A DNA stretch of 64,000 nt from Natronorubrum tibetense GA33 (lineage in GTDB: Archaea; Halobacteriota; Halobacteria; Halobacteriales; Natrialbaceae), in NCBI RefSeq assembly GCF_000383975.1, contig NZ_KB913017.1, forward strand, positions 1,061,133-1,125,132, given 5' to 3'. Under the pieces are notes generated by a model. The model worked only from the letters and a program-made list of their open reading frames with translations, made no database searches and had not been told where the DNA came from. The stretch's first letter is position 1; each line of letters opens with the position of its first letter. Made by a program: the position numbers and the translations under genes. This document shows, piece after piece, positions 1 to 64,000 of this stretch.

Positions 1-1
1 C

Positions 2-682
2 CGTGATGAGAGCAAGTCTCCGGTTCGCCCTAACCTGTGGGCCGACGATGGTAAGACCGTTCGTCGGCTCCGTAAAACCTACTTCACCGCCACGAGACGA
101 CTTCAACGTCGTAGCAGTGAGCGAATCGCTGAGTCCTACGGTGACGCGCTGTGGGGTCAGATTGACGACGTGTTCCACTGTGTGACCCGCGAGGTCGTGG
201 AGTACGCTGAGTCTGTCGAGAATCCATTACTGGTACTGGAAGACTTGACCTACATCCGTGAAAACATGGATTACGGCGAGTACATGAATCGGCGGTTGCA
301 CGGATGGGGTTTCGCCAAGCTCCACGCACAGATTCGGTACAAAGCCGCCGAGAAGGGGATTCCCGTCGAGACGGTGAATCCGCGGAACACGTCGAAAGCA
401 TGCCACGCCTGCGGTGAACACGGCTACCGGCCACGACAAGCGACGTTCCGTTGCTCGAACGACGATTGTTGGGTCAGTGAGTACCAAGCCGACGTGAATG
501 GGGCGATAAACATCGCAGACCGCTACCGTAGTGGAGAGAGTCACTGCCGAAGCGTCCGAACTTCCCGGCAGAAGGCAAGTGACAATGACTCGACTACGGA
601 TGGGGCCTCTTTGACCGGGCCACAAGACAGCCACGCAGATGCTGAAACTCAGCAGGAGACGCGTGGAACGTATGCGTCTTGA
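2..682 (+). CDS. tnpB: TnpB RNA-guided nuclease/transposase OrfB, N-terminus outside window
   Basis: The frame is open from base 2 to the stop at 680-682, giving the C-terminal 226 residues of a TnpB protein. Visible family features are the RuvC-like segment with LVLEDLTYIRE, a zinc-finger region (CHACG, then CSNDDC) and the final RuvC acidic residue in ADVNGAINIADR. TnpB proteins are RNA-guided DNA nucleases encoded in IS200/IS605 and IS1341-type elements and are the ancestors of Cas12. The C-terminal half looks intact, with no frameshift or internal stop. A polar tail of about 55 residues follows the RuvC domain, and its DNA probably doubles as part of the omega RNA. Whether the N-terminal half is intact cannot be seen. 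Confidence 0.85.
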   Translation, partial: RDESKSPVRPNLWADDGKTVRRLRKTYFTATRRLQRRSSERIAESYGDALWGQIDDVFHCVTREVVEYAESVENPLLVLEDLTYIRENMDYGEYMNRRLHGWGFAKLHAQIRYKAAEKGIPVETVNPRNTSKACHACGEHGYRPRQATFRCSNDDCWVSEYQADVNGAINIADRYRSGESHCRSVRTSRQKASDNDSTTDGASLTGPQDSHADAETQQETRGTYAS

Positions 683-757
683 AACTAACAGGCCGCTTCG
701 CTCGGCCTGAAATCCTATGGTGGGATTCCTCCGCGTTCACGCGGAGGAGGAGGTCAA
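600..757 (+). ncRNA. Probable omega RNA (reRNA) scaffold of the TnpB element
   Basis: In TnpB systems the guide RNA is made from the 3' end of tnpB and the element's right end, and the guide is the flanking host DNA. Here the tnpB end runs into three hairpins: AGGCCG/CGGCCT (690-708), AATCC/GGATT (711-727) and TCCTCCGCG/CGCGGAGGA (727-748). A scaffold ending near 757 would have a guide starting at the following host bases (about 758 on). The 5' limit is unknown; 600 is only a placeholder inside tnpB. Confidence 0.45.
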
Positions 758-871
758 TCCCTGTCTTCGACCGCAAGCCGTTGGTCGACGCGAGAGTTCG
801 ATCGGTGAGGAGTACCTCCAGTAGCTGTGGCCCGTCAGATGCAGCACACGGCTCGAGAAGAGCCAGGAGTG

Positions 872-1147
872 TCAGACGTCGACGTACTGGTCGACCCACT
901 CCTGACGGCGCTGCAGGACACGTCGCCCCTTCGGGGTCAGGGCGTAGTAGTTCGTCCGACGATCGAGTTGGCCTTTCTCGACGAGTTCCTTCTCGACCAG
1001 CGTGTCGAGATTGGGATACAGCCGGCCGTGGGTGACCGGCTGATCGATGTACCGATTGATGTCGTCGAGTATCTCCTGTCCGGACGGACGGTCTTTACCT
1101 GCGATTACGTACAACAAGTCACGTTGGAAGCCAGTTAACTGATCCAT
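872..1147 (-). CDS. PadR-family transcriptional regulator
   Basis: The 91-residue protein is a single winged-helix PadR domain with almost nothing else: LTGFQRDLLYVIAG at the start, a GQEILDDINRY recognition region, then HGRLYPNLDTLVEKELVEKG and YYALTPKGRRVL, the usual PadR wing and end. These proteins bind DNA as dimers, often beside their target. The start is supported by a GAGGGTGATC sequence immediately upstream, close to the haloarchaeal Shine-Dalgarno, and an AT-rich CTATAAC box about 45 nt upstream. The gene is divergent from the Nudix gene. Ligand and target are unknown. Confidence 0.85.
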   Translation of the reverse strand: MDQLTGFQRDLLYVIAGKDRPSGQEILDDINRYIDQPVTHGRLYPNLDTLVEKELVEKGQLDRRTNYYALTPKGRRVLQRRQEWVDQYVDV

Positions 1148-1325
1148 GGATCACCCTCTGAATGACGACGTTCACCGATCTGTGGCTTTGTTATAGAGCA
1201 GGTACGATCGGCCGAGCGTCCGGAACGCACCGCGTAGGACCGGCTCCCGCACGGCCCAGCGCGCAGAGCGTCGACGACGACTGCGTGACGCGGCGTTTTT
1301 GACGGGCACGGCCGTACAGCCCGGT

Positions 1326-1880
1326 ATGCCTCCGGATCCGCTCGCGTGGGAGACCCAAGATCGTCGGGTAGCCTATTCCTGCCCGGGCTTCGACATCGTT
1401 AACGAGTCCGTTCAGCTGCCCGACGGGACCGAAACCGAGTTCGACCACCTCTCCGAGCCGGCGAGCGTCTGCGTGCTCCCGTTCGCCGCCGACGGCGACG
1501 TGGTCTGCATCGAAGAGTGGCGTCAGGCCGTCTCACGGATCAACCGCGGTCTCCCCGTGGGCGGGACCGAACCGGACGACGACGATCTCGAGGCGGCCGC
1601 CCGCCGCGAACTCGCCGAAGAGACCGGCCACGAGGCCGAACGTCTCGAGCCGCTGGTGACTGTCGAGCCGGCAAACGGTATCGCGGATTCGGTGCTTCAC
1701 TTCTTCGTTGCCCACGGCTGTCGGCCGACTGCCGAACAGCAACTCGACCACAACGAGAGCATCCGCGTGACCCGGCAGCCGTACGAGGAGTTGCTCGAGG
1801 CCGTCCGCGACGGCGAGATCCGCGACGGGCGGACGGTGCTCGCCGTCTCGTACTATCAGCTGCTCGAGACAGATCCCTAA
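1326..1880 (+). CDS. Nudix hydrolase, ADP-ribose pyrophosphatase-like
   Basis: The 184-residue protein carries a Nudix box at about residues 78-100, ending in RRELAEETGHE, with the metal-binding REL-x-EE core intact. The first glutamate of the consensus (G-x5-E) appears to be aspartate here. The order of a strand-rich N-terminus, IEEWRQAV, GLPVGG and the box matches the ADP-ribose/NDP-sugar pyrophosphatase branch, which hydrolyses nucleoside diphosphates linked to another moiety. The substrate cannot be read from sequence. I chose the ATG at 1326 because residues further upstream in the frame do not look like this family. Confidence 0.8.
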   Translation: MPPDPLAWETQDRRVAYSCPGFDIVNESVQLPDGTETEFDHLSEPASVCVLPFAADGDVVCIEEWRQAVSRINRGLPVGGTEPDDDDLEAAARRELAEETGHEAERLEPLVTVEPANGIADSVLHFFVAHGCRPTAEQQLDHNESIRVTRQPYEELLEAVRDGEIRDGRTVLAVSYYQLLETDP

Positions 1881-1935
1881 AAATCGCGACGCGGTGCGAT
1901 CGGTCAGCTGACCGATCGGTGGTCACGGTCGGTCC

Positions 1936-3300
1936 TCAATTTAGAACGCCGATCGAGCCCAGCTCATCGTCGTTCTCGTTTTCGTCGATGTCGTCATCGT
2001 CATCGGTGTCCGCCTCGTCGTCTGCCATTTCGTCGTCATCGTCGTCAGCGACGTCCTCGAGGTCGGCCGTATCGCCGAGGGTAACGGTATCGGCGTTCAA
2101 GGTATCGACCGACATTGCCGACGCGGATGCCTCGGAGACAACGACCTCGTCTTCTTCGTCAGTCGCTTCGTCGTCGGCCTCATCGTCCATCTCGTCCTCG
2201 TCGTTAGCATCGTCGTCCTCGTCGTCCTGGATGGCAGCGTCGGTCGCTGCCTCGTCGTTCTCGTCGTCAGCCGCGTCGTCTTCGTCGTCAGCTTCCTCGA
2301 GCGAGTCGATAGTCATCGAATCGATCGAGACGCTTTCGACGTCGAACTGCTCGATGGTGAGCGAGTCGACTTCGTCACCGTTCGCGTCGTTAGCCTCTTC
2401 GTCTTCGTCGTTGGCATCGGTCTCGTCATCGTCGTTGGCATCGGTCTCGTCTTCGTCAGCCTCCTCCTCGTCCTCGTCGTCGTCATCGAAGAGACCGCCG
2501 AGGAAGTCGCTAACCTGATCGATGATGCCGTCGTCCTCCTCGATCTCGAGATCGTCGACCGTCATCTGTTCGACGTCCATGGACTCGATAGTGAGCTCAT
2601 GGACGGTGAGTGCGTCAGTGTCCTCGTCGAGGAAGTCGACCTCGCCGTTCTCGTCAGCCTCGTCGTCTTCCTCGTCGACGCCGACATCGTCCTCATCGTT
2701 CTCCTCCTCGTCTTGGACGGCAGCAGCGGTTTCTGCCTCGTCGTCCTCGTCAGCGTTCGCATCGTCGTCCTCAGCCTCGTCTTCGTCAACCGCTTCGTCC
2801 TCGTCGGCGTCCTCAGCCTCGTCGTCCGCAACCGGCTCGCCGTCGAGTTCGAGATCCGTGAACGAGACGTTCTCGAGTTCGAGGTGCTCGATCTCGATGT
2901 CGGAGATCGTCACCTGTTCTTCGGCGTCGGCGTCGTCGTCCAGCTCGTCGTCAGCCTCCTCGTCGTCCTGCTGGATGGCGGCGCCGGTCTCCGTTTCTTC
3001 GTCGTCAGCACCGTCCTCTTCGCCCTCGTCCGCCTCGGCTTCGTCGTCAGCCTCGTCAATCTCGTCCTCGAGTGCCTCGTCGTCGACGTCAAACTGATCG
3101 ACGTTCAGTTCCTCGATCGTCGCGTTCTCGACGGTGACGTTCTCGAGTTCGAGCGTCTCGACCTGTACGTTTTCGAGTGATGCGCTCGTGTCTCCGGCGT
3201 CGTTCGCCCCTGCGGATGCGCCAGCGAGGGCGGGACCCCCCGAAACGGCAACCAGCAGCGCCACGAACACCACACCAACTGTCTGCAATCGTGAATCCAT
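1936..3300 (-). CDS. Secreted hyperacidic repeat protein, paralogue A
   Basis: This 454-residue protein starts with a Sec-type signal peptide (hydrophobic VGVVFVALLVAVSGG, then PALAGASA). The rest alternates five short hydrophobic modules with long Asp/Glu-rich linkers. The modules have the pattern LxIexxxVexxTIdxL, for example LELENVTVENATIEELNV, TISDIEIEHLELENVSF, LTIESMDVEQMTVDDLEI and LTIEQFDVESVSIDSMTI. Linkers often contain an AAIQ or AAVQ tag. The protein ends in GSIGVLN. The modules read like single rungs of a beta-solenoid or sheet. No enzymatic motif is visible. It has a tandem paralogue at 3649-5010 with the same module order. Function is unknown; a cell-surface, matrix or cation-binding role is possible. 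The start is supported by the signal peptide and a TATA-like box 26-37 nt upstream. Confidence 0.8.
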   Translation of the reverse strand: MDSRLQTVGVVFVALLVAVSGGPALAGASAGANDAGDTSASLENVQVETLELENVTVENATIEELNVDQFDVDDEALEDEIDEADDEAEADEGEEDGADDEETETGAAIQQDDEEADDELDDDADAEEQVTISDIEIEHLELENVSFTDLELDGEPVADDEAEDADEDEAVDEDEAEDDDANADEDDEAETAAAVQDEEENDEDDVGVDEEDDEADENGEVDFLDEDTDALTVHELTIESMDVEQMTVDDLEIEEDDGIIDQVSDFLGGLFDDDDEDEEEADEDETDANDDDETDANDEDEEANDANGDEVDSLTIEQFDVESVSIDSMTIDSLEEADDEDDAADDENDEAATDAAIQDDEDDDANDEDEMDDEADDEATDEEDEVVVSEASASAMSVDTLNADTVTLGDTADLEDVADDDDDEMADDEADTDDDDDIDENENDDELGSIGVLN

Positions 3301-3648
3301 GCACTCGCTGGTACCAGCCGATCACGGCTAAAACGAGCCGACTGTTACGGCGTTATCTCGGAGAAACGCACAGTTAGCCGCCACGACGAGAGCGCTAATC
3401 TCGTGTTCATCGTGTTTCGCCCGGTAACGGCCTTCAGTGGGCGTTAACCGACCGAATCCGCCTTGTGCCTGCGATCGCTACCGACTTATCACAACCGGCG
3501 AAGAACGGACCGTTACCTGGTCCGGTCGACGGACCGAATCGCTGAGACGGGTATAGAACGGTCTCTCGAGCGAACGTGGTCCACAAAAAGAACGGCAACC
3601 GGGTAACGCGGTCAGCACCGTGCTGACCGGTGTGATACAGCGTGTCGA
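3301..3648 (-). promoter_or_regulatory. Intergenic region with promoter of hyperacidic gene A
   Basis: This stretch holds no gene. On the minus strand a CTCGTTTTAGCC sequence (3326-3337) lies 26-37 nt before the start codon and fits a haloarchaeal TATA box for a leaderless mRNA. The same box and its surroundings recur before paralogue B. A second conserved block at 3461-3500 (CCTTGTGCCTGCG, then CTTATC) recurs at 5180-5219, so at least 200 bp of upstream DNA was duplicated together with the gene. Confidence 0.6.
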
Positions 3649-5010
3649 TCAGTTCAGGACGCCGAGGATTCCGTCGTCATCCTCTTCGTCGTCGTCCTCG
3701 TCATCCTCGTCTTCATCGTCGTCGAGGAGGTCATCGTCTTCCTCGTCGTCGTCCATCTCGTCGTCATCGGCTTCCTCATCGTCGACGTCCTCGAGGTCGG
3801 CGGCGTCGCCGAGCGTCAGGGTCTCGGCGGTTGCGTCACCGACGTCGATCGTGGACGCGGAGACGTGTGCGATGGTCTCCTCGTCAGCGTCTTCGTCCTC
3901 GTCCATCTCGTCGTCAGCCTCGTCGTTTTCGTCGTCAGCTTCAGCGTCGTCGGCCTCGTCGTCATCAGCCTCGTCGTCAGCTTCCTCGACCGTCTCGACC
4001 GTCATCGAGTCGACGGTGATCTCGTCAACGTCGAACTGCTCGATGGTGAGTTCGTCGATCTGCTCTTCTTCGACGTCGTCATCCTCGTCCATTTCGTCTT
4101 CGTCGTCGACACCGACATCATCGTCCTCGTCGTCGACGCCAACGTCGTCGTCATCCTCGTCCTGGATGGCGGCGTCAGTTTCCGCCTCGTCGTCATCGTC
4201 GGCCTCCTCGTCGTCAGCGTCGTCCATCTCGTCGTCTTCGTCCATGGCGTCGTCAGCGTCCTCACCGACGGTCAGCTCGTCGATGGTCAGCGTCTCAACG
4301 TCCATGGTTTCGATGGTGAGCTCTTCGACGGTGACCTCGTCAGCGTCCTCGTCGATGAGGTCGAGTTCGTCGTCGGCCTCATCGTCCATCTCGTCTTCGT
4401 CGTCGACGCCGACGTCATCGTCCTCGTCCATCTCGTCCTCATCGTCGTCCTGAACGAGGGCATCAGTTTCCGCCTCGTCGGCGTCGTCGTCGAGGGCGTC
4501 ATCCTCGTCGTCCGCATCAGCGTCCTCGAGTTCCTCGTCCTCGCTGATTTCGAGGTCCTCGATGGAGACGTCCTCGAGTTCGAGGTGCTCGATCTCGATG
4601 TCCGAGATCGTCACTTCTTCCTCGTCAGCGTCGTCGTCGACGCCGACGTCATCTTCTTCTTCGTCGTCGGCCATGTCGTCGTCATCGTCCTGAATTGCAG
4701 CGTCGGTCGCTGCCTCGTCAGTATCGTCGTCTTCGTCGTCAGCCGCGTCGTCATCAGCTTCGTCGAGTTCATCCTGAAGCGCTTGCGTGTCAGCGTCGAG
4801 TTCCTCGACGTTCAGCTCCTCTATCGTCGCGTTCTCGATCGTAACGTTATCGAGTTCGAGTGTTTCGACTTCCGTATCTTGAAGCGTTACGCTCATCTCG
4901 CCAGCATCGTCGCTCGCTCCTGATGATGCGCCTGCGAGGGCGGGACCTCCCGAAAGGGCGACCATCAGCGCGACGAACACTACACCGAGTTTCTGCGATC
5001 GTGAATCCAT
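3649..5010 (-). CDS. Secreted hyperacidic repeat protein, paralogue B
   Basis: This 453-residue protein is a close tandem paralogue of 1936-3300. It has the same MDSR start and signal peptide, the same five hydrophobic modules in the same order (LELDNVTIENATIEELNV, TISDIEIEHLELEDVSIEDL, LTIETMDVETLTIDELTV, LTIEQFDVDEITVDSMTV and a last ASTIDVGDATAETLTLGDAA) and the same ending (GILGVLN). Its acidic linkers are richer in Asp and contain several copies of DDDVGVDDED. The modules are much better conserved than the linkers, which suggests that they carry the function. There are no catalytic motifs or C-terminal anchor, so the product is probably released or bound to the cell surface by charge. 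Function is unknown. Confidence 0.8.
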   Translation of the reverse strand: MDSRSQKLGVVFVALMVALSGGPALAGASSGASDDAGEMSVTLQDTEVETLELDNVTIENATIEELNVEELDADTQALQDELDEADDDAADDEDDDTDEAATDAAIQDDDDDMADDEEEDDVGVDDDADEEEVTISDIEIEHLELEDVSIEDLEISEDEELEDADADDEDDALDDDADEAETDALVQDDDEDEMDEDDDVGVDDEDEMDDEADDELDLIDEDADEVTVEELTIETMDVETLTIDELTVGEDADDAMDEDDEMDDADDEEADDDDEAETDAAIQDEDDDDVGVDDEDDDVGVDDEDEMDEDDDVEEEQIDELTIEQFDVDEITVDSMTVETVEEADDEADDDEADDAEADDENDEADDEMDEDEDADEETIAHVSASTIDVGDATAETLTLGDAADLEDVDDEEADDDEMDDDEEDDDLLDDDEDEDDEDDDEEDDDGILGVLN

Positions 5011-5335
5011 GCACTCTGTGCTACTGGCGGATAACGGCTAAAACGAGGCGACTGTTACGAGATTGTCTCGGGGAAAGTCACAGTTTGAAACCGTGCAACA
5101 GTCCCTAATCCGTGGTTCATCCTGTCGTCTGAAAGGACAGTATTCATCTGGGTCTGGCTACCGATTGCTGAGAAATTGCCCTTGTGCCTGCGCTCGCCAC
5201 CATCTTATCGTAACCGCCCGTGATCGGGCGTCTACCGCGATGTTCGTATGTCAGGGAACGATCGAATTACGGCTCCTCGACAGTCGTCCGTCGAAAACCG
5301 TCATGACTTACGTCGGACGGTCCAACAGCCGACCA
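5011..5335 (-). promoter_or_regulatory. Intergenic region with promoter of hyperacidic gene B
   Basis: The minus strand has a CTCGTTTTAGCC box at 5036-5047, the same distance from the start codon as in paralogue A. A block at 5180-5219 matches 3461-3500. The right part must also hold the tgtA promoter. A plus-strand CTTATC at 5213-5218 lies about 25 nt before an in-frame ATG at 5240, which could give tgtA a longer N-terminus, but the family start fits the later ATG at 5336. Confidence 0.5.
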
Positions 5336-6817
5336 ATGCGCGAGTGCTTCGAAGTCCGGGATACCGACGCCGGCGGGCGAATCGGCGAACTCACCGTCCC
5401 GAGAGCAGACGTTACCGTCGAGACACCGGCGCTCCTGCCGGTGATTAATCCGAATCTGGATACGATCGCTCCCCGTCGACTCGCCACGGAGTTCGGCGCC
5501 GAGATCCTCATCACGAACTCGTATATCATCCACGAGACCGAAGACGTCCGCGAGCGCGCCCTCGAGGACGGGCTTCACGAGTTACTCGAGTTCCCCGGCG
5601 CGATCATGACCGACTCGGGCTCCTTTCAGCTCTCCGAGTACGGCGACATCGACGTCACGACCGAGGAGATCCTCGAGTTCCAGCGCGAGATCGGCTCCGA
5701 TATCGCCACGCCGGTCGACATCCCGACGCCGCCGGACGTCGACCGCGAGCGCGCCGAGGCCGAACTCGAGACGACCCAGGAACGCCTCGAACTCGCCGAG
5801 ACCGTCGAGACGGGCGACATGCTCGTGTCGGCACCGGTCCAGGGGTCGACGTATCCGGACCTCCGTGAGGCGGCCGGTCGTCACGCCGATTCCACCTCGC
5901 TCGACGTCTTCCCCGTCGGCGCGGTCGTCCCGCTGATGAACGACTACCGCTACGACGACATGATCGACGTCGTCGCCGCCGCCAAGCGCGGCCTTGGTGC
6001 CGACGCGCCGGTCCACCTCTTCGGTGCCGGCCACCCGATGATGTTCGCACTCGCCGCCGCGATGGGCTGTGACCTGTTCGACTCTGCCGCCTACGCGCTC
6101 TACGCCCGCGACGATCGCTATCTCACGGTTCGAGGGACCCGTCACCTCGACGACCTCGACTACCTGCCCTGTTCGTGTCCCGTCTGTACCGAACACTCGC
6201 CCGACGACCTCCGCGCGCTCCCCGACGACGAGCGCGAGTCCGAACTCGGCGCGCACAACCTCCACGTCACCTTCGAGGAGATCCGCCGAATAAAACAGGC
6301 CATCCGCGCGGGCAACTTGCTCGAACTCGTCGAGCAGCGCGCTCGCGCCCACCCGACGATGCTCGACGGCTACCGCACCCTGCTCGATCACGCCGCCCAA
6401 CTCGAGCGGAGCGACCCCGTCTCCAAGGGCTCTTTCTTCTATACCTCCGCCGAGAGCGCACGGCGGCCGGAAGTCCTGCGCCACCACCGGCGCCTCGAGC
6501 GACTCGCCGTCCCCGACTCGCTGCTCGTCACCGAGGGGAGTTCCCCGCGCGGCGACGAGTACGACGACTCCTGGCGCGTCGAGCCGCCGTTCGGTCCGTT
6601 CCCCCGCTCACTCTCGAAGAGTTACCCGCTCACCGCCGAGGTGCCCGACCGGACGGACCGCGAAGCGCTCGAGGCCGCAGCAGACGGCGTCGCTCGGCTC
6701 GCGGCGGCGAATCCGGACGCCGACATCACCCTCGGACACCGTGGCTGGCCGACCGGCGTCCTCGGTCGCCTCCCAGCAAACGTGGCGGTAATCGATCTCT
6801 CCGACACCCAGACGTAA
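5336..6817 (+). CDS. tgtA: Archaeosine tRNA-ribosyltransferase (tRNA-guanine(15) transglycosylase)
   Basis: The 493-residue enzyme exchanges guanine 15 in the tRNA D-loop for preQ0, the first tRNA-level step of archaeosine synthesis. Family features include [15 protein letters not shown] at the start, [17 protein letters not shown] containing the catalytic/binding aspartate region, [10 protein letters not shown], and the zinc site PCSCPVC with a downstream His (AHNLH). The C-terminal third is the archaeal extension. I chose the ATG at 5336 because homologues begin with M-x-FEVRD. The frame is open far upstream and longer starts are possible. The gene stands alone between two unrelated units, but arcS and RaSEA lie in the same window. 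Confidence 0.95.
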
Positions 6818-6939
6818 TTGTACGAAAAACTCACGGCGGGTGAGGATACAATCGGACAGTGTCAACCGTTGTCTATGAGATGATCCCGTTCTAGAAGTGT
6901 ACCAGACAGTATATTCTGAACAGGTACGAAGGTTCAGTT

Positions 6940-8874
6940 GTGCCCGATCTGTCCACAACTAATCTCGTTATTGGATTGTTCGTCGTCATCGTTCTCGGGA
7001 GTGTCGGGCTGTTCGTCATCGACGCCGACTCGACGACACCCGATCCCGCCGCGTTCGACGATACGGTTCAGGACGGGCTCACGTTCGAGGCAGAGCTCGC
7101 ACTCGGTGACGACGTCGAACTGCCTCGCATGCAGGTATTTTACTCGCAGTATCAGTACGTCGTCGGCTACTACGGCGTCGAGACGTTTGTCGAGGCCCAG
7201 CGACAGCCGGAACACGAACAGCGGTTCGGCTATCCGCAGACGACGTACGTCACCGACTACAGCGACACCAGTGTCGAGTTGACGGACGAGGGGTATCCAA
7301 CCACGGAGGCACAGCCGGGGTGGACCGACGCCGAAGCGGCGTGGTTCGTCGTCGGCAGTGACGCGGAGACGCCGGCTGGAGAAACCGTCGTGCCGTTTGC
7401 CGATCAGAACGAGGCGACGTCGTTCGCCAACGAATACGGAGGCAGCGTCCACGACTGGGAGTCGGTCCTCGAGGTCGAGTTCGAGCACGACGACGCAACG
7501 GTCGCACGCGACCGAATCGACGACCGCCAGCAACTGGCCGACGAACGGATCGAGACTGCCGATCCGCTCACGGACCGGCCGACGTCGCTGACCGTCGGTG
7601 AGGATACGGAAACCGTCCAGGAGGCGCTCGAAGAGGCACCCGATAACACGACCATCGTGATCCCCGAGGGGACCTACGAGGAGACGCTCGAGATCGAGCG
7701 ACCGGTTACGCTCGCCGGCAACGGTAACGTGACGCTTCGCGGTGATGGAAACGGGTCGGTTGTCACGGTCACCGCCGATCGAGTGGCGATCGAAGGCGTC
7801 GATATCGACGGCGTCGGGAACGTCACGAGAGGGGGCGACGAGCTTCCGGTCGATATCGACGACGAGGAGTGGGACGCGGCGTTCGTTCAAAATTACGCCG
7901 GCACCGACGCCGGAGTCGCGGCCTACACCGCCGACGAACTTCTGGTTCAGGACGTCGACATCGACACACCTGCAAGCGGGATAATCGCCTACGATAGTAC
8001 CGATGCCGTCGTTCGAAACGTCACGGTTTTCGGACCCGACGACCCGACGAACGGACTCGCCGGCGTGCTGGCGTTTCAGTCCTCAGCGGTAGTCGAGAAC
8101 TCGACGATCCACGGGACACCCAACGGTGTGTACCTCTACCGTTCTCCGACGACGGTCGTCCGTTCGAACACGCTAGCGGGCAACCAGTTGGGGATCCATC
8201 TGATGCACACGGACGATACGCTCCTCGCGGACAACGAGTTGCGAGACCAGCACAACACCGGACTCTACATCATGACCGGTCCGGAACGAAACGCGGTCGT
8301 CGGAAACTCGTTCCACGACGCGCCAGTCGGTCTCAACGTCGTCGGGACCAACACGTACGTCGCGGACAACTTCGTCGAAGGTGCCGAAATCGGGATGCGT
8401 ATCGGCACGACGTCCTCGATCTACGAGGGTAACGTCATCGCCGGCAACGACATGGGAGTACGCGTCACGGCCACGCTCCCGACGAATCAGGTTACCGGGA
8501 ACGACTTCGTCGGAAACGACGAGCACGCCATCGCCGGTACCGGGTCGCTACGGATCTGGAGCGACGGTAACACCGGAAATTACTGGCAAGGGGGTGCTGG
8601 AGTCGCCGACGGCAATCGGTCTGATCGGTCGTACACGCCGACCAACCCCATCGACAGCCAGTTACACGTGACCGACGGAACGCCGACGCTCGTCCGAGCA
8701 CCGGCACTCAAGGCGCTTGCCGGCCTCGAAGGGTCGGTGCCCGGAATGCGAACCGGGAGTATCGTCGACCAGGCACCGGCCTGCGAGCCAACCAATCCGG
8801 AGCGACTCGAGGGGACCGAGTGGGACGCCCACGCCTGGCCCTGCTACGAGACGACGCGAACGACCAATGACTGA
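6940..8874 (+). CDS. nosD: NosL-NosD fusion, copper-site maturation protein
   Basis: The 644-residue protein starts at a GTG with an N-terminal membrane anchor (about 8-27). Residues 50-178 resemble NosL, with TTYVTDYSD and VPFADQNEATSFANEYGG matching the separate NosL at 10537-11133 (VTYLTDYS; IPFSDADEADDFQAEYGG). The copper-binding Cys residues of that NosL are absent here, while a Met (M64) remains. Residues from about 215 on form the NosD/CASH right-handed beta-helix, with many VRSNTL, GIHLM and VVGNSF rungs. NosD works with the NosFY transporter outside the membrane to build copper centres, classically CuZ of nitrous oxide reductase. The gene is the first of a tightly overlapping nosDFY operon. 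No nosZ is in the window, so the client protein is unknown. Confidence 0.85.
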   Translation: MPDLSTTNLVIGLFVVIVLGSVGLFVIDADSTTPDPAAFDDTVQDGLTFEAELALGDDVELPRMQVFYSQYQYVVGYYGVETFVEAQRQPEHEQRFGYPQTTYVTDYSDTSVELTDEGYPTTEAQPGWTDAEAAWFVVGSDAETPAGETVVPFADQNEATSFANEYGGSVHDWESVLEVEFEHDDATVARDRIDDRQQLADERIETADPLTDRPTSLTVGEDTETVQEALEEAPDNTTIVIPEGTYEETLEIERPVTLAGNGNVTLRGDGNGSVVTVTADRVAIEGVDIDGVGNVTRGGDELPVDIDDEEWDAAFVQNYAGTDAGVAAYTADELLVQDVDIDTPASGIIAYDSTDAVVRNVTVFGPDDPTNGLAGVLAFQSSAVVENSTIHGTPNGVYLYRSPTTVVRSNTLAGNQLGIHLMHTDDTLLADNELRDQHNTGLYIMTGPERNAVVGNSFHDAPVGLNVVGTNTYVADNFVEGAEIGMRIGTTSSIYEGNVIAGNDMGVRVTATLPTNQVTGNDFVGNDEHAIAGTGSLRIWSDGNTGNYWQGGAGVADGNRSDRSYTPTNPIDSQLHVTDGTPTLVRAPALKALAGLEGSVPGMRTGSIVDQAPACEPTNPERLEGTEWDAHAWPCYETTRTTND

Positions 8875-9604
8875 CGCACACCCAACACTCGAGGCAGACG
8901 GCATCGATCACGACTACGGGACAGTCTCCGTCCTAGAAGACGTTTCAGCGACCGTACCTCGTGGAGCGGTAACGGCTCTGATCGGGCCGAACGGCTCGGG
9001 CAAGACGACGCTAATTCGTGCACTTGCCGGACTCCACGAGCCTACGGGAGGGACAATCACATATCACGGGCCTGAGACTGCCCGCCGAATCGGGTATCTT
9101 CCACAGCATCCTGCATTCCGACCCGGATTCACGTGTCGGGAGACGCTTCGGTTTTACGCGTCACTCGTCGGTGCCGGTGACTCGGCCGCGATGAAACACC
9201 TGGACCGTGTTGGGCTCGTGGATGCAGCCGATCGACCCGTCGAGGCGCTCTCCGGTGGGATGACACGACTGCTCGGGATCGCACAGGCGACGATCGGCGA
9301 TCCGCCCGTCGTCGTGCTCGACGAACCCGGGAGCGGACTGGACCCGGGGATGAGCGCCCACGTCTTCGACGTCGCAGCCGACCTCGCCGACGACGGCATC
9401 GCGGTCCTGTTGAGCTCCCACGACCTGGAACTCGTCGAACGCGTCGCCGACCAGGTACTGGTGCTCTCCGACGGACAGATCGTCCAGCGAGGATCCACGA
9501 CGGCCCTCGAGGCTCGATACGGCGTCGACTCGCTGTGGTCGGTTTACGAGAACGCCATCGGGGGCGACCTCGACACCGTTCGCGTCCAGGGTGGGCACGC
9601 ATGA
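8867..9604 (+). CDS. nosF: NosF-like ABC transporter ATP-binding protein
   Basis: The 245-residue ATPase has a Walker A (GPNGSGKTT), a Q-loop region (YLPQHPAF), a signature (LSGGM), a Walker B (VVVLDEPGSGLDP) and an H-loop (SSHDLE), all intact. It overlaps nosD by 8 nt and its stop overlaps the nosY start (ATGA), so the three genes are translationally coupled. With NosY it should form the transporter that supports NosD; in bacterial systems NosDFY is needed for copper-sulfur cluster assembly. The frame is open upstream, but the ATG at 8867 gives the normal family N-terminus. Confidence 0.9.
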   Translation: MTDAHPTLEADGIDHDYGTVSVLEDVSATVPRGAVTALIGPNGSGKTTLIRALAGLHEPTGGTITYHGPETARRIGYLPQHPAFRPGFTCRETLRFYASLVGAGDSAAMKHLDRVGLVDAADRPVEALSGGMTRLLGIAQATIGDPPVVVLDEPGSGLDPGMSAHVFDVAADLADDGIAVLLSSHDLELVERVADQVLVLSDGQIVQRGSTTALEARYGVDSLWSVYENAIGGDLDTVRVQGGHA

Positions 9605-10482
9605 CCGAGGACGGAGCGGCGGCCAGCCGGGACGAACGGGCCCCGACCGACCACCAACCACCGACGGCTCCGGGATCGATGCGACTCCTCGAGACGATCG
9701 TCCGGCGAGAACTGCAAACGCTCGCCCGCACCCGGACGTTCTACGTGCTCGCGATTGCGTTCGCCGCCGTCGTACTGGGCATCGCCTGGGTCGGCGAGAG
9801 TGTGCGAGCGGGCTACGTTCCGACGCTGGTCGACCTGCTCACTCCACTGGAATTGCTCGTCCCAGTTGTCGCCGTCGCGTTCGGATACCGTGCCATCCTC
9901 GGCGACGAGCAGCGGGGTGAACTGGACGTCCTGGAGACGTATCCCGTCTCGAGTCGCGAGATCGTCCTCGGCGTCTACATCGGGCGGGCGATCGGCCTCC
10001 TCACCGTCGTCGTCGTCCCGCTCGTCCTCGCCGGGCTCGCCGTCGCGGTCACCGAGAGCGACGTCCTAACGATCTACGCCTCGCACGCGGGCGCTGACTC
10101 CCCGATCCTGTTTGCCCGGTTCGTCGTCCTGACTGCGCTGTTCGCGCTGGCGGTGCTCGGCGTTGCCATCGCGATTTCGGCGATCGTAAGCGGGACGCGA
10201 AGCGCACTCGCTCTCGCGGTTGTCGCGCTCGTCGTCCTTCTGGTCGGCCTGGACCTCGCGCTCGCATACGGGTTCTCCGCCGGGATAATCGGCGACGGCG
10301 GACTCGTCCACTCGCTCGCGCTCAGTCCGCTCAGCGCCTACCGGGGGCTCGTCTTCGAGAGCGCCGTCGTCGTCGCCGCGGGTACCGGCCCGGCGGTCGC
10401 CGCGCCCGTCTCGAGTCTCGTGAGTCTCGTCGTCTGGACGGCCGGCTCGCTCGCGCTCGCGACGTGGGCCGTAAATCGGTGA
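9601..10482 (+). CDS. nosY: NosY-like ABC-2 type permease
   Basis: The 293-residue protein has a short polar N-terminus, then ETIVRRELQTLARTRTFYVLAI leading into the first of about six membrane helices. ELLVPVVAVAFGYRAILGDE followed by LETYPVSSREIVLG is the conserved cytoplasmic/coupling region of NosY and other ABC-2 permeases. The start overlaps the nosF stop. It should be the membrane partner of NosF. It ends 54 bp from the convergent nosL gene. Confidence 0.85.
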   Translation: MTEDGAAASRDERAPTDHQPPTAPGSMRLLETIVRRELQTLARTRTFYVLAIAFAAVVLGIAWVGESVRAGYVPTLVDLLTPLELLVPVVAVAFGYRAILGDEQRGELDVLETYPVSSREIVLGVYIGRAIGLLTVVVVPLVLAGLAVAVTESDVLTIYASHAGADSPILFARFVVLTALFALAVLGVAIAISAIVSGTRSALALAVVALVVLLVGLDLALAYGFSAGIIGDGGLVHSLALSPLSAYRGLVFESAVVVAAGTGPAVAAPVSSLVSLVVWTAGSLALATWAVNR

Positions 10483-10536
10483 CATCGCCTCGGAAACCGT
10501 CTTCTCGAAAACAGTGACTGCGCCGCGTCGCCGCGC

Positions 10537-11133
10537 TTACATCAGGGACATGATGAGGTCCTGCGTCACCTCATCGTGGTCGTAGAGTTCGCCGCCGTAC
10601 TCCGCCTGAAAGTCGTCGGCTTCGTCGGCGTCGCTGAACGGAATCAGCGAGCCTCCCATCGCCCCCTCCACCTCGCTGTCGCCGACCAGGGTGAGCTCCG
10701 TTGCGTTGCCAAAAGCGTCGGCCTCGAGGTGTCGAGTTGGCACGGGTGCGTCATCGCCGTCTTCGATCTCGTAGTCGACCGCCGAGTAGTCGGTCAGGTA
10801 GGTGACGGTCGGTTCGGCCTCGCCCTCGTTGTCGAAGGTAAACGCGTACGTACACAGCGAACTGCAGAACTGTGCCGGACGGTCCTCGTCGAGGTCCTCG
10901 TCGAAGACTTCCGTCGGTTCCTCGTAGTGTGTCTGGCCGGCCGGACCGGGGTGGCTTCCGATCCGCATCGTACAGTTATCACAGTCCTGATCATCGTCGA
11001 TCTCGATCGCGTCTGGAACGCTGGCCTCCTCGCCGTCGAGGCAGCCGGCGACCGCGCCGAGACAGACTGTCCCAACGCTGCCCAGGACGGTTCGTCGAGT
11101 CACGATCCGACCGGTCGTGTCGGTTGAATCCAT
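10537..11133 (-). CDS. nosL: NosL-family copper-binding lipoprotein
   Basis: The 198-residue protein begins with a Tat-like signal and lipobox (TRRTVLGS, then LGAVAGC with Cys31), so it is an exported lipoprotein. The NosL domain shows the metal-ligand region CDNCTMRIGSHPGPAGQ (Cys51, Cys54, Met56) and FCSSLCTYAF (Cys90, Cys94), then VTYLTDYS and GGSLIPFSDADEADDF. NosL carries Cu(I) to the NosDFY complex. The gene is convergent with nosDFY and divergent from the SCO1-like gene. The ATG at 11133 places the signal peptide at the N-terminus; the frame extends further upstream without signal-like sequence. Confidence 0.88.
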   Translation of the reverse strand: MDSTDTTGRIVTRRTVLGSVGTVCLGAVAGCLDGEEASVPDAIEIDDDQDCDNCTMRIGSHPGPAGQTHYEEPTEVFDEDLDEDRPAQFCSSLCTYAFTFDNEGEAEPTVTYLTDYSAVDYEIEDGDDAPVPTRHLEADAFGNATELTLVGDSEVEGAMGGSLIPFSDADEADDFQAEYGGELYDHDEVTQDLIMSLM

Positions 11134-11269
11134 ACTCGAGATTGGAAGTCCCGAGGTAAACCTAATCTGGTCTAATTCACGAAACTGACCGTCAGAACCG
11201 CTCACAGTGGGTTCGTCTTCGATAGTCCTACCAGACGCTACTTGATCGGGTCGTCCTTAGAGACGACCG

Positions 11270-11953
11270 ATGCACCGACGATCGATTCTCGCTACAGGCG
11301 CAAGCGTCGGCACCGGGCTCGTTGCAGGCTGTCTGACCGAGCGAATCGCCGGCGACGAGACGGCCGACGAGGCAGTACTCGAGCCGCCGGAGGAGGAACA
11401 CGCACACGGCGACGACTACGCGTACCCGACGTACGGCGATCCGTTTCCGACCATCGAACTCCAGGATCCGCTGGCGGAGACGACCGTCGATACCGGGACG
11501 ATCGACGACGAGTGTCTGGTCTGTACCGCGTTCTACGCGACGTGTCCGGCCGAGTGTATCCCCCTGATGAACGCCATCGCTACAGTTCAAGAACAGAGCG
11601 TCGAGCGGGAGATCGACGACGCGGTCCGATTCCTGGCGATCACCTTCGATCCGGACCGAGACACCCCCGAGGAACTCCGCGACCACGCCGCGATGGTCGA
11701 GGCCGACCTCGAACGGGGCAACTGGCACTACCTCCGACCGGCCGACGCCGCGGAGGCCGAGTCGGTCGTCAACGACGACCTCGGGATCCTCTACGAACGC
11801 GAGGGCGACGGACCGATGGCGGAGTTCGCCCACATTACGGTCACGTTCCTCGTCAACCCCGATGGCTACGTCGAACGGAGCTATCGGGGCGAGAGCCCGG
11901 ACGTCGACCGGATCAGTGACGACCTCGAGGCGGTCGTCGACGCGATGGAATGA
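11270..11953 (+). CDS. SCO1/SenC-family copper chaperone lipoprotein
   Basis: The 227-residue protein has a lipobox signal (MHRRSILATG, then LVAGC), a His/acid-rich linker (EEEHAHGDD) and a thioredoxin-like SCO domain. The copper-binding CxxxC is in FYATCPAECIPLM, and the distal histidine is in AHITVTFLVNPDG. SCO proteins deliver copper to, or reduce, the CuA centre of haem-copper oxidases and some reductases. Its stop overlaps the next start (ATGA), so it is coupled to the membrane protein gene that follows, and its neighbours are nosL and nosDFY. Confidence 0.88.
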   Translation: MHRRSILATGASVGTGLVAGCLTERIAGDETADEAVLEPPEEEHAHGDDYAYPTYGDPFPTIELQDPLAETTVDTGTIDDECLVCTAFYATCPAECIPLMNAIATVQEQSVEREIDDAVRFLAITFDPDRDTPEELRDHAAMVEADLERGNWHYLRPADAAEAESVVNDDLGILYEREGDGPMAEFAHITVTFLVNPDGYVERSYRGESPDVDRISDDLEAVVDAME

Positions 11954-12768
11954 CACAGACGTGTCACGACCCCGGGCTCGACCCGACCGCCGTCGAGCCC
12001 GTCGGACTCGTGGTCTTCGTCCTGATCGGGCTGTTCGGCGGGGCCCACTGTCTGGGGATGTGTGGCCCGCTCGTAACCACCTACGCGGATCGCCTCCGCG
12101 ATGCAGGCGACGGGGCCCGGACTCGACGAGACGATACCGTCACGCTCCGGGCGGTTCGCCAGCACGCGCTGTTCAATCTCGGCCGAACGATTAGCTACGC
12201 GCTTCTCGGCGGGCTCTTCGGCCTCGTGGGCTCGCTCGTATTCGTCACGCCGCGGGCGGTTACCGGCGTCGTAACGGACATCCACGCAGTTGCCGGGATC
12301 GTCGTCGGCGGACTGATCGTCGCGATGGGGATCCACTACCTGTTCGGACGGGGCGTGTTCGGCGGCTCCGTCGGCACGTCGCTTTTCGACCCCGTTCTCG
12401 GTCGCGCACAGCGGTGGCTGCTCAAGCGCATCGACGCGTGGGTGAACGACGGCCGCATCCTCGGTCTGGGCGCGGCTCACGGGCTGTTCCCCTGTCCCAT
12501 CCTCTATCCCGCCTTCCTCTACGCGTTCGTCCAGGGGTCGCCGATGGGCGGGGCCGCCGCACTGGCCGCCCTGGGCGCCGGGACGATTCCCGCGCTGTTC
12601 CTCTACGGGACGCTCTTTCAGTCGCTCAGCGTCGAACGGAGGATCGCGCTGCACCGCGTCCTCGGCCTGGTGTTCGTCGTGCTCGGCTACGTGCCGCTCC
12701 AGCACGGTCTCGCGGTCCTGGGCGTTCCCGCACCGTCGCTACCGATTCCCTACTATCAGCCGTTATAA
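11950..12768 (+). CDS. DsbD/TauE-like membrane protein with GGAHCLGMCGP motif
   Basis: The 272-residue polytopic protein has about six helices. Helix 1 contains GGAHCLGMCGPL, the hallmark of the cytochrome-biogenesis-like (DsbD_2, sulfite exporter TauE/SafE-like) family that accompanies copper handling and oxidase assembly genes. A second cysteine motif, GLFPCPILYPAF, lies at about 176-190. The start overlaps the SCO1-like stop. Context suggests transport of copper or reducing equivalents across the membrane for copper-centre maturation. The family annotation as a sulfite exporter is generic and probably misleading here. Confidence 0.75.
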   Translation: MTQTCHDPGLDPTAVEPVGLVVFVLIGLFGGAHCLGMCGPLVTTYADRLRDAGDGARTRRDDTVTLRAVRQHALFNLGRTISYALLGGLFGLVGSLVFVTPRAVTGVVTDIHAVAGIVVGGLIVAMGIHYLFGRGVFGGSVGTSLFDPVLGRAQRWLLKRIDAWVNDGRILGLGAAHGLFPCPILYPAFLYAFVQGSPMGGAAALAALGAGTIPALFLYGTLFQSLSVERRIALHRVLGLVFVVLGYVPLQHGLAVLGVPAPSLPIPYYQPL

Positions 12769-12903
12769 AACAGGTAACACTGGACTCGATCCGATCTCGA
12801 ATCGCCGCGTCGTCGGAACCGCTGAGAGGGCCATCCTACCGGGTTTCCAGTGGGACCACAGCAGGGTCGCGGTTGCATCGGTACCGACGGACAACGGGCC
12901 GTC

Positions 12904-13224
12904 TCAGGCTTCGGGCTGGGACGTGTCCGCGGCGACCCTGGCCGGTTCGGCTGCGAGCGTCCCGTCGATCGCGATCTCGAGGCAGTCACCGTGCGTAACG
13001 GTGATGTCGTGGCCGTCGTAGGTAAACTCGAGTTCGCCACATCGCGGGCCGCCGCGTCGCGTCGGCTCGAACAGCGCGTCCAGTGCATCGGGATCGATCC
13101 ACTCGTAGAGCGGCGGGAGTTCGGTCGGAGCGACGCCGCGTCGCGTCGAAACTGCGGTGATGACCGCAATGCTCACGGACTCGTCGAACCCGTTGTCAGT
13201 GGAACCGATGGATGTGTTGTTCAC
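12904..13224 (-). CDS. HalOD1 output domain protein
   Basis: The 106-residue protein shows the HalOD1 pattern: AVITAVSTRRGVAPTELPPL, then YEWIDPDALDALF and a C-terminal half with EFTYDGHDITVTHGD. HalOD1 is a haloarchaea-specific small output domain found alone or attached to receivers; its molecular role is not established. The gene is alone on the minus strand. A second HalOD1 protein is at 55044-55310. Confidence 0.8.
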   Translation of the reverse strand: MNNTSIGSTDNGFDESVSIAVITAVSTRRGVAPTELPPLYEWIDPDALDALFEPTRRGGPRCGELEFTYDGHDITVTHGDCLEIAIDGTLAAEPARVAADTSQPEA

Positions 13225-13521
13225 GCCGTATCCAAACGGACGGGCAGATAAAAGGATGGCGTCGATACGACCACACTGACTGAATTATTCGAGCGATAGT
13301 TTTGTGCTTCAAACATTCGTGGCGTCTCAAGAGTCTTATCTATTCATTCGTCCGCCCCAAATTGTCATTGCGACGGTCTCGGCCAGGCAGACGGGCATCG
13401 CGACGGTGTCGCGAACGACGCCTGTCGGGGCGGCCGTGTCGATCCTGAACGACCACCGGCCGTCGACACCCAGCGATCGAACATCAGAACAGCAAAGGTG
13501 TCGGCGGCGTCTGGTTCGCGT
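13225..13521. other. Intergenic, about 300 bp, no gene seen
   Basis: AT-richer at the left, with TTATCTATTC-like sequence near 13336 that may be promoter DNA. Open frames here are short and lack the acidic composition of real genes. Confidence 0.5.
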
Positions 13522-13884
13522 ATGCTCGGGGTCACGTCGCTCGTGCTCGGTTTGATCGTCTTCGTGCTGTTCGGGTCGTGGCTGGTCAGGCGATTCCGGG
13601 GCGGGAGCCAGTCGACAGCGCAACGGGAGTCGTACGAACGCCACAAGGACGCCCAGCAGCGCGAGCCCCCGGTCGATATCGGCGACGTCCGGGAGGTCGG
13701 CGTCCAGGAGTTCTCCGAACACCACTCCGGCGAGCAACAGGCCGTCTGCAAGATTGAGGGGTTCGTCGTCTTCGTCGAGGACATCCCGAGCGACGTCGCG
13801 GTCGGTGACGTCCTCGAGGTCAAGGTCCTCTCGTTCAACCGCGGTCACACCTCCGCGACGGCGACGTTCGTCGCTCGAGCCTGA
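13522..13884 (+). CDS. Membrane-anchored TRAM domain protein
   Basis: The 120-residue protein begins with one membrane helix (LGVTSLVLGLIVFVLFGSWL), then a basic/polar linker, and ends with a TRAM domain at about 55-120: PVDIGDVREVGVQEF, GIARI-like KIEGFVVFVED, VGDVLEVKVLSFNRGHTSATATF. TRAM is a beta-barrel that binds RNA, usually in tRNA-modifying enzymes; a membrane-tethered TRAM is common in haloarchaea but its role is unknown. I use the ATG at 13522; a GTG at 13498 is also possible. Confidence 0.75.
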   Translation: MLGVTSLVLGLIVFVLFGSWLVRRFRGGSQSTAQRESYERHKDAQQREPPVDIGDVREVGVQEFSEHHSGEQQAVCKIEGFVVFVEDIPSDVAVGDVLEVKVLSFNRGHTSATATFVARA

Positions 13885-13927
13885 GTGGCGAGGCGGTTCA
13901 ACTCTCTTTTCGCGAAGCGCTTCCCCC

Positions 13928-14845
13928 TCATCCCGACAGCGAGACGAGCGTTGCGCCGACCACGACGACCAGCGCCGCGACGCCGACGGGCCAGGTGACG
14001 CGCTCGAGTCGCCGCGGCAGGAACAGCACCGAGAGAACCACCACGAGCAGCGGCGTCAGCTGTAGTAAGGGCATGACTACGACCACGGGGGCGATCTCGA
14101 GGGCCGCGAAGTAGGCGACGAAGCCGACGGTCGTCGAGATCCCGCCCGCGACGAACCAACCGGTAGAGGCGGCGCGGATCGGTATCGGCCGTAACGAGTC
14201 GGTCCAGCGGAGGTAGCCGACGAAACCGACCGTCGCGACAACCGCCATGACGACGATTCCGGGCAGCGTCGGCGTTCCCGCGGCGAGCCCCATCGAGATG
14301 AAGATCGGCTCGATTCCGATGCAGGCGGCGGCGACCAGCGGCACGACGAGCGTCGCGCCGGTCTCCCGAATCGACTGCTCGGGACCCGTCGCGGCCGCGG
14401 TTTCCCACGAGACGACGGCGATGCCCGCGACGATCAGGACGATTCCGGCGAAGTGGACGGCCGTCAGTCGCTCCTCGAGAAAGACCACGGCGAACACCGT
14501 CGCGAAGAAGACGTTCGAGGCGATCACGGGCGACGTGAGGTTCGCGCCGATCTCCTGGATACTCTTGAACGTCAGCAGACGAGCGACGAACATCCCGGCG
14601 AGGCCGGCCGCGCCGAACGAGGCGACCGAGTAGGGCGTGAACAGATCCACGTAGGGCGGCGAGTACAGCACCAGCACGGGCGGCGTAAGCAGCGCGATGT
14701 TACAGCCCAGGACGACGAGCACTCCATCTGTGACCTCGCCGGTCTCCGTTCCGAGCCGTGCGAAAAGAAACTGTCCCGCAAACCCTACCGCGGCGACGCT
14801 CGCCAACAGTACGCCGAGCAGCGAGTCCGACACCTCGAGGACCAT
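13928..14845 (-). CDS. EamA/DMT-family transporter
   Basis: The 305-residue protein has about ten hydrophobic helices arranged as two EamA repeats, for example SLLGVLLASVAAVGFAGQFL in repeat one and IPIRAASTGWFVAGGISTTVGF in repeat two. Drug/metabolite transporters of this fold move amino acids, nucleotides and other small molecules, usually outward. Substrate unknown. The ATG at 14845 starts directly before the first helix; the frame extends 50 codons further but that part looks non-coding. Confidence 0.8.
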   Translation of the reverse strand: MVLEVSDSLLGVLLASVAAVGFAGQFLFARLGTETGEVTDGVLVVLGCNIALLTPPVLVLYSPPYVDLFTPYSVASFGAAGLAGMFVARLLTFKSIQEIGANLTSPVIASNVFFATVFAVVFLEERLTAVHFAGIVLIVAGIAVVSWETAAATGPEQSIRETGATLVVPLVAAACIGIEPIFISMGLAAGTPTLPGIVVMAVVATVGFVGYLRWTDSLRPIPIRAASTGWFVAGGISTTVGFVAYFAALEIAPVVVVMPLLQLTPLLVVVLSVLFLPRRLERVTWPVGVAALVVVVGATLVSLSG

Positions 14846-15017
14846 GCGCCCCGGTTTCGAGTGCGGGTGGATAACGGCACCGAACACCGATTCCGCTCGC
14901 ACTCTCGATCCATCGATCGCTCGGACCACCGGCACCGTCGTTCGGAACGCACAGTCGAGCCCACGGGGCGAACCGCGACCGACAGCCTCTTTCACCCTCC
15001 CGCTCGCAGGTTCAGGT

Positions 15018-16775
15018 ATGACCGATTATTTCGAAGTCCACGAGCGCGACGGGGCCGCTCGCGTGGGCGAACTCCGCCTCGAGTCGCCCGTGACGACCCC
15101 CGCGCTCGTCGACGACGTCCTCGAGGACGCGGGATCGCTCTGGAGCGCCGACCGGACCGTCCCCGATGGCGACGAGTCGACGCTCACCGTCCTCCCCCAC
15201 CGGGCGTTCCCCGGCGGCACCGCCGCGGAAGTCCAGGATTCCTTCGCCGTCGACTCGCCCGACGTCGACTATCCGAGCGTCGCCGTCGTTTCGAGCGAGA
15301 GTGCGACGAATGAGGGGACGGACGCCTACGCCGTCTCCGACGTCCAGTCGGTCACGGGCCACGGCGCGGCGCTCGTCGAGGCCGTCGTGAACGTTCGCGA
15401 AGCGATTCCCGCCGACACCGCGCTGTACTTCTCCGGCGTCGCAACGCCGCGCAACGTCGCCGTGCTCGCTTACGCCGGCGTCGATCTCTTCGACGAGACC
15501 GCAGCCGTCGTGAAAGGGACCGAGGGCCGATACCTGACGACCGACGAGGCGTACTTCCTCGAGGACTTAGAGGAACTCCCCTGCTCGTGTCCGGCCTGCC
15601 AGCAGCCTCGCGAGGAGTTCACCCGCGAGGACTGCGCCGAGCACAACGCCAACGCGCTGCGAGCCGAACTCGGCATTGTGCGCCGTCGCATTCGAGACGG
15701 GCGGCTGCGAGATTACGTCGAAGGTCAGGCCCGCCAGGACCAGTGGCTCACCGCCTCGATGCGCGAACTCGACTCGCAGTGGGGCTACCTCGAGGAGCGC
15801 ACGCCCATCCTGCGCGACGCTCAGATCAACGCCGCGACCTCGGATACGATTCGGCGCGTCGAGATCCAGCGCTACGCGGACCGGGTGACGAGCCGCTACC
15901 GAAATCGGTTCCAGAACCCGCTCGTGCTGGTCCCCTGCTCGGCGGCGAAACCCTACAGTGAGTCCCAGAGCCACCGCCAGTTCCACGACGCCATCCAGTG
16001 GCGCGGCCACCTCGTTTCGATGACGAGTCCGATCGGGGTCGTCCCCCAGGAACTCGAGACGACCTACCCGGCCCAACACTACGACACCGTGGTCACGGGC
16101 CGCTGGTCCGAAGAGGAGAAGCGATTCGTGAGCGACGTCTTACAGCGGTATCTCGAGCGCAACGACTACCCCGAAATCATCGCCCACGTTCCCGACGAGG
16201 GCTACCGCGATATCGTCGGCCGCGTCGAGGAGGAACTGGACCTCGAGGTCACCTACACCGTCCCCGAGGGCGGCCACCCGACCGACGAGGCGTCGCTCGC
16301 GAATCTCTCGAGTGCGCTGTCCGGCCAACTGAAGTACTCGAAACGGGAGCGCGAGCACAACACCGTCCGCGCGATCGCGGACTACCTGCTCGGCGACGGC
16401 GCGGGCGACGACCTCTTCGCGGAGATGCAGACGACGAGTCGCTACCCGAAGATTCAGGTTCGCGACAGCGAGGAGACGCAACTCGCAACGATGGTGCCCC
16501 AGTACGGAACGCTTTCGTTCACCCTCGAGGGGGCGAAACGTTGGGTTAACAGCGACGTGCCGACGAAACGGGTGGAGATCGACGGCTTCGTTCCGCACGG
16601 AAGCGTCCTCGCGCCGGGGATCGTCGACGCCGACGCAGAGATCCGCGTCGGCGACGAGGTCGTCGTCGAGGGGCCGAAAGCGTTCGGTATCGGTCGCGCG
16701 GAGATGTTCGGCCGCGAGATGTGCGAGAGCACGCGCGGCATCGCCGCCGAAATTCGCCACGTCGAAGAGAAGTAA
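15018..16775 (+). CDS. arcS: Archaeosine synthase subunit alpha
   Basis: The 585-residue protein is a TGT paralogue. The N-terminal half (FEVHERDGAARVGELRLE, LEELPCSCPACQQPREEF, AEHNANALRAELGIVRRR) is a degenerate transglycosylase domain. The middle has the ArcS-specific LVLVPCSAAKPYSESQSHRQF and the region around DVLQRYLERNDYPEIIAHVP. The C-terminus (from about residue 505) is a PUA domain with GAKRWVNSDV and GFVPHGSVLAPGI. ArcS, with the radical SAM enzyme RaSEA (55443-56543), converts preQ0-15 tRNA into archaeosine by attaching lysine and cleaving it. The start follows the family pattern MTDYFEV. The gene is divergent from the EamA gene. Confidence 0.93.
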   Translation: MTDYFEVHERDGAARVGELRLESPVTTPALVDDVLEDAGSLWSADRTVPDGDESTLTVLPHRAFPGGTAAEVQDSFAVDSPDVDYPSVAVVSSESATNEGTDAYAVSDVQSVTGHGAALVEAVVNVREAIPADTALYFSGVATPRNVAVLAYAGVDLFDETAAVVKGTEGRYLTTDEAYFLEDLEELPCSCPACQQPREEFTREDCAEHNANALRAELGIVRRRIRDGRLRDYVEGQARQDQWLTASMRELDSQWGYLEERTPILRDAQINAATSDTIRRVEIQRYADRVTSRYRNRFQNPLVLVPCSAAKPYSESQSHRQFHDAIQWRGHLVSMTSPIGVVPQELETTYPAQHYDTVVTGRWSEEEKRFVSDVLQRYLERNDYPEIIAHVPDEGYRDIVGRVEEELDLEVTYTVPEGGHPTDEASLANLSSALSGQLKYSKREREHNTVRAIADYLLGDGAGDDLFAEMQTTSRYPKIQVRDSEETQLATMVPQYGTLSFTLEGAKRWVNSDVPTKRVEIDGFVPHGSVLAPGIVDADAEIRVGDEVVVEGPKAFGIGRAEMFGREMCESTRGIAAEIRHVEEK

Positions 16776-16808
16776 CGACGACGTAGCGACCACTGTCCCA
16801 CTCGAGGA

Positions 16809-16942
16809 TCACCAGCCTGGACACGATTTGAGCAGGTGCTCGCGATAGACGGCCGCGGGAACGATCTCGCCGCAGCGTTCGCACTCGCGGTCGCCGACTG
16901 TTTCGTCGGTCGCGCGGCCCGCAGACCGGCGTTGTCAGTCAC
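16809..16942 (-). pseudogene. Frameshifted small zinc-finger protein
   Basis: On the minus strand the last 30 codons read CERCGEIVPAAVYREHLL then KSCPGW and a stop: a CxxC...H...C zinc finger with coding-like composition. In this frame there is no start codon and a stop lies just upstream, but one frame over a GTG (16942) opens a matching N-terminus (VTDNAGLRAARPT). A one- or two-base indel near 16895-16905 would join them into a protein of about 44 residues. It is either a decayed microprotein gene or a sequencing error. Confidence 0.4.
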
Positions 16943-17144
16943 GGCGATGCGTTCGGTGGACACGTCCCTGATCGTTTCGAGTCCGGGACACGGTCGGTGT
17001 CGTATTCTTTGAAGAGTACGTGAACAAGTACGGCACCAATAACCGATTGTCCGGAGATAAATCCGTTCTATTGATCGATGTTACGCGTATAACTGCCGAT
17101 CATGGTGTTGGTAACTAAAGCCCCAACTGAGAACTCAATGTCAT
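16943..17144. promoter_or_regulatory. Intergenic region with promoter of formyltransferase-like gene
   Basis: Together with the zinc-finger remnant this completes the 369-bp gap 16776-17144. An AACTAAAG box at 17112-17119 lies 26-33 nt before the ATG at 17145, fitting a leaderless haloarchaeal promoter. The region around 17010-17110 is AT-richer than its surroundings; nothing else is recognisable. Confidence 0.45.
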
Positions 17145-18056
17145 ATGTCCGCCTCAGTGACGGTCGGTATTCTAGCCGAACCGTTCTGTTATCGGTGGCA
17201 GGTCCGCGCGATCGAACGGCTCAAGCGAGAGTTCGACGTGACGGTGTCGCTGGTCGTCTCCAACGCGAGCAACACGGACGCAGAAGCTGAGTCGTGGAAC
17301 GAGAAGGCGCGAATCGAACTGGATGACTTCGTCCAGTTCGCCGACGTCATCCAGCGGGAACGGGCGTGGACGTTCGTCCTCGCCGAACGGACGCTCGGTC
17401 GAACGCTCGGCGACGAGCACCGTCTCTGGCACCGCCACTCCCTCGAGAACGTCGACTGTCTCGCCGACGCCGAGTTCGTCCCCTGTGAACCGCGAACCGA
17501 GAACGGCTGGAACGAACTTCCAGACGATGTCGTCTCGCGGCTCGCTGCCGACTGCGATGTCGTGATCCGCTTCGGGTTCGGTCTTATCCGTGGCGACGTG
17601 CTGACCGCACCTGAACACGGTGTCCTGAGCTTCCACCCCGCGGATATCCGGCGGTATCGAGGCATGGGTCCCCCAGTAATCTATCGCGACGGACGGGATC
17701 GTGCCGGCGCGACGCTCCAGCGTCTCGACGAGTCGATCGACGGCGGGGAAATCGTGGCCTACGACGACGTCTCGCTCCGTGGTTGTCACACGCTTTGGGA
17801 CGTCTTCGATCGACTGGCTGAACTCCAGATCCGTCTCCTGCCCGTCGGCGTTTCGAACGTGTGTGATCCCGAGTTCGAACCCGAGACCGTCCCCGACGAT
17901 CAACTCGGCGAGTTCTACGCCCGCGACCAGCGGCGAACGCTCGGCTTTTCGGGCCGGGTGCTAGTGAAGAATGTCATCGGGCGCGTTCGACGGCGACTCG
18001 AGCACGCGCGACCCCCGACGGAGACGCCAGATCGGCCGACCCAATCGTCTAACTGA
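17145..18056 (+). CDS. Formyltransferase-fold protein
   Basis: The 303-residue protein contains the core of the methionyl-tRNA/GAR formyltransferase fold: DVVIRFGFGLIRGDVL, then GVLSFHPADIRRYRGMGPP and LDESIDGGEIVAYDDV. These correspond to the folate-enzyme motif N-x-H-P...RG and the later Asp. The catalytic His and Asp are present, but the usual Asn before the His is Ser (LSFH). Such proteins often act on sugar nucleotides or amino sugars rather than tRNA. The C-terminal 40 residues are basic/Pro-rich and unlike the family. It is monocistronic, with its stop 11 bp from the convergent regulator. Substrate unknown. Confidence 0.7.
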   Translation: MSASVTVGILAEPFCYRWQVRAIERLKREFDVTVSLVVSNASNTDAEAESWNEKARIELDDFVQFADVIQRERAWTFVLAERTLGRTLGDEHRLWHRHSLENVDCLADAEFVPCEPRTENGWNELPDDVVSRLAADCDVVIRFGFGLIRGDVLTAPEHGVLSFHPADIRRYRGMGPPVIYRDGRDRAGATLQRLDESIDGGEIVAYDDVSLRGCHTLWDVFDRLAELQIRLLPVGVSNVCDPEFEPETVPDDQLGEFYARDQRRTLGFSGRVLVKNVIGRVRRRLEHARPPTETPDRPTQSSN

Positions 18057-18067
18057 CCTGCCGCGCG

Positions 18068-19756
18068 TTACTCCCCGAGCACCGAATCGAAGAACTTCCG
18101 TTCGGCCGTCCGGAGGTGCTGGTTGAACGTTGCCGGCGCGATGCCGAGTCGCTCCGAGATCTCCTCGCCGGTACTCTCGCGGGGCCAGTCGAAGTAGCCC
18201 GCGAAGTAAGCCGTCTCGAGGGCCGCGCGTTGCTTCTCGGTGAGGTCGTCCTCGAGTACCGAGTTCGAGCCCGAATCACTCCGGTCGCTTCGCTCGCTGG
18301 TGCGCTGGGCGAGGTAGGTGACGTCGTCGCGCTGTTCTTTGATGAGTTCGATCATCTGGCGGGTGTCCCGGCCCCGGGAGAGTTCGACGACGAAGCGGAA
18401 CTCGCCGTCGTCGATCGTCGCGGACTGCACCCGGCCCCCGTGGGTCGCGATCGTCTCGAACAGCGAGACGGCGGCCGGCGCCACGAGTTCGAACTGGAAC
18501 TCGTCGCGTCTGGCCGAAAGGAACCGGACCTCGCTGAAGCCATCGGTCTCCGCGATCGTCTCTTCGAACGTCCCCTGATCGATACCGTAGGCCGAGCCGT
18601 AAGCGAGCAGCGTCTCGTCGCCCCGGATCAACTGCTCGAGTTCGATCCGACAGGAATCCTCGGTCGAGAGCTGGATCAGCGGTTTGGCAAGTTCGTCGAC
18701 CCGGAACTCGAGTTCGATGACGGCGTCGCTGACGAGAGCATCCTTGCGCTCGATGGCCGTGATCGCGTGGGCGACGACGTCGCCGATCCGGGCGAGGATC
18801 GTCGTCTCCGGCCCCTCGAACGCGCGCGGTGACGACGAGTAGACGTTCAACACGCCATAGACGAGGTCCTCGTGGGTGATCGGAATCGCCACCGAGGACT
18901 GGTAGCCGCGCTCGAGTGCCGCATCGCGCCACGGCGCGAACGAGGGATCGTCCGGCACATTGTTCGCGACCTGGACCGAGTTCGTTCGAATGGCCATTCC
19001 GGACGGTCCCTGCCCGGTTTCGTCGTCTTCGTCGACGCTGATCTCGACCGAATCGAGGTAGCCGTCTTCGACGCCTGCTGCCGCCTTCGGCACCACTTCG
19101 TCGCTACCCGGGTTGACGCCGCCGATCCACGCAAATCGGTAGGCGTCGGACTCGGCGAGGCGGTCGCAAACGCGCTGTTCTAAGTCCGCTCGCGTCTCAG
19201 TCGTGATCACCGCGTGGGTGATGTCGTGGCCGATTCGGTTGAGTCGGTTGAGCGCCTCGAGTTGCTCGCGCTGGCGCTGGCGTTCGTGTTCCTGTCGGGC
19301 GCGCTCGATCGCGTGGTGGATCGTTCGGACGAGTAGCTCGCTCGTCACCTCGTCTTTGACGAGGAAGTCCTGTGCGCCGCGTTGGATCGCCTGCACGCCG
19401 ACCTGCTGGTCACGGACGCCCGTCAAGACGACGATCGGCGTCTCCGCGGTCGCCGCGTGGACCGACTCGAGGGTCTGGAGTCCCTCGCTGTCGGGGAGGT
19501 TCAGATCGAGCAAGACGACATCGGTAGCCAGCTCTTCGAGGGTCTCGAGACCGTTCTCGAGTCGCGTTTCGCGAGTGATCTCCGGCGTTCGTCCCGCCGA
19601 CTCGTCCGGACTAACACGTTGGGCGAGCTCTTCGGTCCCCCGCAGCATCTCCTGGATGAGGCGCGCGTCGCCGGGATTGTCCTCGATCAGGAGGACCTCC
19701 AGCGTCTCGCTCTCGGCGTCGGCGTCGGTTTCGGTCTGCGCGTCTGTCTCGCTCAT
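18068..19756 (-). CDS. Receiver-GAF-HTH10 response regulator
   Basis: The 562-residue protein has a receiver domain (about 19-150) with phospho-acceptor Asp in [13 protein letters not shown] and the conserved Lys in FLVKDE; a coiled linker; a GAF domain (about 180-330; [21 protein letters not shown] ... [21 protein letters not shown]); the bacterio-opsin-activator-type region; and a C-terminal HTH-10 DNA-binding domain ([20 protein letters not shown] ... [15 protein letters not shown]). It is the last gene of an operon with the receiver and kinase genes upstream; its start overlaps the receiver stop (ATGA). It is probably a transcription factor controlled by phosphorylation. Targets unknown. 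Confidence 0.88.
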
Positions 19757-20217
19757 GCCTGATCACCCTCCGGCGGCAGTCGAACGACCGAGAACCAGAA
19801 CTTCTCGAAGGCGCGGACGGTCTCGATGAAGTCGTCCGGATCGACCGGCTTCGTGAGGTAGGCGTTGGCGTGGAGTTCGTAGGATCTGACGACGTCCTCT
19901 TCGGCCCGAGAGCTCGTCAGGACGATCACCGGAATCGATCGTAGCTCCGAATCCCCTTTCAGCTCCTCGAGGACCTCCTCGCCGTCCTTTCGAGGCAAGT
20001 TGAGATCTAGCAAGATGAGGTCCGGTCGCGGCGCGTCGTCGTACTCACCGCGCCGGTAGAGGAACTCGAGGGCCTCGTTCCCGTCGGTGACGACGTGGAG
20101 ATCGTTCTCGATACGGCCCTGCTTGAACGCCTCTTTGGTCAGTCGAACATCCCCCGGATTGTCCTCTACCAGGAGGATCTGTGCCGGTTCCGGTTTGAAC
20201 GGTCTCGTATTACTCAT
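19753..20217 (-). CDS. Single-domain response regulator, Rcp1-like
   Basis: The 154-residue protein is one receiver domain with all key residues: acidic pair in [12 protein letters not shown], acceptor Asp in [13 protein letters not shown], Thr/Ser in VIVLTSS and Lys in AYLTKPVD. The NPGD/GNEAL/YLTKP pattern is that of the Rcp1-type regulators paired with phytochrome-like kinases. Its start overlaps the kinase stop and its stop overlaps the next start, so all three are coupled. It probably shuttles phosphate or adjusts the kinase. Confidence 0.9.
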
Positions 20218-23107
20218 TGGTGGTAAATGTGCCCGTCGGTTCAGTCGTCGCCTCGGAGTCCGGGGGTTCCGGAAGCGTCACGGTAAACGTCGCCCCCTCG
20301 CCCGGCGTCGAAGTGACGCGAATGTCGCCGTCGTGTCGCTCGACGATGCGCTGACAGAGTGCGAGTCCGATCCCGGTGCCAGCGTACTCCCCGACGCTGT
20401 GCAGGCGATCGAACACCTGAAAGATGCGCTCGGTATTGACCGGGTCGATCCCGATCCCCCGATCGCGAACTGAGAGACGCCACTCTTGTCCGTCCTTCTC
20501 GGCGAACACGGATATACGTGGGGCCTCCTCGCCGGAATACGTAATCGCGTTGTCCAGGAGGTTCTGAAACACCTGGCGGAGCTGGCCGGGATCGCCGTAC
20601 ACCTCGGGGAGCGACTCCACCGTGATGTCGGCGTCGGTCTCCTCGATCCGCACCTCGAGGTCCGTCAACACGTCGTCGACGACGGCCTCGCAGTCGACGA
20701 CCTCGAAGGGATCGCCCTGCGTGTCGACCCGCGAGTAGGCGAGCAGGCCGTCGATCATCTCCTGCATCCGTCTCGCACCGTCGACCGCGTACGCGACGAA
20801 CTCCTGGCCATCGTCGTCGAGTTCGTCTGCGTACCGCTGATCGACGAGCGTCAGGTAGCTCGCGACCATCCGCAACGGCTCCTGGAGGTCGTGGCTGGCT
20901 GCGTAGGCGAACTGTTCGAGTCGCTCGTTCGACTCCTCGAGTTCGTCTACGAGCTCTTCGAGCCTGCGCTGGTCCGCCCGTCGATCGGAGATATCGCGAC
21001 CGATTCCGGTCAGGACGGGGCTGCCGTCGGGGTTCTCGAGCGCGCTCGCGATGAACTCGTAGGGGATCGTCTGGCCGTCTTTGGTCACGACGTCGGCTTC
21101 GACGCGAGTCTGCCCCGTTTCGAAGACCTCCTGAATCGCGTTTCCGATCCGTTGCTGGTCCTCGCCGTCGAAGAAGTCGAGCGGCGTCATCGAGTCGACT
21201 TCGGCGTCGGAGTAGCCCGTCACGGCACACAGCGTCTCGTTCCAGCGCTGGAACGAGCCGTCCTCGCCGACGACGTAGAAAACGTCGTCGACCGCGTCCA
21301 GGATGTCGTCGGTGTACGCCTTGAACCGCTCGAGGCGAGCCTCGCGCTCGCGGAGTTGCCGTTCCTGCTCGTTGCGCTCGGTGACATCCTGGACCATGAT
21401 CATCCCGGCGAACACCTCGCCACGGTCGTCTTCGACCGGCACCGTGTGGGCGAGCCACTCCCGGCCGTGGATGCCGTACTCGAAGCTGGTCCGCTCGCCC
21501 GACAGCGCGGCCTGAAAGTTCGACTCGAACGTCTCTAGCGTCTCGCCGTCGTACCGATCGTAGATCGTCTGTCCGACGACGTCGTCGATCGAGATGTCGA
21601 TCTCCTCGAGGATCCGTCCGCCACCGAGCGTGTATCGAAGCTCCTCGTCGAACAGCGCCACGATCCCGTTGGGGAACTGTTCGACGAGCGTTCGGTAGCG
21701 CCGTTCGCTCTCCTCGAGTTCGCGCTGGTGGTGCTGGCGCTCGAGTTCGTAGCTGAGCCACTGAGTGAGCAGTTCGACGAAGCTCCGCTCGGCGGGCGTA
21801 AACGAGGTCGAACGGGGGGCATCGTCGGCGAAACACAGCGTGCCGTAGGGCTCGCCGTCGACGCGAAGCTGCCCACCCAGATAGCTGTCGAACTCCCACT
21901 TCTCGTAGGCGTGATCCTCGCCCCACCCCTCGACGGGCGCGTTGGTGAGCACGAGTAACTCGTCTTCCTCGATCGTACGTCGACAATAGGTGTCCGATAG
22001 CTGTGTCACCGATCCGGGCTGTAACCGCTCGTCGTCGCCGCTGGAGTGAACGACCTCGAACCGGTCGTTACGCTCGTCGATATCGGCCATGAACCCGACC
22101 TCGAGCCCCAGCCGTTCGCGGCCGAGGTCGAGCAGTTCCCGCGTCTTCTCGTCGAAACTCAGCTCGCGATCGGCCGTGATCGCGTACAGTCGCTGGAGCG
22201 TTCGATTGTTCGCCTGCAGCTCGCGCTGTGTAGCGTCGCGGTCGCTGACGTCCCGAAAGGAGATCGACAGCCCCGTCTCGGAGGGGGAGGCGTTGACTTC
22301 GAGCCAGGTCTCGAGCGGCGGGTAGTACTCTTCGAACGTCGTCGGTTCCTGTGTCACCATCGCCCGCCGACACTCCCGTTCGAACGTCGAGTCGACGGTC
22401 GCCGGGAACGCTTCCCAGAGGGTCACACCGATCAGTTCGTCGCCCTCGCGCTCGGTTAGCTCCCGCGCTCGATCGTTGACGTAGGTGACTCGCCAGTCGG
22501 CATCGAGACCGATGAACGCGTCCGTGAACCGACCGATAGTCGTCTCGAGTTCGGTCTCGAGGCCCCGACGCACCCGCAGGTTCTCGATCGCGGATGCGAG
22601 GACAGCCGCGACGTTCCGAACGAACGAAAGCTCGTGATCGGCAAACTCCCGGCGTTCGGTCGTATATACGGCGAGGATGCCCCACGGCTCGTCCCCGTCG
22701 GCGTCGGCGTCGATACCGACGCTAACGGCGCTCGTGACGTCGTGGCTGGCGAGCAACGTCGACGTCGAAAGCCGGTCGCTCGCCTCGACGTCGGCGGCAA
22801 CGACCACGTCATCCGTCTCGAGCGTGCGTCCTGCCGGAACGTTCGCGCCGGTCGAAACCGTCTCCGAACCGACGGCACCGTCTCGCCAGCCGACACCCTG
22901 TCGGAGGACGACCGCATCGCGATCGCGGACCACCTCGAACATCCCGCAGTAATCCACCTCGAGCGCATCCCGGACGGCGGCGCCAGCGTCTACGAGTAAC
23001 TCGTCGAAATCGGACGACTCGAGGGCCCGTTTCCCGAGTTCGGCGATGACCTCCTGTTGCCGGATGCGAGATCGAAGCTGTCCTGTCGGCGGGTCGGAGG
23101 TTGCCAT
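20210..23107 (-). CDS. Multi-domain sensory histidine kinase (GAF-PAS-GAF-PAS-PAS-HK)
   Basis: The 965-residue soluble kinase contains, in order, a GAF domain (about 20-180), PAS (185-295), a second GAF (about 300-460, [17 protein letters not shown] ... [11 protein letters not shown]), two more PAS domains (about 470-720, each ending in GxIxVQDVTER or [10 protein letters not shown]), then HisKA with the phospho-acceptor His in [10 protein letters not shown]-box [12 protein letters not shown]1 DRGIGID and G2 GTGIGLALC. There are no membrane helices, so the signals are intracellular (redox, light, metabolites). It is the first gene of the three-gene phosphorelay operon. Confidence 0.9.
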
Positions 23108-23243
23108 AATCGATTGCTATTCACAAGTCGGCTGACGTGCATAAATGTAGTGCTCGAACTCACCGTCTGTGGCCAGAGTCACCGGCTCTGGACAGTCTCG
23201 AGCGGCGACGCGACCGATGGCTGGTCCTGCAGAACCGTCCCGA

Positions 23244-25490
23244 TCAGTCGACGAAGGCGGACAGCTCCAGAAGCCGGCCGTCGCGTAGGGCGCGTCGAAT
23301 CCGGGTGCGGTCCCAGCCGAGCGGCGAGAGGACGCTTTCGCAGGCCCGCACGAGTTGGCTCGCGTAGAAGTCGGTATCGTATTCGCCGCCCGCTTCGAAG
23401 GGGAGCCGAACCCGCTCGGGACCGCGTGCGTCGTCGTCCGCGACGACGTACCGGACTGACTGGCCGGGCTGGCGGTTGATTCCGCGGCGCTCGTATCGCT
23501 CGAGCGCCGCCACGGTCCGCGTTCGCTTTCGGTACGCCGACAGCGGCTTCGATACCCGGGTCGTGATCTCGAGGGTGCTCAAATCGACGTCACCGCGCCG
23601 AAGCGAGCCGAGTCGACGCTCGAGAACGTCGCAGACGGCTTCGGGCTCGCGCTCGCGGTCGAGCGCCTCGACGAACGCACGCTGGCTCTCGGCGACGAAC
23701 GCCGGGGTACTCCGCTGGCGGAGCTCGATGCCGCGGAATTTGTACGTGCCCAACTCTCGCTTGCCGAAGTACTTCGTGAGCGCACCCGCCGATCCGGATT
23801 CGAACGCCCCTGTCCCCTCATCGTCTCCGTCCGGAATTGACTCGCGCAACGGGACGAAACAGACCCACTCGTAGCTGCCGTCGTGCTCGAGCGGGATGCC
23901 GACCTGCGCGGAGACGCGGTCGATCACGTCCTCGAGCGACTCCGGATCGACGCCCTCGCGCGGCGTCACCCAGAGGCTGTCGACGATCCCGTGGACGATT
24001 CGCCAGCCCGCGTCCTCGAGTCGGCGTTTGGCCGTCAGCGCGATGTCACGGGCGTAGGCGTTGATGGCCTCGTGACACTCGATTCGGCCGTACTTGGCGT
24101 TGCGATAGCCCTGATAGCCGAACGAGGAGACGAGGACCCACTTGATCGCGCCCGATTCGGCCCGGAGCCGGCTGGCCTCCGGTTCGGCCGGATCGTCGGC
24201 GAGTCGGTCCTTGATCGCCGCACGGTCCGCGAGCAGGGGCCCGAGGACGGCGGGGAGAAAGGCCGTATCACCGTCAACAGCGTCGGAGACGGGCTCGCAG
24301 ACCTCGTACCCGAGCTCCGGCACGCGGTGGCTATCGTCGACGAAATCCCCCGCATCGTGGGCGCAGTCGACCGTCTCCGGGCTGATCCCGTGCTCGCAGA
24401 TGATCCGCGGGTAGAGCGACGCGAAGTCGATTTCGTGGACGTCCTCGTGGAAGCCGACTTCGGGTTCGAAGGTGAACCCCCCTCGATCCGCCGCGTGCAG
24501 CGTCCGCACGTCCGAAAACCGCTCGGGCTCCCACTTGTTCTGCGGCGCGAGGACCGCCCACTCGCGGCGAGCGAGCCTGATTTGACGCGAGGTCAGCAGC
24601 GTGCCGATGCTCCCCCAGGCGGTCTCCTGTAAGGGACGAGCCGTCTGCTCGACCATGTACTCGAGCCCCGCCAGCCCCGACTGGTTCCAGAGGAAGCTGT
24701 TCGAGGTGTCGACGATTGCCCGACCCGGAACCTGATACCGCGCCGGCGAGTGACCGACCCGACCGTAGCTCTCGTAGGTGGTCTCGCCCGCTAACTGCGT
24801 CCAACCCGGCGTTCGTCCGAGGTGGAACTCGTCGGCTTTGAATCCCAGTTCCGACGCGCGTTCGGCGAGCAGCGGAACCAGGTCGCCGTGGCTCACGACG
24901 AGGACGTCCGGATCGTCGTGCTCGAGGCGGTCCCGGAGCGTCTCGAGCACCGATTGCGGATCACCGCCGCCGTCCGTATCAGCGACCGACTCACCCTCGA
25001 TTCGGAGCGCGGAAACGTCGCCGGCGGCCAGCGAGTGATCCCCGAGGTCGAGCCGCAACGTCCGCAACTCCCGCGTCGGCGTGGGATCGATCCCGCGGTC
25101 GAGACAGTACCGAAAACCGGGCTCGAGATCGACATCGAACAGTCGGAACGTTCCCGGCGCGTGGGTACCCGACTCGTGGACGCCGCGGATCTCGCGGGCG
25201 AGTTGACGAACGTCGTCGACGCGCTCGCAGTCGACTCGCAATACCTCGCTTCGCTCGCCGACGTGGGCTTCGTGGAGGTCCGTCGCCCACCGCTCGAGTC
25301 GTGTCTCGGCAACCTTGGGGTCGACCTCAAGGCGCGCACGCAGGTCCGCGAGCGAATCGTCGGGTCCCGAGACGAACAGCGAAGGCGTGTAGTCCTCGAC
25401 GAGCGTCGAGTCGGCACCCATATCGGTCAGTTGCCACTCCCGGACGGTGCCGTCCTCGAACTCGAACGCGTACGGTTCCGGTCGGCTCAT
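23244..25490 (-). CDS. polB2: Family B DNA polymerase PolB2-like, degenerate active site
   Basis: The 748-residue protein aligns with family B polymerases over its C-terminal two thirds. Motif A is EIDFASLYPRIICEHGISPE (Asp355 present). Motif B is KWVLVSSFGYQG (Lys450, Tyr459). Motif C reads HGIVDSLWV at 500-508, so the first Asp of the usual YxDTDS is Ile and only the second (Asp504) remains. No DxE exonuclease motif is visible in the N-terminal part. This matches the archaeal PolB2 group, once called inactivated and later implicated in damage tolerance in Sulfolobus. The ATG at 25490 overlaps the upstream stop (ATGA), making a coupled three-gene operon with a small protein and a RadA-like protein. 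Confidence 0.85.
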   Translation of the reverse strand: MSRPEPYAFEFEDGTVREWQLTDMGADSTLVEDYTPSLFVSGPDDSLADLRARLEVDPKVAETRLERWATDLHEAHVGERSEVLRVDCERVDDVRQLAREIRGVHESGTHAPGTFRLFDVDLEPGFRYCLDRGIDPTPTRELRTLRLDLGDHSLAAGDVSALRIEGESVADTDGGGDPQSVLETLRDRLEHDDPDVLVVSHGDLVPLLAERASELGFKADEFHLGRTPGWTQLAGETTYESYGRVGHSPARYQVPGRAIVDTSNSFLWNQSGLAGLEYMVEQTARPLQETAWGSIGTLLTSRQIRLARREWAVLAPQNKWEPERFSDVRTLHAADRGGFTFEPEVGFHEDVHEIDFASLYPRIICEHGISPETVDCAHDAGDFVDDSHRVPELGYEVCEPVSDAVDGDTAFLPAVLGPLLADRAAIKDRLADDPAEPEASRLRAESGAIKWVLVSSFGYQGYRNAKYGRIECHEAINAYARDIALTAKRRLEDAGWRIVHGIVDSLWVTPREGVDPESLEDVIDRVSAQVGIPLEHDGSYEWVCFVPLRESIPDGDDEGTGAFESGSAGALTKYFGKRELGTYKFRGIELRQRSTPAFVAESQRAFVEALDREREPEAVCDVLERRLGSLRRGDVDLSTLEITTRVSKPLSAYRKRTRTVAALERYERRGINRQPGQSVRYVVADDDARGPERVRLPFEAGGEYDTDFYASQLVRACESVLSPLGWDRTRIRRALRDGRLLELSAFVD

Positions 25491-25807
25491 TCGCGGTCGG
25501 CACCTCCGTCCGTCGTCCGTTCGTCTCGCGCCTCGAGTGCCGTCCGGTCGTCGCACTGCTCGCACACCTCGAGTTCGGCCCGCAGACGACGCAACTCGAC
25601 CTCATGGGCGAGCGCCAGCGACAGCAACAGCGCGCGTTCGGGATCCGTCGGGTTCGCGTAGCCCGCCGCGTCGGCGAACGTGCGGCCCCGATCGAACAGT
25701 CGATCGAAGTCTGCCTGGTACTCCCGGCGCAGCGCGCGGCGCATCGGTTTCCACTCGGACTCGAGTCCCCGAAGCGCGTCGCGGTACGTCGGGTTCGTTC
25801 GCCCCAT
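25487..25807 (-). CDS. Small conserved-looking protein of the PolB2 operon
   Basis: The 106-residue protein is charged and probably all-helical (RDALRGLESEWKPMRRALRR, ALLLSLALAHEVELRRLRAE), with a CEQC pair near residue 84 that could be half of a metal site. No known domain is recognised. Both ends overlap its neighbours by four bases, so it is made together with the RadA-like protein and PolB2. By position it could be an adaptor between them; that is inference. Confidence 0.7.
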   Translation of the reverse strand: MGRTNPTYRDALRGLESEWKPMRRALRREYQADFDRLFDRGRTFADAAGYANPTDPERALLLSLALAHEVELRRLRAELEVCEQCDDRTALEARDERTTDGGADRE

Positions 25808-26538
25808 CAGAGCGTCACCTCGAGGAGTCCCCGGTCGTGGGCCTCGACGACGGACTGAACCGCTGACGCGGAGCCGTAGAGGTCGACCCAGTAGGGGATC
25901 GTCGTCTGCCAGTGGGTTCCGTGCCAGTAGCCCGCCGTCTCGTCGATGGCGGCTCCCGTTTCACCGTCGTCCGTCGGTTCTTCGTCCGAGCGTTCGAGTC
26001 GAATTCCCTCACGCGTGCGGACGCATTCGATGGTCGCGGCTGCGTACTCCGCGACTGTGGCAGCGCGACCATCGTCGGCGCTCGTCACCACGACGGGACA
26101 GGAAAGCACGCGGCCCAGTTCGGCGAGCGTCTCGAGCGACGCGGCGAGCAGGTCCTCGCGCTCCCAGTCGGGCAGGTCGGCGTCGTGATACAGACTGGCG
26201 ACGTTCGGCGCGACGATCAGCTCCGTTTCCGGCCCCACCCGGCGCGTGACTCGCCGGATTAGCGAGTGGTGCTGGTAGGCCGTAAACGCCCGCGCGATCC
26301 GCAGCGGCTCCAACGCTCGGTCGTTCGGGACGCAGTCGTAGAGCACCTGCGTCGCGGCCGTGTTTCGGGCGTCGATCCAGTAGGCCATCGGGTTCGTTTC
26401 GGAGTCGCTCTCGGCCGCGGGTTCGGTCAGTCGAGCTCCGACGAGTCGATGCGGGATCGTCGATCGCGGTGACGGCACCTCGAGCAGCGTCAGTCCCGGC
26501 TCGAACTCGAGTCCGAACACCGGTGAGTGAGTGTGCAT
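25807..26538 (-). CDS. RecA/RadA-fold protein lacking Walker A (ImuA/SulA-like role?)
   Basis: The 243-residue protein has the RadA-family core pattern AYWIDARNTAATQVLYDCVP, PLRIARAFTAYQHHSLIRRV, ELIVAPNVASLY and PVVVTSADDGR. Where RecA/RadA proteins have GxxGxGKT, this one has VPSPRSTIPHRLV, so it should not bind ATP in the usual way. It leads the operon with the small protein and PolB2. In bacteria, RecA-like proteins without ATPase activity (SulA/ImuA) accompany inactive or translesion polymerases (ImuB, DnaE2), and the arrangement here is analogous. The start fits a leaderless promoter (TATA at 26563-26568). Confidence 0.75.
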   Translation of the reverse strand: MHTHSPVFGLEFEPGLTLLEVPSPRSTIPHRLVGARLTEPAAESDSETNPMAYWIDARNTAATQVLYDCVPNDRALEPLRIARAFTAYQHHSLIRRVTRRVGPETELIVAPNVASLYHDADLPDWEREDLLAASLETLAELGRVLSCPVVVTSADDGRAATVAEYAAATIECVRTREGIRLERSDEEPTDDGETGAAIDETAGYWHGTHWQTTIPYWVDLYGSASAVQSVVEAHDRGLLEVTL

Positions 26539-26562
26539 GGACGGAGACTCGAGCGAGAGACC

Positions 26563-26598
26563 GATAAGCGACGGAGCACCGTTTCCGAAATTCCGAAA
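26563..26598 (-). promoter_or_regulatory. Promoter of the RadA-like/PolB2 operon with paired TTCCGAAA boxes
   Basis: On the minus strand a CTTATC box (26563-26568) lies 25-30 nt before the start codon at 26538. Directly upstream of it are two tandem TTCCGAAA octamers (26583-26590 and 26591-26598, plus-strand reading), i.e. 45-60 nt before the start. The position just outside the TATA/BRE region is where haloarchaeal activators bind. Confidence 0.65.
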
Positions 26599-26945
26599 AC
26601 AAGCAGGAATCGGCTAACAGGTCCGGACGTACTCGTTTCGAGAGGAGTAACGCCGCCCAAGGACGATTCCGAAATCCGAAACGGTGGTCGGTTCGGCGAC
26701 GCTGTGACGGTTTTGTCACTATACTCTTTACCGGTGACGTAGCCGGTGGGAGCGCCCGCGCAGTGTCTCTCCGGAACCACCACCTTCCGTCCGCTCCGCG
26801 GGTTCTCGGTCGCGTACGAGACGTCCTTTCGCAACCGTTCCCGGTCATTTCAGCGATCGGTGCACTGATACCCTTCGTATCGTGATGATGGGTATCCCAC
26901 TCACACTGGCAACGAGTACGTACTGACGCGATAGCCGAGACCCGT
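26599..26945. other. Rest of intergenic region between orc1 and the PolB2 operon
   Basis: The full gap is 26539-26945. Besides the two box pairs it has GTCAC...GTGAC half-sites at 26715-26738 around an AT-rich centre. No gene is recognisable; short frames on both strands lack coding character. Confidence 0.4.
26667..26681 (-). promoter_or_regulatory. Second, imperfect TTCCGAAA pair
   Basis: TTCCGAAA (26667-26674) is followed directly by TCCGAAA (26675-26681), about 130 nt before the RadA-like start. It could be an auxiliary site for the same factor or the promoter element of something I cannot identify. Confidence 0.4.
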
Positions 26946-27968
26946 CTATTCGCGGTCGACCGCGTCGTCGTCGATAATTCGGTAGGTCCGCCCGCGGCGT
27001 TCGCCGACGGCCTCGATCAGGTCGTAATGGACCATCTTCGTCAGGTAGTTGCGCAGCGTGCGGTTCGTCTTCGGGTCGGTGACCCGCCGCTCGTACTCGT
27101 CGTAGAGGTCGCCGGGTTCGATCTCGCCGACGTCCGCGACGATATCGTACAGCACCCGCTGGTGTTCGATCAGCCCCTCGACGGTTTTGCGTCGGATCGC
27201 CGTTCGCGCGTCCGGAATCGCCGCCTCGAGCACGTCGTCGGTCACGCACTCCTGGCCCTGCTGGCTCGCTCGCCGGGCCGCCGATCGCAGGATCCCGATC
27301 CCGACCCTGGCATCCCCAGACGCGGCGTCGGCGATCGTTCGCAACTGCTCGTCGCTGACACAGCCTGGCTCGAGGGCCTTGTCCGCCCGTTCCGCGAGGA
27401 TGGCCGTGAGTTCCTCGGTGCCGTAGCGATCGAACCGAACGCGGGTTCCAGCACGGAGCCGCGACCGCACCCGATCGTCGAAGCTCGCGAACAACTCTTC
27501 CTCGCGGTTGGCGATCAAGACGAGCGAGACGTGACTCAGTCGGTGGAGATCGTACAGCGCTGCGGTCTCCTCCAACTGGTCGACCTCGTCCAGAATGACG
27601 ACGATTGGGCGGTCGTCCGTCTCGCGCAGTCGGCCGAACAGTTCGTCCTTCGGCGTCGATCGATGGATGTCGAACGTCCGCCCGACCGCCTCGAGAACGC
27701 TGTAGAGCACTCGGAATCGGGTGTACTCCTGCCAGCAGTTGACGTAGGCGACCTCGACCGCGGGCTCCTGTTCGCGGAGCTGAGCGAGCGTGTAGCGGGC
27801 GATGCAGGTCTTTCCGACGCCCGTGGGTCCAAAGCAGAAGGCCGGATCCGCCCGTCGGCCGTACAGCAGCGGCTCGAGGGACTCGGAGAGGAGGTTCACC
27901 TCGTCGTGGCGGTGGACCACCTCGCTGGGCACGAAATCCTCGCGCAGGACCCGGTCGTCGACGATCAC
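26946..27968 (-). CDS. orc1: Orc1/Cdc6-family AAA+ protein
   Basis: The 340-residue protein has an N-terminal LREDFVPSEVVHRHDEV, Walker A CFGPTGVGKT, Walker B IVVILDEVDQL, sensor 1 LVLIANREE, an arginine-finger region VRSRL and a C-terminal winged helix (VLYDIVADVGEIEPGDLYDEY ... RTLRNYLTKMVHYDLIE). Orc1/Cdc6 proteins recognise origins and load MCM; some paralogues act as transcription factors, such as Sulfolobus Orc1-2 in the damage response. This one is shorter than typical replicative members, and I see no convincing origin repeats next to it. The GTG start at 27968 is supported by the family N-terminus and a TATA-like box 25-32 nt upstream. It lies 407 bp downstream of the PolB2 operon's promoter side, on the same strand. 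Confidence 0.88.
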   Translation of the reverse strand: MIVDDRVLREDFVPSEVVHRHDEVNLLSESLEPLLYGRRADPAFCFGPTGVGKTCIARYTLAQLREQEPAVEVAYVNCWQEYTRFRVLYSVLEAVGRTFDIHRSTPKDELFGRLRETDDRPIVVILDEVDQLEETAALYDLHRLSHVSLVLIANREEELFASFDDRVRSRLRAGTRVRFDRYGTEELTAILAERADKALEPGCVSDEQLRTIADAASGDARVGIGILRSAARRASQQGQECVTDDVLEAAIPDARTAIRRKTVEGLIEHQRVLYDIVADVGEIEPGDLYDEYERRVTDPKTNRTLRNYLTKMVHYDLIEAVGERRGRTYRIIDDDAVDRE

Positions 27969-27992
27969 AGCCGCTCTGTTCTCCGTGGACCG

Positions 27993-28030
27993 TTGTAAAC
28001 GGTGGCGTCCGGCTTCCGAAACTTCCGAAA
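27993..28030 (-). promoter_or_regulatory. orc1 promoter with paired TTCCGAAA boxes
   Basis: On the minus strand GTTTACAA (27993-28000) lies 25-32 nt before the GTG start. Two TTCCGAAA octamers separated by one base (28014-28021 and 28023-28030, plus-strand reading) lie 46-62 nt before the start. Motif and spacing match the PolB2 operon promoter. Confidence 0.65.
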
Positions 28031-29135
28031 GTGATTCTGTATCGCACTATGAGATTTATTGCAGACCTTCGGTCCGATTCGGATCGAATTTCGGCCTCAC
28101 CTGGAGCGTCACAAGGCGATAAATCGGCCTTCGGCGACTGCAGCCTCGAGTACACTGCTCGTATCGGGGTTGGCACAGCCGGGATGTGAGGATAGGCCTC
28201 CGTCGACGCCAAAAGCAAGAATCGCGAGCGACGACTCCGCGCGACTGCTACGCGACCGAACCCAGACGAGAGATTCGCTTCTCGAGTCGGAACCGACGGC
28301 AGCCGTCGTTCGTGAATCCCAACACGGCGATCAGTAGCAGTACCTTGGGTGAGTCGGTCCACGCGCCGAAGGTGATGTCGTGTCGTCCCGACTCGAGTGG
28401 TATCCTTCGGTGGGCAGTGGAGTGTCCAACGCACCCCTCGAACCCCGGAGTCGAGGCGTTCGAACGGGTGTTGAAAAGTGCCGATCCGAGAACGGGTATC
28501 GAGTTCGACCACGAGTCCACGTCTCGCGCGCGTATGGGACATTGATGGACACCCCTTGGGTACCACAAGTTCTACCGGCCGACGAACCACCGGTTAGCTC
28601 GGTTCTCGAGTCGACCCCGAACGGACGAATCGAGCTGTGACCCTCGCAACCATCGAGGCTGTTCCGACCGCGGAGTCGTTCGAGTACCTCGAGCAGTTTT
28701 CGAGTTGAGCGGCTCGGCCGAGCGGAACTCGCGCGGCGAACGGATCGACCGGCAACCGACTTCGAGACGGTCGTTCCAGCTGCGGCCGTATGCGCTCGGA
28801 CTCGAGAAGGGGCGCGAGCGACACCAGTGATTCGAGGATTGAAACGGCGGTTCAATCGGTCTGAAGGGGTGATTTCCGTAAACGAGAGTACTACCTCAAG
28901 AAATAAATTGAATACTGCTATATCAAATGCAGCGTTCTGTAGTTCAGAATGCTCGGTATCTGCTGTACGGGATCTCCATTTTCCGACCAAATCACTCGAC
29001 TTTCACCCGAATATTCTGCTGAAAAACTATCGTATGACTGTCAAGAATAGGTCTACGATCAAAATCGCGTGAAAATCGAGTAGCAGCGTACTGATGGCTC
29101 TACGCGGTCAGGCGAATGCGAGAATCAATGAACGG
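28031..29135. other. Gene-poor stretch upstream of orc1
   Basis: No convincing gene is present. A 46-codon frame from the ATG at 28049 lies divergently beside the TTCCGAAA boxes but has no supporting homology. Fragments with coding-like composition near 28546-28710 (for example LATIEAVPTAESFEYLEQF) end in different frames, as in decayed genes. From about 28880 the DNA becomes clearly AT-rich. I looked for origin recognition box repeats with G-tracts and found none that repeat. Confidence 0.4.
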
Positions 29136-29360
29136 CTATATCAGCCGTGTCAACTGCCGATTGACGAATCCGATAAATCGTTGCGCAGTTATTCGTGGTT
29201 TCGGCCGAAACTCTACATCGAGCCCGGTCTGTACAAGGAAGTCAACCATCAGCCAAGCGTTGTACAGGAGGACTGCGAATCCGAAATGGAACAGCCGCAC
29301 GCTGAAATCCTTCGACGTCGTCCACACATTGCACGGAAATATATAGTGCTTGCACCATCA
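29136..29360 (-). pseudogene. C-terminal remnant of a transposase
   Basis: The minus frame reads FDGASTIYFRAMWTTSKD, then FSVRLFHFGFAVLLYNAWLM, VDFLVQTG and a KPRITAQRFIGFVNRQL tail to the stop at 29136. The aromatic R-LF-F-FAVLLYN-W pattern is typical of the C-terminal end of DDE transposases of haloarchaeal insertion sequences. The catalytic part is missing; the frame runs into the promoter of the gene at 29394. The exact IS family is not assigned. Confidence 0.5.
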
Positions 29361-29393
29361 AACACTTTACTTAAATAGCTATTATTTGAACAC

Positions 29394-29858
29394 ATGACTC
29401 GTTTCATCACCGATCTTCGACTCCAAGTAGTTGAAACCGCCTCAACGATTCCGACATATTATATACTCTTCTTTTTTGCCCCGATAATGAAGAGCTGGCA
29501 AGAGATGGATTCAATAATTAACGAGGCAACGGGTTGGATGTTATTTCTAACATTTCTCTGTGGGGTAGTCCCGATGGTTGTTATCACCATTATAAACGGT
29601 GTTAGATACCAATTTGATGTTGGGTCTGTCAACCAAATTGATATTATATTAGTAGTGGCCTATGTTTTCGGGGTTTTATTAATGCTCGTTTCTGGGGTTA
29701 CGGACTCGACTGGGGCAGAGATTCTACAAGAGCATATTGTATTATTCACTGGCCTCACTATCACCTCTGCAGCAACCGTACTACTTACGTTCGTTCTCCT
29801 CGGACGACTTTCACACACCACGATACAGATATTCACTTCAGATACCTGGGAGCGATAA
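29394..29858 (+). CDS. Four-helix membrane protein, unknown function
   Basis: The 154-residue protein has four hydrophobic segments (about 18-32, 47-67, 82-101 and 115-136) with short polar loops and no known motif. The gene is AT-rich and uses A/T-ending codons unlike its neighbours, and lies beside a transposase remnant, so it was probably acquired recently. A TTTACTTAAATAG box (29366-29377) is placed 17-28 nt before the ATG, supporting expression from a leaderless mRNA. Confidence 0.6.
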   Translation: MTRFITDLRLQVVETASTIPTYYILFFFAPIMKSWQEMDSIINEATGWMLFLTFLCGVVPMVVITIINGVRYQFDVGSVNQIDIILVVAYVFGVLLMLVSGVTDSTGAEILQEHIVLFTGLTITSAATVLLTFVLLGRLSHTTIQIFTSDTWER

Positions 29859-30311
29859 CAAGTTATCACTGTGCTTTATTAACCCAAATCGGGTCAGATT
29901 ACCCAACCGTCGTGTATGCACAAAATAAATCGTGTTCCGATGTCTCATAGTTGTCGTACTCAACATCAAACGTGGAATCCCGTTCAGCAATCTTGGCATC
30001 CGCAACTACACCAGCGTTTGACTCTAACGAAGTAGCGATAGTAACAACTGAAACGATGTACACACCGATCGCATAGCTGTCGTGCGATCGGGTGTGCGCT
30101 GACTTCCAGTGGCCACTGTAGCTGGCGAAATGATGTGTGAGTTGTTTGTTGAAACGGCTATTCGGCAGCCGGTAGCTGACGTTTCCGTTTTGCGTGCTCT
30201 CGTCGCACGATCACGTCATGACGCCTTAGTGAATGACCGTCACAGCTCGATGATTTCTAAACATAGTTGAATTAAAAACCTATATCTGCCACGTGCGTAG
30301 ATTCATTTACA
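29859..30311. other. AT-rich intergenic region
   Basis: No gene seen. It holds an imperfect 13-bp inverted repeat and a 12-bp palindrome (30061-30118, listed separately). At its right end a TATATC box (30281-30286) lies 26-31 nt before the TFS-like start and is probably its promoter. Confidence 0.45.
30061..30118. repeat. Inverted repeat and adjacent palindrome
   Basis: CACACCGATCGCA (30061-30073) pairs with TGCGATCGGGTGTG (30083-30096) with one bulged G and a nine-base loop. A perfect CAGTGGCCACTG palindrome follows at 30107-30118. They may be a terminator, a protein binding site or a relic of an insertion sequence end. Confidence 0.5.
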
Positions 30312-30629
30312 ATGCAATTCTGCGACGAGTGTGGTTCGATGATGCACACGGAGGGCGACACGTGGGTGTGTCGCTCTTGTGAGCACGAGGAGCCGCGGGA
30401 ATCGCAATCGGAAGCGGCGATGGCGACCCGGGAGGGGCAGCGGGACGACGGGGCACCCGCCGTGGCTGACGCAACCCAAGGCCCCACTGAGACGATGCAA
30501 GAGCCCTGTCCAGCGGACGACTGCGACAGCGACCGAGCCTACTACGAAATGATGCCGAAGCCGGGCGGTTCCTACGAGGTTCGGCTGTTAACCTGCGTCG
30601 AGTGTGACCACAAGTGGCGCGAGTCCTGA
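30312..30629 (+). CDS. TFS/RPB9-like transcription factor lacking the catalytic DE loop
   Basis: The 105-residue protein has two zinc ribbons: Cys4-x2-Cys7 ... Cys20-x2-Cys23 at the N-terminus and Cys66-x4-Cys71 ... Cys95-x2-Cys98 at the C-terminus, joined by a long polar linker. This is the layout of transcription factor S, which enters RNA polymerase and stimulates transcript cleavage. The acidic Asp-Glu pair at the tip of the C-terminal ribbon of active TFS is replaced here by a KPGG stretch, so cleavage stimulation is unlikely. It resembles inhibitory or alternative TFS paralogues such as Sulfolobus TFS4. The start is supported by a well-placed TATA box. Confidence 0.75.
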   Translation: MQFCDECGSMMHTEGDTWVCRSCEHEEPRESQSEAAMATREGQRDDGAPAVADATQGPTETMQEPCPADDCDSDRAYYEMMPKPGGSYEVRLLTCVECDHKWRES

Positions 30630-31092
30630 CGGCGCATCTCGCGACCCTCTCTCCTTAAATACGCACAGGCTCTCATCCTCATTCCTTCCGTAATGTCAGC
30701 TGGTTCTTGTGGTTGCTTTCTCAGGAGAAGAAATTTCCCGTCTGCTTCATCGTTAACGTCAAAACTCGGTGCATCAGCAGAGCTCTCGATATGTTCTCCA
30801 TTATCTGATTTACCGCCTAAATCGTCAGAGTCAACAGATCCTGCAGTAACTACCAGACAGCTTGTTACACCGCGGAGAAGAATGCGCTCCTCCATGCAGA
30901 TGTATAATCCAAGTGGGTGAGAACCGCGAATAGTGCGATCAGTGTATAAACCGTTTCAGTTGGTACAATAGATCGGTTCAGCCGACTCCCGGCGTCATCG
31001 ATCACACAACAGCAAATCGAGACGTTGTAGCCACCATATCGCGAGAAAGGTAACTGAGAAGTGAGGTTGGCCGTCTTCCAGAACGAATCAGA
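30630..31092. other. Intergenic, with a weak lipoprotein-like frame on the minus strand
   Basis: A pyrimidine-rich run just after the TFS-like gene (about 30641-30656) could end its transcript. A minus-strand frame starting at 30895 reads ERILLRGVTSCLVVTAGS followed by an acidic stretch, resembling a decayed Tat-lipoprotein start, but it then runs into the TFS gene. I do not call it a gene. The remainder shows nothing. Confidence 0.3.
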
Positions 31093-31737
31093 CTACAAAT
31101 ACGCAGCGAACGCGTCGGCGAGTTTCGCTTCGGCGCGTCGCAGGTGGTGTTCCGCCGTCCGGCGGCCGATGCCGACCGCGTCTGCGAGTTCGCTGGTCGT
31201 CGTTCCCCGCGGGATTTCGTAGTAGCCACGCTCGTGTGCGAGCAAGAACACCTCTCGTTGCCGGTCGGAAAGGGGCGGTAAGACGGCGTTGACCGAAAGC
31301 ACCGGCGTCTCGGATTTGATCGTGGACAGTTCCTGTTTCGACTCGACGACGACGCTGTGGGCGGCCGAAACGTCGCTGTAGAACCCAGTCAGATTCGCTG
31401 CGTCGAGTGCGAGAACGCGAACGATCTTGGAGCCCTCCGCGTATCGAAGCGGGGGGAAGAGCAGACAGTCGTTGGCCGCGAGGTGCGGCTCGATCGCGTC
31501 GTCCGCGTAGTGTTTGAGACAGGCCTCCGTGATGACGGTTCGATCACTCTCGTTTTCGATCTGCTCGCGGACGCCGACTTCGGAACGAACGTGCTCTACC
31601 ACGTCTTCCTGGCACTCACCGGTGATATGGAGCAGATCGCAGTGGTCGTTACACCAGAGTTCGATGCCGGTATCGGTTCCGGCAGTCGAACTCGCATACG
31701 GACTGTCGCTCTCGATGCGGAACACGGCCTTATACAT
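31093..31737 (-). CDS. HTH-10 transcriptional regulator, probable hut regulator
   Basis: The 214-residue protein has an N-terminal sensory part (FRIESDSPYASSTAGTDTGI, then ELWCNDHCDLLHITG, with a conserved-looking CNDHC) and a C-terminal HTH-10 domain (LSDRQREVFLLAHERGYYEI ... GRRTAEHHLRRAEAKL). It is divergent from hutU across only 86 bp, which suggests local control of histidine degradation; this is inference. The ATG at 31737 is chosen because a TTTAAG box (31763-31768) lies 26-31 nt upstream; the ATG at 31749 would be too close to it. Confidence 0.8.
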   Translation of the reverse strand: MYKAVFRIESDSPYASSTAGTDTGIELWCNDHCDLLHITGECQEDVVEHVRSEVGVREQIENESDRTVITEACLKHYADDAIEPHLAANDCLLFPPLRYAEGSKIVRVLALDAANLTGFYSDVSAAHSVVVESKQELSTIKSETPVLSVNAVLPPLSDRQREVFLLAHERGYYEIPRGTTTSELADAVGIGRRTAEHHLRRAEAKLADAFAAYL

Positions 31738-31823
31738 AGGAGGGGGCATTCTCACCCGAGAACTTAAAGGGATTTCCAAAGGGAGCATCCAGATTATCAC
31801 TCTTAGGAATGGTATGCAGACAC
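31738..31823. promoter_or_regulatory. Divergent hut promoter region
   Basis: The 86 bp contain a minus-strand TTTAAG box for the regulator (31763-31768) and a plus-strand GATTATCA box (31792-31799), 25-32 nt before the hutU ATG at 31824. An AAAGGGA direct repeat lies between them and could be an operator. Confidence 0.5.
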
Positions 31824-33572
31824 ATGGATGAGCAGCAATCGACGGACGACGCCGAACACGGAGTCGGGTCCCCGTCCACGCAGTGGCTCGAGTATCAGGG
31901 TGCTCCCACCGGGACGGATATCGAGTGCAACGGTTGGCGGCAAGAGGCCGCCCTCCGGATGCTGAACAACAACCTCGATCCGGAGGTCGCCGAACGACCA
32001 ACGGATCTCGTCGTGTACGGCGGGACCGGTCGTGCAGCCCGAAACTGGGATGCGTACGACGCCATTGTCGACGAACTCCGATCGCTCGAGGACGACGAGA
32101 CGTTACTCGTCCAGTCCGGGAAGCCGGTCGGACGGTTCAAGACGCACGAACGCGCGCCGCGGGTCCTCATCGCGAACTCCAACCTCGTCGGGAAGTGGGA
32201 CGATTGGGATCACTTCCACGAACTCGAGGCGAAGGGGCTCATCATGTACGGCCAGATGACCGCCGGATCGTGGGCGTACATCGGAACGCAGGGAATCATT
32301 CAGGGGACGTTCGAGACGCTCGCCGAGGCGGCCAGACAGCACTTTCCCGACCGAGACGGGCTTCGAGGAACGATTACCGTGACGGCCGGGCTCGGCGGGA
32401 TGGGCGGTGCACAACCCCTCGCCGTGACGATGAACAACGGCGTTTGCATCGCGGCCGAAGTCGACGAAGACCGAATCGACCGACGGATCGAGACCGACTA
32501 CTGTATGACGAAGACCGACGACCTCGACGAGGCCATCGAACTGGCACGAGAGGCCGCGCGAGCGGACGAGTCACTCTCTATCGCCCTTCACATGAACGCA
32601 GCGGACATGTTCGACGGGCTACGAGAACGAGAGTTCGTCCCCGACGTGGTGACCGATCAGACGAGCGCTCACGACGAACTCGAGGGCTACTACCCGTCGG
32701 GGTACACCGTCTCGGAGGCCGACGCGTTACGCGAATCGGATCCGGACCAGTACGTCGCGGAGAGTCTCGAAACCATGGAGCGCCACGTGGAAGGGATCCT
32801 CGAGATGCAAGATGCTGGCGCGGTCGCCTTCGAGTACGGGAACAACATCCGGGGACAGGTCCAGGAACACCGAGACGTAGCGAACGCGTTCGACTTCCCG
32901 GGGTTCGTTCCGGCGTACATTCGGCCGCTGTTCTGTCGCGGAAAGGGCCCGTTCCGCTGGGTCGCCCTCTCCGGCGAGAAAGCGGATATCCACCGAACCG
33001 ACGAGGCCGTCAAGAACCTGTTCCCGGCGAAAGAACACCTCCACCGCTGGATCGACCTCGCACAGGAGCGGGTTTCGTTTCAGGGACTTCCCAGTCGCGT
33101 CTGCTGGCTCGGCTACCAGTCCGGCGACGACCCCGACGGGCTGACCGAACGGGCGAGATTCGCGCTGCGAATCAACGAACTCGTGGCGAGTGGCGAACTG
33201 GCAGCGCCGATCGTGGTCACGCGCGACCATCTCGACGCCGGCAGCGTCGCCAGCCCGAATCGGGAAACCGAAGCGATGAAAGACGGCTCCGACGCCGTCG
33301 CCGACTGGCCCATCCTCAACGCGCTGCTCAACGCGTCCGCGGGAGCCGACATCGTGAGCGTTCACGACGGCGGCGGCGTCGGGATCGGGAACTCCCTGCA
33401 CGCAAACAATCACGTCGTCCTCGACGGTTCGGAACTCGCGGCCGAGAAGGCGCGACGCGTGTTCACGACGGATCCCGGAATAGGCGTCGCTCGCCACGCC
33501 GACGCCGGCTACGAGGAGGCACTCGAGGAAGCGGCCGAGTCGAACGTCCACGTCCCGATGGAAGAGCAGTGA
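31824..33572 (+). CDS. hutU: Urocanate hydratase
   Basis: The 582-residue enzyme converts urocanate to imidazolonepropionate using NAD+. Family signatures are plain: [74 protein letters not shown] (NAD-binding) and [13 protein letters not shown]. Length is normal. The ATG at 31824 fits the TATA spacing; one at 31809 is in frame. Its stop overlaps the hutG start. Confidence 0.97.
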
Positions 33573-34522
33573 CGCAGCCACGCCACTCCGTCTGGGAGTC
33601 GCCATCGAGCGATCCCAACGACGAGACGATCGGTGATATCGTCGAACCGGCGGATATGAGCGAACTGGACGCGTTCGATGCCGTCCTCGTCGGCGAGCCG
33701 TTCGATGCGGCTGTCATCGGACGCGAGGGTGCCGGCGACGGGCCGGCGGCCATCCGCGAGGCGCTCGCCGGCGTGAAAACGCACCACTTCGAGGGCGGCC
33801 CGATCGCCGCTCTCGGCGACTACGGTGACGTACAAGCGTCGGCTACCGACCTCGAGTCCGTACGCGAAGCGGTCTCAGCAGTCTCCCGGACCGTCCACGA
33901 CTCGGCTGCGACTCCGGTCTTCCTGGGCGGCGACAACTCGCTGACGGTCCCGAACGTGCGGCCGCTTCTGGACCGTCGCGACGTGGGCGTGATCAACCTC
34001 GACGCCCACCTCGACGTCCGGGAGGGACAGGGGACGCCGACCAGCGGGACGCCGTACCGCGAACTGCTCGAGTCCGGCTTAGCTACCTACACGTGTGTCG
34101 GCGCGCGCCACTTCGAGACCTCGACCGTCTACGCGGAGTACCTCGACGAACAGGGTGGAACGGTCATCACGGCGGAAACGGTCGGTTCGGATCTCGAGGA
34201 AGCGATTCACCGCACACAACAGTCCGTTAGGGCAGTGGATTCAGTCTACCTTAGCATCGACTGTGACGTCCTCGACGTCGCGTACGCCCCCGGCGTGAGC
34301 GCACCGACGCCGGGCGGACTCGCGTCGCGTGAATTGTTCCGGTTCGTCCGCGACCTCGCGAGCCACGATCGCCTCGCCGGCGTGGAAATCGTCGAGTGTG
34401 CACCGCCCCTGGACGAGGGAGGAAAAACGGTCGACGCGGCGGCTAGAGTCGTCGCCCACGCCCTGTCTGGGATGACAGCCGAAACTGAGCCCGCCGCGGC
34501 CGCGGGAGGTGGGTCACGATGA
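33569..34522 (+). CDS. hutG: Formimidoylglutamase (ureohydrolase family)
   Basis: The 317-residue protein belongs to the arginase/agmatinase fold with metal-binding motifs [20 protein letters not shown] and [10 protein letters not shown]. The first motif has Asn where arginases have His (GGDHS). In the hut operon the expected reaction is hydrolysis of N-formimino-glutamate to glutamate and formamide. It starts at a GTG that overlaps the hutU stop and overlaps hutI by four bases. The frame is open far upstream, but that part is an out-of-frame reading of hutU. Confidence 0.92.
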
Positions 34523-35835
34523 CCGATGTCGATACCGTCGTCTACGGCGCAACCGAACTCGTCACCGGGCCGGCCGCAGCGACGACGGGCGGCGACCATC
34601 CCGGGGGCGACGGCGCTCCTGCAATCCCGGACGCCGTACTCGAGCGCATCGAAGACGGGGCGGTCGCGATCGCGGACGGCGAGGTCGTCGCGGTCGGACC
34701 GACGGAGGACGTCGTCCGCAAATATCCACCGGAGAACGCGGCCGACGCGGTCGATGCGAGCGGCAAGACCGTGTTACCGGGGTTCGTCGACAGCCACACA
34801 CATGCCGTCTTCGCCGGCGATCGGTCCGACGAGTTCGCCGCCAAACTCCGCGGCAAGCCCTATCAGGAGATTCTCGCGGACGGCGGCGGGATTCTTCGAA
34901 CGGTTCGGGCGACCCGGGACGCGAGCGAAGCGACCCTCCTCGAGAACCTGCTCGAGCGCCTCGATACGATGCTGGCGAGCGGCGCGACGACGGTCGAGGT
35001 GAAATCCGGGTACGGACTGGAGACGGAGACCGAGCGAAAACTTCTCGAGGTTGTCGAGCGGGCCGACGACGAACATCCCATCCGGCTCGTCCCCACGTTC
35101 ATGGGTGCCCACGCGGTTCCGGAAGCGGCGGAGACGACCGCCGATTACGTCGACCGCGTGATCGAAGAGCAGTTACCGGCAGTCGCCGACCACGCAGTCT
35201 TCTGTGACGTGTTCTGCGAGGAAGACGTGTTTTCGGTGGCGGACTCGCGACGCGTGCTCGAGGCGGGACGTGAACACGGACTCGAGCCGAAGATCCACGC
35301 CGAGGAGTTCGCCCATCTCGGCGGGAGCCAACTCGCCGCCGACCTGAACGCCGTCAGTGCGGACCACCTGCTGCAAGCGACCGACGAAGACGCGGCGGCA
35401 CTGGCGGACGCGGGCGTCACGCCGACGCTCTTACCGGGTACGGCGTTCGCGCTCGAGACGGCGTACGCGGACCCGCGACGGTTCCTCGCGGCGGGCAGCG
35501 AAATCGCTATCGCGACCGACTTCAATCCGAACTGTTACGCGCCGGGGATGGAGTTCGCGGCGACGCTCGCCTGCGTCGGCATGGGGCTGTCGCCGGCGGA
35601 GTCGATCCGAGCCGGCACCTACGGCGGCGGCATTGCCCTCGGTGCGAACCACCCGCAGATCGATGCGGTACCGGGCGACTGCGGAACGCTCCGCGAAGGC
35701 GGGCCTGGCGACCTCCTCGTACTCGACGCGCCGTCACACGCCCACGTCCCCTACCGATTCGGGGACTCGGTCGTCGAACACGCGTTCGTCGCCGGCGACC
35801 GCGCGTACGCCTTCCAGTCGGGGGTGATCCGATGA
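34519..35835 (+). CDS. hutI: Imidazolonepropionase
   Basis: The 438-residue amidohydrolase converts imidazolonepropionate to formimino-glutamate. Metal and substrate motifs include LPGFVDSHTHAVFAGDR, EVKSGYGLETETERK, PKIHAEEFAHLGGSQLA, AVSADHLLQA, and IATDFNPNCYAPGMEFAA. Length and order are typical. It overlaps both neighbours by four bases. Confidence 0.96.
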   Translation: MTDVDTVVYGATELVTGPAAATTGGDHPGGDGAPAIPDAVLERIEDGAVAIADGEVVAVGPTEDVVRKYPPENAADAVDASGKTVLPGFVDSHTHAVFAGDRSDEFAAKLRGKPYQEILADGGGILRTVRATRDASEATLLENLLERLDTMLASGATTVEVKSGYGLETETERKLLEVVERADDEHPIRLVPTFMGAHAVPEAAETTADYVDRVIEEQLPAVADHAVFCDVFCEEDVFSVADSRRVLEAGREHGLEPKIHAEEFAHLGGSQLAADLNAVSADHLLQATDEDAAALADAGVTPTLLPGTAFALETAYADPRRFLAAGSEIAIATDFNPNCYAPGMEFAATLACVGMGLSPAESIRAGTYGGGIALGANHPQIDAVPGDCGTLREGGPGDLLVLDAPSHAHVPYRFGDSVVEHAFVAGDRAYAFQSGVIR

Positions 35836-37469
35836 CGATCACGCTCGACGGCGACTCGCTGACGATCGAAGACGTCGTCGCCGTCGCGCGGGACGAGCGA
35901 CCGGTCGAAATCAGCGACGAAGCCCGCACCCGCGTTCGCGAGTCCAGAGCGCGCGTCGAAGATATTCTCGAGGCCGGCGATCCGGTCTATGGCGTTAACA
36001 CCGGGTTCGGCGAACTCGTCGATACGCAGGTCCCGGAGTCGAGGGTCGCCGACCTTCAGACGAATCTCGTCCGGAGCCACGCCGCGGGGGCGGGTCGAGA
36101 GCTTTCCCACGAAGAGGTTCGAGCGATGATCGTCACCCGGATCAACGCCCTCCTGAAGGGGTATTCGGGGATCAGACTCGCCGTCGTCGAGTTGCTGGCC
36201 AACCTGCTCAACGAGGGCGTGTATCCGGTGGTTCCCTCGCGTGGCAGTCTCGGCGCGTCCGGGGATCTCGCGCCGCTTGCCCACCTCGCACTCGTTCTCA
36301 TCGGAGAGGGCGAAGCGGATGTCGTCGGAGACGGGAACAAAGACGACGGCGAAAAACGGAATGGGGACGAAAGCGACGACGCCGCAACCGAAACCAGCGA
36401 ACGGCTCTCCGGCGACGAGGCGCTGGCGGCGGCCGAACTGGAGCCGGTCGACCTCCAGGCGAAAGAGGGGCTCGCCCTTATCAACGGGACCCAGCTAACC
36501 CTGGGGATCGGCGCGTTACTCGTCGTCGACGCCGAACGGCTCTGCCGTGGGGCGGACATCGCTGGGGCGCTCACGACGGAGGTGACGATGGGAACGACCG
36601 CCGCCTGCGCCGAACCGGTTCACGACCTCCGACCGCATCGCGGCCAGTCGGAGAGTGCACGCGCGGTCCGCCGATTGACCGCGGAGTCCGACGTTGTCGA
36701 ATCACACCGCAACTGTGACCGCGTTCAGGACGCGTACTCGATCCGGTGTCTCCCGCAGATTCACGGTGCCGTTCGCGACGCCGTTTCCCACCTCCGGGAG
36801 GCAGTGTCGATCGAACTCAACAGCGTCACCGACAATCCGCTGGTGTTTCCTCGCGCCGACCTCGACGACCGGGCCTCGGGAACGGAGCGCGCCGCAGTCG
36901 TTTCCGGCGGGAACTTTCACGGCGCCCCGCTCGCACACCGACTCGATTATCTCGTCGCAGTACTGACCGACCTCGCCGCCGTCTCCGAGCGGCGCATCGA
37001 CCGAATCGTCAACCCCAACCTCCAGGAGCCACACCTTCCGCCGTTTCTCGCCACCGATCCGGGCGTCGAATCCGGGCTCATGATCGCACAGTACACCGCC
37101 GCCTCACTGGTGGCCGAGTGTCGAAGTATTGGCCGCGCGGCGACGGACAACATCCCCGTCTCCGGCGGTCAGGAAGACCACGTGAGCATGAGCGCGACGG
37201 CCGCGATGAACGCACAACGGGTGCTCGAGCGCACTCGACAGGTCGTCGCGGCGGAACTACTTTGCGGAGCGGAGGCCGCCGAATACGTGGACGAAGCGCT
37301 CGGAAATGGGACGAGTGACGCCCACGAAACGGTTCGGGAGGTCGTCCGACCGCTGTCGGGGGATCGACGGCCCGACAGAGATCTGGCGGCGGTCGAAACG
37401 CTGATCGAGACCGGATTGCTCGCGACGGCGATCGACCAACAGGGAGGAGAACGGAACCGGGAACGGTAG
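35832..37469 (+). CDS. hutH: Histidine ammonia-lyase
   Basis: The 545-residue enzyme removes ammonia from histidine to give urocanate. The cofactor-forming triad Ala142-Ser143-Gly144 is in RGSLGASGDLAPLAHLAL. Other family motifs are VYGVNTGFGELVDTQV, EGLALINGTQLT, QDAYSIRCLPQIHG, SVTDNPLVF and GGQEDHVSMSATAAMN. An acidic insertion at about 161-191 (between the cofactor helix and the EGLALINGT segment) is longer than in bacterial enzymes and probably a halophilic loop. It is the last gene of hutUGIH. Confidence 0.96.
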   Translation: MTITLDGDSLTIEDVVAVARDERPVEISDEARTRVRESRARVEDILEAGDPVYGVNTGFGELVDTQVPESRVADLQTNLVRSHAAGAGRELSHEEVRAMIVTRINALLKGYSGIRLAVVELLANLLNEGVYPVVPSRGSLGASGDLAPLAHLALVLIGEGEADVVGDGNKDDGEKRNGDESDDAATETSERLSGDEALAAAELEPVDLQAKEGLALINGTQLTLGIGALLVVDAERLCRGADIAGALTTEVTMGTTAACAEPVHDLRPHRGQSESARAVRRLTAESDVVESHRNCDRVQDAYSIRCLPQIHGAVRDAVSHLREAVSIELNSVTDNPLVFPRADLDDRASGTERAAVVSGGNFHGAPLAHRLDYLVAVLTDLAAVSERRIDRIVNPNLQEPHLPPFLATDPGVESGLMIAQYTAASLVAECRSIGRAATDNIPVSGGQEDHVSMSATAAMNAQRVLERTRQVVAAELLCGAEAAEYVDEALGNGTSDAHETVREVVRPLSGDRRPDRDLAAVETLIETGLLATAIDQQGGERNRER

Positions 37470-37628
37470 TGTCGTTCCGCGGTGCGGACACAACGTCGAA
37501 TTAGCGAGCGGGCGTGGGTTCGAACTCGAGACGAAACGGTCGGCGAAGTCGAGGAAGCCCGTATTTGGATGCGGGCGACGGACGATACGGGAAGCATAAT
37601 TATGTCGTCCGTCGGCGGCGATGGTCGT

Positions 37629-38558
37629 ATGAGCGTTCATCCGACGTTTTCGTTCGACGACGAGATTCAACGAACCGTCTACGAGTACGTCGAGCGAAAC
37701 GGTGCCGTCACTCCCGGCGAGTTGGCGCGATCGATCCGAATCGATTCGGGACCGACGCAGTCGAAACCCGCGCGGTCGGGGTCGTACACCGGATCCGAGT
37801 GCCTCTCGATGGATGACCTCGAATCCTGTCTGAACGCGCTGAAAACCGAAGGGTATCTAACCGAGACGAACGGAAAGCTTCGAGTCTCTCTCTCGGCAAC
37901 GGCGACCGAGTTCGACCTCGAGGACGGCACGGTAAGCATCGGGCCGGCGCGGGAAGAAGACCGAGTCGGCATCATCGAGACCATGCGCGAGGTCGCCGGC
38001 GAGGAAACCTACATTGTCGCCGAGAACGTCGCGACCCAACTCGACCGAGAGTCGGCCCTCATTCGGGCCAACGAGGAACACTCGCGGGCGATTTTCGTGG
38101 CAACGTTCGACCCCGAACCCGCGACCGACGCCGACGCCCGCACTGACGCCGAGACGGATGACGACGAGCGCACTGTGACGAACGAGGACTCACCGTCGAA
38201 CCGAACGGTCGCCGGCTGGCTTCACGTCGACGCGCCCGAACTCCCATCGCTTCGCCACACCGCCGAACTGACCGTCGGCGTCGATCCGAAGTTCCGGCGG
38301 CGAGGGATCGGCTCGTCGCTGCTCGAGTACGGCCTCGAGTGGGCCGACGGTGCCGGCTACCAGAAGCTCTATCAGAACCTCCCGACGACGAACGAGGCTG
38401 CGATCGAGTTTCTCGAGGCCAACGGTTGGCAGCGCGAGGGTGTCCACGAGGGCCAGTACTGCATCGACGAGGAGTTTGTCGACGAACTGATGCTGGCGAC
38501 GTGGCTGGAGGGAAACGATCGGGCACTGTTCGCTGAAAAGTCGCAACTGAACCGGTAG
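37629..38558 (+). CDS. GNAT acetyltransferase with N-terminal winged-helix-like region
   Basis: The 309-residue protein has an N-terminal part of about 85 residues resembling a small helix-turn-helix (DDEIQRTVYEYVERNGAVTPGELAR ... CLNALKTEGYLTETNGKLR) and a C-terminal GNAT domain with acetyl-CoA loop VDPKFRRRGIGSSLLEYGLEW and the final NEAAIEFLEANGWQREG. A strongly acidic insertion interrupts the GNAT fold at about 163-190. Haloarchaea have a family of such enzymes, probably protein N-acetyltransferases, but the substrate is not readable. It is monocistronic, 160 bp downstream of hutH. Confidence 0.75.
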   Translation: MSVHPTFSFDDEIQRTVYEYVERNGAVTPGELARSIRIDSGPTQSKPARSGSYTGSECLSMDDLESCLNALKTEGYLTETNGKLRVSLSATATEFDLEDGTVSIGPAREEDRVGIIETMREVAGEETYIVAENVATQLDRESALIRANEEHSRAIFVATFDPEPATDADARTDAETDDDERTVTNEDSPSNRTVAGWLHVDAPELPSLRHTAELTVGVDPKFRRRGIGSSLLEYGLEWADGAGYQKLYQNLPTTNEAAIEFLEANGWQREGVHEGQYCIDEEFVDELMLATWLEGNDRALFAEKSQLNR

Positions 38559-38767
38559 ACACACACCGGAATCGCCACCTCTGCCGATAGTCACGTTCGC
38601 CATGTCACGCGTCTTCGAGTTGGAGTCCGCAGCGACGAACCCCGACGCTTGCGGCGGGACGGAATCGCGTGAGCACAGTTTCACAACCGGCGACGACAGC
38701 CGGCCGAACCCCGGAAAGACATTGTCGCAGCCGTAGTTTCTTGCCGGTCCCCGGTCTATTACGACTC

Positions 38768-39154
38768 ATGGACGAGATATCACTCGGCGTACCGAAACCG
38801 GTGCTCGATCGACTACCAGCCGATGAGGAGAACGTCGCAGCGGACATGCAGGAAGCGGTTGTGGGCTGGGAGCAACGCTTGAACCGAGCGATCGAGGACG
38901 CGGCGGACGACCGCGAGGCGGCGGCTCGCGTCCTCGAGGCGATCGATCGCTTCGAACAGCGCCACGAGACCTACGACGACCTCGTGCCGGAACTGCGAGC
39001 GTGGGGCCAGTCGCCGATCTACGCGATCGCGTGGCGGACGCTCTACGCGGACGTAATCGCGCAACTGCACGCACACGAGGAACTCGGCGAGCACCTCGAC
39101 CGAGAGCGAAACGCCCGACTGGTCGAAGACGGGATTCGGTTGCAGGATCTGTAG
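38768..39154 (+). CDS. Hypothetical acidic helical protein
   Basis: The 128-residue protein appears entirely helical (EENVAADMQEAVVGWEQRL, NRAIEDAADDREAAARVLEA, SPIYAIAWRTLYADVIAQLH) with typical haloarchaeal acidity. No known motif. The ATG at 38768 opens directly with coding-like sequence; upstream in the frame is basic and non-coding in character. Stands alone. Confidence 0.6.
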   Translation: MDEISLGVPKPVLDRLPADEENVAADMQEAVVGWEQRLNRAIEDAADDREAAARVLEAIDRFEQRHETYDDLVPELRAWGQSPIYAIAWRTLYADVIAQLHAHEELGEHLDRERNARLVEDGIRLQDL

Positions 39155-39375
39155 CGATCGGCCGGGAGGCGGGTGCCAAGCGCGAGCGACTCGCGGATCG
39201 CTGTCGCAGGCGGCGGCGCATGCGCTCGGTCGACCACTCGCTCGAACAGCTGGGGCGGATCGACGACGATATCGAGGGACAGCCGTGCCGTTCGTCGCGG
39301 ACGAACTGCCGAACCCGAACGAAAGCACGTGCGGACAGACCAAGCGTTCAAACCCTCGCGGTCGGTAATGAGTGT

Positions 39376-39726
39376 ATGGAGTTTGCAGTCTCGCGGGACG
39401 GAACGACGTTCGTGACCCTCCACGGGGGAAGCGACACGACCGCCCGCGACGGAGCGACCGAGGAACTCGCAACGACGCTCGAGGCGCTCGAGGCCGACGG
39501 AACGATCGCGGACTGGTCGGTCGACGACGCCAACGTCTACGAACACCCCACCGGCCCGTTCGACCCGTACACGGTCAGCGTCGCGTTCTCCGTCACCGTC
39601 GCGATCGAGGCCGACAATAGCGAGGCGGCGGCGGAAGCGGGGTCCAGTGCGATCGACGAGGCCCTCGAGGCTGCGGAGGTCGACTCCGTCACGTACACGT
39701 CCTCGCCGGCGGCCTCGGCGGTCTGA
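39376..39726 (+). CDS. Hypothetical haloarchaeal protein
   Basis: The 116-residue soluble acidic protein alternates strands and helices (MEFAVSRDGTTFVTLHGG; YTVSVAFSVTVAIEADNSEA), compatible with a small ferredoxin-like alpha/beta fold. No recognisable family. Start chosen at 39376 because residues further upstream in the frame lose coding character. Confidence 0.6.
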   Translation: MEFAVSRDGTTFVTLHGGSDTTARDGATEELATTLEALEADGTIADWSVDDANVYEHPTGPFDPYTVSVAFSVTVAIEADNSEAAAEAGSSAIDEALEAAEVDSVTYTSSPAASAV

Positions 39727-39869
39727 TCGCCCCTGCCGTGCTACCCGACTGAGTCCGCGATCGATCGGTCTCGGTGGCCATCTCGCGCGTTCGAGCCCGG
39801 ACAGTCGGCCCGGACGTACGACGCACGTCGGCCACCCGGACTTATGACGAGCGCAGACGATCGTACAGT

Positions 39870-40160
39870 ATGGAGATCGAACTTCGGTTTTTCGCCACCT
39901 TTCGGGAGGCCGTCGGACAGAAAGAGCGAGTGGAGACGTTCGACGACGGCGATTCGGTGGGTGACGTACTGGCCAGCCTCGAGTCGGCGTACGAAGGGCT
40001 CGAGGGGCAATTACTCGAGGACGGTGACGACGGCGTCGCGATCAGACCACAGCTGAGCGTGCTCAAAAACGGCCGTGACGTGACCCACATGGCGGGCGTC
40101 GAGACGACACTCGAGGACGGCGACCGACTGTCGGTGTTTCCGCCGGTCGCCGGCGGCTAA
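39870..40160 (+). CDS. Ubiquitin-like small archaeal modifier / MoaD-family protein
   Basis: The 96-residue beta-grasp protein starts MEIELRFFATFREAVGQK and ends FPPVAGG with a C-terminal Gly-Gly, the signature of MoaD/ThiS sulfur carriers and of SAMP1-type protein modifiers. The Gly-Gly is adenylated by an E1-like enzyme and then used either for sulfur transfer to molybdopterin or for isopeptide conjugation to proteins. SAMP1 of Haloferax serves both roles. The ATG fits a CTTATG box 24-29 nt upstream (39841-39846). Confidence 0.85.
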   Translation: MEIELRFFATFREAVGQKERVETFDDGDSVGDVLASLESAYEGLEGQLLEDGDDGVAIRPQLSVLKNGRDVTHMAGVETTLEDGDRLSVFPPVAGG

Positions 40161-40389
40161 CGGCGGACCAATCGGGAGCCAGCAACCCGGTGAAGGAACT
40201 CGTACGGCGGTGTGAACGACAGCGCGTCCGGGTCTGGCTGAACGAGGATGTAACGACGCTCGAGTCAGTTGATGTCCCGAGCCGAATCAACGCGCGAGAC
40301 AGTCATCATGGCGGGAGACTGTACTTGCAGTTTCAGGCCGGTCCGCTATTATGCGGGCTAATAAAGAACAACATCAGTTCCTGAAATAC

Positions 40390-41736
40390 ATGTCTATAAT
40401 AGAGAAATTCTACTCTGGAGATAGTGGCAACCGAAGCGGATCGATCGTCGTCCCGGCCGTCACAGTCCCGAGTACCGACGCCTGTCTCCGCTCGCTGTCC
40501 CCGCGCGGCGTCCACACCATCGTCGTCTCCGACGATCCGACGGCGAAATCGTTCTGCTCGAGGTACTGCGACGAAGCCGTTCTGGTTCCCGACCCGACGA
40601 CGAACCTCGAGACGTACGCCGACGCGCTGCTCGCCCTCGCCCGGCGCGACGACGTCCGGACGATCGTCCCGGTCCGCGAACCGGATATCTTCGTCCTCTC
40701 GAAGTACCGGGAGTCGTTCGCGGAACACATCGCGACGCCGTGGCCGACGCTCGAGACGCTCCGTCGAGTTCACGATCGAGTTCGCCTGGCGGAAGCCGCG
40801 GACGCCGCCGGCGTTCCCGTTCCGGATACGCGCCCGCTCGAGGACGTCGAGACGATCGAGACGCCGTCGATCGTCAAATCCCGGTACAACCTTCTCGTCG
40901 ACGAATACGTCGACTCGGTTCCGCCGGATCAAGTGCAACAGAGCAAGACCGTCGAACACCTGCAGAGGGGGACGACGCCGAACGTCGCACACCTCCGGGA
41001 GACGTTCGGACACGACCCCATCGTCCAGGAGTTCGTCCCGATCGAGGAGGAGTACATGGTCGGCGCGCTCTACGATCACGGCGAGTTGCTGGCGTCAGTC
41101 CAGCACAGACAGCTTCGCGGCGCGTCGTACACCGGTGGCGGTGGCGTCTACCGCGAGTCCGTCTTCGACGACGACCTACAGGAGGCCGCACAGGCGTTGC
41201 TCGAGGAACTCGAGTGGCACGGACTCGCCTGCATCGAGTACATGCGCCACCCCGAGACGGGCGAATTCTACCTGACCGAGATCAACCCGCGGATGTGGAC
41301 CTCGCTTTCGGCGAACGTCCAGATGGGGGCGGACTTTCCCCACTACTACTGGCAGCTGGCGACCGGTCGCGCCGACGAGATCGAAGCCGGCTACGACCTC
41401 GACGTCGGCTGTCACTACCTGAAAGGCGAACTAACCTACCTCCTTAGTCTCCTGCGCGAGGAGTCGGACCTCGTCGACCGACCGTCGTTCCCGGCCACGG
41501 TTCGAGAGATCGCTCGCTCCTGTTACGAACAGCCCACCTTCGACGTGCTGAGCCGCGACGATCCGTGGCCCTTCCTGCAGGACGCGCTCACCACGCTCGA
41601 CAGGGGCGTCCTCGAGGGACGCGGGCTGTCCGAGTTCGGCCGGCGAGTCAGCGGTGCGGAGCCACCCGTCGACTGGCGCGAGGCCGCGGACGTCGCTAAG
41701 GTCCAACGCGGGCGGTCGCAGCCGGTCGAGCAGTAG
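40390..41736 (+). CDS. ATP-grasp family protein
   Basis: The 448-residue protein has a pre-ATP-grasp Rossmann-like N-terminus (GSIVVPAVTVPSTDACLRSL ... VHTIVVSDDPTAKSF) followed by an ATP-grasp fold: SIVKSRYNLLVDEY (nucleotide Lys region), IVQEFVPIEEEYMVGALYDH, and metal-binding FYLTEINPRMWTSLSANVQM. ATP-grasp enzymes join a carboxylate to an amine or thiol through an acyl-phosphate. Similar proteins act in capsule, amino-acid-conjugate and cofactor synthesis; substrate unknown. A CTAATAAAG box (40358-40366) lies 24-32 nt before the ATG at 40390, supporting that start over one at 40351. Confidence 0.8.
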   Translation: MSIIEKFYSGDSGNRSGSIVVPAVTVPSTDACLRSLSPRGVHTIVVSDDPTAKSFCSRYCDEAVLVPDPTTNLETYADALLALARRDDVRTIVPVREPDIFVLSKYRESFAEHIATPWPTLETLRRVHDRVRLAEAADAAGVPVPDTRPLEDVETIETPSIVKSRYNLLVDEYVDSVPPDQVQQSKTVEHLQRGTTPNVAHLRETFGHDPIVQEFVPIEEEYMVGALYDHGELLASVQHRQLRGASYTGGGGVYRESVFDDDLQEAAQALLEELEWHGLACIEYMRHPETGEFYLTEINPRMWTSLSANVQMGADFPHYYWQLATGRADEIEAGYDLDVGCHYLKGELTYLLSLLREESDLVDRPSFPATVREIARSCYEQPTFDVLSRDDPWPFLQDALTTLDRGVLEGRGLSEFGRRVSGAEPPVDWREAADVAKVQRGRSQPVEQ

Positions 41737-41845
41737 TCGATAGGCCGGACCGGTCGAAGCGAGACGGGGCCGGATACGCGATACCACGGACCGTTCCGAT
41801 TCCGAGAACGCTTTACGCGCCGCCGGTCGCAGAGTGAGATACGCA

Positions 41846-42622
41846 ATGGCGACGGATTCGGAGTCGAGCACAGACGTCCCTCGAGAGTCGAATCCATCGG
41901 TCGACGGCGCGAGGACGGAACGAACACCGGATAGCGACGAGGTCACGTTCGGTTGGGAGGGGGTCCGCGCCGGCTTTCTCACCGGGATGCCGATCGCGAT
42001 CGGCGTCGGCGGGTACGGAATCGCCTTCGGCGTCCTCGCCAATCAGGCCGGGCTGAGCGTCGCGGAAGCGGCCCTGATGAGCGCGACGGTGCTGGCCGGT
42101 GCCTCCCAGATCATCGCCGTCGAACTCTGGGCGGACCCGATTCCGATCGCCGCGATCGTCGCCACGACGTTCGCGGTCAACCTCCGGTACTCGCTGATGG
42201 GCGCGGCGCTCCAGCCCTGGTTTCGTCACCTCTCGCCGACCCAGATCTACGGGAGCCTCGTGATGATGGCCGACGAGAACTGGGCGCTAACGATGCGCGA
42301 CCTAAAATCGGGCCGCGGCCGCGGCGCGTTCCTGCTCGGGAGCGGCATCGTGCTCTGGCTGTTCTGGGTCGGATCGACGGTTCTGGGAGTCCTCGCCGGC
42401 GAATCGGTCGGCGACCCGGACCAGTACGGCTTCGACTTCATCCTCGCGGCCGTGTTCGTCGCCCTCGCGGCCGAACTCTGGGAAGGACGATCGACACTGG
42501 TACCGTGGCTCGTCGCGCTGGGGACGAGCGTCGTCGCCGCGAACGTGCTTCCGGGCCGGTGGTACATCCTGATCGGCGGACTGGCCGCAGCCGCGGTCGA
42601 GGTGATGCGACACGATGGTTGA
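41846..42622 (+). CDS. azlC: AzlC-family branched-chain amino acid exporter, large subunit
   Basis: The 258-residue membrane protein has a polar acidic N-terminus of about 35 residues, then AzlC features: GFLTGMPIAIGVGGYGIAFGV, ASQIIAVELWADPIPIAAIV, TTFAVNLRYSLMGAALQPW and GLAAAAVEVMR. AzlCD exports branched-chain amino acids and analogues in bacteria. It overlaps azlD by 8 nt. Confidence 0.9.
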   Translation: MATDSESSTDVPRESNPSVDGARTERTPDSDEVTFGWEGVRAGFLTGMPIAIGVGGYGIAFGVLANQAGLSVAEAALMSATVLAGASQIIAVELWADPIPIAAIVATTFAVNLRYSLMGAALQPWFRHLSPTQIYGSLVMMADENWALTMRDLKSGRGRGAFLLGSGIVLWLFWVGSTVLGVLAGESVGDPDQYGFDFILAAVFVALAAELWEGRSTLVPWLVALGTSVVAANVLPGRWYILIGGLAAAAVEVMRHDG

Positions 42623-42929
42623 GCTACTGTCGCTCGACCCGCTCGTCGTCGGCGTCATCCTCGCGATGACTGTCGTCACGGTGATCGCGAAAGTCGGTGG
42701 CATCTGGCTCGTCCGTCGATTCGACGTGGGCGAGCGAGTCGAGGCCGGACTCGATATCCTTCCGGGCGCGATCGTGATCGCCGTCCTCGGCCCGGAGTTG
42801 GCCGCCGGCGGGCCGGCCGAGTGGGGTGCGGCTGCAGTCGTCCTCGGTGTAATGTGGCGCACCGAAAACATCCTGCTGGCGCTGTGTGCGGGCGTCCTCG
42901 CCGTGGTGGCGTTCAGAGCGGTCGTCTGA
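42615..42929 (+). CDS. azlD: AzlD-family transporter, small subunit
   Basis: The 104-residue protein has three to four helices (LVVGVILAMTVVTVIAKVGG, ILPGAIVIAVLGPEL, ILLALCAGVLAVVAF) and is the standard partner of AzlC, with which it is translationally coupled. Family assignment rests on size, helices and context. Confidence 0.88.
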   Translation: MVELLSLDPLVVGVILAMTVVTVIAKVGGIWLVRRFDVGERVEAGLDILPGAIVIAVLGPELAAGGPAEWGAAAVVLGVMWRTENILLALCAGVLAVVAFRAVV

Positions 42930-43004
42930 GGACGAGCGATCTCGCTCGCCGTCCCGCAATCGCGGCTGGGTCGAGTTTATCTGAGTGGCGCTCGAATTTC
43001 GAGT

Positions 43005-43310
43005 ATGGGAACGCAGGTCGAACGATCTTTTCGCGGCATCTCCGAGCGACTCGCCGTTCGGTATCTGACGAATTTAGGCGGCGAGCAGGTCGCTGACGAT
43101 ACCGTGGCGGGCGACGACTGGACGGCGACGCTCTCCTCGGAGACGGTCGGCATCGGCCCGTCGTTGACGCTCACCGAAGTGACGGTCGTCTTCGAGGGGG
43201 ACGAGAAGCGGAGCGACGACGACAGCGAGACCGATGCCGGGACCGAAGAGAATCCCCTCGAGCCGCTGGTCGAGGAATTCGCCCAGAAAGCGATGCGAGC
43301 GGGGGGCTGA
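43005..43310 (+). CDS. Small haloarchaeal protein, possibly MoaD-related C-terminal-domain family
   Basis: The 101-residue protein (SFRGISERLAVRYLTNLGGE ... GPSLTLTEVTVVFEGDE ... EEFAQKAMRAGG) has an alpha-beta pattern and an acidic linker before the last helix. I weakly associate it with proteins annotated as MoaD-related C-terminal domain (DUF1952), but cannot verify this. Its stop overlaps the next start (TGATG), so the two genes are coupled. Confidence 0.55.
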   Translation: MGTQVERSFRGISERLAVRYLTNLGGEQVADDTVAGDDWTATLSSETVGIGPSLTLTEVTVVFEGDEKRSDDDSETDAGTEENPLEPLVEEFAQKAMRAGG

Positions 43311-43696
43311 TGGCCGGCGACCCGATCGAGGGACAGGTGCTCGTGCTGACGGCCGCGAAGGCGAGCGTGCCGCCGAAGCGGCTGCCGACGCTCGTCGATC
43401 AGGTACAGACGCTGCTGGGGCCGGCCCTCGAGCGGTATCGTCGCGAGTACGAACGCGTCCACGCCGAGGATGAGCTTGAGGCATTTCTCGTCGAGTGGGG
43501 TCACTGGGACGAACTGGCCGCCGACCTCGACCTGAGCGAGCGCGAGCGGTCGGCGGTCCGCCGCGCACACGAGGAGCAACTGCTGCGGATCGGTCGCCGA
43601 ACCGGCCGTGAGAGCGCGTTCGAGACGGCCCTCGAGATCAGAGAACCGGTCTGTATCGGAACGGACGGCGATCGCGACGACCGAACGGAAAACTGA
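43310..43696 (+). CDS. Hypothetical protein coupled to the preceding gene
   Basis: The 128-residue acidic protein (GQVLVLTAAKASVPPKRLPT, LVDQVQTLLGPALERYRRE, ELEAFLVEWGHWDELAADL) is mostly helical after a short N-terminal strand. No known family. Translational coupling to 43005-43310 suggests joint function. Confidence 0.6.
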   Translation: MAGDPIEGQVLVLTAAKASVPPKRLPTLVDQVQTLLGPALERYRREYERVHAEDELEAFLVEWGHWDELAADLDLSERERSAVRRAHEEQLLRIGRRTGRESAFETALEIREPVCIGTDGDRDDRTEN

Positions 43697-43778
43697 CCGC
43701 AGCCGAGGGGTCGACCGCGGTTCGACGGCGATGGCAACTATAAAGAGCGTGTTTCCCCTTGCTCGAGACACTGAGACG

Positions 43779-44231
43779 ATGGCTATCGATCAGGAGACCG
43801 AAATGAGCGACGCGGAGATCGACGACTTCCTCGGTCAGCACGAGACGGGGGTGCTCTCGCTTGCGCGCACCGACGATCCCTACGCGATCCCGATTTCGTA
43901 CGGGTACGACGGCGATAATCGGGAGTTCTACATGCGGCTGGTGTCGACGCCGGAGAGCGAGAAACGGCAGTTTCTCGAGTCCTCGCCGGGGGCACGACTC
44001 GTCGTCTACGACGAGGTGGGCTCGACCTACCGGAGCGTCATCGCCACGGGGAGCTTAGAGAACATCTCGCCGGCGGAGCTGACACCCGGACAGATCGCCC
44101 AGTACGGTGACGCAAAGCGCCCGCTGTTCGAGATCTGGGCACAGGGGAAGAAGGATCTCGATATCGAACTCTACCGACTCGAGCCGGAGTCGCTCAGCGG
44201 ACGCCGAACCGATGTCGACCGCAAGGAGTAG
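43779..44231 (+). CDS. Pyridoxamine 5'-phosphate oxidase-like flavin-binding protein
   Basis: The 150-residue split-barrel protein (ETGVLSLARTDDPYAIPISY, YMRLVSTPESEKRQFLESSP, LVVYDEVGSTYRSVIATGSL) belongs to the PNPOx-like/FMN-binding group. In haloarchaea such proteins usually bind flavin or F420-type cofactors; the reaction is unknown. The ATG at 43779 is preceded by unrelated sequence. Confidence 0.8.
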   Translation: MAIDQETEMSDAEIDDFLGQHETGVLSLARTDDPYAIPISYGYDGDNREFYMRLVSTPESEKRQFLESSPGARLVVYDEVGSTYRSVIATGSLENISPAELTPGQIAQYGDAKRPLFEIWAQGKKDLDIELYRLEPESLSGRRTDVDRKE

Positions 44232-44265
44232 CGAGGAGAATCCGTAGCCATCAAGAATCGACCGG

Positions 44266-44415
44266 TCAGTTCGTCTGCTGTTCGGCGGCAAAATCCGCTG
44301 CCGTGACATCGCTCCCACAAACCGGACAGCCGTGTTCTAACGTGGCCTCGCGCATCTCCTCGTTGACCTCGATCGCTTGGCCGCAGTCGGGACAGGTAAA
44401 TTCGTATCTGCTCAT
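44266..44415 (-). CDS. Zinc-ribbon microprotein, 49 residues
   Basis: Too short for routine gene calling but clear: MSRYEFTCPDCGQAIEVN at the start, LEHGCPVCGSDVTAADF in the second half, then a stop at 44266-44268. Two CPxCG knuckles spaced by 18 residues make a complete zinc ribbon. Haloarchaea carry many such CPxCG microproteins, and loss of some has regulatory phenotypes. Role of this one unknown. Confidence 0.85.
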   Translation of the reverse strand: MSRYEFTCPDCGQAIEVNEEMREATLEHGCPVCGSDVTAADFAAEQQTN

Positions 44416-44560
44416 GTAGGGGTCCGTAGTCGTCTGAAATGTCGGTTGTCTACGTTCATAGCTGTGCGTCCATTATATATAGGGTTGCGGTCCACCACCG
44501 AACATCAGTAGGTCCCGAAGAATTCTTCACCGATGAGAACCCCAGTGGGTGGGTCAGTGT

Positions 44561-45223
44561 TCAGTCATCGTACTCGAGGATCGCGTCGAGGAGTTTCGTC
44601 TGTGCGGCCGCGAGGTGTTCGGTAAACGTCGTGCTCGTGATCTCGAGTTCCTCGGCGACCTCGCCGGCGTTGGCCCGCTTGGGATGTTCGAAGTACCCCA
44701 TCCGGTGGGCCGTCTCGAGGACCTCCAACTGTCGCGCGGTCAGCGTGCTCCGGTCGACGAAGACGAGGTTCGTCTCGGCGTGGTCCTGCTGGGACTGGAG
44801 CAGTCGCTGGACATCGAGGTTCGAGAACTGCGCCTTGAGGTCGCCGATGATCGCCTGTAATCCCTCCATATCCGGCGCGTGGAAGGTGAGAAACAGCGCC
44901 GACCCCCGCGTTCGGACGTCGACCACGGGCGAGTCGTGGCGTTCGATCCACTCGCAGGGACAGCCGCGACCGAGATCGCGAGTGAATCGGTACACCTCGC
45001 TCGTGCCGTAGGAGAAGATCGATGTCAGTTCGACGTCGGTGTCGAACGAGTCGGGGTACTCCTCGGCCTCGAGCATGAACTCCTCGGAGACGCGTTCCGG
45101 CGCGTCCGGGCTCGTACTCTTCGAGACGGATTGGACATTCCCGCTTGCCGCCCCAGCGGTCTGTGTGACGACACAGCCGGCCGGATCGTCGATCTTGACC
45201 TCCGCGCGAATCCCCGAAGACAT
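44561..45223 (-). CDS. HTH-10 transcriptional regulator
   Basis: The 220-residue protein has an N-terminal bacterio-opsin-activator-like sensory region, including GRGCPCEWIERHDSPVVDV and LFLTFHAPDMEGLQAIIGDL, and a C-terminal HTH-10 domain (LTARQLEVLETAHRMGYFEH ... TTFTEHLAAAQTKLLD). The CPCE motif recurs in regulators such as DmsR and may sense redox or metals; that is an inference. Divergent from an ArsR-like regulator. The ATG at 45223 lies after a TTTAGG-type box about 25-30 nt upstream. Confidence 0.85.
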   Translation of the reverse strand: MSSGIRAEVKIDDPAGCVVTQTAGAASGNVQSVSKSTSPDAPERVSEEFMLEAEEYPDSFDTDVELTSIFSYGTSEVYRFTRDLGRGCPCEWIERHDSPVVDVRTRGSALFLTFHAPDMEGLQAIIGDLKAQFSNLDVQRLLQSQQDHAETNLVFVDRSTLTARQLEVLETAHRMGYFEHPKRANAGEVAEELEITSTTFTEHLAAAQTKLLDAILEYDD

Positions 45224-45416
45224 CGAGTACAGATGCGGCCGGCGGCCTCCTAAACCCTGCGTCCGCAGCCGTACGACAGGAACCGTCCATTCGATCCGTG
45301 ACAGAACAGCCTCGAGACGGACTCGAGCGCCAAATTTCGCCGACCCCATATAAAGCACCCTGTATTTAGTGGGGCTCAATTGGAGGTGGACCGACCGTTA
45401 CGACGAAGTGAAGACC

Positions 45417-45803
45417 ATGTCCGCTACGAACCCCACCACGAAGCGAGGATGGCCAACAACCGACGACGTAGCCGACGCCGGTGCGGTGCTCGGCGCACTG
45501 GACGACGACGCCTGCCGAGCCATCCTCGAGGCGACGAGCGAGGAGTCGTTGACCGCAACTGAACTCTCCGATCAGTGTGAGATTCCGATGTCGACGGCCT
45601 ACCGAAAGGTGGAGAAGCTGACCGAAGCCGACCTCGTCGAGGAGCGGGTCCGCATCAACACCTCCGGCAAGCACGCGACGGAGTACCGCAAGTCCTTCGA
45701 CGACGTTCTCGTCTCGGTCGACGGCGGCGACATCGCGGTCGAGATGACGAAATCCGACGCCGACACCGACGCCAGCGCGCCCTACGCCGTCGCCGACGAC
45801 TGA
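45417..45803 (+). CDS. ArsR-like winged-helix regulator
   Basis: The 128-residue protein contains one winged helix: AVLGALDDDACRAILEATSE, LTATELSDQCEIPMSTAYRK and EADLVEERVRINTSGKHATEY. It ends in an acidic tail. The family is common in haloarchaea and binds DNA as a dimer. Divergent from the HTH-10 gene at 44561-45223, sharing a 193-bp control region with a CATATAAAG box at about 45348-45356. Effector unknown. Confidence 0.8.
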   Translation: MSATNPTTKRGWPTTDDVADAGAVLGALDDDACRAILEATSEESLTATELSDQCEIPMSTAYRKVEKLTEADLVEERVRINTSGKHATEYRKSFDDVLVSVDGGDIAVEMTKSDADTDASAPYAVADD

Positions 45804-45974
45804 TCGCTCCGACGCATCCGCGACCCACTGCTCGAGACGGTCGTAGCGGACGGCCGATCCGGTTCAGGCAGTCCGATCCGCTCGAGCACTACACTCCTGC
45901 TTCGTTTTCGTTCGTTTCGACGACATCGTTCAGCCTCGATCCCGACGGCCGACAGCCGTAGCGACGGCATCGCG

Positions 45975-46610
45975 TCAGTCGATACGCCCGTCGTGTTCCT
46001 CGTCGATCATCGCGAGAAAACGATCCGGGACGGCCGAGACGACGTGATCGGGAGCGCGCTCGAGGAGCCATTCGCCCGCGCTCGCGAGCGGTTTTCTGAT
46101 CAGCGCATAGCCGATCGAGACGGCGAGCAGTGCGACCACGGTCGTCCGAATCGTGCCTTCGAAGACGACCAGCGCGGGGAGGGCCAGCACGGCCGCGAGC
46201 GCGAGGTCCTCCGGTGCGCCGTCGTAGCGAACCCACCGTCGCGGCTCGAGCCATCGGTCGTGATAGTGGCTGTAGACCGCGCGCTCGGAGGTGGCCTGCC
46301 AGGATTTCGGCTCGAGACCGCCGCCCAAATAATCCGAGAGCGAGTGGAGCGCGGCGGCGAGGAGGAAGACGGCGAGGCCGACGGTGGCCGCCGTCGGGAC
46401 GGCGACGGCGACGACGCTCGCGGGCGTGGCGACGAGCCAGTAGTAGACGGGAAAGTGAAGCGTCCGCCGGTGGGCCCCGACGAGGTCGAGATCCGGGAAA
46501 ATTCCGCCGAGAATCGCCGCGACCGCGACGACGACCGCGAACTGCGGCGCGAGGGGGGCGAGGAGGGCGGCGAGAACGAGCCCCGCGAAGGCGTGAGTCG
46601 TGGCCATCAT
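45975..46610 (-). CDS. YdjM-like membrane-bound metal-dependent hydrolase
   Basis: The 211-residue protein has about five hydrophobic helices and the family motifs MATTHAFAGLVLAALL, LGGIFPDLDLVGAHRRTLHF and LHSLSDYLGGGLEPKSWQ with conserved His and Asp, as in LexA-binding, membrane-associated putative hydrolases. Reaction unknown. Divergent from the membrane protein at 46782. Confidence 0.8.
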   Translation of the reverse strand: MMATTHAFAGLVLAALLAPLAPQFAVVVAVAAILGGIFPDLDLVGAHRRTLHFPVYYWLVATPASVVAVAVPTAATVGLAVFLLAAALHSLSDYLGGGLEPKSWQATSERAVYSHYHDRWLEPRRWVRYDGAPEDLALAAVLALPALVVFEGTIRTTVVALLAVSIGYALIRKPLASAGEWLLERAPDHVVSAVPDRFLAMIDEEHDGRID

Positions 46611-46781
46611 GGAAACTCGAGTAGGGGCGACGATCGGATACGTTCGGCGGCAGCATACGACTGGTCAGGCGGGGGCTACGCGCCCGTCCACTCGAACGCG
46701 TGGGGGCGCAAGCGCTGCGCGACGGGCACTGCAAGCCCCGTGTTTTAGCGAGCGTCCGCCGTACGTGACGAACGATCTCTC

Positions 46782-48053
46782 GTGCCGACACGCGCATTTC
46801 ACGGGCAGCGAACGAACGCCCTCCTCTCGTGGGTCGCCGTCGCCATCGTGCTCGCCGTCGGCGGCTGGGCGCTCCTCGAGGGACTCGTCCACGAAACGCT
46901 GTTCGCCGCGACCGTCGTCGCGATCGCTCTCGTCCCGGCCGCTGTGCTCGGCTCGAAACGCGCTGCACTCCCCTGGGAGGTGACGGTCGCGGCGGTCGTA
47001 CCGCTGCTCGCAGCGACTATCGCACCGGATCTCTGGACCCGACAGATCGTCCTGTACGCCGGCGCAGCCGCGCTCGCGCTGGCGCTCACGCTCGAGGTTC
47101 ACGGCCTCACCGAGGTGCAGTTCGAGCGGTGGCTCGCCGTCGCGTTCGTCACGATGCTTGCGGCCGCCATCGCGGCGACGTGGGCGACGCTCACCTGGGC
47201 GCAGGATCTCGTCGCAGGAACCAGCATCATCGCGAGCAACGCGGAGGTGATGTGGTTGCTGATCGCCGCCACTGCGGCAGGACTGTTCGCTGGCGTCTGC
47301 TTCGATCTCTACTACCGAGGGTTCCCCGGCGAGGAACTCGTCTCGGCGCCGGTCGACGGGATCGACGAGGAGCGGTTCGCGATCCGGTCGGGTATCGACG
47401 ACTATCCCTCGCTCGAGGAGCGACTGCCGGTTTCGGCGACGGTCCAGTGGTGGCTCGTCCAGACCCTCCGGGCGGGACTAGCAGCGATGGTCGCGTACGC
47501 GTTGCTCACCTTCGACACCGGGACCGTCACGAACGTCGCACCGATGCTCGCGATCACGTTCATCCCGACGCTGCTGCGTCGGCGGTACGGGTTGCCGTTC
47601 GATTCGGGGCTCGTGCTCTGGATCACGCTCGTGGTCACCCTCCACGCCGCGGGCTCGTTCTACATCTACGAGCGCTCGTTCTGGTGGCACAACGTCACCC
47701 ACCCGCTCTCGGCCACGCTCGTCGGCGCGGTGGGCTACGTCGTGATCCGATCGCTCGACGAACTGCGCGAGGAGATCCACCTCCCGCCGGTGCTCGTTCC
47801 GGGTTTCGTCGTGCTCTTCGTGCTTTCCTTCGGCGTCTTCTGGGAGATTGGCGAGTTCGCACAGGATATTGTCGCCGACTACGCCGGCATCCAGATGCCC
47901 CTGGCCCAGCACGGCCTCGACGACACGATGACCGACATCGTCTTCAACACGCTCGGTGCGATCATCGTCGCGGTGTGGGGGCTGCCGTACCTCACGGACC
48001 TCACCGACGCCGTGACGGATCGACTCGAGGAGTGGGGCGGGCTGAATCGATGA
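46782..48053 (+). CDS. Large multi-helix membrane protein, YjdF-like C-terminal part
   Basis: The 423-residue protein has roughly 10-11 hydrophobic segments. The C-terminal third contains FWWHNVTHPLSATLVGAVGY, VFWEIGEFAQDIV and QHGLDDTMTDIVFNTLGA, resembling the YjdF/DUF2238-type membrane family with conserved His and Asp residues. The N-terminal half is unassigned. It starts at a GTG. Function unknown. Confidence 0.65.
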   Translation: MPTRAFHGQRTNALLSWVAVAIVLAVGGWALLEGLVHETLFAATVVAIALVPAAVLGSKRAALPWEVTVAAVVPLLAATIAPDLWTRQIVLYAGAAALALALTLEVHGLTEVQFERWLAVAFVTMLAAAIAATWATLTWAQDLVAGTSIIASNAEVMWLLIAATAAGLFAGVCFDLYYRGFPGEELVSAPVDGIDEERFAIRSGIDDYPSLEERLPVSATVQWWLVQTLRAGLAAMVAYALLTFDTGTVTNVAPMLAITFIPTLLRRRYGLPFDSGLVLWITLVVTLHAAGSFYIYERSFWWHNVTHPLSATLVGAVGYVVIRSLDELREEIHLPPVLVPGFVVLFVLSFGVFWEIGEFAQDIVADYAGIQMPLAQHGLDDTMTDIVFNTLGAIIVAVWGLPYLTDLTDAVTDRLEEWGGLNR

Positions 48054-48225
48054 GTGAATATTAGATCGCTAATTGAGAGGAAGCGACAGAGGTCGAACGT
48101 CGGACTCGCGTTCCGCGACCACTGACGCTCGAGACGTTCGACCGATCCCCGCGAATTGCCGACTGCGGAGAAGCAACGTTCATCACGCTCCTGTCACAAC
48201 TCTCGTCCGGTGACTACTGGTACGT

Positions 48226-49521
48226 TTGCAGCCACTCTTATCTATTAAACGACAGGTAAACGCGCTTCGAGGCGACGGCCGCGGAACGGTGCTGGTCGCG
48301 GTCGCTTGCGGCTGGGGGCTCTCCATGGGGGTCAGGATGATCTATCCCGTGTTGCTTCCCCACTTGCAGGCGGCCTACGACCTCGACTACACGACCGCGG
48401 GACTGCTGTTGACCGTCCTCTTCCTCGCGTACGCGTTCGGACAGCTTCCCGGCGGCGTGCTCGCCGACCGGTTCGCGGAGCGCCACATTCTCGCGGGGAG
48501 CGTCGCCCTCTGTGCGGCGACGATACTGCTGGTCGTCACGGCCGGGACGCCGGCCCTGCTGTTCCTCGCGACGATCCTGTTCGGCTTCGGCGCGGCGCTG
48601 TACGCCGTCGCGCGATACACGACCCTTGCGAGGCTCTACCCCGACACCATCGGCTCCGCAAACGGCGTGACGGCGGCCGCACAGGACGCCGGCCAGTCGG
48701 TGCTCCCACCGCTTGCGGGATTGCTCGCGGGCGTCCTCGCCTGGCAGTACGGCTTCGGCTTCGCGATCCCGCTTTTCGTGGGCGTCGCCATCCTGCTCTG
48801 GTGGGTCGTCCCCGAAAGCGACGGCGAGGGCTCGAGCGTCGATAGCGGCGCGGCCGACGATTCCGGGACCGGAACCGATGCCGACGGTGCGCTCTCGCTC
48901 GAGACGGCACGGCTGGTCGCCTCGGAGCTCCGAAATCCGTCGATCATGTACGGGACGGCGATCTTCACGCTCGGGCTCTGTATCTGGCAGGCGTTTACGG
49001 GCTTTTATCCGACGTACGTGATCGAAGTGAAGGGGCTGTCCTCGACGGTCGCGTCGATCCTGTTCGGGACGTTCTTCGCGCTCGGCGTCGTGATCAAGCC
49101 GATCGCGGGCGGAGCCTACGATCGGATCGGACTGCGACGGTCGCTGCTCGTTCTGCTTGGCGTTTCCGGAAGCGCGCTCGCCGTCCTCCCGTTCGTCGAG
49201 GGGCTGGTGCCGATCGCCGCGATCACCGTGCTCGTAAGCTTTCTGCTCGGGTTTGGCGTGGTCACGGAGGCGTATCTGATCCTCGAACTCCCCGAGGAGA
49301 TCCGCGGCACCGGGTTCGGGCTCCTGCGAACGATCGCGTTCGGTGTCGGAGCGTTGAGCCCGGTCGTCTTCGGTGCCGCCGCCGACCGCGGGCTCTTCGA
49401 TTACGCCTTCTTCGCGCTGGCTGCAATCGCGGCTGTGATGATTCTCCTCGCGCTGCGAGTTCCGGCCGCAAAAGAAACCGAATCGGACGACCGCAGACCG
49501 TCCGAGGATCCGTCCGCGTAG
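48226..49521 (+). CDS. MFS transporter
   Basis: The protein (up to 431 residues) has 12 predicted helices and MFS loop motifs, for example GQLPGGVLADRFAERHILAG (motif A) and KPIAGGAYDRIGLRRSLLVL in the second half, with an acidic central loop at about 200-225. Substrate unknown. The start is uncertain: TTG at 48226 gives the longest form, while a TTATCTATTAAA box at 48237-48248 would favour the GTG at 48289, which cuts close to helix 1. Confidence 0.82.
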   Translation: MQPLLSIKRQVNALRGDGRGTVLVAVACGWGLSMGVRMIYPVLLPHLQAAYDLDYTTAGLLLTVLFLAYAFGQLPGGVLADRFAERHILAGSVALCAATILLVVTAGTPALLFLATILFGFGAALYAVARYTTLARLYPDTIGSANGVTAAAQDAGQSVLPPLAGLLAGVLAWQYGFGFAIPLFVGVAILLWWVVPESDGEGSSVDSGAADDSGTGTDADGALSLETARLVASELRNPSIMYGTAIFTLGLCIWQAFTGFYPTYVIEVKGLSSTVASILFGTFFALGVVIKPIAGGAYDRIGLRRSLLVLLGVSGSALAVLPFVEGLVPIAAITVLVSFLLGFGVVTEAYLILELPEEIRGTGFGLLRTIAFGVGALSPVVFGAAADRGLFDYAFFALAAIAAVMILLALRVPAAKETESDDRRPSEDPSA

Positions 49522-49548
49522 CCGACGAGGCCGGTCGAGTCGTAAGCG

Positions 49549-51471
49549 TCAGTCGTCCGCCGGTGCCGCCGAGTCGCCCGCGGAGACGCCCGTTCCGGGG
49601 CCGAGATCGATCTCGAGTTCCTCGAGTTTCTCGTCCGGCACGACGCCGTCGACCCAGCCGCGGTGGTCGTAGTACTCTTCTTTCATCTCCTCGAGTTCGC
49701 AGTACTCGCCCTCGCTGGCGCCCTGTCCGCGGATGCCGTCCTCGAGGAATCGCGCGGGCAGCGAGTCGTCGTCGCCGTCAAAGCCGACGAGGTTGTTGTA
49801 GTACCGTTCGAGGTTGTAGATCCGCTCGCCGGCCTCGAGCAGGTCCTCCTCGCCGACGTCCAGTCCGGTCATCCCGTTGTACTGGAGGACGTACTCCTCG
49901 ATGCCCTCCGCGAAGGCGTTGAACTTGCAGATGTCGAACGAGTCGCTGATGGCGTGGAGGTCCTGGAAGGCGGCGGTGAGTTCGCCCTTCCCCTCGTACT
50001 CGTAGGGGTCGACCTTCTCCGGGATGCCCAGGATTTCGGCGGCGGGGGTATAGCCCCGCAAGTGGCAGGCCCCACGGTTCGAGGTGGCGTAGCCGATGCC
50101 CATCCCCTTCATACAGCGCGGGTCGTAGGCCGCGATGGTCTGACCCTTGACGGCCAGCGAGTTCTCGTGGGCGTCTTTCGCCTCGGCGACGCGACGCGGC
50201 CCTTCGGCCAGCAGATCCGCGAAATCGTTCTCGCGGTGGGCGATCGCCTCGATCATGTCGATCATCGTTTCGGTGTCGCCCCACTCGAGTTCGCCCACGC
50301 CCTCGAGTTTGCCCTCGTCGGTCATCTCCATGGCCATCGCCATCATGTTCCCGGTGTCGATGGTGTCGACGCCCATGTCGTTACAGCGTTCGAGCATGAG
50401 CGCGACGGCGTCGCGGTCGGTGTGGCCCGAGTTCGGGCCGAGCGCGTAGGCCGACTCGTACTCGTAGGACTCCGTGCGGACGTTCATCTCCTCGCCCTTG
50501 TGCATCGCGGTCACTTCGACTTCCTTCTTGCAGGCGACCGGACAGGAATGACAGGTCGGTTCGTCGACCAGAATGTTCTCGCGGACGTTCTCGCCGGAGA
50601 CGCGCTCGGCGTCGATGTCGACACCTTCCGCGTCGCGCATGGCTTCGGTCGAGGTGTACTGTCCGTTTTTCGTCGGCAATCCGTCCATCTCCTCGCCGAT
50701 GTTCATCAGGACGTTCGTCCCGTACATCGAGAGCCCGCCCTCGTTGGGCGCGGTGACATCGGACTCCGTGATGGCCTGCATGGCCTGCTGGTGACCCTCC
50801 TTGAACGTCTCCGGATCCGCGGGCTGGGGCATCCGGGTGGTGGACTTGACGACGATGGCCTTGAGGTTCTTCGACCCCATCACACAGCCCGTACCGCCGC
50901 GACCGGAGGCCCGGTCGTCCTCGTTCATGATGCAGGCGTACTTGACGCCGTTCTCGCCGCCGGGACCGATCCCCATAACGCTGAGGTTCTTCCCGTAGGA
51001 TCCATCTACTTCCTCCTCGAGCGTATCGCGAGTCTCGTGGAACCCCTCACCCCAGAGGTGGGAGGCGTCTCGCAGTTCGATCTCGCCGTCCTCGACGACG
51101 GCGTACACCGGTTCGTCGGCTTCGCCTTCGAAGAGGAGGCCGTCGAAACCGGCCCACTTGAGCCGTGCGCCGGACCAGCCGCCGTGGTGGCTGTCGGTGA
51201 CGGTACCAGTCAGCGGCGACTTCGTACAGACCGCGATCCGGCCGCTCATCGTCACCTGGGTGCCCGACAGCGGCCCGTTCATAAAGGCAAGCAGGTTGTC
51301 GGGACCGAGCGGATCGACGTCCACTCCCTGTTCGAAGACGTACTTTACGCCGAGCCCCCGTGCGCCGATATATTTCTTTGCGTCCTCCTCATCGATCGAT
51401 TCGTACGCGACCTCCCCGTCCGAAAGATCCACACGGGCGACCCTATCTTGAAATCCGCCGAGTTCAGTCAT
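49549..51471 (-). CDS. Aldehyde ferredoxin oxidoreductase, tungsten-pterin type
   Basis: The 640-residue enzyme oxidises aldehydes to acids using a tungsten bis-pterin and a 4Fe-4S cluster. Family features: YIGARGLGVKYVFEQGVD, PLSGTQVTMSGRIAVCTKSP, DSHHGGWSGARLKWAGFDGL, ASGRGGTGCVMGSKNLKAIV, PTCHSCPVACKKEV and ATSNRGACHLRGYTPAAEI. The four cluster cysteines are in the CxxCxxxC region plus a distal Cys (DICKFNAFAEG). The start is supported by GGTGAGGAG about 10 nt upstream of the ATG at 51471. Stands alone. Confidence 0.93.
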   Translation of the reverse strand: MTELGGFQDRVARVDLSDGEVAYESIDEEDAKKYIGARGLGVKYVFEQGVDVDPLGPDNLLAFMNGPLSGTQVTMSGRIAVCTKSPLTGTVTDSHHGGWSGARLKWAGFDGLLFEGEADEPVYAVVEDGEIELRDASHLWGEGFHETRDTLEEEVDGSYGKNLSVMGIGPGGENGVKYACIMNEDDRASGRGGTGCVMGSKNLKAIVVKSTTRMPQPADPETFKEGHQQAMQAITESDVTAPNEGGLSMYGTNVLMNIGEEMDGLPTKNGQYTSTEAMRDAEGVDIDAERVSGENVRENILVDEPTCHSCPVACKKEVEVTAMHKGEEMNVRTESYEYESAYALGPNSGHTDRDAVALMLERCNDMGVDTIDTGNMMAMAMEMTDEGKLEGVGELEWGDTETMIDMIEAIAHRENDFADLLAEGPRRVAEAKDAHENSLAVKGQTIAAYDPRCMKGMGIGYATSNRGACHLRGYTPAAEILGIPEKVDPYEYEGKGELTAAFQDLHAISDSFDICKFNAFAEGIEEYVLQYNGMTGLDVGEEDLLEAGERIYNLERYYNNLVGFDGDDDSLPARFLEDGIRGQGASEGEYCELEEMKEEYYDHRGWVDGVVPDEKLEELEIDLGPGTGVSAGDSAAPADD

Positions 51472-51588
51472 GATAACTCCTCACCGTTCACTTCGTCGCC
51501 TATGATGTTAGTCGTTCTCACCCAACCGTAACCAGAATACATTACGTTCGGTATTCAGTTCGAGTACGGTTAGGTACGAGAGTCAGTC

Positions 51589-51600
51589 AACACGTGTTGA
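51589..51600. promoter_or_regulatory. Perfect 12-bp palindrome
   Basis: CAACACGTGTTG lies about 120 nt upstream of the aldehyde oxidoreductase start, inside an outer AGTCAG...CTGACT pair. It could be an operator or part of a terminator for the DUF1328 gene. Confidence 0.4.
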
Positions 51601-51704
51601 ATGAGTGTCTGACTGCTGGCTAGCAAATACTGCCAGATCGTAACTGATGATGGTCTCGAGTCGATGTCGAAACGAGACGAAACTGGAACTCGAGACGGCG
51701 GCCG

Positions 51705-51899
51705 CTACAGGAGGAGCGCGACGATCGCGAGAATGATGAAGATCAGCACGAAAATCCGCGCAATCTCCATCGAGATCCCGGCGACGCCGCGAGCGCCGAC
51801 CGCCGCGGCGACGATCGCTAGCACGAAGAAGATTAGCGCCCAGTACAGGAAGCCGCCGCCGCCCATCTGCAGTGGTACCGACGTTGCGATATCGAGCAT
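51705..51899 (-). CDS. DUF1328-family small membrane protein
   Basis: The 64-residue protein has two helices (LYWALIFFVLAIVAAAVGA and MEIARIFVLIFIILAIVALL) joined by RGVAGIS, the standard DUF1328/YtjA layout. Such proteins are stress-linked in bacteria but without known mechanism. The ATG at 51899 fits the family start. Confidence 0.85.
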   Translation of the reverse strand: MLDIATSVPLQMGGGGFLYWALIFFVLAIVAAAVGARGVAGISMEIARIFVLIFIILAIVALLL

Positions 51900-51997
51900 A
51901 GTCGGAGCTATCACGACCTGATAGATAAACCTCGGCGACCGTCCAGAACCCTAAGTCCCAACTATAGCCGGGTAAGCATGGCATTCAGCCTGCGGTG

Positions 51998-53938
51998 TCA
52001 ACCCGAGAGTTTACCCTCGTCGAAGAGCGCCCGGCAGAGTTTCGCTTCGGCCGTCCGCAGGTGTTCGTGGAACGTCGGACGCGAGACGCCCATCGTCTGG
52101 GCGAGTTCCTCGCCGGTCGTCGGCCGAGGCCACTCGAAGTAGCCGCTGAGATACGCGCGCTGTAACGCGGCGAACTGCCGATCGGTGAGATCACGCTCGA
52201 GTCGCGCCGCGAACTCCTGGCGCGTCTCGGGGTCACGGTCGCGCTGCTGGAACGAGACGATGTCCGTCCCTTCGTACCGATCCTCGAGGGCTTCGACGAT
52301 CGAACGGACGTTCGCCGAGCGGGGGATCTCGAGCGTGAGACGCGCCCGACCGTCCTCGCTCTCGATCGCCTCGGTACGGACGCCGCGCTCGGAGAGCCAG
52401 CCGACGAGGTCATCCCCGCCCGCGAGTTCGATCAGACACTCTGACTCGCGCTCGACGACGATTCGACAATCGAGGCCGGCGTCCGCCGCGGCCGTCTCGA
52501 GGGCCTCCGCGGTCGCGTCGGGGCCGGTGACAGTGAACAGCGACATCGTCTCGTTGTCGGTGCGGTGCACCGAGCGACGGTACTCGAGTCGACAGTCCGC
52601 CGCCGCGGAGACGGCGACGGGGGCGAGCGACCGATCGGTGAGCGTGAGTTCGACGGCGACGACCGCGTCGGTCTCGAGGACGCGGCTGGTCTCACGGGCG
52701 TTGACACCGCTTGCGACCGCGCGGGCCAGTGCGGAGAGGATCACCGTTTCGCGATCATCGATCGCTCGGCCGCGATCGGTTCGAACGGTGAGGACGCCGT
52801 ACTCGATGCCGTTGTACGACAGCGGGAACGACGCGTGGGTCGTCCCCCCGAGCGTTCCGGTAGCCGCCTCGGTCTCGGCGAGCGCGGTGGCTGCGGGGTG
52901 GTCGCTGGCGGTCGTGACGTCCGACGTGTCGCCACACTCGCCGGCGCTCGTCCGGACGTCAATCGTCCCCGTCGCAGGGTTTCGCTCGCCGATCCACGCG
53001 CCGTCGTAGCCCGTCTCCGCGGCGATCCGCTCGCAGACGTCGGTCTCGAGCCCGGAGCGATCGGTTGCACCGGCGACGACGTCCGTCACGTCCTGAATCA
53101 ACCCCTCAATGCGCTCGAGGAGGTACTCGAGCTCCTCGGTCCGGGTCTCGAGCGCGAGTTCGGCCTCCTTTCGAGCCGTGATGTCGTTCTGGAAGCCGAT
53201 GTAGTGGGTGACCGTTCCCGCCTCGTCGCGGACGGGAGCGATCGTGACCTCGTTCCAGAACTCGGTGCCGTCCTTGCGATAGTTCTTGATCTCGACCGTC
53301 ACCGGGTAGTCCTCGTCGATCGCAGCCGCCATCTCGGCGACAGCCGCCTCGCTCGAGTCCTCGCCCTGCAGGAATCGACAGTTGCGACCGATGACATCGT
53401 CGTAGTCGTAGCCGGTCATCTCCTCGTAGGCGTCGTTGACGTAGACGAGCGGGTTGTCCTCGAGGTCCGGATCCGAGATGGTAATCCCGACCGGCGCTTC
53501 GTTGATCGCCCGATCTTTGACCGCGTAGTCGCTCTCGGCTGGCGACGCGGGCTCGTCGACGTCCCCGGTTGCCGACTCGAACGTGATCGTCGCGCGCTCG
53601 GTCGACCGGTGGATCCTGGCATCGTACCGATCGGCGGCGGTCTCGTCACCGCTGTCGCCGCCGATTTCGAGTGTCACGCGACGAACCGTACCGGCCGTCG
53701 TCTCGTGGATCTCGTCCTCGAGTCGAGCCCACGACGCGAATACGGCCGTCGCCTCCCACTCGCCCGCGCCGGTTTCGTGTGCGTCGGCGTCCAGTCCGAA
53801 CGCGTCTCGCGCCGCGCCGTTGGCGTACGTGATCGTCCCATTCGTCACGGCAACGACGGGATCGACGAGCGTCTCGAGCGCTACGGCCGCCGGTGTGGCC
53901 CGTCCCCCGCCACCGTACTCCGCGTCGGCATTCTCCAT
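51998..53938 (-). CDS. LOV-GAF-HTH10 transcription factor, bacterio-opsin activator type
   Basis: The 646-residue protein has a degenerate PAS (about 15-130), a LOV domain (about 143-262), a coiled linker, a GAF domain (about 285-420), the bacterio-opsin activator-type region and a C-terminal HTH-10 domain (LTDRQFAALQRAYLSGYFEW ... RPTFHEHLRTAEAKLC). The LOV signature GRNCRFLQG is intact, with the adduct-forming Cys187, and flavin-contacting positions Asn219 (IKNYRKDG), Asn229 (FWNE) and Gln250 (GFQNDIT) are all present. This predicts a blue-light-responsive DNA-binding protein. It has no partner kinase next to it. Confidence 0.88.
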   Translation of the reverse strand: MENADAEYGGGGRATPAAVALETLVDPVVAVTNGTITYANGAARDAFGLDADAHETGAGEWEATAVFASWARLEDEIHETTAGTVRRVTLEIGGDSGDETAADRYDARIHRSTERATITFESATGDVDEPASPAESDYAVKDRAINEAPVGITISDPDLEDNPLVYVNDAYEEMTGYDYDDVIGRNCRFLQGEDSSEAAVAEMAAAIDEDYPVTVEIKNYRKDGTEFWNEVTIAPVRDEAGTVTHYIGFQNDITARKEAELALETRTEELEYLLERIEGLIQDVTDVVAGATDRSGLETDVCERIAAETGYDGAWIGERNPATGTIDVRTSAGECGDTSDVTTASDHPAATALAETEAATGTLGGTTHASFPLSYNGIEYGVLTVRTDRGRAIDDRETVILSALARAVASGVNARETSRVLETDAVVAVELTLTDRSLAPVAVSAAADCRLEYRRSVHRTDNETMSLFTVTGPDATAEALETAAADAGLDCRIVVERESECLIELAGGDDLVGWLSERGVRTEAIESEDGRARLTLEIPRSANVRSIVEALEDRYEGTDIVSFQQRDRDPETRQEFAARLERDLTDRQFAALQRAYLSGYFEWPRPTTGEELAQTMGVSRPTFHEHLRTAEAKLCRALFDEGKLSG

Positions 53939-54047
53939 ACACGTCCTTCGAGCGGGAAGGCCTAAGAACCTCGGTGATGGGACGAACGGTTTACTCGACG
54001 GACAGGTACCCCCGAATGTTATATCATGTCATGACATAGAGTGACAC

Positions 54048-54236
54048 ATGTCTGCGTACAGATCACCGTTCGAACAACTCCGAGCGAAATTCGACGAATC
54101 GAGCCCAGAGTGTCCGGCGTGTGGGTACCACGACAGCGACGGAAGCTGGCGTGTCACGACCACTGGAAGCCGCGTCACCTACCAGTTCGTCTGTCCCACC
54201 TGCGATGCAATCAAGACGCGGGAGATGCGTCTGTAA
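54048..54236 (+). CDS. Small zinc-finger protein, HVO_0649-like
   Basis: The 62-residue protein (YRSPFEQLRAKFDES, then CPACGYHDSDGSWRV and FVCPTCDAIKTREMRL) is a zinc ribbon with CPxCG and CPxC knuckles 26 residues apart, a layout I associate with the HVO_0649 family of haloarchaeal small zinc-finger proteins. Function unknown. It precedes the HTH-10 gene at 54274 by 37 bp and may be cotranscribed with it. Confidence 0.8.
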   Translation: MSAYRSPFEQLRAKFDESSPECPACGYHDSDGSWRVTTTGSRVTYQFVCPTCDAIKTREMRL

Positions 54237-54273
54237 CGAGTCCGATCAGGAAGACGACCGCCACCAGACCCCG

Positions 54274-54942
54274 ATGGGACAGCGTTTCATTGCCGAGTTG
54301 GTCGTTTCACACGACGATCTCCCGCTGACCCCGACCGTTCGGGATGTCTCCGAGGCAACGATCGCGGTCGAGTCGCAGCCGCTATCGTACCCGGAGCGAC
54401 CCGGCCCGATTATCTTCTACTCGGTATCCGATACCGACTTCTCGGCGTTCGAGTCCCTGCTCGAGACCGATCACACGGTGGCAGAGTGGGAGGTGGCGAT
54501 GGAGTTTACGGACTATCGTATCTACCAGATCTACGTGAGTTCGAACGCCAAGTTCACGACTCCCGAGATAGCCGACCTCGGACTGCAGGTGCTCTCGATT
54601 CGGAACACCGATCGCGGGTGGGAGTTCCGGCTACTGGCCCCGAACAGGGAGCGCCTCGGCGACTACTGGCAGTACTGTTGCGAGGAAGGCATCCAGTTCC
54701 ACCTCGAGAAACTGTACAGCACCGGCTCTCAAACGGGCCCCGCGACCGGCGACGGTCTCGAGGCGGCCCTCACCGATCGCCAACGAGAGGTTGCTCGCAC
54801 CGCGGCTCGAATGGGCTACTTCGAACCCGACGGTGCCGACGCGGCGACAGTCGCCGACGAACTCGAAATCTCGCCGTCGACGCTGTCGACGCACCTGCGG
54901 CGGATCATGGCCAAAGTGCTCCGCCACACGTTCGACGACTGA
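54274..54942 (+). CDS. HTH-10 transcriptional regulator
   Basis: The 222-residue protein has an N-terminal bacterio-opsin-activator-like region (LPLTPTVRDVSEATIAVESQ, YRIYQIYVSSNAKFTTPEI, WEFRLLAPNRERLGDYWQYC) and a C-terminal HTH-10 domain (LTDRQREVARTAARMGYFEP ... STLSTHLRRIMAKVLR). Target unknown; its near neighbour is the zinc-ribbon gene just upstream. Confidence 0.85.
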   Translation: MGQRFIAELVVSHDDLPLTPTVRDVSEATIAVESQPLSYPERPGPIIFYSVSDTDFSAFESLLETDHTVAEWEVAMEFTDYRIYQIYVSSNAKFTTPEIADLGLQVLSIRNTDRGWEFRLLAPNRERLGDYWQYCCEEGIQFHLEKLYSTGSQTGPATGDGLEAALTDRQREVARTAARMGYFEPDGADAATVADELEISPSTLSTHLRRIMAKVLRHTFDD

Positions 54943-55043
54943 CCCACGTCTCGGTGGGTTCCAGGCGAATCTTATCTACCCCCATATAATAAGAAGAAGA
55001 GTACGACAGTAGATACGAGGGCGGCAACGACCTACGAAGTAGC

Positions 55044-55310
55044 ATGACAGAAAAGATGTTTTCACTCGCCCCGGAGTCGACGGACAGCACGGCCAGCCTA
55101 TCCATCATCGAGCGGGTCGCCACGCTCGAGGAGACGGATCCGATAACACTTCCACCCCTGTACGACGCCATCGACCCCGAAGCGCTGGATTCGGTCGTGG
55201 ACTCCTCGACCGCCAGTGACTCGCGGTCGCCAGCGACGGTTCGGTTCTCCTACTGCGGCTACGACGTTCTCGTTCGACGTGATGGAGAGATTACGATATC
55301 GCCTGCCTAA
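55044..55310 (+). CDS. HalOD1 output domain protein
   Basis: The 88-residue protein shows IIERVATLEETDPITLPPLY, DAIDPEALDSVVD and VRFSYCGYDVLVRRDGEITI, the HalOD1 pattern also seen at 12904-13224. It is a stand-alone copy. A CATATAATAAG sequence about 55-65 nt upstream may be its promoter. Confidence 0.8.
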   Translation: MTEKMFSLAPESTDSTASLSIIERVATLEETDPITLPPLYDAIDPEALDSVVDSSTASDSRSPATVRFSYCGYDVLVRRDGEITISPA

Positions 55311-55442
55311 CGGTCGTGCGATTTTGCGGCTCCGAGTTCGGTTCGAAGCCGGGAGCAACGGTCTCGAGTCACTCCCTCGGAACCTCGGGAACCACGCCCC
55401 CAGACGAAGGCGCTTTAGGCGCTGGGCTGTTTGCCCCTGATA

Positions 55443-56543
55443 ATGAGTAAACCCACGCCCGACGTCTACGAGCAGGGCAAGGGCATGGACGCCCACAACC
55501 AGGTGATGCGGGAGATTCGCTCGCGCAAGGAGGCGAGCTACGACCCCCACGAACCCACCCGCGTCTGGCTCGACGAGGACAACACCCCCGGCGGCGTCAA
55601 GACGAGTCTGACGATCATTCTCAACACCGGCGGCTGTCGCTGGGCTCGCGCCGGCGGCTGTACGATGTGTGGCTACGTCGCCGAGAGCGTCGACGGCGGC
55701 AGCGTCTCCCACGAGGCGCTGATGGACCAGATCGACGTCTGTCTCGCACACGAGTCCGAAAACGCCGACGAGCCGGCAGAGCTCATCAAAATCTACACCT
55801 CCGGCTCGTTCTTAGACGAGCGCGAAGTCGGCGCCGAGACCCGGAAAGCGATCGGCGAGACCTTCGCGGATCGGGAGCGCATCGTCTTAGAGTCCCTCCC
55901 CGACTTCGTCGACCGCGAGAAGATCGCCGACTTCGCGGGCCACGGCATCGATACCGACATCGCGATCGGTCTCGAGACGGCGACCGACCGGGTCCGCCAC
56001 GACTGCGTGAACAAGTACTTCGACTTCGCTGACTTCGAGGGCGCCTGCGCGGAAGCCGCAATTGCAGACGAAGAGGCAGGAAGCGAAGCGGACGCGGGGA
56101 TCAAGGCCTACCTCCTGATGAAGCCGCCGTTCCTCACGGAATCGGAGGCCGTCGCGGACATGATCTCCTCCATCGAGCGCTGTGCCGATGTCGCCGGTTG
56201 CCACACCGTCTCGATGAACCCGTGTAACGTCCAGCGATACACGATGGTGGACGAACTCTACTTCAACGACGGCTATCGCCCGCCGTGGCTCTGGTCGGTC
56301 GCCCACGTCCTCGAGGAGACGGCCGAAGTCGACGCCATCGTCGTCTCTGACCCCGTCGGCCACGGCTCCGACCGCGGGCCGCACAACTGCACGGAGTGTG
56401 ACGATCTGGTTCAGAAGGCGATCAAAGATTTCGACCTCCGACAGGACCCCAGCGTCTTCGAGCAGGTTTCCTGCGAGTGTGAACTGACCTGGGAGACCGT
56501 TATGGAACGCGAACGGAGTTTCAATCAGCCGCTGACTCGCTAG
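55443..56543 (+). CDS. RaSEA, radical SAM partner of archaeosine synthase
   Basis: The 366-residue enzyme has the radical SAM cysteine cluster in GGCRWARAGGCTMCGYVAES, with SAM-binding and barrel segments IKIYTSGSFLDEREVG, DIAIGLETATDRVRHDCVNK, KAYLLMKPPFLTESEAV and VSMNPCNVQRYTMVDEL. It ends with a Cys-rich part (GPHNCTECDDLV; CECELTW). RaSEA forms a complex with ArcS and cleaves the lysine-preQ0 adduct on tRNA to give archaeosine. The ATG at 55443 starts directly before the family N-terminus. It is far from arcS (15018) and tgtA (5336) but in the same window. Confidence 0.9.
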   Translation: MSKPTPDVYEQGKGMDAHNQVMREIRSRKEASYDPHEPTRVWLDEDNTPGGVKTSLTIILNTGGCRWARAGGCTMCGYVAESVDGGSVSHEALMDQIDVCLAHESENADEPAELIKIYTSGSFLDEREVGAETRKAIGETFADRERIVLESLPDFVDREKIADFAGHGIDTDIAIGLETATDRVRHDCVNKYFDFADFEGACAEAAIADEEAGSEADAGIKAYLLMKPPFLTESEAVADMISSIERCADVAGCHTVSMNPCNVQRYTMVDELYFNDGYRPPWLWSVAHVLEETAEVDAIVVSDPVGHGSDRGPHNCTECDDLVQKAIKDFDLRQDPSVFEQVSCECELTWETVMERERSFNQPLTR

Positions 56544-56614
56544 TACTGACGCGCCACGAACGATCCGACCGACCCAGAACACGATCCGACACGTCTCGCT
56601 TCGTTCTCGACTCG

Positions 56615-59600
56615 TCAGTCGCCGGTCGCCGTACTATCACCCGGCGACTGGACGAGTTCGGGGTCGGCCTGTGGTATCTCGATCGTAACGACCGTTCCCC
56701 GCGGCTCGTTCGACTCGAAGGTGAGTTGGCCGCCCGACTGGGTGACGACGAGGGTGACCAGCCAGAGTCCGAGACCGCTCGTGTGGCGGAGCTGCGTGAT
56801 CTCCCGATCGCCCTGGAGCAGTTCGCGCTCTTCGTCGGGCATCCCGGGCCCGTCGTCGGCGATGGAAATCGCCAGCATTCCGTTGTCCGTCCGGTCGCAG
56901 ACCGAGATGTCGATCGTCGGGTCCGACGTCTCGTTGTGTTCGACGGCGTTCTCGAGGATCTGGAACAACGCTGTCCGGAGCGACTCGTTGGTCCGCGCGA
57001 ACGTTCGGTCGGGGATCGAACTGGTGAGTTCGACGTCCGGATAGGCGCTCTCGAGTCGCGCGGTCGCCTCGGCGACGGCGTCGGCGACGTTTATCGGTCC
57101 CGCGGTCGTCGATTCGCGTTCGAGGACGCGTTCGACGGCCCGGGTCTTTTCGGCGAGTCCGATGAGTTCGCCCGCTCGCTCCTGGATCGCCGCCGCGTAC
57201 TCGATGTCGTCGCCGTCGACGGCCTCGGCGAGCATCTCGGCACAGCCGTCGATGATGTTCATCCCGTTGCGCATGTCGTGTCGCAGCACGCGATTCAGGA
57301 TTTCGACGCGTTTCTGGCGCTGTTTCCGATCGGTGATGTCGGTGTAAACGCCGAACGTGCGGCTCGAGGACTCGTTCATCTCGACGGGAACGGCTCGGAG
57401 CATGAAATCGCGCAGGCCGTCGACGGTTCGACGTTTGACCTCCGCCTCGACGATTTCGCCCCGACTGCTGCGTTGCGTGATCGCTTCGGCCTCCGGTTTT
57501 CCGTCCGAGGGGACGATGAATTGGTGGAGCGGTTCGTCGACGAGCGCCGACTCCTCGTAGCCGAAGACGTGCTCGAACGCCGGATTGACCGCTTCGGCGA
57601 TCGCATCGCCGTCGGATTGTCGCGCGCTGATGACGGCGTCGGGAACGTTCTCGAACAGTGCCGCGAATCGGTCGCGCTCGGTCCGAAGCTGTTCTTCGAA
57701 TTCGAGTCGATCGAGCGCGTCGGTCACGTGAGAGAGCAACAGTTCCGCCAAATCCTCGTCCTCGCGCGTGAACGCGCCGGCCTCGGTCGAGACCGTCTGG
57801 AAGACGCCCCAGCCGTCGATCGGCACGGAGAGGACCGATCGAAACTCCGCGGAACCGGGTTCGGCGGCGGGCACCGTCCGAACGTCGTCGAATCGGTAGG
57901 TTTCGCCGGTTCGGTACGTCATACCGGCGACCCCCTTGTCCACTCCGATGCGGCGGTGAAAGTCGCCGTCGAGCGACGAGGAGACGGCTTCCTTAATGAG
58001 GTACTCGCCCTCGGCGCGGTCGACGACGCAGACGTCGAACTCGAGGACGTCCGCGGCCGCCTCGACGGTGAGTTCGGCGATCTCCACCGTGCTCTCGCAG
58101 TCGTCGAGCTGTGAGGCGACTTCGTGCAGCCGCTCGATCTTCGCCTTGTGGTCGACGAGTTCCCGCTCCATGCGTTTACGATCGCTGACGTCGCGGACGA
58201 CCCCGGCCGAGCCCTCGAGCGCGCCGTCGCCCCGCAACAGCGTCATGTTGACCTCACACGGAACGCGTTCGCCGTCGCGCGTCACGAGCGTGATCTCGTA
58301 GGTCGCGACTCGGTCCTCATCGGCCGAGACGAGCGCACGAACCCGTTTGCGACCGCGTTCGACGCTCTCGTCGGTGAGAACCCTCGAGGCGTGTTCGCCG
58401 ACGAGTTCGTCCTGGTCGTATCCCGTTATCTCCGTCAGCCGTTCGTTGACCGTAATGAACGTGCCGTCCCGGTCGAGCGCGTAGACGCTGTCGCCGATCG
58501 TTTCGACGATCGTCTTCGTCTGCTCGAGTTCCCGGTCGCGCGCCGCTCGATCGAGCGCCGCTTCGGCCGTCGCGGCGAGTACGTGAACGAGATGGATCTC
58601 TGCGAGTTCGAGTTCGTCGTCACCTGGCGATGCGACGGACAGAAGCCCGTGTTCGCCGAGCGGGTGAACGACGGAGTTACCGAACTCGATATCGATATCG
58701 TAGGGGACCCGCTCCCGCGAGGCGTCGTCGACGATGATCGGTTCGCCGTCGCTGTAGGTCTGCCAGAGGATGTCGTTCCCGGGGCCGATTCTGGCGATAT
58801 TGCCGGTGTTTTCCTCGAGCTCTGACGTTCCCGCGACGAGTTCGAGCGTCCCGCTATCGTCGTCGTAGAAGCGGAGCGCGGCGAGCGATCGGTCGAGGAT
58901 GTGTTCAGTTGCGTCCATCACGACCGACGCGATTTCGTCGGCCGACTCGGCGCGCATCAGCTCGTTTGTCGTCTCCTGAAGCGCCTCGAGGGCGTTCGCG
59001 CGTTTGCGCTCGGCGGTGACGTCCTGGGTGAACGAGCGGACCCCGACGACGTCTCCATCGTCGAAAATCGGCGTGTTGTACCACTCACAGGTGAGTTTCG
59101 AGCCGTCCTTGCGGACGTTCCGTGAGGTCTGCCAGCCGCCCTTGGTGGGGCGGTCTCCGGCGAGCAACCGGTTCCAGTGGCCGGTCACCGACTCTCGTTC
59201 CGACTCGGGGACAAGCAAGTCAATCCCGTGTTCGCGGTGCGCTTCCGTCGCCGTGTAGCCGAACAGCTCCGTTGCAGCGGGGTTCCAGGATGCAACCTCG
59301 AACTCGAGGGACCACTCGATGATCGCGAACGGCGATTGGTCGACGAGCACCGCGAGTCGATCCTCGGGGTCCGTTTCCGGGACGTTCGTCGCCGGCGCAT
59401 CGGGGGTGATCGCCGGTGTCGCAGCGTCGGTGTCCGTCTCGAGTGTGACGCAACCGTCGGAACGAGCGCGGTTGTCGGATTCGGGACGGATAGGGGATGC
59501 AGTGTCCGTTCCAGTCGTGGTACTCGATCGCTCGAGTAGATCGTCGATTCGCGCGGTGAGGAGATCGATCCCAGCCGATTGCGGGACGTAGCCGTCCGCA

Positions 59601-59878
59601 CCGGCGGCGATCAGTTCGCCGGCGAGCGCTTCGCTCCCGTCCGCGGGAAAGACGACGATGGGGATGTCGGGATCGCGCTCTCTAACTCGCACGCAGCAGT
59701 CGACGAGGTCGGTATCGGGTACGTTCGACGTCAGAACGACGCAATCGGCACTCGAAAGGTGTACAAAGCAGCCGGCCGCGGTTTCGACGACGACGCTCTC
59801 TGCGGCCTTACGAAGCCCCCGAACGATCTCGTCGGTCGCGTCGGAGTCGGCGTAGATGAGACGCGGTTCAGATTCCAT
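56615..59878 (-). CDS. Large histidine kinase with pseudo-receiver, PAS and GAF domains
   Basis: The 1087-residue protein starts with a receiver-like domain (about 1-115) in which the phospho-acceptor position is Thr (CVVLTSNVPD) and the conserved Lys is Gln (GYVPQSAG), so it is probably a pseudo-receiver. It continues with PAS, GAF, PAS, GAF and PAS domains and a HisKA/HATPase unit: RHDMRNGMNIIDGCAEML, ENAVEHNETSD, DDGPGMP, GLGLWLV. It is an orphan kinase without an adjacent regulator. Start at the ATG 59878 is supported by GGAGGGG about 8 nt upstream; a TTG at 59914 is the alternative. Confidence 0.85.
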   Translation of the reverse strand: MESEPRLIYADSDATDEIVRGLRKAAESVVVETAAGCFVHLSSADCVVLTSNVPDTDLVDCCVRVRERDPDIPIVVFPADGSEALAGELIAAGADGYVPQSAGIDLLTARIDDLLERSSTTTGTDTASPIRPESDNRARSDGCVTLETDTDAATPAITPDAPATNVPETDPEDRLAVLVDQSPFAIIEWSLEFEVASWNPAATELFGYTATEAHREHGIDLLVPESERESVTGHWNRLLAGDRPTKGGWQTSRNVRKDGSKLTCEWYNTPIFDDGDVVGVRSFTQDVTAERKRANALEALQETTNELMRAESADEIASVVMDATEHILDRSLAALRFYDDDSGTLELVAGTSELEENTGNIARIGPGNDILWQTYSDGEPIIVDDASRERVPYDIDIEFGNSVVHPLGEHGLLSVASPGDDELELAEIHLVHVLAATAEAALDRAARDRELEQTKTIVETIGDSVYALDRDGTFITVNERLTEITGYDQDELVGEHASRVLTDESVERGRKRVRALVSADEDRVATYEITLVTRDGERVPCEVNMTLLRGDGALEGSAGVVRDVSDRKRMERELVDHKAKIERLHEVASQLDDCESTVEIAELTVEAAADVLEFDVCVVDRAEGEYLIKEAVSSSLDGDFHRRIGVDKGVAGMTYRTGETYRFDDVRTVPAAEPGSAEFRSVLSVPIDGWGVFQTVSTEAGAFTREDEDLAELLLSHVTDALDRLEFEEQLRTERDRFAALFENVPDAVISARQSDGDAIAEAVNPAFEHVFGYEESALVDEPLHQFIVPSDGKPEAEAITQRSSRGEIVEAEVKRRTVDGLRDFMLRAVPVEMNESSSRTFGVYTDITDRKQRQKRVEILNRVLRHDMRNGMNIIDGCAEMLAEAVDGDDIEYAAAIQERAGELIGLAEKTRAVERVLERESTTAGPINVADAVAEATARLESAYPDVELTSSIPDRTFARTNESLRTALFQILENAVEHNETSDPTIDISVCDRTDNGMLAISIADDGPGMPDEERELLQGDREITQLRHTSGLGLWLVTLVVTQSGGQLTFESNEPRGTVVTIEIPQADPELVQSPGDSTATGD

Positions 59879-60017
59879 ACACACATCCCCTCCGGCAGGG
59901 TTCGTGTCCGTCAAGGAGCCGCCACCTTATTACTGTTTGAGTCGACTCGGAGAGTGAGTCGTCGACGATCTGCCCGAAGCGACTCGCCGATTTCGGCGGA
60001 GTGATCGCCGCAACAGA

Positions 60018-60713
60018 CTATTCTGCACCGGTGACGGCCGTTTCGAAACCGCGGAGGACGCCCTGGCCGTCGGTGCCGCCGACATCGGGCAGCGTCGCCC
60101 GTTCGGGATGGGGCATCAACACCGCGACGTGCTCGCGCTCGCCGAGGACGCCCGCGACGTTGTGTTTCGAGCCGTTCGGATTCGCGTCCGGGCCGGTCTC
60201 GCCGTCCGCATCGCAGTACCGGAAGAGAACGCGACCCTCGTCCTCGAGTTCAGCCAGTCGATCGTCGTCGATTTCGTAGCGGCCCTCGCCGTGGGCGATG
60301 GGAACCTCGATGACGTCGCCCTCCTCGTACGCCGCCGTCCAGGGCGTATCGTCGCGCTCGACGCGGAGGTAGACGTGTTCACACTGGAAGCGGGCGCTCT
60401 CGTTCGTCGTGAACGCCCCCTCGGTGAGTCCCGACTCGCAGCCGACCTGCGCGCCGTTGCAGACGCCGAGGACGGGCGTGCCGTCGGCCGCCGCCTCGCG
60501 GACCTCGGCCATGATCGGCGACCGCGCTGCCATCGCGCCGGCGCGCAGGTAGTCGCCGTAGGAGAATCCGCCCGGGAGGACGATCCCCGTCGTATTCTCG
60601 GGGAGTCCATCCTCGTGCCAGACGATTTCGGCGTCGATGTCGAGGTGTGCGAGGGCGCGCTCGGCATCCCGGTCGCAGTTCGAGCCGCCGAATCTGATGA
60701 TCGAAACTGTCAC
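60018..60713 (-). CDS. purQ: Phosphoribosylformylglycinamidine synthase subunit PurQ
   Basis: The 231-residue glutaminase supplies ammonia for the fourth step of purine synthesis. Class-I amidotransferase features: IRFGGSNCDRDAERALAHL, GIVLPGGFSYGDYLRAGAMA, nucleophile Cys in PVLGVCNGAQVG and the His-Glu pair in VLMPHPERATLPDVGG. The GTG at 60713 gives the family start VTVSIIRFGG; one at 60722 is also in frame. Downstream of purS on the same strand with a 133-bp gap. Confidence 0.96.
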   Translation of the reverse strand: MTVSIIRFGGSNCDRDAERALAHLDIDAEIVWHEDGLPENTTGIVLPGGFSYGDYLRAGAMAARSPIMAEVREAAADGTPVLGVCNGAQVGCESGLTEGAFTTNESARFQCEHVYLRVERDDTPWTAAYEEGDVIEVPIAHGEGRYEIDDDRLAELEDEGRVLFRYCDADGETGPDANPNGSKHNVAGVLGEREHVAVLMPHPERATLPDVGGTDGQGVLRGFETAVTGAE

Positions 60714-60846
60714 GCGAACCACCCCGTGTGGTTCGTGTGATCAGGGAGCGGGAGGCGACCAACGGGAGCGTGAGCGACCGTGGTCACAGTCGCCACCCCC
60801 GGGTGTTGCGACCGACGGTTTCGATCAGCGAAAGTGAGACGGTCAT

Positions 60847-61098
60847 CTACCGCTCGTCGACCTCCACGTCGTAGTCGTGGATGGTCGGGTTCGCCAGCAG
60901 GCGTTCGGCCATCTCGCTCGCGCGCTCGCTCGCGGCGTCGGCCGACTCGGCCTCGAGGTCGACCTCAAAGCGGTCAGCCGAGCGCAGCCCCTCGAGATCG
61001 AAGCCCAGGCGCTCGAGGGCCTGTTTCGTGGTTTCGGCCTCGGGGTCGAGCACGCCGTGTTTGAGTCGAACGGTCACCGTCGCGGTGTAGGCGGTCAT
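60847..61098 (-). CDS. purS: Phosphoribosylformylglycinamidine synthase subunit PurS
   Basis: The 83-residue protein (YTATVTVRLKHGVLDPEAE, KQALERLGFDLEGLRSADRF, ERLLANPTIHDYDVEVDE) is a normal-length PurS, the structural subunit bridging PurQ and PurL. The ATG at 61098 fits the family; the frame is open further upstream. Confidence 0.95.
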   Translation of the reverse strand: MTAYTATVTVRLKHGVLDPEAETTKQALERLGFDLEGLRSADRFEVDLEAESADAASERASEMAERLLANPTIHDYDVEVDER

Positions 61099-61215
61099 CA
61101 CCTGAAACCCCGTAACCGTGCTCAAAAACGCTTTCGGGTTTGCGCTGTGATACACGTTCGTGAATATTTCGACGGAACAGGCCGACGGCGTCGCGATTCG
61201 ACGGCCGAACAACCG

Positions 61216-62484
61216 TCAGACGTCCGGTCGAGCGACTCTAACCGCGAGAAAGAGCGCGGCGGAGAGCAGTCCGATAACGGCGGTACCGACGAACGGAACC
61301 GCGTAGCCGCCGAACTGGTCGATTCCCAGACCGACGCCGTATGGCACGAGGGTACCGGCGACGGCGAACCCGATGGCCGTCACGCCGAAGAGCGTGCTGA
61401 GGTCCCCCGTCCCGAAGAGGTTCGCGAGGAGCGGCGACATGAGCGCGGCGGTTCCGCCGTAGCCGAAGCCGAAGATTGCAGAGAGCACGAGTACGGACGC
61501 CGGCGTCGGAACGGCGACGAGCAACAGCAATGGAACGCACATCAGGACGACGCAGACGGCCATCATTCGATCCGTTCCGATGGCGTCGGCGGCCCAGCCG
61601 GCGGTGAACTTGGCGACGACGTTCATGCCGCCGACGATGCTGAGCGCGATGACGCCGATCCGGCGGGTCACGCCGGCGGCGTCGGCGAAGTCGACGAGGT
61701 AGACCAGGACGGCGTTCGCCGGAACGAACATCAACAGCATGGCGGCGAATACGACGCCGAACAGCGGCGTTTTCACCGTCGACAACGCCGTATCGATCTG
61801 TGCACGCATCGAGCGCAGTTCGCCGCCGTCGGCCGCGGGTGGAGTCGCGAACTCGCCGGTCGTATCTGCACCGACCGCTCGCGGTCGGTCCGCGAGCAGG
61901 ACGACGGCGATGACGAGCGCGACGAAGAACATGGCCGCGAGGGCGAGGTAGGTACCCTGCCAGCCGAGTGCCCCGATGAGGACCTCTACGAACGGCGGCA
62001 TGGCGAGGATACCGACGCCCCACCCCGACACGGCGACGCCGGTCGCCAGGCTTCGACGCCGCTCGAACCACCGCGGCGGCGTCGTGTACGCGACGACGAA
62101 CGTGATCCCCATCCCCGCTGCGGCGACGACGCTGTAAGAGGCGAGCACCCAGTAGAACGACGGCGACCGACTCGCGCCGAGCAATCCGACACAGATCAGC
62201 GCCGCGGCGAGGACCAGCAACCGCTGCAGTCCGTAGCGATCGACCGCAAAGCCGAGCACTGCGGCTCCGCTGAACGTCACGAGCGATTGGATGCTGAACA
62301 CCAGCGAGGTGTTCGCGTAGCTCTGGTCGAACTCCTCGAGAACCGGCCCGAGGAAGACGCTAAAGGAGAACATCGTCCCGGCCGTCATCAGCGACAGGGC
62401 GAAACAGCCGACGACGACGAACCACCCGTAGTAGATGTCGGACTCGAGGAGTCGAGCCTGTAGTGGGTTGGTGGCAGTTGACAT
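61216..62484 (-). CDS. MFS transporter, oxalate/formate (monocarboxylate)-like
   Basis: The 422-residue protein has 12 helices. YYGWFVVVGCFALSLMTAGT and MFSFSVFLGPVLEEFDQSYA at the start and AVDRYGLQRLLVLAAALICV are typical of the OFA/monocarboxylate branch; the central loop is acidic. Substrate probably an organic anion, unproven. The ATG at 62484 directly precedes the family-like start. Monocistronic. Confidence 0.85.
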   Translation of the reverse strand: MSTATNPLQARLLESDIYYGWFVVVGCFALSLMTAGTMFSFSVFLGPVLEEFDQSYANTSLVFSIQSLVTFSGAAVLGFAVDRYGLQRLLVLAAALICVGLLGASRSPSFYWVLASYSVVAAAGMGITFVVAYTTPPRWFERRRSLATGVAVSGWGVGILAMPPFVEVLIGALGWQGTYLALAAMFFVALVIAVVLLADRPRAVGADTTGEFATPPAADGGELRSMRAQIDTALSTVKTPLFGVVFAAMLLMFVPANAVLVYLVDFADAAGVTRRIGVIALSIVGGMNVVAKFTAGWAADAIGTDRMMAVCVVLMCVPLLLLVAVPTPASVLVLSAIFGFGYGGTAALMSPLLANLFGTGDLSTLFGVTAIGFAVAGTLVPYGVGLGIDQFGGYAVPFVGTAVIGLLSAALFLAVRVARPDV

Positions 62485-62632
62485 ACGATACGGTTCCGGG
62501 TTCGGACAATAGTCGTCCACGAACCGTACGCTCTTGCCGCTTTTTCGACAGAGACGGCTCAGACGGCGCTCGACAGTGAACGGACGGGCCGCTAGCGAAC
62601 AGTACTCGAACGAGCAGCGGCCGCCTGAACAC

Positions 62633-63004
62633 TCATCGGAGCAGTCGAGCGAGTGTCGACGACAGGCGGTAGCCGATCGAACCGTTCCGGTAGCCGTTCC
62701 AGCCCCGCATGCCGCCGGCAAGGGTAGCGGCGTCGTACCCCTCCTCCTCGAGTATCGCAGTCGCTTTTTTCGCGACGATTCCCGCTTTGCAGACCGTGAC
62801 GACCGTCTTTCCGTCGGGAATATCGGCGAGCGACTGTCGGAGTACGGTCTCGTCGCCGCGTCGAAGATCGTCGTAGACCGGGACGTTCTGACTGCCGTCG
62901 ATGTTGCCGCGCTGGTAGCTCTCACGCGGACGGATATCGAGGACGTACGGTTCCACCCCGTTCGACAGTCTGTCGTCCAGTTCCGGCGGCCTTATCTTGC
63001 TCAT
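62633..63004 (-). CDS. Rhodanese-like sulfurtransferase
   Basis: The 123-residue single rhodanese domain (YVLDIRPRESYQRGNIDGSQ, NVPVYDDLR, VVTVCKAGIVAKKATAILEE, LAGGMRGWN) has the active-site Cys72 in the loop CKAGIVAKK. It should transfer sulfane sulfur. The six-residue loop follows CxxGxxA-type active members. The C-terminal 15 residues are basic. Partner unknown. Confidence 0.88.
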   Translation of the reverse strand: MSKIRPPELDDRLSNGVEPYVLDIRPRESYQRGNIDGSQNVPVYDDLRRGDETVLRQSLADIPDGKTVVTVCKAGIVAKKATAILEEEGYDAATLAGGMRGWNGYRNGSIGYRLSSTLARLLR

Positions 63005-63155
63005 GAGCCCCAATACTCCACAGCCATACAAAACGATACGGATACCGTCTTCAGTTGAGGGCGTGATCTCGCATTCGGACTCGAGTCACCGCCGACAGCT
63101 CAAGAGCGTCCCGATCGAACGGGTCGGGGCTCATACGGTTTACTGCAAGTCATTT

Positions 63156-63191
63156 CCGGCGCAACCGCCACTCGGGTCGCGGTTGCGCCGG
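63156..63191. repeat. Perfect 13-bp inverted repeat
   Basis: CCGGCGCAACCGC (63156-63168) pairs with GCGGTTGCGCCGG (63179-63191) around a 10-base loop. It lies 22 bp beyond the stop of the flavoprotein gene on the minus strand and could end its transcript, although no T-run follows. Confidence 0.6.
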
Positions 63192-63213
63192 TAAATCGGT
63201 ACAATAATCCGTA

Positions 63214-63999
63214 TCAATCGGCCGAAAGTGGCGGGCGCTCACGCGCTGCGATCCCCGTCGTCAGACGATCCGCCCCTCGCCGCGCTCCAGCGATATTCCC
63301 CGCGAGAGGGCCGACGGAACCTGTCGCTAATGCGCCAGTGACAAACACCGACGATCCGCGTCCGTCCGTCCTGGACCACGCCAGCGTCTCGTCGTCGAGG
63401 ACCGGCATTCCCCGATAGCCGCGCTCGAGGCCGAGTTCCGTCGCGACGCGGTCGACGAACGGATGACCGAAAACGGGGGCAAAACCGGTCGCCAGCACGA
63501 CTCGCGCCGCTGAGAGGCAGCCGCCGTCCTCGAGCAGGAGTCGAACCCGATCGTCGACCTCGCGGGCGGAGCGAACGTCGCCGTAGCGGATCGACAGCGA
63601 GCCGTCGTCGACGGTCGTCTCGAGGCGCTCGAGCAGCGTCGGCGGGACCGTCGCGTCGTTGCGCGCCTCGCGGACGGTTTCGTACCGCTCGCGCGAGCCG
63701 GGCGGGTGTCGGTGGAGATGGCGATCGATGTGATTCCAGTTGATCCAGCGCGGGTCGGCCTCGGTGGTCGCCGCCTCGAGGTCGCGTCTCGCACAGAGCG
63801 TGACGGGTTCGCGGTCGCGTTCGGCGAGACAGGTCGCGAGCTGGGCAGCCGTGACCCCGCCACCGACGACGACGGTATCGTCGGCAGGCGTCTCGGGGTC
63901 GAAGCCGTCCCAGACGTGGGTGATCGAGTCGATGCCGGCGGCCCACGGCGGCGTCCGGTACCGTCCCCCGTGACCGATCGCCAGCACACAGGTTTGGGT
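63214..63999 (-). CDS. FAD/NAD(P)-binding oxidoreductase, N-terminus outside window
   Basis: At least 261 residues of the C-terminal part are present; the frame stays open to the right window edge. A nucleotide-binding motif DDTVVVGGGVTAAQLATCLA, the region VVLATGFAPVFGHPFVDRV and the end SVFVTGALATGSVGPLAGN match flavin-dependent monooxygenase/pyridine nucleotide oxidoreductase proteins, including the SidA/IucD-like hydroxylases. LAIGHGG near the edge is the FAD-domain Gly pattern. Substrate unknown. Confidence 0.75.
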   Translation of the reverse strand, partial: TQTCVLAIGHGGRYRTPPWAAGIDSITHVWDGFDPETPADDTVVVGGGVTAAQLATCLAERDREPVTLCARRDLEAATTEADPRWINWNHIDRHLHRHPPGSRERYETVREARNDATVPPTLLERLETTVDDGSLSIRYGDVRSAREVDDRVRLLLEDGGCLSAARVVLATGFAPVFGHPFVDRVATELGLERGYRGMPVLDDETLAWSRTDGRGSSVFVTGALATGSVGPLAGNIAGARRGADRLTTGIAARERPPLSAD

Positions 64000-64000
64000 C

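Follow-up and report, generated by a model that had tools for sequence, protein, structure and literature searches.

The promoters of two neighboring transcription units of Natronorubrum tibetense GA33 share a tandem repeat of the octamer TTCCGAAA. This cis element is real and conserved over great evolutionary depth, and it marks out a small regulon consisting of a divergent Orc, the PolB2 mutasome, and integrases. Both units lie in the window, by which we mean the whole 64,000-nucleotide stretch that was analyzed. In our view, the TTCCGAAA pairs are probably the operator of this regulon and the adjacent divergent Orc its regulator, acting most likely by activation and in answer to DNA damage. 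The sequence directly gives the element, where it lies, which genes it precedes, how widely it is conserved, and how it co-varies with the Orc; binding by the Orc, activation over repression, and the damage signal are what we infer.

The features of the two units are as follows:

23244..25490, minus strand: PolB2, a B-family DNA polymerase in which the first motif-C aspartate is replaced (IVDS)
25487..25807, minus strand: PPB2, a small PolB2-cassette protein that begins with MGRT, a motif described in PMC11791011
25807..26538, minus strand: iRadA, a RadA/Rad51-fold protein without recognizable Walker A; order and nomenclature are those of PMC11791011
26563..26568, minus strand: TATA-like box CTTATC of the mutasome operon, between element and start
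26583..26598, minus strand: tandem element of the iRadA-PPB2-PolB2 promoter, mRNA strand TTTCGGAATTTCGGAA, no gap
26667..26681, minus strand: distal copy TTTCGGATTTCGGAA, 5' of the iRadA element
26946..27968, minus strand: orc, a divergent AAA+ protein of the Orc1/Cdc6 family (340 aa) that has a winged helix and Walker A/B; the proposed regulator
27993..27999, minus strand: TATA-like box TTTACAA of orc, between element and start
28014..28030, minus strand: tandem element of the orc promoter, mRNA strand TTTCGGAAGTTTCGGAA, 1-nt gap; kept before clade-A orc genes

The proposed regulator belongs to the Orc family (Pfam Cdc6_lid and AAA, TIGR02928 above the cut-off) as a divergent member, scoring 193 bits against TIGR02928 compared with 300 to 446 bits for 13 canonical paralogues of the same genome and having a shorter wing and a shorter stretch from Walker B to sensor 1. 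Its predicted structure has the origin-bound Sulfolobus Orc1 (2qby) as its best match. About 15 Orc paralogues are present in the genome, and the element was found only at the PolB2-linked one. iRadA gave no Pfam match, while its predicted structure matches DMC1, Rad51, and RadA. With an iRadA of Rad51 fold and dead ATPase site, a PPB2 starting with MGRT, and PolB2, the operon is the PolB2 mutasome cassette of PMC11791011; the three genes and their order are the same, with orc as a neighbor and SRAP nearby. The authors of that study found orc1/cdc6 to be enriched near polB2 in archaea and connected it with damage regulation, whereas a cis element, a haloarchaeal regulon, and mobile-element targets do not appear in its main text.

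The original prediction described two octamers in tandem before each unit, with a gap of 0 or 1 nt and just outside a TATA-like box at a similar distance from the start codon. All four were located on the plus strand (26583-26590, 26591-26598, 28014-28021, and 28023-28030), and since orc and iRadA lie on the minus strand, the gene-ward reading of the element is TTTCGGAA(N)TTTCGGAA. The near end of the element is 44 nt from the iRadA ATG (26538) and 45 nt from the orc GTG (27968), with the boxes in between. What had been missed is a fifth octamer at 26667, which overlaps a further copy (TTCCGAAATCCGAAA, 26667-26681) on the upstream side of the iRadA element. When the whole 4.93-Mb genome was searched, TTCCGAAA pairs with a gap of 0 to 2 nt occurred at exactly two places, the orc and iRadA promoters, and the reversed control gave 0 matches. 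There are 155 single octamers (84 + 71), from which chance alone would give about 0.007 pairs; the claim that the co-occurrence is unlikely to be accidental is borne out. The genome totals are two strict and three relaxed sites, and all three are at regulon members.

A scan of haloarchaeal genomes, as had been proposed, revealed 30 strict pairs in 28 of 125 family genomes, each of them upstream of an orc orthologue or iRadA. On the mRNA strand, the general form of the element is WWTCGGAA-N(0-1)-WWTCGGAA, directly 5' of BRE/TATA, and it stands out as a conservation island in both promoters when the upstream regions of 60 further orc loci are compared. The relaxed form was matched in 79 of the 125 family genomes and the reversed pattern in none (0/125). 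The distinct family sites that we collected number 148, of which 56 lie before an orc, 27 before an iRadA, 33 before an integrase operon, and 32 before other or unassigned genes, with 0 antisense; because many orc loci had been fetched as orc loci, these proportions lean towards orc, a lean of which the 30-site strict and the 79-genome relaxed counts are free. The spacing at orc was 44 to 47 nt at every family site, and the TTA core of the TATA-like box stood at a fixed distance from the element (134 sites). Distal half-sites of the same orientation cluster 60 to 89 nt upstream at many sites, which suggests that binding is cooperative or looped at some of the promoters. Across the class, the relaxed form was present in 113 of 391 genomes and the reversed pattern in 0 of 391. 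About half of 20 out-of-family places that we read were orc genes, most with an iRadA and PolB2 cassette behind them, and several of these cassettes had their own copy of the element in the iRadA promoter. The element is present in the promoters of both orc and PolB2 and recurs class-wide at orc/PolB2 cassettes. It is not common genome-wide, strongly prefers promoters, and is kept at orthologues, so the sequence patterns that would have spoken against the original prediction did not appear.

Integrase operons of mobile elements are a third target class, absent from the original prediction. Behind the third relaxed site of the genome stands an operon whose last gene encodes a tyrosine integrase, a relative of the SNJ2, HHPV4, HRPV9, and LSV-48N integrases (37-48% identity), and this related integrase in a short operon makes the operon SNJ2-type. 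Relatives show the same arrangement of element and integrase, with a conserved leader that starts at the predicted transcription start. We searched the 125 family genomes for this leader blind, without reference to the element, and found it in 44 genomes. Nearly all leaders read carry the element with two or fewer mismatches at one fixed position, including that of the third site; the exceptions are four with none or a chance-level match and one with a shortened form only. The clade-A Orc is present in 67 of the 125 genomes, and the leader was found in 42 of these 67 compared with 2 of the 58 genomes without the Orc (genus-stratified odds ratio 23, p 1.6e-6). One exception to this association (G077) has an Orc remnant only (L483), with an intact element upstream and an integrase leader without the element, and a genome without the Orc (G039) nevertheless has the element at an integrase. 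The SNJ2-type integrase operons of pleolipoviruses have a related integrase and, in SNJ2 and Humcor2, a hairpin leader before the operon, but the SNJ2, Humcor2, LSV-48N, and HHPV4 loci that we read were without the element. The leader pattern had 0 matches in viral contigs, and searches of phages and plasmids with leader DNA gave no meaningful match; the relaxed-pair scan of viral contigs (120 stretches from unrelated viruses) was left out of the results.

As an observation on the leader itself, L211:1319-1460 (minus strand) and about 60 homologous family sequences form a conserved 5' leader of SNJ2-type integrase operons. Its features are a long GC hairpin showing compensated pairs, a second hairpin (GGTCCC...GAGACC) whose end is at an ATG, and a conserved short ORF (HGKSTGYCN) that shares ATGA with the gene after it. 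Rfam held no significant match to the leader.

We propose that the winged helix of the Orc binds the tandem direct repeat directly upstream of BRE/TATA, often with the assistance of a distal copy 60 to 90 nt further up. Bound Orc would most likely activate its own gene and the iRadA-PPB2-PolB2 mutasome, while mobile elements with SNJ2-type integrases would have acquired the operator and in this way tied their integrase operon to the host Orc. The signal would most likely be DNA damage or stalled replication, perhaps sensed via the ATP state of the Orc. That the Orc controls itself and the polymerase cassette, as originally suggested, is the best reading of an element that is common to both promoters, conserved class-wide, and follows the Orc type. 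Such a shared switch for the archaeal mutation polymerase, with orc and the PolB2 mutasome under a common element, would explain the long-noted linkage of orc and polB2 and offers a possible way for damage to induce integrative elements in archaea. It also puts forward a definite operator, a regulator, and a set of targets, all open to testing in tractable strains.

In Sulfolobus, Orc1-2 binds the promoter of its own gene, Dpo2 is not induced by damage without it, and specific binding requires the winged-helix residues R381 and R383 (PMC9738581). The two systems are alike in having an Orc1/Cdc6 paralogue (a non-initiator in Sulfolobus and probably so here) that combines AAA+ and winged-helix domains, an element in its own promoter, and PolB2 (Dpo2) as a target, and the R-x-R pair in the winged helix there is matched by R-[GA]-R in the wing here. 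They differ in that the Sulfolobus element (DDRE) is a single ANTTTC hexamer whereas ours is a tandem 8-bp repeat, TWTCGGAA, and in that SNJ2-type integrases are targets here, where no Ups/Ced genes were seen. The original prediction had linked the two through ANTTTC. This hexamer can be read in the boxes of the present genome, but it is found in register in only 74 of 334 half-sites (167 sites); the conserved core is instead TCGGAA, varying with the Orc type, and the link through the hexamer has to be given up. Since the recognition hexamer differs, the haloarchaeal system can be placed with Orc1-2 only tentatively; in its target logic it appears to be Orc1-2-like and bacterial-SOS-like. With bacterial SOS (LexA box; imuAB-dnaE2, prophage induction), it would share an autoregulated regulator, a cassette of a RecA-like protein and an error-prone polymerase, and an operator common to integrases, although there is no LexA here and the regulator would be an Orc/Cdc6 AAA+ protein, probably an activator. 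The best reading is an Orc-controlled SOS-like regulon that is tapped by mobile elements and related to the Sulfolobus Orc1-2 system. A wider picture, which could as easily prove right as wrong, is a haloarchaeal SOS-like response by a repurposed replication initiator, in which an autoregulated Orc would induce the error-prone PolB2 mutasome after damage, orthogonal plasmid Orc-operator pairs would evolve new specificities via the wing, and integrative elements would have tied their integrase promoters to the circuit of the host so as to leave damaged cells.

DNA damage is the most likely signal, judging from the kinds of target (a translesion mutasome, with SRAP nearby, and integrases) and from the analogy with Sulfolobus Orc1-2. 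It is possible, if rather unlikely, that an Orc-run regulon is real but answers to something else, such as conjugation, arrested replication, incoming foreign DNA, or the control of copy number. The targets include integrases and plasmid-borne cassettes, and the published UV array papers do not highlight polB2: those on Halobacterium report induction of radA1 and no SOS-like response, in a text without mention of polB2 or orc. Moreover, a different UV-B element, TTTCACTTTCA, has been described for Halobacterium radA1, top6B, vng17, and vng280 (PMC2556686). The radA of our genome (L505, G000:C1:1738381) carries this published element about 50 nt upstream, and the window's element was not found there, which would make the regulon a narrow one that leaves recombination aside. 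Like our element, TTTCACTTTCA is a short tandem repeat about 50 nt before the start codon and just outside the TATA box in a haloarchaeon, but it has another sequence, a 6-bp period, and other genes. Against a signal other than damage, earlier work reports PolB2 operons to be damage-inducible, and SRAP, an abasic-site protector, adjoins the same Orc in several plasmid cassettes.

The mode of action is suggested by where the element lies. It stands upstream of BRE/TATA without overlapping them, and the place just upstream of BRE is the usual activator site in archaea; this position, the Sulfolobus Orc1-2 precedent, and SRAP together favor an Orc activator that answers damage or replication arrest. 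We regard it as unlikely that the Orc governs the same regulon as a repressor, which from its site upstream of BRE would block or loop the promoter until ATP hydrolysis or damage released it in the manner of LexA. An autoregulated regulator with a mutasome and mobile-element targets is the LexA pattern, the distal copies 60 to 89 nt upstream would permit looping, and the near absence of integrase leaders from genomes without the Orc is compatible with de-repression and loss. The activator position of the element argues against repression, however, and the Sulfolobus paralogue activates (PMC9738581).

The co-variation of element and Orc bears on which protein binds. Plasmid cassettes of other haloarchaea have a different element, which is likewise a tight repeat in the same position, and within one cassette orc and iRadA have the same variant in their promoters: CCCGGAAACCCGGAA in Halosegnis, ACCCGGAAATCCGGAA in Halorientalis, a GTTCTGGCA-type pair in Halalkalicoccus CGA53, and TTCTGGAAGTTCCGGAA and TTCCGGAAGTTCTGGAA in Halorussus. 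The resemblance between orc and iRadA elements was greater within than between cassettes (permutation p 0.001, or p 0.004-0.02 with the main type reduced to one member). On plasmids of Halobacterium and Halorubrum in which polB2 stands apart from iRadA, a copy of the element precedes polB2 itself. The wings of the compared Orcs, taken as residues 322-327 in the loop that joins the final two strands of the predicted structure, carry R-[GA]-R or R-D-R. Of 121 Orcs with readable promoters, the 29 with S-[RQ]-D-R wings all had CCGGAA/CTGGAA and none had TCGGAA, while those with other wings comprised 73 with TCGGAA, 3 with CCGGAA/CTGGAA, and 16 with no element, in a comparison whose Fisher test ignores phylogeny; L517, a TRDR wing with TCGGAA, is a counterexample. 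This is the pattern that a regulator and its own operator should produce. Because the sequence of the element follows Orc type and wing, with orc and iRadA largely in step, the PolB2-linked Orc is very probably the binder and autoregulator of the element. The natural series of wing and operator variants may also allow one to read how Orc proteins recognize DNA.

It seems to us quite improbable that the element is bound by a transcription factor encoded elsewhere in most of these genomes, with orc and PolB2 both under its control. The case for the Orc as binder is itself a sequence-based one, some genomes keep the element without the Orc, and about 16 of the compared Orcs, including those of Natrialba (g14), have no recognizable element in their own promoter while sites persist elsewhere in those genomes. 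Against an unlinked factor, the sequence of the element tracks the Orc type and wing residues of its own cassette, and no other DNA-binding gene constantly linked to the cassettes was seen.

A point against binding by the Orc is that two 8-bp repeats with a spacing of 8 to 9 bp leave little room for a pair of Orc monomers of the kind known from origins. Haloarchaeal origins do adjoin orc/cdc6 genes and have lineage-specific origin recognition boxes, and the Orc model matches an origin-bound Orc1, but the very improbable idea that orc and the boxes form a replication origin, with the PolB2 copy as a by-product, was set aside on box position and target set: the pair is tight, on the same strand, and at a fixed distance from TATA, it also occurs at iRadA, separated polB2, and integrase operons far from orc, these sites showed no inverted pair of origin boxes flanking an AT-rich region, and the Orc concerned is the divergent one among its paralogues.

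Several further sites were noted. The element lies about 44 nt before the start of three unknown protein families, of 182-193 aa (L178/L180/L190), 110 aa (L195/L199/L207), and 106-153 aa (L163/L168/L172), and of an HNH-repeat protein (L162/L164). An RNase_H_2 protein has the element in one genome (L171:3501), and in a number of plasmid cassettes the gene after PPB2 is RNase-H-like (L500:4551-5195; L503:6887-7543), hinting at a fourth mutasome-associated component. In Halobacterium NRC-1 (L487, pNRC200 281587-298728), polB2 is directly downstream of an IS200/IS605 transposase with a TTTTACTTTCA box 52 to 62 nt upstream of its start, which fits the UV-B-inducible npa/vng6361 of PMC2556686. Finally, several complete genomes (G061, G063, G074, G094, and G030) are rotated to begin at the divergent Orc, perhaps as assembly tools take it for an origin-linked orc.
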